Source: a virus. From it: a stretch of 36,683 bases of DNA. Below, piece after piece: positions 1 to 36,683 of this stretch (the first letter of the stretch is position 1; every line of letters begins with the position of its first letter). Made by a program: the position numbers and the translations under genes. The stretch covers positions 1 to 36,683 of the IMG/VR virus record IMGVR_UViG_3300023174_000375; one strand, 5' to 3'. Below the pieces are notes generated by a model. That model ran no database searches. It had not been told where the DNA came from and saw nothing but the letters and a program-made list of their open reading frames with translations.

Positions 1-617
1 TTCTTTTGTCCTCGTATTGGGCTGGGAATCTGATTTTGTCGGCTACCCACTGGACTCTGTGTTCCCAGGGGTAACTCATTAGTGGTTTTGCCCGTGGCAT
101 CTTCAGCCCGACCACCAGCAATCTCAATGTCAGTCTTGGCTAACTCTTTCAATAGACTGGCCTTGGCGTATGCCTGTCCCGCTGCCTTGCCGTCGGCATT
201 GTCCTCATAGGGCTTCAACAATTCAGCGTCACCCTGCTTGTATTCTTTGATATCACTGCTGCCATCTTCGTTCCAACGGCGCTGCTCTTCTGGATGATTT
301 TTTGGCACCACCAACACATTGGCATGTGGAATACCAGCACGCTCTGCAATAATGGCCTTTAACTGTTGATCATTACAGGGATACTTTAACACTGCATCCA
401 TCAGATAGATCTGACAGTTCCTGAAGTTGGGGAAATCAATGTCACTGTCCTTGATGGGCAAACGTTTGACCGCAGACACACTGTCACAATCATAAGTTGA
501 CAACGCCGATTTGATTTGTTCCATGTGGTCAGCGGGGTCAATGTCAGCCATTTTAATACGAAATTCGTATGTCTTCTGACCTTCAGTTAGATATTGTAAG
601 AAACTTTTCATACTCAT
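1..617 (-). CDS. Conserved phage protein of unknown function, C-terminus beyond window
   Basis: The reading frame is open to the left edge, so the C-terminus is missing; about 205 residues are visible. I place the start at 617 (MSMKSFLQYLTEG) because the AGGAT Shine-Dalgarno lies at a short spacing; the in-frame ATG at 611 (MKSFLQYLTEG) is an equally plausible start. The N-terminal half (EFRIKMADIDP, then DSDIDFPNFRNCQIYLMDAV) looks like a compact alpha/beta domain. The C-terminal half is polar, rich in Gly, Ala, Lys and Glu, and probably flexible. From memory, similar proteins beginning with a short MKSF-type helix occur in T4-like marine phages without a firm function. A late-type promoter lies just upstream, so it is probably a late structural or head-assembly protein. 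I do not assign a T4 gene number. Confidence 0.75.
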   Translation of the reverse strand, partial: MSMKSFLQYLTEGQKTYEFRIKMADIDPADHMEQIKSALSTYDCDSVSAVKRLPIKDSDIDFPNFRNCQIYLMDAVLKYPCNDQQLKAIIAERAGIPHANVLVVPKNHPEEQRRWNEDGSSDIKEYKQGDAELLKPYEDNADGKAAGQAYAKASLLKELAKTDIEIAGGRAEDATGKTTNELPLGTQSPVGSRQNQIPSPIRGQK

Positions 618-635
618 TAGAATCCTGTGTAGTAT

Positions 636-643
636 TATTTATG
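636..643 (-). promoter_or_regulatory. T4-type late promoter (CATAAATA)
   Basis: The minus strand reads CATAAATA about 20 bases before the start codon of the leftmost gene, followed by ACTACACAGGATTC, which contains the Shine-Dalgarno. The octamer matches the T4 late consensus TATAAATA at seven of eight positions. Confidence 0.7.
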
Positions 644-658
644 TTGATTTAGCAAATA

Positions 659-1141
659 TCATTGATCAGTGTTTTTGCCCAAAATTTGTCTCAACAATTC
701 ATTGCGGTCTAGAATCACTCCCTGACCATCTTCTGCATCCACTAGTTTTTCGCCATCATTTTTTTGAGCTTGTTGGTCCAGTCGAGCCTTTTTTAGTTGC
801 AATTCGACTGTTTTTAATTTACGGTCAATTTTGGCTTGTTTGGCAGTGATAGCGTGCCCCAGCAGAGTTCCAGCAGTGGCTAAAATATGTCCGCTGAATC
901 TGGCTTCAACATTCATGCCCAAAGATATTAAATCTGTAAAAGTTTCTTTAGCTAGGGCACTTAATTCGTCCAATTCATGATCACTGGCGTCTAAATCTCT
1001 GACAAAAGGCAAAGCTGAGTCAATTTTATCTATAGCGGCATCAACTTCGGCAATAAAGGCGCGTTTGTCCTCGATGTCGGCGGCTGCTTCCTCTGCATCT
1101 ACTGCGGGCAAATTAAATAATTCCTGTAGCTTTTGTGTCAT
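659..1141 (-). CDS. Probable small terminase subunit (gp16-like)
   Basis: A 160-residue, almost entirely helical protein. An acidic N-terminal third (ending near residue 60) precedes a long helical stretch at about residues 60-124 that becomes strongly basic (KIDRKLKTVELQLKKARL), then an acidic tail. This matches the layout of T4 gp16, whose central coiled coil assembles into a ring that regulates the large terminase during DNA packaging. The pattern of the central part (a helix with LISLGMN, then a block ending LKTVELQL) lines up with the T4 gp16 central region only by eye. The gene follows gp4 with a gap of nine bases. Another small helical head protein is possible, so the call is moderate. 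Confidence 0.55.
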   Translation of the reverse strand: MTQKLQELFNLPAVDAEEAAADIEDKRAFIAEVDAAIDKIDSALPFVRDLDASDHELDELSALAKETFTDLISLGMNVEARFSGHILATAGTLLGHAITAKQAKIDRKLKTVELQLKKARLDQQAQKNDGEKLVDAEDGQGVILDRNELLRQILGKNTDQ

Positions 1142-1147
1142 AATAGG

Positions 1148-1155
1148 TATTTAAC
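1148..1155 (-). promoter_or_regulatory. Weak late-promoter-like octamer (GTTAAATA)
   Basis: The minus strand reads GTTAAATA seven bases before the ATG at 1141. It shares the TAAATA core but differs from the consensus at the start. Transcription from it would begin almost on the start codon, so it may not be functional. Confidence 0.3.
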
Positions 1156-1582
1156 GTTTGACATTTTTATACAGGTCAAATTCTGTCACGACACGGAATC
1201 GCATGTTATTGGCCCTGGCCCAGTTGTCGGCTGCTGCCCATTTGGCCATATTAATTGCAACCATGAGTTTATCTCTGTAGCTTTTGGCCGTCTCCATGGT
1301 GGCTTCTTTCAGCGGTTTGATTTCAATTATCTCTGTGTGTTGCCTCTGATTGGCATCTGTATAGACTATTAAAAAGTCAGGCACATATACAGTTTGTTTG
1401 CCTGAGACGGGATTTCTATAGGGAATTTGTATGGCTTCGCTGGCCCAGTGTAATACCGCAGGGTTGTTATCACAAAATTGGCAAAAGGTAAATTCCCAAC
1501 TGCTTCTGTAGGTGGGTAGTCGTTTGCCCATGTATTTTTCCAGATTCTTTATCTGATATTTTCCCTGGGCGTATTTACTCAT
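1151..1582 (-). CDS. 4: Head completion protein gp4, nuclease fold
   Basis: A 143-residue protein with the signature of T4 gp4 (head completion, also called gp50/4). The N-terminus MSKYAQGKY, the block TYRSSWE at residues 24-30 and QIPYRNPVSGKQTVYVPDF at about 52-70 are family hallmarks. The D69 of VPDF and the E87-x-K89 of EIIEIKP form a PD-(D/E)xK nuclease-type site, with E30 as a likely additional acidic residue, as in TnsA-type endonucleases. In T4 the protein is needed to make filled heads competent for tail attachment. The ATG overlaps the stop of the upstream gene as ATGA, indicating translational coupling. Length agrees with T4-like relatives. Confidence 0.92.
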   Translation of the reverse strand: MSKYAQGKYQIKNLEKYMGKRLPTYRSSWEFTFCQFCDNNPAVLHWASEAIQIPYRNPVSGKQTVYVPDFLIVYTDANQRQHTEIIEIKPLKEATMETAKSYRDKLMVAINMAKWAAADNWARANNMRFRVVTEFDLYKNVKR

Positions 1583-2046
1583 GGTAATATTGCACGTTGG
1601 ATATACTTGCTGCGAGGAGGTTCATTGGTCACGCCTAACAGGCTGGTATTGACTCTGCTGAAATTTAAAAACATGGCCAGATATGCGTTGACCTCTATAA
1701 AATTAGTTTGTGCTGTTAACGGGCCAGTGTTTGCATGTTTATCAGTAGATTGCTGCTGATTTGCCACATAACTGGGCGATGCGGATGTTGCTTGCTGATT
1801 GCGCCTGCCCAATAATCTCATTTCTTCAACAACACTCATGGGGTCGATTCCTTGTGTTATTGCAGTATATAGCACCACGCTAGCCATCACTTTTGCACTT
1901 TCTTTATTACCGGTAATGGATTCAAAGAATCCCAATACCGCATTATCAAGATTTTGGCTTACTGACAAATCGGGTTTGAAATAATTATTAAAGTAACTGG
2001 TAGTGATGTTGTTATTACCGATATTTGGTAAATTTGATACAGTCAT
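1579..2046 (-). CDS. Small structural protein candidate, unknown function
   Basis: A 155-residue protein. The N-terminal 90 residues look helical (FFESITGNKESAKVMASVV...), residues 90-115 form a Gln/Ser/Thr-rich linker, and the C-terminus has a conserved-looking block (NAYLAMFLNFSRVNTSLLG and PPRSKYIQRAILP). From memory, proteins with this C-terminal block accompany gp4 in T4-like cyanophages and are annotated as virion structural proteins. The start at 2046 has an AAAGGAAA Shine-Dalgarno. It lies twelve bases after the tube-fold gene and overlaps gp4 by four bases, so the three genes are probably one operon. Confidence 0.75.
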   Translation of the reverse strand: MTVSNLPNIGNNNITTSYFNNYFKPDLSVSQNLDNAVLGFFESITGNKESAKVMASVVLYTAITQGIDPMSVVEEMRLLGRRNQQATSASPSYVANQQQSTDKHANTGPLTAQTNFIEVNAYLAMFLNFSRVNTSLLGVTNEPPRSKYIQRAILP

Positions 2047-2057
2047 CGATGTTTCCT

Positions 2058-3146
2058 TTAGGGCTCAATTATGCCTTGGTTACTGGATGGCAGTGAGCCA
2101 ATTGGGCCAAACACTCTGGAATTGAGTATGTTTACGCCTTGCGAGGTACTAGACGCCCTGCTCAATGCATCCGATACACTAGATCGAGTAGGCACAAACA
2201 CTGGACTCAGTCGATCCTGCCCACGTAATATATTTTTACCAGTTTGTGTGATTTCAGCCAGTGCTGCACCCTTTAAATCCATTTGTTTGGCGCTATTTAA
2301 AGTTCTGATCCCACTAAGTGCAGCGCCTAGATAGTTACCATTAGACAGATTAGTTATGGTGTTGCTGGCTCCTTGAACCAACCCGCCGGGACCCAGAATG
2401 CTGTGGGTCCCCCCACCCAATGCTAGTGGACTGGGTTTCTGATCATAATGTATCTGCCCAAATCCTGTAACTTTACCCCCGCTGACTGTTCCAGACTCGT
2501 ATTGAACCGCTTCGTACGCAATGGTCATGGTGTGTTCCATGAGATTGTATTCGCCAGCTGTGTGTTGTCCGTGCTGAAAAGTAGTAATTGTTGGTCGAAT
2601 CAGCGTGTACGAACTAAACTGTTTCTGATGAAGACTGTAGATTCTGATACTAGAAATATAATTTGTAGTTTGGGGGCCTGAACTGGGACTAAATCCCCAA
2701 CTTTGTTCTTGTCTCAGATTATATTTACTGGGTTGATTGTACATAGGCAATTGATGATCGCCGTCTCGGTAATAATATTTGTAGTATTTGGTCCAAAATT
2801 TTAGAACCTGATCAGCACTGTCATCATGAAAAGTTATGGTTACTGGATCATAATTGACCTTTTCCTGATGTATGATTTTTCTATTATAGGCATTTAGAGT
2901 TTTGGTTTGGACTGTAAATTTTGGCAATGTTACTGCTTTGGCCATCATACCAACCTCTATCAAATCTTGCGGACTGAGTTGACCAGCAACCGAACTGTCA
3001 AGGTCAATCCAGACATGAAATAGTGACTGGTATTTGGGCGCCAATCTGTACATGCCATCAACAAAGGTGCGTGCAGCATGCTGATAATCTTTGATCTGAT
3101 CACCATTGGCTATCTGATTTATGAATGAATTAAAAAAATTCGCCAC
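2058..3146 (-). CDS. Tail-tube-fold structural protein, possibly gp54/gp48-type
   Basis: A 362-residue protein that begins with GTG at 3146; an AGGG Shine-Dalgarno lies about eight bases upstream and there is no nearby ATG. Residues 41-110 resemble gp19 encoded next door: SLFHVWIDLD matches the first strand of gp19, and LPKFTVQT...AYNR...KVNYDPVTITFHDD matches the gp19 segment RPNLTFDP...VYNS...PKWDNVTCTLRDD. This suggests the tube fold used by gp19 and by the T4 baseplate tube initiator gp54 and cap gp48. The C-terminal 140 residues are Gly/Ser-rich with no recognised domain. Its position directly after gp19 fits a tube-end or baseplate role. The exact T4 equivalent is uncertain. Confidence 0.7.
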   Translation of the reverse strand: MANFFNSFINQIANGDQIKDYQHAARTFVDGMYRLAPKYQSLFHVWIDLDSSVAGQLSPQDLIEVGMMAKAVTLPKFTVQTKTLNAYNRKIIHQEKVNYDPVTITFHDDSADQVLKFWTKYYKYYYRDGDHQLPMYNQPSKYNLRQEQSWGFSPSSGPQTTNYISSIRIYSLHQKQFSSYTLIRPTITTFQHGQHTAGEYNLMEHTMTIAYEAVQYESGTVSGGKVTGFGQIHYDQKPSPLALGGGTHSILGPGGLVQGASNTITNLSNGNYLGAALSGIRTLNSAKQMDLKGAALAEITQTGKNILRGQDRLSPVFVPTRSSVSDALSRASSTSQGVNILNSRVFGPIGSLPSSNQGIIEP

Positions 3147-3165
3147 TCTTTTGCCCTGTTTATAT

Positions 3166-3173
3166 TATTTATC
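3166..3173 (-). promoter_or_regulatory. T4-type late promoter (GATAAATA)
   Basis: The minus strand reads GATAAATA about 20 bases before the GTG start at 3146 and immediately after the gp19 terminator, so it would start a new transcript for the tube-fold, small structural, gp4 and terminase-like genes. Confidence 0.65.
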
Positions 3174-3177
3174 TGAC

Positions 3178-3204
3178 AAAAAAGCCCGGATTTTTCCGGG
3201 CTTT
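3178..3204 (-). terminator. Intrinsic terminator after gp19
   Basis: A nine-base-pair stem (AAAGCCCGG with CCGGGCTTT) with a six-base loop. On the minus strand it is followed by a run of six T, a classic rho-independent terminator. It lies about 20 bases after the gp19 stop codon. Confidence 0.9.
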
Positions 3205-3223
3205 AGTGTAAACAGGTCGACTA

Positions 3224-3853
3224 TTAACCAGTAGCTGCACCACGTATAGTGCGCTCTACCAATCTAGCAACATCACTGCCAACCCCAGTACCAACTGGCG
3301 ACTGGATGGCGTTGTCGTAGCGAATTGTTAGACCAATGGTCATGGGATCGTTGGTGTTATAGTTGTTGTCACCATAGTCTACACTGGTCAAGAAACAACC
3401 ATACATTTCCCAAGTTTCTAGCACTGTGGGTTCCATTGCACCATTTCCGCCGTCTAGGACTTCAACTTTAGTGATGAACTTGTAGTCGATTCCACTTGCA
3501 GCACTGCTTTGTTCCATAAAATCGAATTGCTTTTGCAGTTGTTCGCCAACTCGTCTGCTAACTTCGCCGCTGGCATCATCACGCAATGTGCAGGTCACGT
3601 TGTCCCACTTGGGTTTGCCGGCAAGATAAACAATACTATTATATACTGGTATTTCAATTGGGTCAAAAGTTAGGTTTGGGCGTTTGAATTCGCTAACCTG
3701 TTTGGTTAATTCAGTTGATGGCTGACTAACACCAAAATTTTCAAATATCACGCGGAAGCGGAATTTGAGTTTTGGCATCAACAGACCTTGTGCTGATGCA
3801 CTTTGGTTTGTGCTTAGTGGTACTGTAAATTTGTTTAATGACGATGTTGCCAT
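3224..3853 (-). CDS. 19: Tail tube protein gp19
   Basis: A 209-residue protein, longer than T4 gp19 (163). It forms the inner tube of the contractile tail, around which the sheath polymerises. The first strand is LKFRFRVIFENFG (about residues 29-41), followed by the conserved P-x-L-T-F-D-P segment, VYNSIVYLAGKPKWDNVTCTLRDD (about 70-93) and, later, WEMYGCFLTSVDYGDNNY and a final strand ITIRYDNA-type sequence near residue 180. These are typical tube features. It immediately follows gp18 in the direction of transcription, the classical T4 order. A short leader carries AAGGAT as Shine-Dalgarno, and a strong terminator follows. Confidence 0.92.
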   Translation of the reverse strand: MATSSLNKFTVPLSTNQSASAQGLLMPKLKFRFRVIFENFGVSQPSTELTKQVSEFKRPNLTFDPIEIPVYNSIVYLAGKPKWDNVTCTLRDDASGEVSRRVGEQLQKQFDFMEQSSAASGIDYKFITKVEVLDGGNGAMEPTVLETWEMYGCFLTSVDYGDNNYNTNDPMTIGLTIRYDNAIQSPVGTGVGSDVARLVERTIRGAATG

Positions 3854-3871
3854 TTTGATAATCCTTTTATA

Positions 3872-3879
3872 TATTTACC
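3872..3879 (-). promoter_or_regulatory. Late-promoter-like octamer upstream of gp19 (GGTAAATA)
   Basis: The minus strand reads GGTAAATA about 20 bases before the gp19 ATG, between the post-gp18 hairpin and the Shine-Dalgarno. It keeps the TAAATA core but diverges at the first two positions. An independent promoter would allow tube protein to be made apart from sheath. Confidence 0.45.
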
Positions 3880-3893
3880 CAAAACTAATGTTG

Positions 3894-3922
3894 GATAATG
3901 GAGAACTCAGTTCCCCATTATC
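3894..3922 (-). terminator. Hairpin between gp18 and gp19
   Basis: A 13-base-pair stem with a three-base loop; in the minus-strand RNA all positions pair, one as G-U. The sequence after it has only a short T run (TTTT, about ten bases downstream), so it may be a weak terminator or an mRNA-stability hairpin that attenuates transcription from sheath into tube. Confidence 0.6.
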
Positions 3923-3930
3923 TACTCATA

Positions 3931-6900
3931 TTATAGTGCTGCCCCAGTGTTCAAAATACGAACTGGGATGTACACAAACTCAATTGCCTTGACTGGTTTG
4001 ATTGCAATATCCACATACAACTCATTACGATCAATTCTGTCAGGAGTGTTGTTGGTATCATCACAAACCACTAGATAATCGTACAATCCACGCTTGGCCA
4101 CCACATCATTCAAAACTGCTTCAAATGCTGATTTGACCTGATTGCGAGTAATGCTGTCATTTGGTTCAAATATGAATGGTCGAGCTACTTTATCCAACAC
4201 CAATCTCAAGTAAACAATCAATCTTGCAACATTGACGCGGTCTTGTGCACTGGTCATTGCTGCGCGGGTCTTTTGTCCGTATGCAACTAGTCCAACTCCA
4301 GGTAGCACTGTTAGTGGGTTAACTCGGTTTTCATAAAGAGCATCACGCAGCCCAACAGTGACACCGATACTTCTAAACAAATTGCCATCGTTGGTGTCGA
4401 TATATCCAATGCTGCTCGCATTGTCGACCACGCCGCGGCGAACACCCGCCGGAGCAAACCATGGATAACTGACGTTATCGCTACGAATATATGTGCGTAG
4501 CATGACATGACTGGCTGGAACTACAACACTATTGCCTGCTAGATCGGTGCTGTACGCTGATGGATAGTAGACTGCTAGATATTCACTAGTGCTAACCAAT
4601 CCGTCCTTGCCATTGTCTAATGCAAGGTTTGTGTTCTTAGCCCAACTGGTAACATCTGATGATGTTAGATTCAATGGACTGTCGCCGATTATAAATGCAG
4701 TTTGTTTGCGATCATTATTTAACGCAATCATATTTTGAATCAGTTCTGGATAGCCTGGGCAAACAATCAGGTTAAACTGTGTTTGTTCTTCGCGTAGTTC
4801 GGTGCTGGACTCAATGGCTGCTTTCATTGCTTCAACCACAGTGTTGCGTTGTGCTTTATGCCCGAAATAAGGAACCCCGTTACTGTTGACTCCGCTATGA
4901 GTTACCCAAGTGGATTTAACTGTGGGCTCTACATTGCCAGTAAAGGCATCTGGGTTATCGAACCACTTACTTTCAAATCTTTTAACATTAAATCCGCTGC
5001 GGCGAGTATTAAACAATAAGCTGCCGCGTGGATACAAGCGATAGTCTGGACAGTCGTCATCAATATAATTACTGGTTAATAGATCTGCTATTTTTGGCAA
5101 ATCGTCAACTATTGGATCAGTGGTGCCATTATATCCCCAACGAGCATCCGCAAAAACAATGCCATCAATGCTAATATTATCTGTATTATCAATCAACTGC
5201 CATTCGGTGCCAGTAAATCGATAAATTACTGGGTAATTTTCCAAATCACCGGTATCAATCCAGAGATCGCCTGCGGCTACTGGTGTTGTGCCGTCACTTT
5301 GAGTGGTTGGGCGGCTTGCACTTAAAATAGGCCCGTCGGGATTAGTATTCACCAAATTATATCCACGTGCGTCATTAGCCACTGTGCGATAGCCCTTCCA
5401 ACCACTGCCATCGCTGATCATAACATCCACATCCAATGGATTACTGTAATACCATAATGTGCCATCTGTTGGATTAGTATATGGGGGGACAAACGAATAT
5501 GTATATGTCAATTCGGTAAATGGGCTTGCTAGATATGTAGAATTAGTTGTAATTTCTTGAACATGGGTGGCAGTATTTAGGCCGGCAGTGGCCATTGGAG
5601 AACCAATAATTTGAGCCCATCCAATTGCGCCACCGGCTAAATGAGTTAAACTAATAGCACCGCTCGATTCCACCGCAGCCACCAAATTTGGTAAATTTGC
5701 GGCCGATATATCAGCTACCAAACTAGCAACAGTTGTGCCAGTCAATGTTATTGTTGCTTGTGCTGCGTCAGGTGAATTTGGCACTGACACCACTAGCGTA
5801 AATCTATTACCAACCACAAATGTTAGGGGCACCGATGGTGTTCTGCCAACAATTTTTAGTTTTCCAGTAACATTTTTGCGGAATAGTTTTAACGTGCCGG
5901 TGCCGTTTTGTAAAGCATCGTATTGACCATATAGTTGTCCGACCGGAATTTGCGCGCCGCCGCCTGTGGCATCTAACCCGTAAATAGCAGCAGTTATGTC
6001 AGTATACAACGGTGCTGTTTGTAACACCCACGATTGCAAGTTACTATTATATTCTTTAATACTGATATTTGTGCCGTTACCAACTGCACTGGTTTTAAAC
6101 CAAACACTGCCGTAAGGGCGTGGAAAGTCATCGGTGGTCTTCCACGCTGGGGCGTCGACATAACTACTGAATTGCACAGTTGGGCCTAGTAGAGTTTTTA
6201 CATTAGATACTCCGTCTAATTGTGAGTCAAATAGTCCTAGCTTGACTGCGCAATCCACGCCACCAATAGTAGAGCCCTTGGCAATTGTCAACTGACCATC
6301 AACCGTTGAACCATTGCTGGTTGCATTGGCGGCACAGTAAATTCTGATATCGCCAGTGCTAGTGACATCTGCTCTGACCCCATCAATACCGGCTGAATTA
6401 ATATCACTAGCAACTGCGGCCACTGTTGTCCCGGTTGCAGTAACATTTACATTGTTTATGACTAATTTATCGCCAATGGACAAATTACCAGGATTTGAAA
6501 TCGAACCAGTAATTGTGGGCACACTAAAAGTCCAGTCGCTGCTGCCAACTAGAACCCATCGATTGTTGGTATTTTTATAATAAACTGGATTGTAAGAACT
6601 AATCGCAACTACAGCATATTCTCCAATGGAGCCAACCGACGACAAAGGAACACCGTTGTTTAATTGGTTAGTATCATTAATGATTCGGGGAGTTTGCTGT
6701 CCGAACTGATTACCAATAGTTCCCCATTCATAAATTCCCCAGGCGGTATTGGTTAAATCCAACCAATAAGTACCGTCTGCAGGTTCTCCGGTTGGTCGGA
6801 TGCTAGCAGGAGTCAATTGTGCCAAATTGATATCGGCGCGTTGTACGTAAACTCTATTAGAAATGCCCAATGCACTGTATGCTGCCAGCAGTCCGTACTC

Positions 6901-7167
6901 ATTGCGTTCGTCGCCATGAATTGGATTGCCACTAGCATCAATTTGAAAGTTTGGTGTTCCAAATTGTTGTACTAGGTCTCGTTGACTTACTATTTCCTGA
7001 ACTTTACCTGCAGCAGATTTGGTTGTGTACGGGGCGACGCCGCCAGTAACACCTCTTTTGTCCTGTGCTGTTGCAACTAAGACATACGCAACGGTGCCCG
7101 CAGCAGTGGGGGTATATTGACTTTCATCACTTACTTTTACTTCAACTCCTGGAGATATCAATGCCAT
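3931..7167 (-). CDS. 18: Tail sheath protein gp18, enlarged
   Basis: A 1078-residue contractile tail sheath subunit; T4 gp18 is 659. The N-terminal 118 residues (MALISPGVEVKVSDES, and later YGLLAAYSALGISNRVYVQRA) and the C-terminal 380 residues (from about 700, including WFAPAGVRRGV and the YDYLVVCDDTNNTPD region) are the conserved core that packs around the tube. Between them, residues 119-690 form a large insertion. It contains two related modules at about 228-310 and 448-530 (both with a TGTTVA...DI..A...V.S.G.I pattern) and several DG-x-x-W segments near 131-135, 352-356, 568-572 and 625-636 that resemble fibre-type repeats. The insertion probably projects from the sheath surface. Shine-Dalgarno GAGGAA supports the ATG at 7167. 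Confidence 0.95.
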   Translation of the reverse strand: MALISPGVEVKVSDESQYTPTAAGTVAYVLVATAQDKRGVTGGVAPYTTKSAAGKVQEIVSQRDLVQQFGTPNFQIDASGNPIHGDERNEYGLLAAYSALGISNRVYVQRADINLAQLTPASIRPTGEPADGTYWLDLTNTAWGIYEWGTIGNQFGQQTPRIINDTNQLNNGVPLSSVGSIGEYAVVAISSYNPVYYKNTNNRWVLVGSSDWTFSVPTITGSISNPGNLSIGDKLVINNVNVTATGTTVAAVASDINSAGIDGVRADVTSTGDIRIYCAANATSNGSTVDGQLTIAKGSTIGGVDCAVKLGLFDSQLDGVSNVKTLLGPTVQFSSYVDAPAWKTTDDFPRPYGSVWFKTSAVGNGTNISIKEYNSNLQSWVLQTAPLYTDITAAIYGLDATGGGAQIPVGQLYGQYDALQNGTGTLKLFRKNVTGKLKIVGRTPSVPLTFVVGNRFTLVVSVPNSPDAAQATITLTGTTVASLVADISAANLPNLVAAVESSGAISLTHLAGGAIGWAQIIGSPMATAGLNTATHVQEITTNSTYLASPFTELTYTYSFVPPYTNPTDGTLWYYSNPLDVDVMISDGSGWKGYRTVANDARGYNLVNTNPDGPILSASRPTTQSDGTTPVAAGDLWIDTGDLENYPVIYRFTGTEWQLIDNTDNISIDGIVFADARWGYNGTTDPIVDDLPKIADLLTSNYIDDDCPDYRLYPRGSLLFNTRRSGFNVKRFESKWFDNPDAFTGNVEPTVKSTWVTHSGVNSNGVPYFGHKAQRNTVVEAMKAAIESSTELREEQTQFNLIVCPGYPELIQNMIALNNDRKQTAFIIGDSPLNLTSSDVTSWAKNTNLALDNGKDGLVSTSEYLAVYYPSAYSTDLAGNSVVVPASHVMLRTYIRSDNVSYPWFAPAGVRRGVVDNASSIGYIDTNDGNLFRSIGVTVGLRDALYENRVNPLTVLPGVGLVAYGQKTRAAMTSAQDRVNVARLIVYLRLVLDKVARPFIFEPNDSITRNQVKSAFEAVLNDVVAKRGLYDYLVVCDDTNNTPDRIDRNELYVDIAIKPVKAIEFVYIPVRILNTGAAL

Positions 7168-7199
7168 GGTAGTGTTCCTCTATAATAAAACTGTTTAAT

Positions 7200-7207
7200 T
7201 ATTTATT
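7200..7207 (-). promoter_or_regulatory. T4-type late promoter of gp18 (AATAAATA)
   Basis: The minus strand reads AATAAATA 33 bases before the gp18 ATG, with an AT-rich leader and a GAGGAA Shine-Dalgarno between them. Spacing and sequence fit a late promoter for the sheath gene. Confidence 0.7.
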
Positions 7208-7266
7208 ATTTTCTGTATTTTTTGGTGTTATTAAATGCCCTTTAAAAGGTTTACTGTTTTTGACAT

Positions 7267-7274
7267 CATAAATA
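7267..7274 (+). promoter_or_regulatory. Late-type octamer upstream of HNH-like gene (CATAAATA)
   Basis: The plus strand reads CATAAATA only four bases before the ATG at 7279. A T4-type late promoter starts transcription about six bases downstream of this element, so the transcript would begin at or inside the start codon. Either the mRNA is leaderless or another promoter is used. Confidence 0.45.
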
Positions 7275-7278
7275 TAGT

Positions 7279-7629
7279 ATGGAAAATCGTCCCTTATGCG
7301 CGGTTTGTGGCAAGAATTCAGCCGCAGTAAACTATATTAAAGGTGAAAAAAGGTACTATCGCAAACGATGCGACAATTGCATACGCAAGAAAAAAAACTT
7401 ACAAACACCGATACCGCAGTGGGTCAAATCTGGTTATAAAAAGAAACCACACTGCGAAAAGTGTGGTTTCAAAGCCCGATATCGAGAGCAGTTATTTGTA
7501 TTTCACGTGGATGGAAATCTCAACAACTGTGCCTTGCCCAATTTAAAAACCATATGTGCCAACTGCCAGATTGAAGTGGCCAAACAAGGTCTGGGCTGGG
7601 GGCAGGGGGACCTCACCCCTGATCTTTAA
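7279..7629 (+). CDS. Small HNH-like zinc-ribbon protein
   Basis: A 116-residue basic protein with two Cys-rich units. The first is C7-x2-C10 with C31-x2-C34, a zinc ribbon. The second is C59-x2-C62, then H76-V-D-G-N80 and C93-x2-C96, the framework of an HNH/McrA-like nuclease (HxDGN...NL...C..C). The usual final histidine after the last Cys pair is replaced by Gln, so catalysis is not certain. From memory, small proteins of this type are conserved in T4-like cyanophages, which argues against a recent homing endonuclease. It is a lone plus-strand gene between gp18 and the dNMP kinase; its 3' end overlaps the kinase 3' end by 17 bases on the opposite strand. Confidence 0.85.
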   Translation: MENRPLCAVCGKNSAAVNYIKGEKRYYRKRCDNCIRKKKNLQTPIPQWVKSGYKKKPHCEKCGFKARYREQLFVFHVDGNLNNCALPNLKTICANCQIEVAKQGLGWGQGDLTPDL

Positions 7630-8269
7630 TCAATAGTCGTTCAACCTGCTCATACAACTGTTCCAGACTGCCACTGTTATCCAGAACAGCGTCAAATTTG
7701 TGCCCAACCCAGGAATACTCACTGGAATGGATGTATGGATATTTTTGACTCATTAGTTCGTCGTGATCTTGCAAAATCCAATGATGATCTGCATCAGTGG
7801 TATTTTCTTTAAGTGCACACGCATACCACTCTGGCAATGGTCCTCGTTGAATTTGTAGAATCGTACCACCAGCATCACGAATTGCTGCAATCTCATTGGG
7901 AAATCGACAATCAGTAACCACAACATCATCCTGTGCTGATCGCAATCTGTTCTCTAGACTGGCCAACCAAATATCATCATGAAATCCATTGCGGATAACA
8001 TCGGTACCCCAGTGCTGAAGAATGTATCTGGGAGTAATAGTTTTACCTAGTTTGTTGCTCCACCAGGCATCTGGCTGCTCACGCCATTCTCTGCTTTGTT
8101 TGCTGCGACCCTCCAGAAGTTCACGATTCCAACCAAAAATTACACTGACTGCATCTTTAAGGCTACTGGCAAAACTTTCACGACGGAACCCATGAATATT
8201 AACCAAATAATCAGCAACCGTGTCTTTGCCGGCACCGATAAACCCGCAAATTCCAATGATTTGAGGCAT
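7613..8269 (-). CDS. 1: Deoxynucleoside monophosphate kinase (T4 gene 1 family)
   Basis: A 218-residue nucleotide kinase that phosphorylates dNMPs to dNDPs to supply precursors for phage DNA synthesis. The P-loop GFIGAGKDT is at residues 9-17. The block ILQHWGTDVIRNGFHDDIW corresponds to the T4 gp1 segment with LGTDLIVNNF, VVVTDCRFPNE (about 115-125) to its DTRQDHE segment, and DNSGSLEQLYEQVERLL near the C-terminus to NDGSLEEL. Length is close to T4 gp1 (241). The start at 8269 is preceded by a CAGGAG Shine-Dalgarno that is part of a hairpin described separately. It is the only nucleotide-metabolism kinase among the structural genes. Confidence 0.92.
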   Translation of the reverse strand: MPQIIGICGFIGAGKDTVADYLVNIHGFRRESFASSLKDAVSVIFGWNRELLEGRSKQSREWREQPDAWWSNKLGKTITPRYILQHWGTDVIRNGFHDDIWLASLENRLRSAQDDVVVTDCRFPNEIAAIRDAGGTILQIQRGPLPEWYACALKENTTDADHHWILQDHDELMSQKYPYIHSSEYSWVGHKFDAVLDNSGSLEQLYEQVERLLIKDQG

Positions 8270-8275
8270 CTAAAC

Positions 8276-8316
8276 TCCTGATCTAATCTAATATTTAAAT
8301 ACTAACACGATCAGAA
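8276..8316 (-). promoter_or_regulatory. Inverted repeat enclosing a late-like element and the dNMP kinase Shine-Dalgarno
   Basis: Arms at 8276-8283 and 8309-8316 pair over eight bases in the minus-strand RNA (one G-U). The element TTTAAATA (minus strand, 8292-8299) lies between them, within a second near-palindrome. The downstream arm includes most of the CAGGAG Shine-Dalgarno. Readthrough RNA from gp13 could hide this site, whereas RNA begun at the inner element would not. Confidence 0.4.
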
Positions 8317-8326
8317 GTCAAATATT

Positions 8327-9217
8327 TTAGCCAATTATCCAGGTCATAGGCATACCGCCGTCAACAAAGTTTCTGATATCCTCGTCCAGTTTGTCCAACA
8401 ATGCCTGACCTTCGGCCTTGAGGGCAGAACCATTTAAAGTGGTGCCGCCTTGTGGACCAGCAATGGTGCTAAACTTTTCACGGGCCTGGCCTATGCTCAT
8501 CATGACCAATGCATATGCATAGTCCTGAATCCAGGGAAATGCAGTGTGATCATTCAGCAACATCTGATCTGGTTTGTAATTATCTATGTGTAGCAACACA
8601 CTTTCGCTGACATTTTCCTGGTAATTTTGTCCAAAATTTGGTATTTTTCTTACCAGAGTCAATTTGTGAGTGGTTTTGTTCCAGTGATAATCTATGTAGC
8701 CGCCAAACATACGCATGGCCAATTCTTGATAGCCCACAAACAATTCATAGTTGACTAGGCCGCCCACGCGCCCTGCCACCAGCATGTAGGTATTCAAGTA
8801 ACCGCTGGCAAATGGTTCAAATTGACTGGCCGTGGTCCCAGTAACACTGCCAATACCACGACGGTATATGGCACGGATATTCATGATTTCTCTTGGTAGT
8901 ATGTATTCTTGTGTTTCAGGATAGAGGTCCAAGAATGCATAACTTTCTTCCACGCTGTTGGCGCTGCGCTGTCGGTATCTAATCAGCGCCTGCTTGATAC
9001 CCATGTCAAAATGCTCTTTGTCAGCTTCCACATCCACCATGCCATCGCCCAATCTCAGGCGAATGTAGTCAATGATGTCTCGTTTTTGCTGATCAGTGGC
9101 AGTCAGCGCAGTGGGGTCAAACGCAATATGCCCAGTGCCCGTGCCGGTGTTGGCATTGAACAGTGAGTCGGTGATTATACTTCCACGTGGAGTTAGATTG
9201 CCGGTTGCAGTTACCAT
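8327..9217 (-). CDS. 13: Neck protein gp13
   Basis: A 296-residue protein; T4 gp13 has 309. It forms part of the neck that closes the filled head and receives the tail. Features matching T4 gp13 in order: KRDIIDYIRLRLGDGMVDVE (T4: LKDVILRRLGAPIINVE), a helix GIKQALIRYRQRS, the block LPREIMNIRAIYRRGIGS (T4: NVFAVTRILRTNIGS), a region ending HWNKTTHKLTLVRKIPNF (T4: FWFNSANEQLKVMGNF), and a C-terminal helix WIQDYAYALVMMSIGQARE ending in TWIIG (T4: WVKDYATALAKELNGQILA, ending ILVG). The ATG at 9217 has AGGAT eight bases upstream, inside a hairpin arm. Unlike T4, gp13 lies on the opposite strand from gp14 and gp15. Confidence 0.85.
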   Translation of the reverse strand: MVTATGNLTPRGSIITDSLFNANTGTGTGHIAFDPTALTATDQQKRDIIDYIRLRLGDGMVDVEADKEHFDMGIKQALIRYRQRSANSVEESYAFLDLYPETQEYILPREIMNIRAIYRRGIGSVTGTTASQFEPFASGYLNTYMLVAGRVGGLVNYELFVGYQELAMRMFGGYIDYHWNKTTHKLTLVRKIPNFGQNYQENVSESVLLHIDNYKPDQMLLNDHTAFPWIQDYAYALVMMSIGQAREKFSTIAGPQGGTTLNGSALKAEGQALLDKLDEDIRNFVDGGMPMTWIIG

Positions 9218-9222
9218 TTAAA

Positions 9223-9265
9223 ATTATCCTGTTACTGTATATTTATATTTCAGTAACAGGATAAT
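9223..9265 (-). promoter_or_regulatory. Late promoter inside a perfect 15-bp inverted repeat that contains the gp13 Shine-Dalgarno
   Basis: Arms 9223-9237 and 9251-9265 are perfectly complementary; the 13-base loop holds TATAAATA on the minus strand (9240-9247), an exact T4 late consensus. The promoter-proximal arm of gp13 contains its AGGAT Shine-Dalgarno (9226-9230). RNA reading in from the upstream gene would fold and hide the site, whereas RNA begun at the loop promoter contains only one arm and stays open. Confidence 0.8.
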
Positions 9266-9268
9266 CAA

Positions 9269-10438
9269 CTATGCAACTTTCAGCAGCATCGTATCCTCAT
9301 TGATTCGACCGTTGAGTTTAATTTCAGTAGTCTTGATTGCGTCCATAAACTTACGCAATTCCACTTTACTTGAGCTTAGAAACGCCCTAATTTGCTGATC
9401 CGGCTTACGCAAGGTCTTTTGAATACTATTGAGTTCATCAAATCCCACAATGCTGGTGCCTTTGATGCCCAAGGTTCCCATGTGACTGTCAGCCACATAT
9501 TTGCCCAATTTGCGAGTCTTGACATTATAAACCCAAAGTTCCTTGGAACCAATAATATCCACCGGATTAATTGACGCAATCTTGAGACTGACATCGGTCT
9601 TAAGGTAATTGAGTTTGGCAACCTGCTTTTCCTTGGCCGGAGGCTTACGAACAGCCGCTTTCTTAGTAGCTCGTTTGGTCTGAGTATAGCTGCCCAGATC
9701 AGCAAGGAGTTTGGTGTAAAATGCATCATACCGACGGTAATCAGCAGCCTTCAGGTGCTCATAACCTTCGGCCAGTTGTTCACAATCACCAGCCTTGGCA
9801 GAATTGATTTCAGCGTGTCTGGGTTCAAATACCGCAGCAATTTTCCCCACCATGGCCTGCGGTACTGCTTGCGCCATCAGGTATTCATATGCCTTGGGGT
9901 CCACCGACTCTCCCGCAATGACCCGATCTTCCAGTTCTTCAAAATACAAAATATGCTTTTTAACAATTTCTGCCATACGCTCTTGAATTGTCAAAACTTT
10001 GACCGTTGCGGCGGGTTTGGCGGTTTCCACTACTACATCAATTATCTCTTGCTCAACCGCTTTCTGAACTGCACCAAGAATATACTTTACATGTTGATCA
10101 CGCAAGGGCATGCCACGCTCATGTGCCTTGACTAACCCACACACCGTCATGGGGGTTTTGGATTCCGGAGTACGTGCATATTTGTCGATAATGGACTTTT
10201 CCAGATTATTAGTTGAACGCAGCCAAGCGACCACATACTTCCTCAGATCTTTCGACGAAAAATAATAGTTATAGTAATTAAGGCTGGTTCGAAGATGATG
10301 GTTGAATTCATCATCACCAAATGTCAACGCACGCTCATGGTCCCAAATGGGCTCACCGCCAGTGTACTTTTCATCAAGAAACAAGGGGTCTCGACTGACC
10401 TTGGCCTTCTTCTTAGAACCTTCAATCTTAATTGACAT
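9269..10438 (-). CDS. Conserved phage protein of unknown function
   Basis: A 389-residue soluble protein with no signal peptide or membrane segment. The N-terminal 100 residues contain an aromatic helical block (LRTSLNYYNYYFSSKDLRKY), the middle (about 110-240) is helical, residues 255-275 are a Lys/Ala-rich basic linker, and the C-terminal 115 residues (from LKTDVSLKIASINPVDIIG) look like a beta-rich domain with ELWVYNVKTRKLGKYVA. From memory, similar proteins occur in T4-like cyanophages next to neck genes, but I know no function. The ATG at 10438 has AAAGGAAT upstream. It precedes gp13 and shares its orientation. Confidence 0.8.
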   Translation of the reverse strand: MSIKIEGSKKKAKVSRDPLFLDEKYTGGEPIWDHERALTFGDDEFNHHLRTSLNYYNYYFSSKDLRKYVVAWLRSTNNLEKSIIDKYARTPESKTPMTVCGLVKAHERGMPLRDQHVKYILGAVQKAVEQEIIDVVVETAKPAATVKVLTIQERMAEIVKKHILYFEELEDRVIAGESVDPKAYEYLMAQAVPQAMVGKIAAVFEPRHAEINSAKAGDCEQLAEGYEHLKAADYRRYDAFYTKLLADLGSYTQTKRATKKAAVRKPPAKEKQVAKLNYLKTDVSLKIASINPVDIIGSKELWVYNVKTRKLGKYVADSHMGTLGIKGTSIVGFDELNSIQKTLRKPDQQIRAFLSSSKVELRKFMDAIKTTEIKLNGRINEDTMLLKVA

Positions 10439-10455
10439 ATCAATTCCTTTGCTGT

Positions 10456-10463
10456 TATTTAAT
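10456..10463 (-). promoter_or_regulatory. Late-promoter-like octamer (ATTAAATA)
   Basis: The minus strand reads ATTAAATA about 17 bases before the ATG at 10438, overlapping the stop codon region of the preceding 88-residue gene. It would allow late expression of the 389-residue gene independent of the upstream sigma-70 type promoter. Confidence 0.5.
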
Positions 10464-10725
10464 TGCCGAGCAGTGTGCCAAAAGTTATCATTTTCTCATA
10501 CGCATCGATTTCTTGGTTAATTTTGCCCAACAATTCTCGATGACGCATTGTTTGCCGACCGTGTCGACGACAGTTGATTTCTTCTCTGCTTAAATCTGAC
10601 ACCATTTTACTAATATTTCCGACAATTGTCAACATTTTTTTTCCGTGCGGACCTAATGTGCGGGCATGTGCTTCTAGTTTGGTTCTAACATCTGACCACT
10701 CTAAACTGTTGGAAATAGCATTCAT
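10459..10725 (-). CDS. Small helical protein of unknown function, probable early gene
   Basis: An 88-residue protein predicted to be helical, with a basic middle (CRRHGRQTMRHRELLGK) at about residues 52-68. I do not recognise the family. Its 5' side carries a near-perfect sigma-70 promoter whose predicted transcription start falls at the ATG, so the mRNA may be leaderless; no Shine-Dalgarno is seen. A downstream ATG at codon 35 exists but would remove more than a third of the protein. It ends 20 bases before the 389-residue gene and is divergent from gp14. Confidence 0.65.
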   Translation of the reverse strand: MNAISNSLEWSDVRTKLEAHARTLGPHGKKMLTIVGNISKMVSDLSREEINCRRHGRQTMRHRELLGKINQEIDAYEKMITFGTLLGN

Positions 10726-10731
10726 AATGGT

Positions 10732-10760
10732 ATTATAACAACAATTACACGGTTAGTCAA
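10732..10760 (-). promoter_or_regulatory. Host-type sigma-70 promoter (TTGACT-17-TATAAT)
   Basis: On the minus strand TTGACT (10760-10755) is followed after exactly 17 bases by TATAAT (10737-10732), which reads toward the 88-residue gene. It abuts the divergent late promoter of gp14. This is five of six plus six of six consensus positions at the best spacing. Confidence 0.8.
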
Positions 10761-10764
10761 TCAG

Positions 10765-10772
10765 AATAAATA
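10765..10772 (+). promoter_or_regulatory. T4-type late promoter of the gp14-gp15-Nudix operon (AATAAATA)
   Basis: AATAAATA on the plus strand lies about 22 bases before the gp14 ATG at 10794, followed by TCAAATACACAGGATTCATTA, which supplies an AGGAT Shine-Dalgarno. Confidence 0.75.
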
Positions 10773-10793
10773 TCAAATACACAGGATTCATTA

Positions 10794-12140
10794 ATGCCAC
10801 GGTTAAGTTTATGGCGAGAAAACAAAGGCAACGATTACAAGTTCTTTGATCGCCGCATTTCAGAAATGTTCACAGTGGGTGGCACCGATGTGCACATCCA
10901 CAAATATCTAGGGCCCATTACTGACGGTGCCGGAACCAGTGCAACTGAACCTGGATATTTGAATGATAGTGTCAAGAACATACAAGATCTTCTGTTTTTG
11001 GAAAACCGTGATCGCAAATACGACACCAGTGTATATACACTGAGAACAGTATATCGCATCAACGACAACGACTTTGATCTCACACAGTTTGGGCTGTTTT
11101 TGACTGGTGACACCCTATTCATGGTATTCCACCTAAATGACATGGTGGAAACTCTGGGACGCAAGATCATAGTGGGTGATGTCATGGAGTTGCCTCACTT
11201 AAAGGATTACTATCCGTTAGACGAAGACTTGCCCACTGCCCTAAAACGTTATTATGTGGTACAAGACGCTACTCGCGCAGCAGAAGGATTTGCTCCCACA
11301 TGGTACCCACACTTGTGGCGTGTTAAAATAGCACCGTTAGTAGACAGCCAAGAATACAAAGATATCCTCAATGCCATCAAAGGTGGCGACAATACTGACA
11401 GCACTATCGGCCAACTGTTGAGTACGTATGACAAATACATAGAAATAAACAATGCCATTGTAGAGAGAGCCGAAGAAGAGGTACCTGCGTCTGGATATGA
11501 TACTTCTACAATTTATACCGAGCCGCGACTACCCGACGGTCGACCCGGCGACCCAACTGGATCCTCGGAAAAGAAAGTTGAAGGGTACCTTACCGGCGAT
11601 GCCACTCCACCAAACGGTGCTGCAGTTGCGGCTGGTATATCGTTTCCCAGCAATGCGCAGATAGGTGACTTTTTCTTACGGTTGGATTATATGCCCAATA
11701 GATTATTTCGCCACGACGGCAAACGATGGGTCAAGGTAGAGGATGCTGTGAGAACTAATCTCACGCCAGGTCCAGATAATAAAACTCAACGCAGTAGTTT
11801 TGTCAATAATGACAATGTTAGGTACAGTAATGCACTAGGTTATGATGCAATCAGAGTCTCCAACCCCTATGTTCCTGAGGCCAATGCCCGAACTATTTCA
11901 TTTACCATGAGCACCGGCACAGTAATCACCGACATACCTTATGTTAGGACCCACGGCGTGAAAACACAGTTGAACAGCACAACAATAGTAAATACCATGT
12001 CTAATAGCAGTGGTAATATATCGTTTACAGTAAGTCAAACTTTGTCACCTGGTGATCTGCTGGAATATACCGTGTACGCTAAGAAACATGTTGAAAGACA
12101 GAGCTTGTCGCAGGCCCTGAGACCCGAGGCAGACAATTGA
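10794..12140 (+). CDS. 14: Neck protein gp14, long form
   Basis: A 448-residue neck protein; T4 gp14 has 256. It joins gp13 in the collar between head and tail. The first 215 residues are the conserved part: MPRLSLWRENKGNDYKFFDR, ISEMFTVGGTDVHIHKYLGP, FGLFLTGDTLFMVFHLNDM, then IVGDVMELPHLKDYYPLDE and the segment with WYPHLWRVKIAPLVDSQEY. The order of strand, GD-turn and hydrophobic strand resembles T4 gp14 (NGKEPKEGDLIYFPMDN and following). The C-terminal half includes a loop (RLPDGRPGDPTGSSEKK), a segment with NAQIGDFFLRLDYMPNRLFR (a fibre-like 'GD-x-W' type block) and a final beta-rich domain. It overlaps gp15 by one base (TGATG), so the two are translationally coupled. Confidence 0.82.
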   Translation: MPRLSLWRENKGNDYKFFDRRISEMFTVGGTDVHIHKYLGPITDGAGTSATEPGYLNDSVKNIQDLLFLENRDRKYDTSVYTLRTVYRINDNDFDLTQFGLFLTGDTLFMVFHLNDMVETLGRKIIVGDVMELPHLKDYYPLDEDLPTALKRYYVVQDATRAAEGFAPTWYPHLWRVKIAPLVDSQEYKDILNAIKGGDNTDSTIGQLLSTYDKYIEINNAIVERAEEEVPASGYDTSTIYTEPRLPDGRPGDPTGSSEKKVEGYLTGDATPPNGAAVAAGISFPSNAQIGDFFLRLDYMPNRLFRHDGKRWVKVEDAVRTNLTPGPDNKTQRSSFVNNDNVRYSNALGYDAIRVSNPYVPEANARTISFTMSTGTVITDIPYVRTHGVKTQLNSTTIVNTMSNSSGNISFTVSQTLSPGDLLEYTVYAKKHVERQSLSQALRPEADN

Positions 12141-13537
12141 TGCAAAAATTTTTTTATGACGCCCAAATTGAGAGATTCCTAGTTCAATTTATTCGCATGA
12201 TTAGCGAATTCCAAGTTGAATTTGGCAAAGATCGTACAGGCAACATCACCTTACAGAGAGTGCCAGTGTATTATGGCGACGGCAGTCGTCAAGTAGCTGC
12301 AATAATGACCAGCAATAGTGAAAATAAATTGCCCGCTGTGCCTGCAATGACTGTGTACATCAATGGCTTATCTTACGATCGAGACCGAGTTCAAGAACCC
12401 ACATATGTGGGCAAGATGAACATCAGACAACGTTTATACAACCAAGAAACTCACGAATATGAAAATCAGCAAGGATCTGCATTTACTGTTGAACGTTTGA
12501 TGCCCGTTCCTTACACCTTAGAGCTAAAAGTAGACATTTGGACCAGTAACACCAAACAAAAACTTCAGCTATTAGAACAATTAATCGTGCTATTCAATCC
12601 TGCACTGGAAATACAAAGTACCGACAACTACATCGATTGGACCAGTTTAACTGCTGTGTTTCTAGAATCACCGACATGGACTTCCAGATCAGTACCAATT
12701 GGTACTGAAAACCCCATAGATGTGGCCACATTGACATTTAAGTTACCCATATGGATTAGCCCGCCGATCAAGGTCAAAAAATTGGGAGTCGTGCAGAAAA
12801 TCATAGCCAGTATACACAATGCCCAGGGCGATTTAAATAGTGCAATATATAATGACACTAACTTATTGGGCAGCAGGCAGTATTTCACCCCCATGGACTA
12901 TGGTGTATTGTTAATCGGCAATACACTAAAATTACTCAAAGTACAGGACATCGAGACTCCCCGAGAACCCACCCTAGGATCATCCACAAAAATAGGAACT
13001 GATGATAGCTGGCCCAATCTAATAAATGTTTACGGCAGATTAGAAAACGGCATTAGCCAAGTCAGACTTTTACAAGAAGATGGCATATCAGAAGTAGTAG
13101 GCACTGTTAGTTTTCATCCCACCGATGACACTCAGTTAATCTTTAATCCCGACATAGACACTTTGCCCAGTAACACACTAGACCCAATTAACGCTATTAT
13201 CGATCCCACCAGAGTTGCTGTGGATTCTGAAATTTTATCTCCCTCTGTTGGCACAAGATATTTGATTTTGAAAAATATTGGTAGCGCAAATAATCCGCCC
13301 TTGTTAGGAGCAGTTGCTTGGCGGGGAGCGGATAATCAAGATCTGATAGCAAAAGCCAATGACATTATTGAATACACTGGTCAACATTGGCATGTAGTTT
13401 TTAATGCAACAGCAGCGACTGAAATTCAATATGTAAGTAACTTCACAACTGGTATCCAATATAAATGGAATTTTGATTTCTGGGTCAAAAGTTTTGAAGG
13501 CGAATATAAAAACGGATTATGGACACTGGTATTATAG
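12140..13537 (+). CDS. 15: Tail sheath stabiliser gp15, long form
   Basis: A 465-residue protein; T4 gp15 has 272. It forms a hexameric ring that caps the sheath and tube and joins them to the neck. Matches to T4 in order: QKFFYDAQIERFLVQFIRMI (T4: FGYFYNSSFRRYATLMGDLF), RVPVYYGD (T4: RVPITYAS), LPAVPAMTVYINGLSYDRDR, the block MPVPYTLELKVDIWTSNT (T4: SPIKMIYELSIFTRYED), LLEQLIVLFNPALEIQ and the segment TLTFKLPIWISPPIKVKK (T4: SLTFEVNGWMYPP). I use the ATG at 12140, which overlaps the gp14 stop; a TTG one codon earlier is less likely. The C-terminal 230 residues beyond the T4 core are an extension with a repeated-looking beta-rich pattern. Confidence 0.88.
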   Translation: MQKFFYDAQIERFLVQFIRMISEFQVEFGKDRTGNITLQRVPVYYGDGSRQVAAIMTSNSENKLPAVPAMTVYINGLSYDRDRVQEPTYVGKMNIRQRLYNQETHEYENQQGSAFTVERLMPVPYTLELKVDIWTSNTKQKLQLLEQLIVLFNPALEIQSTDNYIDWTSLTAVFLESPTWTSRSVPIGTENPIDVATLTFKLPIWISPPIKVKKLGVVQKIIASIHNAQGDLNSAIYNDTNLLGSRQYFTPMDYGVLLIGNTLKLLKVQDIETPREPTLGSSTKIGTDDSWPNLINVYGRLENGISQVRLLQEDGISEVVGTVSFHPTDDTQLIFNPDIDTLPSNTLDPINAIIDPTRVAVDSEILSPSVGTRYLILKNIGSANNPPLLGAVAWRGADNQDLIAKANDIIEYTGQHWHVVFNATAATEIQYVSNFTTGIQYKWNFDFWVKSFEGEYKNGLWTLVL

Positions 13538-13947
13538 AAGGAGTTGGTGCATTCATTTACTGCACTAAAACCAAAAGATATTTGTTTTTGTTACGCAATA
13601 ACAATAAACACAACAACACCTGGGGTATTGTTGGTGGCAAGTCAGAAGTTGGAGAACTTTCTTTAACCACCCTGTTTAGAGAAATACAGGAAGAACTTGG
13701 GGGAACCATACGAGACCCAAAAATAATCCCTCTCGAAAAGTTCACCAGCGTAAACGAAAAATTTGTTTATCAAACCTTTATCACGCCGGTTGACGATGAA
13801 TTTGTTCCCGAACTAAACGACGAGCATCGAGGATACTGCTGGGTTCCATTGGAAGACCACCCTACCCCACTACACCCGGGGCTGTGGCGAACTATTAATT
13901 TTGATGTTGTTAAAGCCAAAATAAAAACCCTAGAGCAAATACTCTAG
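13519..13947 (+). CDS. Nudix hydrolase
   Basis: A 142-residue Nudix protein that hydrolyses nucleoside diphosphates linked to other moieties; substrate cannot be read from sequence. The Nudix box GX5EX7REUXEEXGU is complete: G-K-S-E-V-G-E, seven residues, then REIQEELGG (about residues 40-62), supplying the metal-binding glutamates. The N-terminal strand GVGAFIYC and the block WGIVGGK fit the fold. A C-terminal CWVPLEDHPTPLHPG resembles the substrate-end region of GDP-mannose-type Nudix proteins, but this is weak. Its ATG lies 19 bases inside the end of gp15, in another frame, so it is co-transcribed with neck genes. T4 nudE is located elsewhere and need not be orthologous. Confidence 0.9.
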   Translation: MDTGIIEGVGAFIYCTKTKRYLFLLRNNNKHNNTWGIVGGKSEVGELSLTTLFREIQEELGGTIRDPKIIPLEKFTSVNEKFVYQTFITPVDDEFVPELNDEHRGYCWVPLEDHPTPLHPGLWRTINFDVVKAKIKTLEQIL

Positions 13948-13954
13948 GGTTTTT
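13923..13954. terminator. Bidirectional intrinsic terminator
   Basis: A perfect 13-base-pair stem (AAAAACCCTAGAG with CTCTAGGGTTTTT) and a six-base loop. Both strands end in a five-T run, so it can stop the plus-strand gp14-gp15-Nudix transcript and the minus-strand fibre transcript. The Nudix stop codon lies inside the stem. Confidence 0.9.
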
Positions 13955-13970
13955 AAGAACTACCAATCGC

Positions 13971-14708
13971 TTACAAGTCTGCTTCTATTACCATATCTCT
14001 GTAACTGATCTGTCTTAGATTTGGGCAATATTTCCAACTTACCGGAAGTCTCTGGTTACCAGATTCTGACACATGGACAAAATCAACATCGGTGTATGTG
14101 TCAAAAACTGCCTTCTGAGCTTTAGCCCATTTAGCACTGTCAACTTCGGATTCGGCGGCGCCATATCCATTGGTGCCGGCATAGATATTGTAATTGAAAT
14201 CCACAGTATCTTGCCCGTCAAATCCCACAAGATATACTCTCTTGTGCCCGTCAAAACAAGCCAAATAGATTGCCGCTGTACCTGCGTCTGCATACAAATC
14301 GTGTGGGATCAAATAGAATTTCTTTGGAAATTCTAGGGTGATGTCCACTCTGGTGTACACGATATTTTCATTGATATAAGGAGTTCTCACTATTTCTTTA
14401 GCAATATCTCTACTGGTCACTACTAAAAAGTCTGGTGTGTAATCTCTGTAAAAAGCATTACATGCATAACTTTGTAATGTAGTGGCTGCGAGAAGGCCGC
14501 TTCGACGATTAATAACCCAACCTGGGTTAAAATGCTGTCTATGTAGGCCATTGCCAAAAACTACTGCACGGTTGGATATTTGGTTGTTAATAACGTTGTT
14601 GGGTATATGTTCGGTGACAGTTTTCCAACTGCCGCCTTCCAATGTATTACTAGCAACGATATCTTCGCCGGTATAATCTTTTCTGTATAATTTCTGAATT
14701 TTTAGCAT
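13971..14708 (-). CDS. Unknown protein, Rossmann-like, possible glycosyltransferase-related
   Basis: A 245-residue soluble protein at the end of the fibre region. Residues 48-52 (VVFGNG) look like a first Rossmann strand and turn; the middle has SYACNAFYRDYTPDFLVVTS (about 78-98), and then DAGTAAIYLACFDGHKRVYLVGFDGQD (about 141-167). The combination of a G-x-G turn, a PDFLVV strand, and a conserved YLVGFDG strand resembles DUF115/MAF-type and sialyltransferase-type proteins that use nucleotide sugars. I would not assign function beyond that; an unrelated conserved phage protein is possible. From memory, related proteins occur in T4-like cyanophages near fibre genes. The start at 14708 is followed closely by the hairpin after the giant fibre gene. 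Confidence 0.6.
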   Translation of the reverse strand: MLKIQKLYRKDYTGEDIVASNTLEGGSWKTVTEHIPNNVINNQISNRAVVFGNGLHRQHFNPGWVINRRSGLLAATTLQSYACNAFYRDYTPDFLVVTSRDIAKEIVRTPYINENIVYTRVDITLEFPKKFYLIPHDLYADAGTAAIYLACFDGHKRVYLVGFDGQDTVDFNYNIYAGTNGYGAAESEVDSAKWAKAQKAVFDTYTDVDFVHVSESGNQRLPVSWKYCPNLRQISYRDMVIEADL

Positions 14709-14730
14709 ATGATGTTACTCTCAGGTTAAT

Positions 14731-14757
14731 GACACAGCACCTTTAAGGTGCTGTGTC
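14731..14757. terminator. Hairpin between the giant fibre gene and the 245-residue gene
   Basis: An 11-base-pair perfect stem (GACACAGCACC with GGTGCTGTGTC) and a five-base loop, lying 13 bases after the giant gene stop. There is no T run on the minus strand, so it may limit or process the transcript instead of acting as a classic terminator. Confidence 0.6.
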
Positions 14758-14770
14758 CTACTACATTATG

Positions 14771-17700
14771 TTACACAATATATGTTGCTTGTACCTTGAC
14801 ACTGCTGTTGGTTGAACTTGCACTGGTGTACTTCAATGTCACATTACCAGCAGCAATAGTTGCTGAGAATGTGCCCATTTCTGCACCGCTTGCAACAACA
14901 CCATATGTTGTTACATATGCGTTAGTACCGTTCTGAACCAACAACACTTCAGCCACTTGTACATTTGAACCGTCCTTGACTTGCACAACATACTTAGCAC
15001 TGGTGTATGCTGAAGTTGCAAATGTGTCAATTGTGGTTGCACTTGTACTTGATACTGAAGTTGCTGCCTGATCGTGTACAATCTTACTGGTGTATAGTGC
15101 GTTCCAGCGTTGTGCTGCACTACCCAGGTTGAATGTTGCGTCACTGTTGGGTATCAAGCCACTGTTGATGTCTGCATTGAATACAACACTATCAGCACTG
15201 TCAGTACCAATTTGGATGTTACCAGTTGTGTCGCCCTTGACCCACAAGTTGCCTTCGATAATCACATCCTTGGCAAATGTTGCTGTGCCGTTAGCAGCAA
15301 TTGACAGTCTGTTTGTGCTACTACCAGTTCCAGTCTTGATATAAGCACCGCCCGCGTCTGCACTGAACAAGTTATAACCATAACCAATTTCTTGTACACT
15401 GAATGTTGTTGTTAGACGACGTACATCAATTTCGTCACCATCAGCAGGGGCTTCTGTCAGGGTCAATGTTGAACCTGATACACTATAAGAAACACCAGGA
15501 ATCTGTACCACACCGTTAACTGCAACAATAGTACTTGCAGTTGTTGCAGTGTTGGCCATGGTAAATGCAGTTGTAAAGCCGTCACCCAAGAACAAGTCAC
15601 CAGTGATGACAGTGAACTCGGTTGATGAGCCCAACCAACGTGTGCCATTGAAGAATTCCAATGTGTTAAGTGTTGAGTTATAACGAATCATACCTGTAAC
15701 ATCAGTCTGGCCACTCAATCCTGGACGTTGTGCAGTGGTACCAACTGGAACAATAAATGAATCTGTACTGTTAATAGTCAGTGTTGCACCGCTGATTGGT
15801 GTAGTATCGCTGCCACCAATCTTAACAGTGTTGGTTGCTGCATCTGTGTAAATCAATGTACTTGCAGTTGATCCCTTAACAGTGAATGTACTTGCACCAC
15901 TTTCGCTGTTAATTGTAACATTGCCCTTGACATTTACGTCGCCTGCAATACCTGCACCGCCACTAACAACCAATGCACCCGAGTTGTATGCTGAACTTGC
16001 AGTGCCTGAAGTAACATTTGCTGTTGGTGTGTTGGTACCAATGCCAACATACAAACTGCCAGTAATGCCAGCACCACCAGTGACTCTCAAAGCACCTGAA
16101 CCTGTGTCTGTTGCAATTACTGCTGCGTTTGCGTACAAGACGTTGGCTGCTGTTACTGTGCCACGGAATGTGGTTGCACTTGCTGCATCAGCAAAGTTCA
16201 ATGTTGTCGCAGCACCAAATGCTTCAACTGTAGTTGCCACAGTATTAGCAAATGTGATTGATGTCTGACCAACTGCAACATTAGTTGCATTTGGCAAGTA
16301 CACTGTTGCGTTATTGATTGTTGCTGTACCAGTTGTGGCACCCATGTCCAATGTAGTAGCTGCACCAGCAAAGTTCATTGTTGTTACTGTTGAATCCAAC
16401 AAGTTGAATGTTGTTTGATCAGTAATGATGTCGCCGCCACCAACAAACAAGTCCTTGGCCACTGCAACGCCGCCAGCAACTTGTAGAGCACCAGTTGAAA
16501 CACTTGTGGTGTCATCTGTGTTGTCGACAGTGATCTTACCATTAACATCCAAATCGTTGCGTACGGTTGTTGTACCTGTTGAGGCAGCAATTGTCAATGC
16601 AGTAGCAGCCTTGAATGCATCAACTGTTGTTGCTGTATTCAATACATTAACACTTGCGGCAGTACCAGTGATATCTGTGGCATTTGGTAGTGCTAGTGTT
16701 GTGTTGTTGATGGTTGTGGTACCTGTTGCTGCACCAACATTTAGTGATGTAGCTGCACCAGCAAAGTTCATTGTTGTTGCTGTGGTGTTGTACAGGTTCT
16801 GTGTAGCAGCACTACCAACCAATGTTGGATTACTAATTGTTGCTGTACCAGTTGCGGCACCCAGGTTCAACGCAGTTGCATCACCACCAACGTTCAATGT
16901 TGTTGCTGTCGAGTTCAACAAGTTGAATGTTGTTGCTGTTGTTGTGACATCGCCACCATTAACTGCCAAGTCACCAGTCATTGTTGAATCACCAGTTACT
17001 GACAAGTCAATACCAACATCTAGGCTATTACGTACTGAAGTTGTGCCAGTTGTGGCAGCAAATGTCAATGCAGTAGCAGCCTTGAACGCATCAACTGTTG
17101 TTGCGGCATTCAACACGTTAACACTTGCAGCAGTACCAGTGATATCTGTTGCGTTTGGTAGTGCTAGTGTTGTGTTGTTGATTGTCGCTGTACCTGTGCT
17201 TGCACCAACATTTAGTGCAGTAGCAGCACCAGCAAAGTTCATTGTTGTTGCTGTGGTGTTGTACAGGTTCTGTGTACTTGCTGCACCAACCAATGTTGGG
17301 TTACTGATTGTTGCTGTACCAGTTGAAGCACCCATGTTCAATGCAGTTGCAGCACCAGCAAAGTTCATTGTAGTTGGTGTTACGTTCAACAAGTTAAATG
17401 TTGTTTCATCGGTAATGATGTCGCCACCACCAACAAACAAGTCCTTGGCCACTGCAACGCCACCAGCAACTTGTAGAGCACCAGTTGAAACACTTGTGGT
17501 GTCATCTGTGTTGTCAATTGCAAAAGTGCCCTTGACATCTAGGTTGTTATTGACAGTTGTTGTGCCTGTGTTTGCACCAATGTTAACTGCAATAGCATCA
17601 CCAGCAAAGTTGACTGTGGTTGCTGTTGTGTTCAACAAGTTGGCTGTAGTTGCAGTTGTTGTGACGTCGCCGCCATTGACTGCTAGGTCGCCAGTCACTG

Positions 17701-20700
17701 TTGAGTCACCAGTTACTGACAAGTCACCACCAACATCTAGGTCGTTGCGTACTGAAGTTGTGCCAGTTGTGGCAGCAATTGTCAATGCGGTAGCTGCCTT
17801 GAATGCATCAACGGTAGTTGCTGTATTCAGTACATTAACACTTGCAGCAGTACCAGTGATATCTGTTGCATTGGTTAGTGCCAATGTTGTATTACGGATT
17901 GTTGCTGTACCAGTTGCGGCACCCAGATTCAACGCTGTCGCTCCGCCAGCAAAGTTAACTGTGGTTGCTACGTCGTCAACCAGGTTAAATGTTGTTGCTG
18001 TTGTTGTAACGTCACCGCCATCGACAGCCAAATCGCCTGACAATGTTGCATTAACGGCACTTGCGTCACCTGTTACTGACAAGTCACCACCAACATCTAG
18101 GTCATTGCGTACTGAAGTTGTGCCAGTTGTGGCAGCAATTGTCAATGCGGTAGCTGCCTTGAATGCGTCAACTGTTGTGGCTGTATTCAGTACATTAACA
18201 CTTGCAGCAGTACCAGTGATATCTGTTGCATTGGTTAGTGCCAACGTTGTATTACGGATTGTTGCTGTACCAGTTGCGGCACCCAGGTTCAACGCAGTTG
18301 CATCGCCGCCAACGTTCAATGTTGTTGCTGTTGAGTTCAACAAGTTGAATGTTGTTGCTGTTGTTGTGACGTCACCGCCATCGACAGCCAAATCACCAGT
18401 CATTGTTGAATCACCAGTTACTGACAAGTCAATACCAACATCTAGGCTATTACGTACTGAAGTTGTGCCAGTTGTGGCAGCAAATGTCAATGCAGTAGCA
18501 GCCTTGAACGCATCAATTGTTGTTGCTGTGTTCAACACATTAACACTTGCAGCAGTACCAGTGATATCTGTTGCGTTTGGTAGTGCTAGTGTTGTGTTGT
18601 TGATGGTTGTGGTACCTGTTGCTGCACCAACGTTTAGTGCAGTCGCTGCACCAGCAAAGTTCATTGTTGTTGCTGTGGTGTTGTACAGGTTCTGTGTAGC
18701 AGCACTACCAACCAATGTTGGGTTACTGATTGTTGCTGTACCAGTTGAAGCACCCATGTTCAACGCAGTAGCAGCACCAGCGAAGTTCATTGTGGTTGGT
18801 GTTACGTTCAACAAGTTAAATGTTGTTTCATCAGTAATGATGTCACCGCCGCCAACGAACAAGTCCTTGGCCACTGCGACGCCGCCTGCAACTTGTAGAG
18901 CACCAGTATTTTCACTTGTGGTGTCATCTGTACTATTGATTACGAATCCCTTACCAACGGTTAGGTTTCCTTCAACATTTGTTGTTGCATTGCGCAAGTT
19001 TGCTGTGCCTGTGGTTGCACCTATTACTAGTGCAGTGGCATCGCCCGCGAAGTTAACTGCAGTCGCTGTTGTGTTCAACAAGTTGGCTGTGGTTGATGAT
19101 GTTGTGATGTCACCACCGTTAACCGCTAGGTCACCTGCCAGGGTTCCATTAACGCCTGAAATGTCGCCAGTTACTGCCAAATTACCACCAACATCTAGGT
19201 CGTTGCGTACAGTTGTTGTACCACTTGTGGCAGCAAATGTTAGGTCAGTTGCACCTTCAAATGCTGTAACAGTTGTTGCTGTATTCAACACAGCAATAGT
19301 TGCTGCGCCACCAGTGATTTCTGTTGCGTTTGGTAGTGCCAATGTTGCGTTGTTAACTGTCGCTGTACCCGTTGCTGCACCAACGTTTAGTGATGTAGCT
19401 GCACCAGCAAAATTCATTGTTGTTGCCACGGTGTTGTACAAGTTCTGTGTACTTGCCGAACCAACCAATGTTGGGTTACTGATGGTTGCTGTACCTGTGC
19501 TTGCACCAACATTTAGTGCAGTAGCAGCACCAGCAAAGTTCATTGTTGTTGCTGTGGTGTTGTACAAGTTCTGTGTAGCAGCACTACCAACCAATGTTGG
19601 GTTACTGATTGTTGCTGTACCAGTTGAGGCACCCATGTTCAATGCAGTTGCATCACCGCCAACGTTCAATGTTGTTGCTGTGCTGTTAACCAGGTTAAAT
19701 GTTGTTGCTGTTGTTGTGACGTCGCCGCCATCGACAGCCAAATCGCCTGACAATGTTGCGTTGGTTGCTGATGCATCACCAGTTACTGCTAGGTCACCGC
19801 CCACATCTAGGTCATTACGTACTGTTGTTGTACCAGTTGTAGCAGCAAATGTCAATGCTGTGGCTGCTTTAAATGCATCAACTGTTGTTGCTGCGTTCAA
19901 CACATTAACACTTGCAGCAGTACCAGTGATGTCTGTGGCGTTTGGTAGTGCTAGTGTTGCGTTGTTGATGGTTGCTGTACCAGTTGTAGCACCAACTTCT
20001 AGATCAGTTGCACCCTTGAATGCATCAACGGTTGTGGCATTGTTGAATACACCAATTGTTGCCTGAGCGCCATCAACTGTTGTCGCGTTCTGTACCCAAA
20101 CGTTGGCATTGCGGATTTCTGCTGTGCCACTTGTAGCACCCATAACCAATGAGGTAGCAGCACCAGCGAAGTTCATTGTAGTTGGTGTTACATTCAACAA
20201 GTTGAATGTTGTTTCATCAGTAATGATGTCGCCGCCACCAACGAACAAGTCCTTGGCCACTGCAACACCACCAGCAACTTGTAGAGCACCAGTATTTTCA
20301 CTTGTGGTGTCATCTGTATCAGTAACACGTGTGATCTTGTTCAGATCCCAACTTGTGGTTGCATCATTGTATGTCAATGTTGCATTGGCACCAGCAATTG
20401 TCAAACCTGCGCCATCAGCTTGTGCTGAAGTTGTTGAACCTTGAGCCAATGTCAGGTTAACGTCAGCAATGGTAACTGTGGTTGATTCAACTGTTGTTAC
20501 TGTGCCCTTGACGTCTAGGTTACCAACAACGGTAACGTCTTTGCCAACGTACAAGCTCTTGGCAATACCAACACCACCAGCAACTACCAATGCACCTGTT
20601 GATGTACTTGTTGTTTCGTCTGTACTCTGAACCAATGCTGTGCTGTCTAGTGTAGCAGCACCACTAACGTGGAATGTGCCATTAACTGAAACGTTTGATC

Positions 20701-23700
20701 CAGCGTTGTCGATGTAAACAATGCTTGATGCTGAATTGCCGTAGAATGCTGTGGCATTTGCATCAACTGTTGAAACTAGAACGCCGTCAACGTTTGATGT
20801 GATAACACCTGGAGCAACACCATCGTCAGTGATTTGAATGTCTGTATCGTCTTTGCTGATGTGATCAACTGCACTTTGCAATTGTGCCAATACCCATGAT
20901 TTGTTGGTAGCATCATAGTTGTCAACTGGATCAGCCAGGTCAGTAATTCTAACATTACTTACACTGATGTTACCTGTTGGGGCCAATGTCAGGTTGCCGT
21001 CTGCGCCAACTGTGTTGGTCGCACCATCAACTGTCAATGTACCAATTGTTGCCACTGTGTTGGCTGAATCATATGTGAAATCGCCACTGTCTGACAATTC
21101 ACTGTCGGCACCAGCAAATGTAATACGGCCGTTGGTCAGGTGTGTGTCATAAACAGTTGTGAACTTGGCACTGGCTGGTGTAACATTACCAATCACTGTA
21201 CCTTGAATGTCGCGTGCACTGAATGTGCGATCAACTGCCACATTGCCGTTAACTTGTAACTCATTGCGTACTGTTGTTGTGCCAGTTGTAGCACCTAGGT
21301 TCAATGCAGTTGCGGCACCAGCAAAGTTCATTGTTGTTGCTACAGTATTGTACAAGTTCTGTGTACTTGCTGCGCCAACCACTGTTGGGTTATTGATTGT
21401 TGCTGTACCAGTTGTAGCACCAATGTCTAGTGTAGTAGCACCACCAGCAAAGTTGACTGTGGTCGCTGTATCATCAACCAGGTTAAATGTTGTTGCAGTT
21501 GTTGTGATGTCGCCACCATCGACAGCCAAATCGCCTGACAATGTTGCGTTGGTTGCTGATGCATCACCAGTTACTGCTAGGTCACCGCCTACATCTAGGT
21601 CGTTGCGTACTGAAGTTGTGCCAGTTGTAGCAGCAAATGTCAGATCAGTTGCACCTTCAAATGCGGTAACTGTTGTTGCGTCATTTAGAACGGCAATAGT
21701 GGCTGCACCACCAGTGATTTCTGTGGCGTTTGGCAGGTCTAGTGTTGCGTTCTTAATTGTTGCTGTACCAGTTGTAGCACCAATATCTAGTGCAGTAGCA
21801 GCACCGGCAAAGTTAACTGCGGTTGCATTTGTGTTCAACAAGTTGAATGTTGTTTGATCAGTGATAACGTCACCGCCACCAACAAACAAGTCCTTGGCCA
21901 CTGCAACGCCGCCAGCAACTTGTAGAGCACCAGTTGTCTTGCTTGTGGTGTCATCTGTGTTATCAACTGTAACTCCGCCCTTGACTTCCAAACTGTTGTT
22001 GACAGTTGTTGTGCCTGTGTTTGCACCAATGTTAACTGTTGTAGCAGCACCAGCAAAATTCATTGTTGTTGCTGTGGTGTTATACAGGTTCTGTGTGGCT
22101 GCAGTACCAACAACAGTTGGGTTCTTGATTGTAGCAGTACCGCTAGTAGTACCTAGGTTCAATGCAGTAGCAGCGCCACCAACATTCAATGTAGTAGCAT
22201 TTGAATTCACTAGGTTAAATGTTGATGCAGTTGTTGTGATATCACCGCCGTTGACTGCTAGGTCACCGGTCAATGTTTCACTTCCAGCAACAGTTAGGTT
22301 ACCACCAACATCTAGGGTATTGCGTACTGAGGTTGTACCAGTTGTAGCAGCAAATGTCAGGTCAGTTGCACCTTCAAATGCTGTAACAGTTGTTGCGTCA
22401 TTCAACACAGCAATAGTTGCTGCGCTGCCTGAGATTTCAGATGCGTTTGGCAAGCTAATTGTTTGGTTATTAATTGTTGCTGTACCAGTTGCAGCACCGA
22501 TGTCTAGTGCAGTAGCAGCACCACCAACATTCAATGTCAATACACTTGTGTTCAACAAGTTGAATGTTGACTGATCAGATACGATGTCGCCGCCACCAAC
22601 AAACAGGTCTTTGGTAACTGCAACACCACCAGCAACTTGTAGAGCACCGGTTGATGAACTTGTGGCATTGTTAGTGTTATCAATTGTAGCACTGCCTTTG
22701 ACATCTAGGTTGTTATTAACAGTTGTTGTGCCTGTGTTTGCACCAACATTTAGTGCAGTTGCGGCACCAGCAAAGTTCATTGTTGTTGCTACTGTGTTAT
22801 ACAGATCTTGTGTACTTGAAGCACCAACCAATGTTGGGTTACTGATTGTTGCTGTGCCTGTTGTAGCGCCCAGGTTCAGTGTAGATGCTGCACCACCAAC
22901 GTTCAATGTTGTTGCTGTTGTGTTCAACAAGTTGGCTGTAGTTGCAGTTGTTGTAACATCACCACCGTTGACTGCCAGGTCGCCAGTCATTGTTGTGTCA
23001 CCAGTTACTGACAAGTCACCACCAACATCTAGATCGTTGCGTACTGAAGTTGTGCCAGTTGTGGCGCCCACTGTCAATGAAGTTGCGCCTTCAAATGCTG
23101 TAACAGTTGTTGCGTCATTCAACACAGCAATAGTTGCAGAACCACCAGTGATTTCTGTGGCATTGGGCAGGTCTAGTGTTGTATTACGGATGGCTGTTGT
23201 GCCATTTGTAGCACCAATGTCTAGTGATGTAGCAGCACCTGCAAAGTTAACTGTGGTCGCTGTATCATCAACCAGGTTAAATGTTGTTGCTGTTGTTGTA
23301 ATGTCACCACCGTTGACTGCCAAGTCACCTGATAGTGTTTCATTAGTTGCTGAGATATCGCCAGTTACTGAGAAGTCGCCACCAACATCTAGATCGTTGC
23401 GTACCGAAGTTGTGCCAGTTGTGGCACCCACTGTCAATGCTGTAGCAGCTTTGAATGCGTCAACAGTTGTTGCTGTATTCAACACATTAACACTTGCGGC
23501 ACCACCAGTGATGTCTGTGGCGTTTGGCAATGACAATGTTGTGTTGTTGACTGTTGCTGTACCAGTTGCAGCACCAATGTCTAGTGATGTAGCAGCACCT
23601 GCGAAGTTAACTGTGGTCGCTGTGTTGTCAACCAGGTTAAATGTTGTTGCTGTTGTTGTGACGTCGCCGCCATTGACTGCTAGGTCGCCGGTCACTGTTG

Positions 23701-25387
23701 AGTCACCAGTTACTGACAAGTCACCACCAACATCTAGGTCGTTGCGTACTGAAGTTGTGCCAGTTGTGGCAGCAATTGTCAGGGCAGTTGCACCTTCAAA
23801 TGCTGTGACTGTTGTTGCGTCATTTAGAACGGCAATAGTGGCTGCACCACCAGTGATTTCTGTGGCGTTTGGCAGGTCTAGTGTTGCGTTCTTAATTGTT
23901 GCTGTACCAGTTGTAGCACCTAGGTTCAATGCAGTAGCGTCACCACCAACGTTCAATGTTGTTGCTGTGCTGTTAACCAGGTTAAATGTTGAAGCAGTTG
24001 TTGTGACGTCGCCACCATTAACTGCCAGGTCGCCAGTCATTGTTGAGTCACCAGTTACTGACAAGTCACCACCAACATCTAGGTCATTACGTACAGTTGT
24101 TGTACCAGTTACAGCACCCACGGTCAATGCTGTGGCGCCCTTGAATGCGTCAACGGTTGTGGCTGTATTCAACACATTAACACTTGCAGCGCCACCAGTG
24201 ATGTCTGTGGCATTTGGCAATGACAATGTTGTGTTACGTACTGTTGTGGTACCAGTTGTGGCACCAACTTCCAGTGCAGTAGCACCCTTGAATGCGTTAA
24301 CAGTTGTGGCATTGTTGAACACACCAATGGTTGACATTGCGCCGTCAACAGTTGTGGCGTTCTCAACCCAGACGTTTGCGTTACGGATGCGTGCTGTACC
24401 AGTAGTAGCACCAACTGTTACTGATGTTGCTGCACCACCAACGTTCAATGTGGTTGCTGTGGTGTTTAACAAGTTGAATGTGGTTTGGTCAGTGATGATA
24501 TCGCCGCCACCAACAAACAAGTCCTTGGCCACTGCAACGCCACCAGCAACTTGTAGAGCACCAGTTGATGAACTTGTGGTGTCAACTGTTGAATCAACAG
24601 TTAGTTTGCCCTTGACGTCAACAGTTTCATTGTTAATGGTTGCTGTGCCTGTGGCTGCACCCAGATTCAATGAAGTGGCATCACCACCAATGTTCAGTGT
24701 GGTAGCAACTGTGTTGAACAAGTCTTGTGTGGCTGCTGAACCAACCACAGTGGGGTTGTTGACAGTAAGTGTACCAGTATTTGCGCCCACCGATACTGAT
24801 GTTGCAGCACTGCCCACATTCAATGATGTGACATTGGCAGTCAACAAGTTGAATGTAGCTGCTTCAGAAGTGAAGTTACCACCATTGACTGCTAGGTTGC
24901 CGTTGGATATAATGGCATTGCCTGTCAATAGGTTAGCACTAACATTGCTTGCAGAGAAATTTTGAACCACAGACAAATTGCCAACCTTGGCAGATGAATA
25001 TCCTGAAACTGAAATGGTGCCGTAAGTGGTGCCATCTGATGTAGTCGATCCAAAGACAAATTCTTTGTGGCTTTCGTCCCAGATAATGGCCTGGTTGATG
25101 TCTGAACCGCGATTGAATACGAAACCGATATCGTTACTATTTGTCCCCGAGAAAGCGTTGTTTAGAACGATGATGGGGTCATTAACATATGTGTTGGTTG
25201 ATGCAACTGTTAGGTATGTACCACTACCTTGAACAGTCAGGTTACCAGTGATAGTGATATCACTGGCAATAGTCATTGTTGGCGCAAATAATGAACCAAC
25301 AACAGATCCTGGTACCAACTTGACATTAGCAAGAATGGTGGAGTCAGTGATCTGGTTATTCTTAATACGAGTCAAATAATTAGACAT
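14771..25387 (-). CDS. Giant repetitive tail-fibre protein
   Basis: A 3538-residue protein built almost wholly of short beta-type repeats. Residues 1-165 hold a shared fibre cassette (TYVNDPIIVLNN...NRGSDINQAIIWDESH at about 66-108). From about 165 the repeat core is roughly 42-50 residues, with a variable pair of modules: one like NPTLVG.A.TQNLYNT.ATTMNFAGAATALNVGA.TGTATI and one like TTLALPNATDITG.AASVNVLN.ATTVDAFKAAT. I count about 44 copies of the [AG]xxTGT motif. A non-repetitive island at about 1370-1690 splits the array into two. The C-terminus carries MIRYNSTLNTLEFFNGTRW (near 3240), a DLGS...RW motif and a final ~100-residue domain (to VKVQATYIV). It is probably a trimeric host-binding fibre. 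The repeat is also present at DNA level. Confidence 0.9.
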   Translation of the reverse strand: MSNYLTRIKNNQITDSTILANVKLVPGSVVGSLFAPTMTIASDITITGNLTVQGSGTYLTVASTNTYVNDPIIVLNNAFSGTNSNDIGFVFNRGSDINQAIIWDESHKEFVFGSTTSDGTTYGTISVSGYSSAKVGNLSVVQNFSASNVSANLLTGNAIISNGNLAVNGGNFTSEAATFNLLTANVTSLNVGSAATSVSVGANTGTLTVNNPTVVGSAATQDLFNTVATTLNIGGDATSLNLGAATGTATINNETVDVKGKLTVDSTVDTTSSSTGALQVAGGVAVAKDLFVGGGDIITDQTTFNLLNTTATTLNVGGAATSVTVGATTGTARIRNANVWVENATTVDGAMSTIGVFNNATTVNAFKGATALEVGATTGTTTVRNTTLSLPNATDITGGAASVNVLNTATTVDAFKGATALTVGAVTGTTTVRNDLDVGGDLSVTGDSTMTGDLAVNGGDVTTTASTFNLVNSTATTLNVGGDATALNLGATTGTATIKNATLDLPNATEITGGAATIAVLNDATTVTAFEGATALTIAATTGTTSVRNDLDVGGDLSVTGDSTVTGDLAVNGGDVTTTATTFNLVDNTATTVNFAGAATSLDIGAATGTATVNNTTLSLPNATDITGGAASVNVLNTATTVDAFKAATALTVGATTGTTSVRNDLDVGGDFSVTGDISATNETLSGDLAVNGGDITTTATTFNLVDDTATTVNFAGAATSLDIGATNGTTAIRNTTLDLPNATEITGGSATIAVLNDATTVTAFEGATSLTVGATTGTTSVRNDLDVGGDLSVTGDTTMTGDLAVNGGDVTTTATTANLLNTTATTLNVGGAASTLNLGATTGTATISNPTLVGASSTQDLYNTVATTMNFAGAATALNVGANTGTTTVNNNLDVKGSATIDNTNNATSSSTGALQVAGGVAVTKDLFVGGGDIVSDQSTFNLLNTSVLTLNVGGAATALDIGAATGTATINNQTISLPNASEISGSAATIAVLNDATTVTAFEGATDLTFAATTGTTSVRNTLDVGGNLTVAGSETLTGDLAVNGGDITTTASTFNLVNSNATTLNVGGAATALNLGTTSGTATIKNPTVVGTAATQNLYNTTATTMNFAGAATTVNIGANTGTTTVNNSLEVKGGVTVDNTDDTTSKTTGALQVAGGVAVAKDLFVGGGDVITDQTTFNLLNTNATAVNFAGAATALDIGATTGTATIKNATLDLPNATEITGGAATIAVLNDATTVTAFEGATDLTFAATTGTTSVRNDLDVGGDLAVTGDASATNATLSGDLAVDGGDITTTATTFNLVDDTATTVNFAGGATTLDIGATTGTATINNPTVVGAASTQNLYNTVATTMNFAGAATALNLGATTGTTTVRNELQVNGNVAVDRTFSARDIQGTVIGNVTPASAKFTTVYDTHLTNGRITFAGADSELSDSGDFTYDSANTVATIGTLTVDGATNTVGADGNLTLAPTGNISVSNVRITDLADPVDNYDATNKSWVLAQLQSAVDHISKDDTDIQITDDGVAPGVITSNVDGVLVSTVDANATAFYGNSASSIVYIDNAGSNVSVNGTFHVSGAATLDSTALVQSTDETTSTSTGALVVAGGVGIAKSLYVGKDVTVVGNLDVKGTVTTVESTTVTIADVNLTLAQGSTTSAQADGAGLTIAGANATLTYNDATTSWDLNKITRVTDTDDTTSENTGALQVAGGVAVAKDLFVGGGDIITDETTFNLLNVTPTTMNFAGAATSLVMGATSGTAEIRNANVWVQNATTVDGAQATIGVFNNATTVDAFKGATDLEVGATTGTATINNATLALPNATDITGTAASVNVLNAATTVDAFKAATALTFAATTGTTTVRNDLDVGGDLAVTGDASATNATLSGDLAVDGGDVTTTATTFNLVNSTATTLNVGGDATALNMGASTGTATISNPTLVGSAATQNLYNTTATTMNFAGAATALNVGASTGTATISNPTLVGSASTQNLYNTVATTMNFAGAATSLNVGAATGTATVNNATLALPNATEITGGAATIAVLNTATTVTAFEGATDLTFAATSGTTTVRNDLDVGGNLAVTGDISGVNGTLAGDLAVNGGDITTSSTTANLLNTTATAVNFAGDATALVIGATTGTANLRNATTNVEGNLTVGKGFVINSTDDTTSENTGALQVAGGVAVAKDLFVGGGDIITDETTFNLLNVTPTTMNFAGAATALNMGASTGTATISNPTLVGSAATQNLYNTTATTMNFAGAATALNVGAATGTTTINNTTLALPNATDITGTAASVNVLNTATTIDAFKAATALTFAATTGTTSVRNSLDVGIDLSVTGDSTMTGDLAVDGGDVTTTATTFNLLNSTATTLNVGGDATALNLGAATGTATIRNTTLALTNATDITGTAASVNVLNTATTVDAFKAATALTIAATTGTTSVRNDLDVGGDLSVTGDASAVNATLSGDLAVDGGDVTTTATTFNLVDDVATTVNFAGGATALNLGAATGTATIRNTTLALTNATDITGTAASVNVLNTATTVDAFKAATALTIAATTGTTSVRNDLDVGGDLSVTGDSTVTGDLAVNGGDVTTTATTANLLNTTATTVNFAGDAIAVNIGANTGTTTVNNNLDVKGTFAIDNTDDTTSVSTGALQVAGGVAVAKDLFVGGGDIITDETTFNLLNVTPTTMNFAGAATALNMGASTGTATISNPTLVGAASTQNLYNTTATTMNFAGAATALNVGASTGTATINNTTLALPNATDITGTAASVNVLNAATTVDAFKAATALTFAATTGTTSVRNSLDVGIDLSVTGDSTMTGDLAVNGGDVTTTATTFNLLNSTATTLNVGGDATALNLGAATGTATISNPTLVGSAATQNLYNTTATTMNFAGAATSLNVGAATGTTTINNTTLALPNATDITGTAASVNVLNTATTVDAFKAATALTIAASTGTTTVRNDLDVNGKITVDNTDDTTSVSTGALQVAGGVAVAKDLFVGGGDIITDQTTFNLLDSTVTTMNFAGAATTLDMGATTGTATINNATVYLPNATNVAVGQTSITFANTVATTVEAFGAATTLNFADAASATTFRGTVTAANVLYANAAVIATDTGSGALRVTGGAGITGSLYVGIGTNTPTANVTSGTASSAYNSGALVVSGGAGIAGDVNVKGNVTINSESGASTFTVKGSTASTLIYTDAATNTVKIGGSDTTPISGATLTINSTDSFIVPVGTTAQRPGLSGQTDVTGMIRYNSTLNTLEFFNGTRWLGSSTEFTVITGDLFLGDGFTTAFTMANTATTASTIVAVNGVVQIPGVSYSVSGSTLTLTEAPADGDEIDVRRLTTTFSVQEIGYGYNLFSADAGGAYIKTGTGSSTNRLSIAANGTATFAKDVIIEGNLWVKGDTTGNIQIGTDSADSVVFNADINSGLIPNSDATFNLGSAAQRWNALYTSKIVHDQAATSVSSTSATTIDTFATSAYTSAKYVVQVKDGSNVQVAEVLLVQNGTNAYVTTYGVVASGAEMGTFSATIAAGNVTLKYTSASSTNSSVKVQATYIV
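16433..24580 (-). repeat. DNA-level near-identical repeats within the giant fibre gene
   Basis: Stretches such as the block around 17721-17960 recur nearly unchanged at 18081-18320, exactly 360 bases (120 codons) apart. A ~70-base stretch coding for the TGALQVAGGVAV-KDLFVGGGD motif recurs at about 16433, 17420, 18840, 20224, 21870, 22585 and 24500. Such identity points to recent duplication or gene conversion, not only selection on protein. Confidence 0.75.
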
Positions 25388-25592
25388 TTAAGTAAGCTCC
25401 AGTTAGAGTAGTTTAAAATTTCGATCAGAGTTTTGGGAACCATGTCCTCCCATATCCAATCACATCACGTTGAATAGCCAGTCTAACTGGTGCCAATATA
25501 TTCCCAGAGACTCTGCACTATGTACGAATATCAGTATTTATTGTGATTTTTAAAAAGCCGGTGCTAGGTGTGGTATTTTTAATACTATAGTA
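25388..25592. other. 205-base intergenic region before the giant fibre gene
   Basis: It contains a late-type octamer (AATAAATA, minus strand, 25535-25542) about 150 bases before the giant gene, an AT-rich palindrome at its right edge (25581-25594, overlapping the previous stop), and a small hairpin CCAGTCTAACTGG. No credible gene is seen. The long 5' leader is unusual compared with other units in this window. Confidence 0.6.
25535..25542 (-). promoter_or_regulatory. T4-type late promoter of the giant fibre gene (AATAAATA)
   Basis: The minus strand reads AATAAATA about 150 bases before the start codon at 25387, giving a long leader. It is the only late-type element in this intergenic region. 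Confidence 0.6.
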
Positions 25593-28500
25593 TTAGAACG
25601 ATGTTGGGGTGATTTCAATATAGTTGCCACCAGGAGCACTCACTGTATTGCCACCACCATCCGTCCAAGTATCGCCTGGTGTGATTTGTATACTGTAATT
25701 ACTGTTACGCATATAGGCAGCACCAAAATATGCATAGATTTGATACTGTGCGACCGATAATTGCACAATTCTAAACTTGTTTGGTGCCTGGTAAGTAATA
25801 TAACTGCCACCTGTACCCAAACGACTGTTTACACTGGCCGATCCTGCAGCATAGAAGTTTCCGCTTGATCCGGCAATATACGAACTATTGTTACTAACAG
25901 CAAACATAAGTTCTGTAACTTGATTTTGATTGGCAACGGCATTATATCCACAGTGAGCAACCAATCTCATATACAAACAATTGCCTGCCTGTGAAGTATT
26001 CCAAGTTCCCAACAAGAACCAAGCAGCTGATGCTGAATCATTCATTCCCCAACTTGGTGTAACTGCCTGGAATCTAGGTGCAGTGATATTTACTGCCGAG
26101 CCAGCAATGTTGCCGGTCACAGACAAGTTCCCACCCACTGACATACCACCAGTAAATGCTGTTGTATCTGATAACGCCGTGTTAATTATGTTTGCATAAG
26201 TGATGCCATCACTGGTTATTTGCCATCTGTCGACAGATTCATTCCAGCGCATTTGTACATTGGGCTCGTCGCCACGTACCACAAGCAGTCCGGCATTTTG
26301 TGTTGGTGTACCAGTTGTCCCATCTGAAATGTTGATGATGTTATCTTGTACATTCAAGTTGGTGACGTTTAGTGAAGTCGTAATGCCATTGACTGTTAAA
26401 TTACCAGTCACAGTCACGTCATCATTTAGACTAATATAGCCTGCGCCAGTGCCCGCCAATGTCAATGTACCATTGGTGCCAGTGGCAGCGATGCTGGGAG
26501 TGGTCAACCCAACTGGAATGGGTATAGGGTTTCCGTTAGTGGTTGTAAAATTAAAAGACGGGTCATACTGCACCGGACCTTTTAATTGAATGGTACCAGT
26601 ACCCAATGGATTGAGTTGAATATCACCCGCCCCAGTTGTCTGAATTTTAATTGTGCCACCGTTTATGGATGTTATGTTTGCGGTGCTTATGTTGGCAGTG
26701 ACTGTGGCGGCTGTGACATTTGCAGCCAGGACATTGCCTGTGTAAGTTGGTAGATAAGCCGCAATTTGTGCATTACCAAAGTCTGATGATATTCCAGTTA
26801 GAGCACTGCCGTCACCATAAAACTTGGCGGCAACGACATTACCAGTTGTTGTAATATTGCCACTAGCACTCAATGATGTTAGGTTGCCCACTGATGTCAA
26901 ACTTGATGCAACAACAGTTGAGTTTAGGGTCGTGCCAGCCAGGGTTGCTGCATTGGCTGCACTACCAATACCAGTTAACCCGCTACCGTCACCGTAGAAC
27001 TTGGCAGCAACAACGTTGCCAGTTGTGCTAATATTACCACTAGCACTTAGTGATGTCAGGTTACCAACTGACGTTAAACTTGAGTTAACAACTGTTGAAT
27101 TCAGTGTTGTGCCAGACAGTGTCTGTGCATTGGCTGTGACAGTAATATCAGCTGTACCATTAAATGCCACACCGTTGATGTTACGTGCGGTAGTCAAACT
27201 GGCTGCGCTACCAGTGGTATTTTGATTCAATGTGGCAATATATGCTGGTTGAATCACTGATCCCTGCCAGGTACCAGCAGTAATTGTGCCAACTGATGTT
27301 AGATTTGAATTAACCACTGCACTATTCAGGGTTGTACCAGTTAATGTCAGTGCATTAGCTGTTACAGTGGCACTACCACCCAGGGACACAGTTGTACCGT
27401 TGATTGTTACCCCGCTATTGGCCAAATATGCGTTTTGAATTGGTGTTGCTGACCAGGTACCAGCAATAATATTACCCACTGATGTAATATTGGGTTGTGC
27501 TGCTGTTGTTACGGTACCGCCGATGTTGCCTGTATAAGTTGGCAAATAAGCAGCAACCTGTGTGTTGCCATAACTGGCCGGTAACCCAGTCAAATTGCTA
27601 CCATCACCATAAAATTTGGCAGCAACAACATTACCAGTTGTAGTAATGTTACCGCTGGCACTCAATGATGTTAGGTTACCCACTGATGTCAAATTTGAGT
27701 TAACCACTGTTGAGTTCAGTGCTGTACCAGTCAATGTTGCTGCGTTAGCTGTTACTGTACCACTTGAGCCCAAATTAATTACTGTACCGTTAACAGTCAG
27801 ACTGCTGTTGGCCAGATACGCATTCTGGATTGGTGATGCTGACCAGGTACCAGTGATGATGTTACCCACTGCCGTAATATTAGTTTGTGATGATGTAGTT
27901 AATGTACCAGTCAATCTAGTTGCTGAAACATTGCCTGCAGTGATATTTCCAGTCACTGATAACGAATTCAACGTACCCACTGATGTAATATTGGGTTGTG
28001 CTGCTGTTGTTATCGTTCCGCCGATATTTCCCGCATACGTGGGCAGATAACTTGCAATTTGTGCATTACCAAAATTCGATGATATTCCAGTTAGAGCACT
28101 ACCATCACCATAAAACTTGGCGGCAACGACATTACCAGTTGTTGTAATATTGCCACTGGCATTTAGTGCAGTTAGGTTACCAATATTCCCCGCATAAGTT
28201 GGCAGATAAGCTGCAATTTGTGCATTGCCAAAGTTTGACGCTACCCCGGTCAAACCACTGCCATCACCATAGAACTTGGCAGCAACGACGTTACCAGTTG
28301 TGCTAATGTTGCCGCCACAGTAAATATTTTGCCAACGAACAGTGGCATTACCAATATCATATGAGGCAGTGGCCGACGGAATTAAATTGCCTGTGATTAT
28401 GACGTCTGAGTTTTCAAGGACAACCAGTGAAGAACTTTCAAAACTGGACAATTTAGAAAGACTTACACTGGTGCCACCTGCAGCAATGTGTCTAACTTCA

Positions 28501-29801
28501 ATAATATCAGTAATTAATGGAGTTTCACTAAAGACTATATTAACGCCATCCACTGTATATGACACATATGGCTGCTGTAAGGTACCGTTAATACTAACCA
28601 AAACCCCGTCTGACGTGGTTGCTGAAGTTAGTACGTAGACATTACTGACGCCATCTGGCTCAATGACGTCTGATGTGACCAAATACTCCCCCGGAGTTTC
28701 CCATTTGGTGCCATCGTAAAATTCAACGGCTCTTCGCTCGCTGTTGTATCTACCATATCCGATTTCAGCATTCACTGGACGAGTATTGTCATCTCCTACC
28801 GGTAATCTGATGGCCTGATTACCGGTTACTCTCAAAATTCCAGAATTTTGTGGACTTAGGATGATATTTCCCGACGAAGTAATTGTATCATCACCGAGTG
28901 TCAGAAGCCCAACATTGACTGAATTTACATAAAAGTTGGCAGAATTTGCAGTTATATTTGCTTTGAGAACACCATCAACCACAAAGTTAATTTTTCCTGG
29001 CAGAATGTTATCGTCAATAATTTCAACTTTGGTGTCTCCAGCATATATCACATTGGCTGTGCTGGTTATTTGCCCCGCAATATTGCTTATTTGATTATTG
29101 AGATAATTAAGATTTACTGCATCCTGACCGTTTATTGGGTCTGCCACATTACTAATAATACTGTTACTAACAAAAATATACCCATTAGCAGGGAATAGTG
29201 TGAGATTGGCATTGGTGCTGATGGTAGTACCGTTGAACTTGATGTTACCGGTGACACCAAACTCGCCCACATATCTTGCACCGGAAACAAAAACACTCTT
29301 ACCAGTAACTCCCGTAGTAATGCTAGCAGGTAAGTTATCACCAATGAAATGCAATACTCCGCTCTGGTAGTCGAAAAACCACTCGTCATTATTAGTCGAC
29401 CCAGCAGCAAGTAATTGTGTACCAGTGGTCTGGGGTGTCAGAGATCCGGCAGCATCAACATAAACTTTGACCAGATACGTTGAGCCAAATTCAGTGGTAA
29501 CCCAGTCGGTGAGGTTAGTCTTCCAGGTTCTGTTATCAGTTGCAGTTATATCCTCCACACATTCAACTGTGGCAGATGTATTTGCTGAATCGCTGTAGAT
29601 ACGAACAATATCATTGGAAACGGCAGGTATAACCGCCGGTATCTGATCTGAGTTTTTCCATACTTTATCCCCACGGACCAACAGTGGACTTGGAATACTT
29701 TCGTTAAACGCCTGTTTATTCGCTGGAATATCGGTTTTGGTCAACCCAAATCCCAGTTTTTTAAACAGATAATCAACTTTTTGTGTATCAGAAATAGCCA
29801 T
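25593..29801 (-). CDS. Tail-fibre protein, 1402 residues, with a distinct C-terminal tip
   Basis: The N-terminal 50 residues (KVDYLFKKLGFGLTKTD...) recall cyanophage fibre proteins and may attach to the tail. Residues ~345-440 hold the shared cassette RYNSERRAVEFYDGTKW plus a beta domain ending IIEVRHIAAGG. A SYDIGNATVRWQNIY motif (near 470) follows. The middle (to about 1100) repeats GNVVAAKFYGDGS.LTG five times and TLTGT.LNSTVVNSNLTSVG-type strands, with RNINGVAFNGTADITV, a known fibre motif. Residues ~1145-1205 carry the DNIINISDG...MRWNESVDRWQI cassette. The last ~165 residues, from SWGMNDSASAAWFLLG, form a unique aromatic, compact tip likely to bind the receptor. Its ATG overlaps the previous stop (TAATG). 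Confidence 0.9.
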   Translation of the reverse strand: MAISDTQKVDYLFKKLGFGLTKTDIPANKQAFNESIPSPLLVRGDKVWKNSDQIPAVIPAVSNDIVRIYSDSANTSATVECVEDITATDNRTWKTNLTDWVTTEFGSTYLVKVYVDAAGSLTPQTTGTQLLAAGSTNNDEWFFDYQSGVLHFIGDNLPASITTGVTGKSVFVSGARYVGEFGVTGNIKFNGTTISTNANLTLFPANGYIFVSNSIISNVADPINGQDAVNLNYLNNQISNIAGQITSTANVIYAGDTKVEIIDDNILPGKINFVVDGVLKANITANSANFYVNSVNVGLLTLGDDTITSSGNIILSPQNSGILRVTGNQAIRLPVGDDNTRPVNAEIGYGRYNSERRAVEFYDGTKWETPGEYLVTSDVIEPDGVSNVYVLTSATTSDGVLVSINGTLQQPYVSYTVDGVNIVFSETPLITDIIEVRHIAAGGTSVSLSKLSSFESSSLVVLENSDVIITGNLIPSATASYDIGNATVRWQNIYCGGNISTTGNVVAAKFYGDGSGLTGVASNFGNAQIAAYLPTYAGNIGNLTALNASGNITTTGNVVAAKFYGDGSALTGISSNFGNAQIASYLPTYAGNIGGTITTAAQPNITSVGTLNSLSVTGNITAGNVSATRLTGTLTTSSQTNITAVGNIITGTWSASPIQNAYLANSSLTVNGTVINLGSSGTVTANAATLTGTALNSTVVNSNLTSVGNLTSLSASGNITTTGNVVAAKFYGDGSNLTGLPASYGNTQVAAYLPTYTGNIGGTVTTAAQPNITSVGNIIAGTWSATPIQNAYLANSGVTINGTTVSLGGSATVTANALTLTGTTLNSAVVNSNLTSVGTITAGTWQGSVIQPAYIATLNQNTTGSAASLTTARNINGVAFNGTADITVTANAQTLSGTTLNSTVVNSSLTSVGNLTSLSASGNISTTGNVVAAKFYGDGSGLTGIGSAANAATLAGTTLNSTVVASSLTSVGNLTSLSASGNITTTGNVVAAKFYGDGSALTGISSDFGNAQIAAYLPTYTGNVLAANVTAATVTANISTANITSINGGTIKIQTTGAGDIQLNPLGTGTIQLKGPVQYDPSFNFTTTNGNPIPIPVGLTTPSIAATGTNGTLTLAGTGAGYISLNDDVTVTGNLTVNGITTSLNVTNLNVQDNIINISDGTTGTPTQNAGLLVVRGDEPNVQMRWNESVDRWQITSDGITYANIINTALSDTTAFTGGMSVGGNLSVTGNIAGSAVNITAPRFQAVTPSWGMNDSASAAWFLLGTWNTSQAGNCLYMRLVAHCGYNAVANQNQVTELMFAVSNNSSYIAGSSGNFYAAGSASVNSRLGTGGSYITYQAPNKFRIVQLSVAQYQIYAYFGAAYMRNSNYSIQITPGDTWTDGGGNTVSAPGGNYIEITPTSF

Positions 29802-32800
29802 TATGCTGCTACCCCCACGCTAATGGCCGTTACGCTGTCTCCAGGGGCCAATTTAATTCTAACCAGGCAATTTTTTCCAGTGGCATTGGATAAATTTTCT
29901 GCACCTAGTGTCATGGTGTAACTAGTGCCCGCGATAACACTTCCAATGGGTATTCTGTCAGCATTTGTCAGGGCACATCCATTGGAGCCATTGCCGCCTG
30001 CGGCAGTGTTAGCGCCCGGAACACCAGCACCGGTGTAAGCAGTTGTTCCATCTATCCATCCACTAAGTGTGCTGGTGCTGTCGATCTGTGTGCCGGGTGC
30101 GGCAATCCACAGTCCACTGATTTTTCCCGACAGTGTTATGTCAAAGTTGGCAGTGACAGTTCGTCTAAATGCAAATGTAAAATATTGTGCTCCACTACGA
30201 CCAGTGATCAAATCTGGGCCCGCTGGCAGATACCCCGTGCTGAAATTAATGGTGTTGAGATGTCTGAGTGTACCCCATCTGACAATGGCCTCGTCTGTGC
30301 CAGCCACTGTGCTGGTGCTGGTCCAGGCATTGCTGGTATAAAAATCCCTGGCAGTGTATGTGGGAGTGTCGCCTCTGAGTCCCAAATTGACACGTTTGCC
30401 ATTATCAGTGTAGGTTGCGCCCAAAGAACTACTGACCGGAATAGTCATTTCATCAAATCCAGTCAGACTCTGACTGTAAATTTGTATCCGGGTGGGCAAT
30501 GTTACCGAAGCACTGGTGCCGTTGATGTTGTCCATGGTTAGAATAAGGTTACCCACTGCTCGGGCACTGCCATCAATATTAACAGTGACATTGCCCAGGG
30601 TATATGTGGAATTGACTCCCACGTTGGCCTGGGGTATACTACCACTCAGCATGGTAACAGCCCCGTCAATTTGACTGTAGGTCTTGGTCTGTGAACTGAT
30701 TATTGCTCCAGATGTGCTCTCATCCAGGGTACCATTTGTTATGGTCAGCGGACTAATATTTCTGTAGGTTTGTCCGATAAAATTAGTAACAGCAACATTA
30801 CTAACAGTAATTTGTCCGCCGGTATTATAATAAGGAACTCCAGAAATGTAACGTAATGTACCCGCACTGGCTTGTGTCACTACAACATTTCCAACGTTTA
30901 GTGTAGGAACTGCAGTGAGATTATCTTTGACAAATCCAATACTATTGGTGTTGCCAGTCACACTATGACTCAAATGAGTATCGTTGTACCCATATGCCAG
31001 ACTACTGAACGCTATGGCGCTGTGTGCATTGAATACTTTATAAAATCCGGTGGGATAAGTGGCTGCACTGATGACCAAATGTGCATCTCTGTCATCGTCT
31101 ACCACTAGATTGGTATAAGTGCCGGACCTGTTGGTACTGATGCTGAAATTAGTACTGCCGGTACTGGTGCGATTGGTATAGCACACCAATGTTCCGGTCA
31201 AGCTGGTGTTGGCACCGGTGATGGTATTGGTGATCAGCGTCGTGCCTGACCCATATCTGGTAACGCTGGTACCAGCAGCTGGAATATTTCCTGTGGTATT
31301 ATCAGTGGCACTGGCTGCTAACAACGGTCCGGTGCCTTGACTTGCGGTGCTCATACTTAGTGTTTTGGTACTGAGTGCACCGGGTGCTGCAGGATTGGCT
31401 TTGATGTTGATATAATTGGTTCGAATTTTTCTGTTGGTCTGTGACAGAGTGCCGGGAGTCCCTGTGGCATCTAGATACACAGTTTTTGTTCCCACGCCGG
31501 TGTAGGTGTGTGTGATGTTGCTGCCCACAGGTGTTCCAGCAACATTTCCGCTTAGTGGGCCATCACTGGTGGTGTCGCCCCAGTTCCAGGTATACGTTGT
31601 AGCCAACTGACTGGTGTTATTACTGGTAAAAGTTGCTCGATTATTTCCATTGTAGTCAGTAAAAATATACCCAGTTAATGCATCATCTGCAGTGGCATCA
31701 CTGACAGTCACGGCCTGTGAAGTGAAGTCTGCTCTGACTTCGGGTTCCACATAGATTGCAGTATTGGCACTGACAAATGGACTCAGTGTGTGACCATTTA
31801 AGACTTCCAATTTTGCATAGTAAATTGCAGTATTGCCTGCTGCTTGATCGGCTGCAGATAATGCGTATGTGTGCGTGATTGCGGTTCCGGGATTTCCTGC
31901 CACACCCGATTGTATGTTTACATTACTAGTTGTAGCATCACCCCAGGTCCAGCGATAACGATTGTTAACAAAGGTCGCAGTCGAGCCAGGATTGGTTGCC
32001 GTACCGTTGGTAAAACTTATGGCACCACCACCGTTGGACTGGAAATTAATGACTCTTATGGTGTTAGCAGTGAACACCGGAGTATGTGTACTATAAACAT
32101 ATTCGGTTGTTGGCGCGCTATTGACCACCACTGGTGTTGGACCAGCAGTGGTACTGCTACCAGTCAAAATAATGTTATAAGTGGCGTCGCCACCACTGTT
32201 GGTGTAAGTATGACTCAGTGTAGTCCAGGCATTTGCTGGTGTCACTGCAGTGCCATCTCCCCAGTATATCTGGTAACCCGTGGCATACTGACTGGTATTA
32301 GTAATTGTGGTACTGGCGGTGGTGTTGATACTGGTGGGGTTGGTGGTAAATGCTGGTATTGGTACCGGTGTGTACAGCAGGATATAGTTGGATTTGTCTG
32401 CATAATCCACTGATCCTCGGGCCCCAGCAGCAATATTGCCCGATAGAGTTCCGTTGGTGTTGTATGCTTTAAAACTAACTGAATAGGTACCACCCGATAC
32501 ATTGCTGTAGGTATGCGTTACCACATTACCAGCCGTACTGGTAATACCGTCACCAAAATCCCAGTAATAGGCATTGGGATTGCCAGTGTAAATACCAGTA
32601 AATCTCACAGCCAACGCACTAGGACCGGCCAGAACGTTGGCTGTAAAATCCACATCGCTGACATATGTGCCTTTGAAGACATTCAGTACCACCTGATTGA
32701 GATCGTCAATGCTGTCAGTTACCGAAGTCAGTGTATTCCAATGTCTGTAGGCACCATTGGCAACCAGACTGCCATCAATGGGTGTACCCAAAGGAATAAC

Positions 32801-33271
32801 ATTACCAATCTTGGGAATATTGGCGGTGAAATTGTTAATGACATCAGTGGCACGATCAACATAAATTTTAGTTACAGCATCCTGGGGATCCACTGGATCC
32901 TGGACCCAGTGGATAAATGTATTACCAGCATTTACATAGGAATTCGCCACAATTGACAAATTACCAATGTTTGCATTGCTGGTGTTAACTGTGTTGGATA
33001 TTACATTGCCGGCATATGATGTGCGCCACCAATGAGTGGTATTGCCCAAATCGTACGACAAATTGGCAGCAGTCAGTACGTTGCCAGCTCTGACTAGAAT
33101 ATTGCCATTAACAGTCAATGGTTCTGACGGATTGTTCCCGTTTATACCAACATAAAAGTTGGCAAAATCCATATGGACCAGCGTATTGCCATCAGTGACG
33201 AACTTTAGATCTACTCCCTGGCGATCTAAATCTGACAATAATGAATATCCAGGAACGCGACTAATGGCCAT
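29801..33271 (-). CDS. Virion fibre protein with four PKD domains
   Basis: A 1156-residue protein. The N-terminal 200 residues carry fibre motifs (NLSYDLGNTTHWWRTSYAGN near 70-89; QDPVDPQDAVTKIYVD near 124-139). Four PKD-type beta-sandwich domains follow at about 207-285, 305-375, 398-500 and 512-605, each with a WDFGDG-like strand (WDFGDG at 237, YWGDG at 336, WTWGD at 441, WNWGD at 562) and a matching THTY strand (252, 353 as SHTY, 466, 587). The C-terminal ~550 residues are beta-rich with no recognised domain, ending in a Gly-rich SGWIDGTTAYTGAG...AAGGNG...CAL region. PKD domains usually mediate protein or carbohydrate contacts at cell surfaces. Probably a structural or host-contact fibre; Shine-Dalgarno GAGGAT and a late promoter support the start. 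Confidence 0.9.
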   Translation of the reverse strand: MAISRVPGYSLLSDLDRQGVDLKFVTDGNTLVHMDFANFYVGINGNNPSEPLTVNGNILVRAGNVLTAANLSYDLGNTTHWWRTSYAGNVISNTVNTSNANIGNLSIVANSYVNAGNTFIHWVQDPVDPQDAVTKIYVDRATDVINNFTANIPKIGNVIPLGTPIDGSLVANGAYRHWNTLTSVTDSIDDLNQVVLNVFKGTYVSDVDFTANVLAGPSALAVRFTGIYTGNPNAYYWDFGDGITSTAGNVVTHTYSNVSGGTYSVSFKAYNTNGTLSGNIAAGARGSVDYADKSNYILLYTPVPIPAFTTNPTSINTTASTTITNTSQYATGYQIYWGDGTAVTPANAWTTLSHTYTNSGGDATYNIILTGSSTTAGPTPVVVNSAPTTEYVYSTHTPVFTANTIRVINFQSNGGGAISFTNGTATNPGSTATFVNNRYRWTWGDATTSNVNIQSGVAGNPGTAITHTYALSAADQAAGNTAIYYAKLEVLNGHTLSPFVSANTAIYVEPEVRADFTSQAVTVSDATADDALTGYIFTDYNGNNRATFTSNNTSQLATTYTWNWGDTTSDGPLSGNVAGTPVGSNITHTYTGVGTKTVYLDATGTPGTLSQTNRKIRTNYINIKANPAAPGALSTKTLSMSTASQGTGPLLAASATDNTTGNIPAAGTSVTRYGSGTTLITNTITGANTSLTGTLVCYTNRTSTGSTNFSISTNRSGTYTNLVVDDDRDAHLVISAATYPTGFYKVFNAHSAIAFSSLAYGYNDTHLSHSVTGNTNSIGFVKDNLTAVPTLNVGNVVVTQASAGTLRYISGVPYYNTGGQITVSNVAVTNFIGQTYRNISPLTITNGTLDESTSGAIISSQTKTYSQIDGAVTMLSGSIPQANVGVNSTYTLGNVTVNIDGSARAVGNLILTMDNINGTSASVTLPTRIQIYSQSLTGFDEMTIPVSSSLGATYTDNGKRVNLGLRGDTPTYTARDFYTSNAWTSTSTVAGTDEAIVRWGTLRHLNTINFSTGYLPAGPDLITGRSGAQYFTFAFRRTVTANFDITLSGKISGLWIAAPGTQIDSTSTLSGWIDGTTAYTGAGVPGANTAAGGNGSNGCALTNADRIPIGSVIAGTSYTMTLGAENLSNATGKNCLVRIKLAPGDSVTAISVGVAA

Positions 33272-33289
33272 TAAAAAATCCTCTTACTA

Positions 33290-33297
33290 TATTTATG
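33290..33297 (-). promoter_or_regulatory. T4-type late promoter of the PKD fibre gene (CATAAATA)
   Basis: The minus strand reads CATAAATA 19 bases before the ATG at 33271, with AGAGGAT as Shine-Dalgarno. It is placed so that the PKD gene and downstream fibres form a transcription unit. Confidence 0.7.
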
Positions 33298-33303
33298 GAT
33301 CAA

Positions 33304-33726
33304 TTAACCCACTATGGTGCTGCTGATGCCGTGTATGATTGTAATATCGGCACCATTTGAAGGGGGGCTGGTAAATTTTATTGTATCGGTACCATCAAAT
33401 GTATAGTTTGTGCCCGGAATTTGATACACTGTACCTACATGGACCAGTGCGTATGCTTCAGATCCCACAGGATACGTATAACTCATGGGTCCGTAACTAG
33501 TACTGGTGCCATCTCCAGTGAAACCATCTTTGCTCATCAGGGAAAATCCTTCACGAGCAACTGCATTCCAAACCGCATTGTTATAAAATTCCAGTTTACC
33601 AGTAGTGGTGTTGTATCTGGCCTGCCCCGGCACTGGCGAATCGGGCCCAACACCGCTGGAACTTGTTGGGAAACCCAATACGTAACTGGCAGATTTAAAA
33701 ACTCTATTTTTTAGCATATGTGCCAT
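33304..33726 (-). CDS. Small fibre-module protein
   Basis: A 140-residue protein made of one fibre cassette. Residues 33-53 (PGQARYNTTTGKLEFYNNAVW) and the beta domain at 60-134 (GFTGDGTSTSYGPM, GTVYQIPGTNYTFDGTDTIKFTS, ITIIHGI) match segments in the 1402- and 3538-residue proteins. A separately encoded single cassette could be a fibre-associated protein or a short fibre. It starts two bases after the previous stop, with GGGAAT as Shine-Dalgarno. Confidence 0.85.
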   Translation of the reverse strand: MAHMLKNRVFKSASYVLGFPTSSSGVGPDSPVPGQARYNTTTGKLEFYNNAVWNAVAREGFSLMSKDGFTGDGTSTSYGPMSYTYPVGSEAYALVHVGTVYQIPGTNYTFDGTDTIKFTSPPSNGADITIIHGISSTIVG

Positions 33727-33728
33727 GG

Positions 33729-34040
33729 TTAAATTCCCACATAACTAACAGTGGCAGTGATGACGTTTGCGGCAGTTGCACTGGCTTGTATCATGTCCCC
33801 GTCAGCTAAAACCAATTTTTCCATGTCTACCACCAGAGTATCTCCGGCCGCAATTTGCACATCTTTATAAATCTGAACTGCTGCGTTGGCAGTTGCAGTG
33901 CCTTGGGGCATGAGATAGACATTTAAGTTTCTAGCTGCGGAATCTGTATTACAGAAATACATCACTGAAACCACAGTATTTCCTGAACTAACATAGATAT
34001 TTGCAGTCGCAAGAGTTAGCGAAGTGTTAGATATTGACAT
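33729..34040 (-). CDS. Small beta-rich structural protein
   Basis: A 103-residue protein predicted to be all beta (ANIYVSSGNTVVSVMYFCN, LVVDMEKLVLADGDMIQASA). The layout of short strands resembles a single beta-sandwich domain of the kind used as virion decoration or fibre-adaptor proteins in T4-like cyanophages, but I know no function. It lies eight bases after the 198-residue protein and two bases before the next gene, so it is co-transcribed with both. Confidence 0.8.
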   Translation of the reverse strand: MSISNTSLTLATANIYVSSGNTVVSVMYFCNTDSAARNLNVYLMPQGTATANAAVQIYKDVQIAAGDTLVVDMEKLVLADGDMIQASATAANVITATVSYVGI

Positions 34041-34048
34041 TATTATTC

Positions 34049-34645
34049 CTATAATATTAGCGAGTAGCCAAATGCACGTGTTTTGGTAACTAGTTCTTGA
34101 TTGGCGGCGGCCCCATTCACCACATAAACTCCCGATGTACCTGCTGCGGGACTAGCCGCATAAACCACTGTGGCATTGGCTGCTGCAACAGGCGGTGTTG
34201 TGGAGTTATTAATTTGTAAATTACCAGTAAAATTAATATTTCCTACATTGGATGATATAGTTTGACTATTGGTATTTAAATTGCCGCCCAACGCTGGGGT
34301 TTGGTCGTCAATGACTGCTGTCAGATACGTTTTATTACCGATAGTTGCAATATTAGCATAGGTACTACCATCATTAGTAATTTGCCATTTCTGATAAGGC
34401 TCATACCAGCGAAGCACCACATTAGCTAGCACTCCACGATTTACAATCAACCCGGCACTACCTGTACCAGCTGGCCCCACACCTGAACCAGTCTCACCAT
34501 TGTTCAGATTAATCAATTTGTCAGTAATATAGGTATCCGTGGAAGTCACAGAAGTCTGTACACCTTGCACAACAAGATTGCCTTTAATAATGGTCTGTGG
34601 ACCATCAATGGTGTAGATGGTGTTAAATTTTTTAACTGTGGCCAT
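34049..34645 (-). CDS. Fibre-module protein, 198 residues
   Basis: Residues 18-34 (IIKGNLVVQGVQTSVTS) and 36-98 form the second shared fibre cassette: YITDKLINLNNGETG, then AGLIVNRG and VLRWYEPYQKWQITNDG. The same pattern is present at the N-terminus of the giant fibre protein and near residue 1150 of the 1402-residue protein. The C-terminal 60 residues are Ala/Asn-rich and end in TKTRAFGYSLIL. It likely contributes to fibre assembly or attachment. A perfect TATAAATA late promoter lies 22 bases upstream, and a strong terminator isolates it from the gene before. Confidence 0.85.
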   Translation of the reverse strand: MATVKKFNTIYTIDGPQTIIKGNLVVQGVQTSVTSTDTYITDKLINLNNGETGSGVGPAGTGSAGLIVNRGVLANVVLRWYEPYQKWQITNDGSTYANIATIGNKTYLTAVIDDQTPALGGNLNTNSQTISSNVGNINFTGNLQINNSTTPPVAAANATVVYAASPAAGTSGVYVVNGAAANQELVTKTRAFGYSLIL

Positions 34646-34666
34646 ACTGAATATTCCAATTTACAT

Positions 34667-34674
34667 TATTTATA
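34667..34674 (-). promoter_or_regulatory. T4-type late promoter (TATAAATA, exact consensus)
   Basis: The minus strand reads TATAAATA 22 bases before the ATG at 34645, just after a terminator. It would start the 198-103-140 residue gene set. Confidence 0.8.
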
Positions 34675-34690
34675 CTAAAAAGTACATAGA

Positions 34691-34721
34691 AAAAAATAGC
34701 GGCTGTTAGCCGCTATTTTTT
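34691..34721 (-). terminator. Strong intrinsic terminator
   Basis: A perfect 14-base-pair stem (AAAAAATAGCGGCT with AGCCGCTATTTTTT) and a three-base loop, ending in a run of six T on either strand. It lies 15 bases after the stop of the 136-residue gene and separates it from the next late promoter. Confidence 0.92.
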
Positions 34722-34735
34722 ATGAGTTACTGTAT

Positions 34736-35146
34736 TTACTCAGTGTCGCCTTCGATGTTGGTTGCACCAACCAAGACGTTAGCACCCGAAGTTGTGCCTG
34801 CCTCTTCCACCTGAGCAGCACCATCGCTCAAGCTAGCAGTAAATGTCCAGGGATAACTTACCCCACCAGCAGTGATGTTGTGTGATGAAATTTTAGTAAC
34901 TTGCACAGCCGCATTGGAATCCAGTCTGACAGTTATGGACATTTCTCCCACAGCTAAATCACCAGCTGCTTTGGCCACTAGAACACAAACTGCTTGGTTG
35001 CCATTTTTATCCTGACACAGGAATTTTTTGGCACCTTTTTGCTTGACGATAAAACCAGGCACACTGGCTGAACCGTTGTTGAACTGAACTTTTAAATTGT
35101 TGTTGGCATCTGAGCCAAATAATGATTTCTTTAATGGACGTCCCAT
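34736..35146 (-). CDS. Short paralogue of the N-terminal domain of the PA14-like protein
   Basis: A 136-residue protein that matches the first ~130 residues of its upstream neighbour over its whole length: MGRPLKKSLFG versus MGRPINKRYFG, SVPGFIVKQKGAKKFLCQDK versus SVPGYIVKQTGSKRFICKD, then GEMSITVRLD, TKISSHNI, PWTF and a final VEEAGT...NIEGD. It ends where the neighbour's PA14-like domain begins. This is a tandem duplication that kept only one domain, or a paired subunit. From memory, MGRP-leader proteins of this type occur in T4-like cyanophages. Its AAGGGG Shine-Dalgarno lies in the last codons of the upstream gene, so translation is coupled. Confidence 0.85.
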   Translation of the reverse strand: MGRPLKKSLFGSDANNNLKVQFNNGSASVPGFIVKQKGAKKFLCQDKNGNQAVCVLVAKAAGDLAVGEMSITVRLDSNAAVQVTKISSHNITAGGVSYPWTFTASLSDGAAQVEEAGTTSGANVLVGATNIEGDTE

Positions 35147-35148
35147 GA

Positions 35149-36258
35149 TTAATACCCCTTAGTTGTAGTGTTATGTGCAACAGTAAATGGTGTTGCTGAA
35201 CCGCCGTCGTAGCCGTACTTGGTGGAACCTGTGCTGACACTGGCTCCCAGTTGGAATTCTTCTGAACCGCCCCACTCCTGGAACCACAAACGAATTGGGT
35301 ACCACTTGCCCGCTACCACTGTGACACCATCAGTGCCACTTCTATTGCTGCCGGACTGAGCGAACAAATAATTGTTGTTTGTGGGATTCAGTGCAGGATC
35401 TCCAATCCACAACACGCAATCATCGTCAACACTAGCGCCAATTCTCATGTTTCCAGTGATAGGTGCCTGTATATAACCCTTCCACTCGAACGCGTAGTTG
35501 TTTTCATCGGCCAAATCACTGCGATTACCAAAGCTCAAATATGTATCAACTTCGTATTCTGGCTCTGAAATTGGCCCATGTGATCTAACACCAAAGAAAC
35601 CCATGTCCAGGGTATATGGTGGTGTAGTTTGGTGCACGTAGGTGGTTGAGAAATTTCCCACATATTTGCGGCGATAAAGACCATTGGCACTGTTGGGCAC
35701 ACTGTTCAATGCGCTGGCGGACAAATTGCGGAAATTTATGCCTCCCGACGAGAAAGGCCCAATGAATGAGGATACTGCTCTGAACGTGCCGGGCACTGTA
35801 TTGTTGCTGCCACCTGACCCTGCCAATGGCTCATTGCGGTCCATGCCTGTAGGAATCACCACATCGTCGCCTTCCAGATTGGTGGCAGATGTCAATTGGG
35901 TGTCTGTTCCTGCTTCTTCAATCTGCACACGACTATCTGAAGTGCTGGGATCAAAAGTCCAAGGTTGCTGTACACCGTCTATGGTCACTTTATGTGCAGA
36001 AATCTTGGTGATCTGACGTGTAGTGCCGTTGTCATAAGCAATGGTTACGGACATTTCGCCAGCTGCTAAATCAGCACTGGCTTTGTCCACCAGATAGCAA
36101 GTGGCCTGATTGCCATTGGCATCTTTACAGATGAATCTTTTGCTGCCAGTTTGCTTTACAATATACCCTGGCACACTTTCTGTGCCATTAAAAAACTGAA
36201 CTTTGATATTGTCTGCCAGATTGGCACCGAAATATCGTTTGTTAATAGGTCTTCCCAT
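35149..36258 (-). CDS. Adhesion-type protein with a C-terminal PA14-like domain
   Basis: A 369-residue protein. I start at 36258 (MGRPINKRYFG) because AAGGAGA is in the ideal position; the frame continues 23 codons upstream but has no better start and that extension would cross the leader. Residues 1-130 are a beta-rich domain paralogous to the downstream 136-residue protein. Residues ~200-345 resemble PA14/GLEYA domains: YAFEWKGYIQAPITGNMRIGASVDDDCVLWIGD with the acidic DDD at 278-280 and WIGD at 284-287, then WYPIRLWFQEWGGSEEFQLG. PA14-like domains bind carbohydrate, often with calcium at the acidic turn, so a host-surface binding role is likely. Other residues here are not diagnostic, so the assignment is by pattern only. 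Confidence 0.85.
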   Translation of the reverse strand: MGRPINKRYFGANLADNIKVQFFNGTESVPGYIVKQTGSKRFICKDANGNQATCYLVDKASADLAAGEMSVTIAYDNGTTRQITKISAHKVTIDGVQQPWTFDPSTSDSRVQIEEAGTDTQLTSATNLEGDDVVIPTGMDRNEPLAGSGGSNNTVPGTFRAVSSFIGPFSSGGINFRNLSASALNSVPNSANGLYRRKYVGNFSTTYVHQTTPPYTLDMGFFGVRSHGPISEPEYEVDTYLSFGNRSDLADENNYAFEWKGYIQAPITGNMRIGASVDDDCVLWIGDPALNPTNNNYLFAQSGSNRSGTDGVTVVAGKWYPIRLWFQEWGGSEEFQLGASVSTGSTKYGYDGGSATPFTVAHNTTTKGY

Positions 36259-36330
36259 TTTTTCTCCTTGTGTTAGCGTTCTATGCTCTACGCGGTGGGA
36301 GCCGCATAAACCCATATGGGTGAACAAGTT

Positions 36331-36338
36331 TATTTAGC
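36331..36338 (-). promoter_or_regulatory. Late-promoter-like octamer (GCTAAATA)
   Basis: The minus strand reads GCTAAATA about 73 bases before the ATG at 36258. It lies beside the divergent sigma-70 promoter, and is weaker than other late octamers in this window. Confidence 0.5.
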
Positions 36339-36347
36339 AATTTTGGG

Positions 36348-36376
36348 TTGACTTTTCAATCACTTTCACATATAAT
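36348..36376 (+). promoter_or_regulatory. Host-type sigma-70 promoter (TTGACT-17-TATAAT)
   Basis: TTGACT at 36348-36353 and TATAAT at 36371-36376 are separated by exactly 17 bases. The predicted transcript begins near 36383, leaving a short leader with AGGAG before the start at 36407. It has the same hexamers as the promoter at 10732-10760. Confidence 0.85.
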
Positions 36377-36406
36377 TGCTGCACAGTTAACGCCCAGGAG
36401 ATGGCA

Positions 36407-36683
36407 ATGCCTTACACTAAAAAACCTTCCCAGCCCGAAGCCAAATACACTGTGTTGCAAGCTGTGGCCGCTGCAATCCATTTGGCGGAGCGGAAACCCG
36501 AAGTCAATCCTGGTGTCTGGGCAGTATTGGAATCTGGCGAGGATCTGCCAGTGTCCCAGGCGCAGTCTGTGATTGCGGAAATCCAGCAGAATATTACCTT
36601 GAAAATTTTGCGTGGTCAGCGAATCAGCGATTTTACTCAAAAAATTCTAGAGTTGATCGCTGACCCTGCCAAAAAGATCAACC
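36407..36683 (+). CDS. Unknown protein, C-terminus beyond window, probable early gene
   Basis: The frame runs off the right edge with about 92 codons visible. AGGAG at 36396-36400 is six bases from the ATG at 36407, so this start is chosen over the ATG at 36401 that directly abuts it. The sequence MPYTKKPSQPEAKYTVLQAV... looks helical with an amphipathic middle (VLQAVAAAIHLAE, later QAQSVIAEIQQNITLKILRG). I do not recognise the family. A host-type promoter drives it away from the late fibre genes, which suggests early or middle expression. Confidence 0.7.
   Translation, partial: MPYTKKPSQPEAKYTVLQAVAAAIHLAERKPEVNPGVWAVLESGEDLPVSQAQSVIAEIQQNITLKILRGQRISDFTQKILELIADPAKKIN

Follow-up and report, generated by a model that had tools for sequence, protein, structure and literature searches.

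Hairpin control of late translation has been described for gene e of phage T4, in which the late promoter lies between or overlaps the two arms of a hairpin covering the ribosome-binding site in read-through RNA, and the late RNA lacks the 5′ part (passages of PMC3014915). The same passages, with those of a second review (PMC2988022), place T4 soc, 49, I-TevI, I-TevII and segB and Aeh1 mobE among late genes carried on early or middle polycistronic RNA, with a hidden ribosome site that is freed by a late promoter, and give a late gene behind early or middle genes as the setting for this kind of control. For the jumbo phage CBB, an ATAAATA late motif, a gp55-like sigma factor and the presence of the neck protein CBB_201 in virions have been reported, and the words “stem-loop” and “hairpin” are absent from the text of that paper (PMC5259590). 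The gp13 hairpin of phages of the CBB/GAP32 type was found in the present analysis.

The locus described here lies in a stretch of viral DNA of 36,683 nucleotides, analyzed whole and referred to as the window. It differs from T4 e, a lysis gene with an 11-bp stem and a promoter core partly in an arm, in that the gene is a neck gene, the stem is 15–16 bp long and the core is wholly in the loop; soc, 49, I-TevI, I-TevII, segB and mobE differ as well in what they encode, for the most part a homing endonuclease, nuclease or decoration protein as opposed to a neck protein. The mechanism is already known from T4, and what appears to be new is its application to a neck gene in jumbo phages. A literature search that covered titles and abstract openings, with subscription papers mostly outside its scope, gave no report of this switch for gp13.

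The perfect 15-bp inverted repeat occupies positions 9223–9265 on the minus strand, with 13 nt between its arms (Table 1). Read from the stop codon of the 389-aa gene (9269) to the ATG of the 296-aa gene (9217), the order is ATTATCCTGTTACTG - AAATATAAATATA - CAGTAACAGGATAAT. An earlier note, made from the sequence, had claimed perfect arms, an exact TATAAATA in the loop, an AGGAT in the downstream arm and a gp13 neck protein gene. Complementarity of the arms was complete and both motifs were located where the note had put them, which confirms repeat, loop promoter and Shine-Dalgarno in the arm as a real observation; the gene assignment is borne out by the phrog_211 match and by the PDB match of the family profile to the T4 gp13 neck protein (9mkb, E 9.5e-11). 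The neighbors of gp13, a dNMP kinase, a tail sheath and a gp15-type protein, are consistent with a T4-like virion cluster. In the gap between gp13 and the kinase gene a sigma70-like site is frequent among the 45 of 73 distinct gaps listed, the window's own scoring 9/12.

Table 1. Features of the gp13 locus in the window, from the upstream promoter to the gene downstream of gp13.
Feature	Position	Strand	Basis or remark
Sigma70-type promoter TTGACT-17-TATAAT	10732..10760	-	Sequence only; 11/12, extended -10 TG
First gene of operon, 88 aa	10459..10725	-	ORF; relatives precede phrog_11903 at many loci, in some with intervening genes
Upstream co-directional gene, 389 aa, phrog_11903	9269..10438	-	E 1.4e-72
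Upstream (5′) hairpin arm	9251..9265	-	Wholly upstream of core; missing from predicted late RNA
Hairpin loop, 13 nt	9238..9250	-	
T4-type late promoter core TATAAATA	9240..9247	-	Sequence; entirely inside loop
Downstream (3′) hairpin arm, Shine-Dalgarno inside	9223..9237	-	Perfect complement of 9251-9265
Shine-Dalgarno AGGAT	9226..9230	-	Sequence; AGGA-to-ATG gap of 9 nt; in arm adjoining gp13 ATG
gp13 start codon ATG	9215-9217	-	
gp13-type neck protein gene (head-tail adaptor Ad2), 296 aa	8327..9217	-	phrog_211, E 3.1e-31; family profile vs T4 gp13
dNMP kinase gene, downstream of gp13	7613..8269	-	phrog_139, E 5.7e-52

The motif TATAAATA is by itself not unusual, with 2 copies in the window against 1.29 expected. 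The stem around it scored 36, compared with a mean of 15.0 and a maximum of 31 when the flanks were shuffled and the core kept fixed; none of 3000 shuffles reached 36, and RNA folding of the leader gave z values of −5.19 (76 nt) and −5.43 (141 nt). Among the 9 ATAAATA sites of the window the gp13 site has the best promoter-spanning stem, the next scoring 22, and it also ranks first of 22, 30, 24 and 21 such sites in four long relatives. A dispersed repeat was considered and rejected, the other ATAAATA sites in the window having no comparable stem. The same kind of scan on T4 placed gene e first of 32 TATAAATA sites. It found e and I-TevII at their promoter cores, and soc scored 16 at its core and reached 22 only at a second TAAATA. 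For T4 49, I-TevI and segB it returned no core-spanning stem above chance-like scores, which points either to a different geometry or to a blind spot of the scan.

In the phage collection, a protein search gave matches where a DNA search gave none for the window or for one relative (L146). The IMG/VR scans covered 80 of 166 and 80 of 581 relatives among the matches listed, with some contigs common to both; leaders of 79 relatives came from the first scan (L053 being without a start), and L187 was left out of stem scoring. Among the matches listed there were 72 distinct gp13 leaders with an NTAAATA core, the window included, and a gapless scan of these gave a promoter-spanning stem with a score of at least 20 in 61—a threshold that 5.6% of shuffled versions of the window's leader also reach and that, at about 6%, is not strict by itself. 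Scores of at least 24 were found in 55, of at least 28 in 48, and 31 lay above the top of 3000 shuffles. The core of the 61 stem-bearing leaders is ATAAATA in 52, CTAAATA in 5 and GTAAATA in 4, and the Shine-Dalgarno is inside the 3′ arm in 60. The earlier note had singled out the enclosure of the promoter wholly within the loop: this is true of the window and, for the 7-nt core, of 54 of the 61 leaders, but it is a difference of degree from T4 e and from cultured jumbo phages, in which the 5′ arm extends up to or into the core.

The compensatory changes that the note had looked to were found in the alignment of the 61 leaders, where 13 of 16 pairs have changed on both sides. Most leaders without a strict ATAAATA have CTAAATA or GTAAATA inside rewritten stems; whole arms have been rewritten and remain complementary, as GTCGTCC/GGACGAT with CTAAATA (L132 group) and as GGTGTCC/GGACACC with GTAAATA (L170, L174, L178, L184). 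Paired cells amount to 88.9%, compared with 33–48% when partners were slid, and none of five measures was reached by 500 shuffles; the percentage is inflated because the aligned rows were picked by stem score. The two-sided changes are the better evidence, as a tally of related sequences, not of events. A consensus fold of the mixed alignment retained 9 pairs only, probably because of misaligned rows, namely four in another register (L170, L174, L178, L184) and L040; these five were kept in the pair-change tally and, with L172, excluded from a 55-row tally (6 of 61).

The pair types bear on whether the repeat acts as RNA or as DNA. All 61 rows hold 751 Watson-Crick, 96 G-U, 32 A-C and 74 other cells (953 in total), and the 55 aligned rows hold 723, 85, 15 and 47. 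G-U pairs suit an RNA of the gp13 strand, A-C pairs being the mirror expected if the other strand folded, yet this is only a hint of strand because the excess rests largely on related rows; counted once per position and type, 11 G-U against 9 A-C are nearly even. The better argument for RNA is where the Shine-Dalgarno lies, inside the 3′ arm. A perfect dyad around a promoter might instead be a DNA operator, with a dimeric repressor or another protein on the arms covering the late promoter, much as T4 I-TevI represses its own late promoter via an operator (passages of PMC2988022). The arms, however, vary widely yet stay complementary, G-U pairs break DNA symmetry (96 of 953 cells), and no shared half-site is seen because arm sequences differ between cultured groups, all of which makes an operator very improbable.

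Folding both RNA forms, which the earlier note had put forward, gave predicted ensembles with the Shine-Dalgarno buried in the read-through form and open in the late form. For the window, the probability that it is unpaired is predicted as 0.0003 in the read-through form, compared with 0.68 in the assumed late RNA, which was modeled as starting 7 nt after the core; we take the gp13 late start, from T4 spacing, to lie near 9233. Over the 61 stem-bearing leaders the median predicted openness is 0.000 in read-through and 0.523 in late RNA, compared with 0.51 and 0.54 in the 11 other leaders.

Judging from promoter motifs and gene content upstream of the hairpin, gp13 appears to be a late gene placed last in an early-type operon. 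A sigma70-type promoter matching at least 10/12 positions was present in 61 of 62 distinct 120-nt upstream segments (this one included) against 6.2% of shuffles, and one matching 11 or 12 of 12 in 57 of 62 against 0.4%; a TAAATA late core on the operon strand was found in 0 of the 62. In phiM12, DLP_6 and ACP17 the phrog_11903 homologues have nrdB, glutaredoxin or RNase H genes nearby, which by T4 practice is an early or middle setting; the Cr30 homologue is found among sugar genes, and the one in PA5oct adjoins gp13. A PDB sequence search with phrog_11903 gave no useful match. With this promoter upstream and gp13 trailing an early-type operon, a block such as the hairpin would be needed. On the minus strand of the window, no terminator-like site (loops 3–8) was seen from 10725 to gp13. 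Elsewhere in the window, two other late promoter cores each have a terminator-like inverted repeat immediately ahead of them (3176–3209 and 34691–34721), perhaps as an alternative shield of late genes from read-through.

The repeat could itself be an intrinsic terminator for the early operon, closing it ahead of gp13, with the late promoter merely overlapping it. The hairpin comes right after the phrog_11903 stop and is followed by TTTTAA in the window, and some cultured leaders, XaC1 foremost, have a T run after the stem. A conserved U run after the stem, as expected of an intrinsic terminator, was not found across the 61 leaders, although the window itself has TTTT: a TTTT lies between Shine-Dalgarno and ATG in just 8 of them, and 23 have no TTT there. 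The stem is moreover A+T-rich with a loop of 13 nt, and it covers the Shine-Dalgarno in 60 of 61, so that we consider a terminator very unlikely.

We regard it as highly probable, from the arrangement and its conservation, that the hairpin is a switch of the e/soc/I-TevI type that times neck-protein translation. Host sigma70 polymerase would start at 10760–10732 and transcribe the 88-aa gene and phrog_11903, and in the absence of an intrinsic terminator seen between them it would run on into gp13. The read-through RNA would hold both arms and fold into a 15–16-bp hairpin that hides the gp13 Shine-Dalgarno, keeping the gene silent early. Late in infection, polymerase with a gp55-like sigma would start from TATAAATA in the loop, and the late RNA, beginning in or beside the downstream arm (about 9233) and without the upstream arm, would be translated. 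The e/soc-type reading of the earlier note is supported at the level of sequence by conservation, two-sided changes, the Shine-Dalgarno in the arm, the upstream sigma70-type promoter and a gp55-like sigma in some relatives. As to the last, a T4 gp55 query matched in the records of 5 of 8 long relatives (E <= 0.1; best 6e-7), and one relative's gp55-like ORF, examined further, matched phrog_12791 “sigma factor for late transcription” (E 3.4e-84); there was no gp55 match in the 36,683 bases of the window's own record, which is a fragment.

Long stems can be RNase III substrates, and a hairpin a few bases past the upstream stop codon might be an RNase processing site or might protect the 3′ end of the upstream message, with the promoter there by chance. 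Such a role does not need the Shine-Dalgarno and the late core, yet both have been kept in the structure across groups, and we give it hardly any weight.

From 61 cultured records with a gp13 match, 18 leaders hand-picked as representatives were scored, with the 5′ arm allowed to overlap the core, unlike in the IMG/VR scan. In thirteen, a stem spans or overlaps the TAAATA core and has the Shine-Dalgarno within its 3′ arm, with scores reached by 0–21 of 400 shuffles each: Munch, fENko-Kae01, XaC1, XbC2, Hallingskeid, Kaldavass, GAP32, CBB, SNUABM_19, RaK2, K64-1, 121Q and SD-2_S15. These form groups of related phages and are not independent cases (121Q and SD-2_S15 have the same leader), and arm sequences vary between groups, as in CACCCCTAT, CCTCTAAA, ACCCCTAAA and TAGCACCTC. 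By orientation, the stem is present in 13 of 14 leaders with a co-directional upstream gene, a count that includes PA5oct as one of eleven Pseudomonas records that match alike, versus 0 of 4 with a divergent one. No better-than-chance stem (82–363 of 400 shuffles) was found in PA5oct, Atu_ph07, Vibrio 2.275.O, Phosso and SCTP-2; the upstream gene is co-directional in PA5oct and on the other strand in the remaining four, and in Phosso and SCTP-2 weak, chance-level stems still touch the Shine-Dalgarno. A PA5oct transcriptome paper was not found among the literature matches listed.

In three of the cultured phages the annotated gp13 start lies inside the hairpin (121Q, L207:1438; RaK2, L206:1441; Kaldavass, L200:1438), and these were scored from a later in-frame ATG. 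This later ATG, beyond the Shine-Dalgarno in the arm, is the more likely true start to judge by its position, and gp13 of Sharanji is annotated from the one that corresponds to 121Q; the hairpin also suggests that start codons are probably misplaced in some annotated genomes. The 80-nt gp13 leader of Sharanji, with E. coli K12 MG1655 as listed host, is identical to that of 121Q. In Xanthomonas phage XacN1 (L212:1-2268) and Stenotrophomonas phage RAS14 (L213:1-2262) the gp13-like part makes up the C-terminal end of a far longer ORF, which looks like a fusion and leaves it without a leader.

Relatives that keep gp13 and the promoter but have lost the complementary arm, which the earlier note had named as counter-evidence, do occur: 11 of the 72 distinct leaders among the matches listed score below 20, or 9 once L169 and L171 are set apart, whose stems over the Shine-Dalgarno are shorter or broken and are missed by a gapless scan when interrupted. 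The nine without a better-than-chance promoter-spanning stem are L050, L070, L071, L133, L166, L177, L185, L186 and L188. Those that speak against the switch are L070, L071 and L133, which keep phrog_11903 upstream without the stem—L070 and L133 also having a good sigma70-type promoter, a poor fit to the switch—and PA5oct, which keeps the gene order without the stem. In L040 the stem is short and the Shine-Dalgarno lies outside it. L188 (1763-4978) is rearranged, its kinase (58.7% identical to that of the window) being divergent from gp13 and phrog_11903 lying downstream on the other strand, with the promoter kept and a spanning hairpin absent. A divergent upstream gene without a spanning stem fits the switch idea, but as a natural test it is not clean because the Shine-Dalgarno still pairs in the folded upstream form (0.02). 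A gp13 tree of 71 rows and 4 outgroups has 7–8 changes of hairpin label, compared with a shuffled mean of 13.2 and 0 of 500 shuffles as low. Together with the exceptions this indicates that the switch is common and clustered but dispensable; the hairpin is not obligatory, gene and promoter having been kept in some lineages in which the stem is absent.

That many related giant phages have the arrangement suggests a cost of producing neck protein too early, and early gp13 may be harmful to the phage. A wider reading, to which we give an even chance, is that the gp13 switch is old and has been repeatedly rewritten in T4-related jumbo phages, so that most lineages with the neck gene behind co-directional early-type genes would enclose the late promoter in a stem that hides the Shine-Dalgarno, whatever the arm sequence. 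If so, early neck protein would be harmful, for example to head-tail assembly, and the hairpin would replace a terminator at the junction. The T4 switch has been described for lysozyme, Soc and homing endonucleases; the comparative evidence extends it to an assembly protein, both in uncultivated phages and in cultured jumbo phages such as 121Q, RaK2, CBB, GAP32 and Munch. The switch offers a testable reason how a structural gene can sit behind early-type genes, and makes the harm of early neck protein directly testable, for example in Sharanji.

Further observations were made at these loci. A short way upstream of the gp13 hairpin, 48 of 196 loci have a single copy of a conserved 13-mer, CCTCAAGGTAGCG (e.g. 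L004:2933-2945), several of these loci being the same contig fetched twice; the 13-mer is absent from the window's own gap. In L046 an inserted 411-aa gene (1675-2910), for which PHROGs gave nothing better than E 0.22, separates phrog_11903 from gp13, and the hairpin remains adjoining gp13. Within the window, an ORF of 116 aa with weak similarity to an HNH endonuclease (phrog_10822, E 0.0024) lies on the opposite strand between the sheath and kinase genes (7279–7629, +), and open frames of 1213 and 793 aa (16425–20066 and 22584–24965, +) run antisense inside a 3538-aa minus-strand ORF (14771–25387). In one relative (G002:110607-111300, equal to L100:10607-11300) a homing endonuclease gene (phrog_655, E 1.3e-53) is located between nrdA and nrdB, with a late promoter inside a 16-bp stem that holds the Shine-Dalgarno, the next-best site after gp13 in that genome. 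It is mobE-like: Aeh1 mobE is a known member of the hairpin-controlled class of late genes (passages of PMC2988022), and T4 mobE also lies between nrdA and nrdB.
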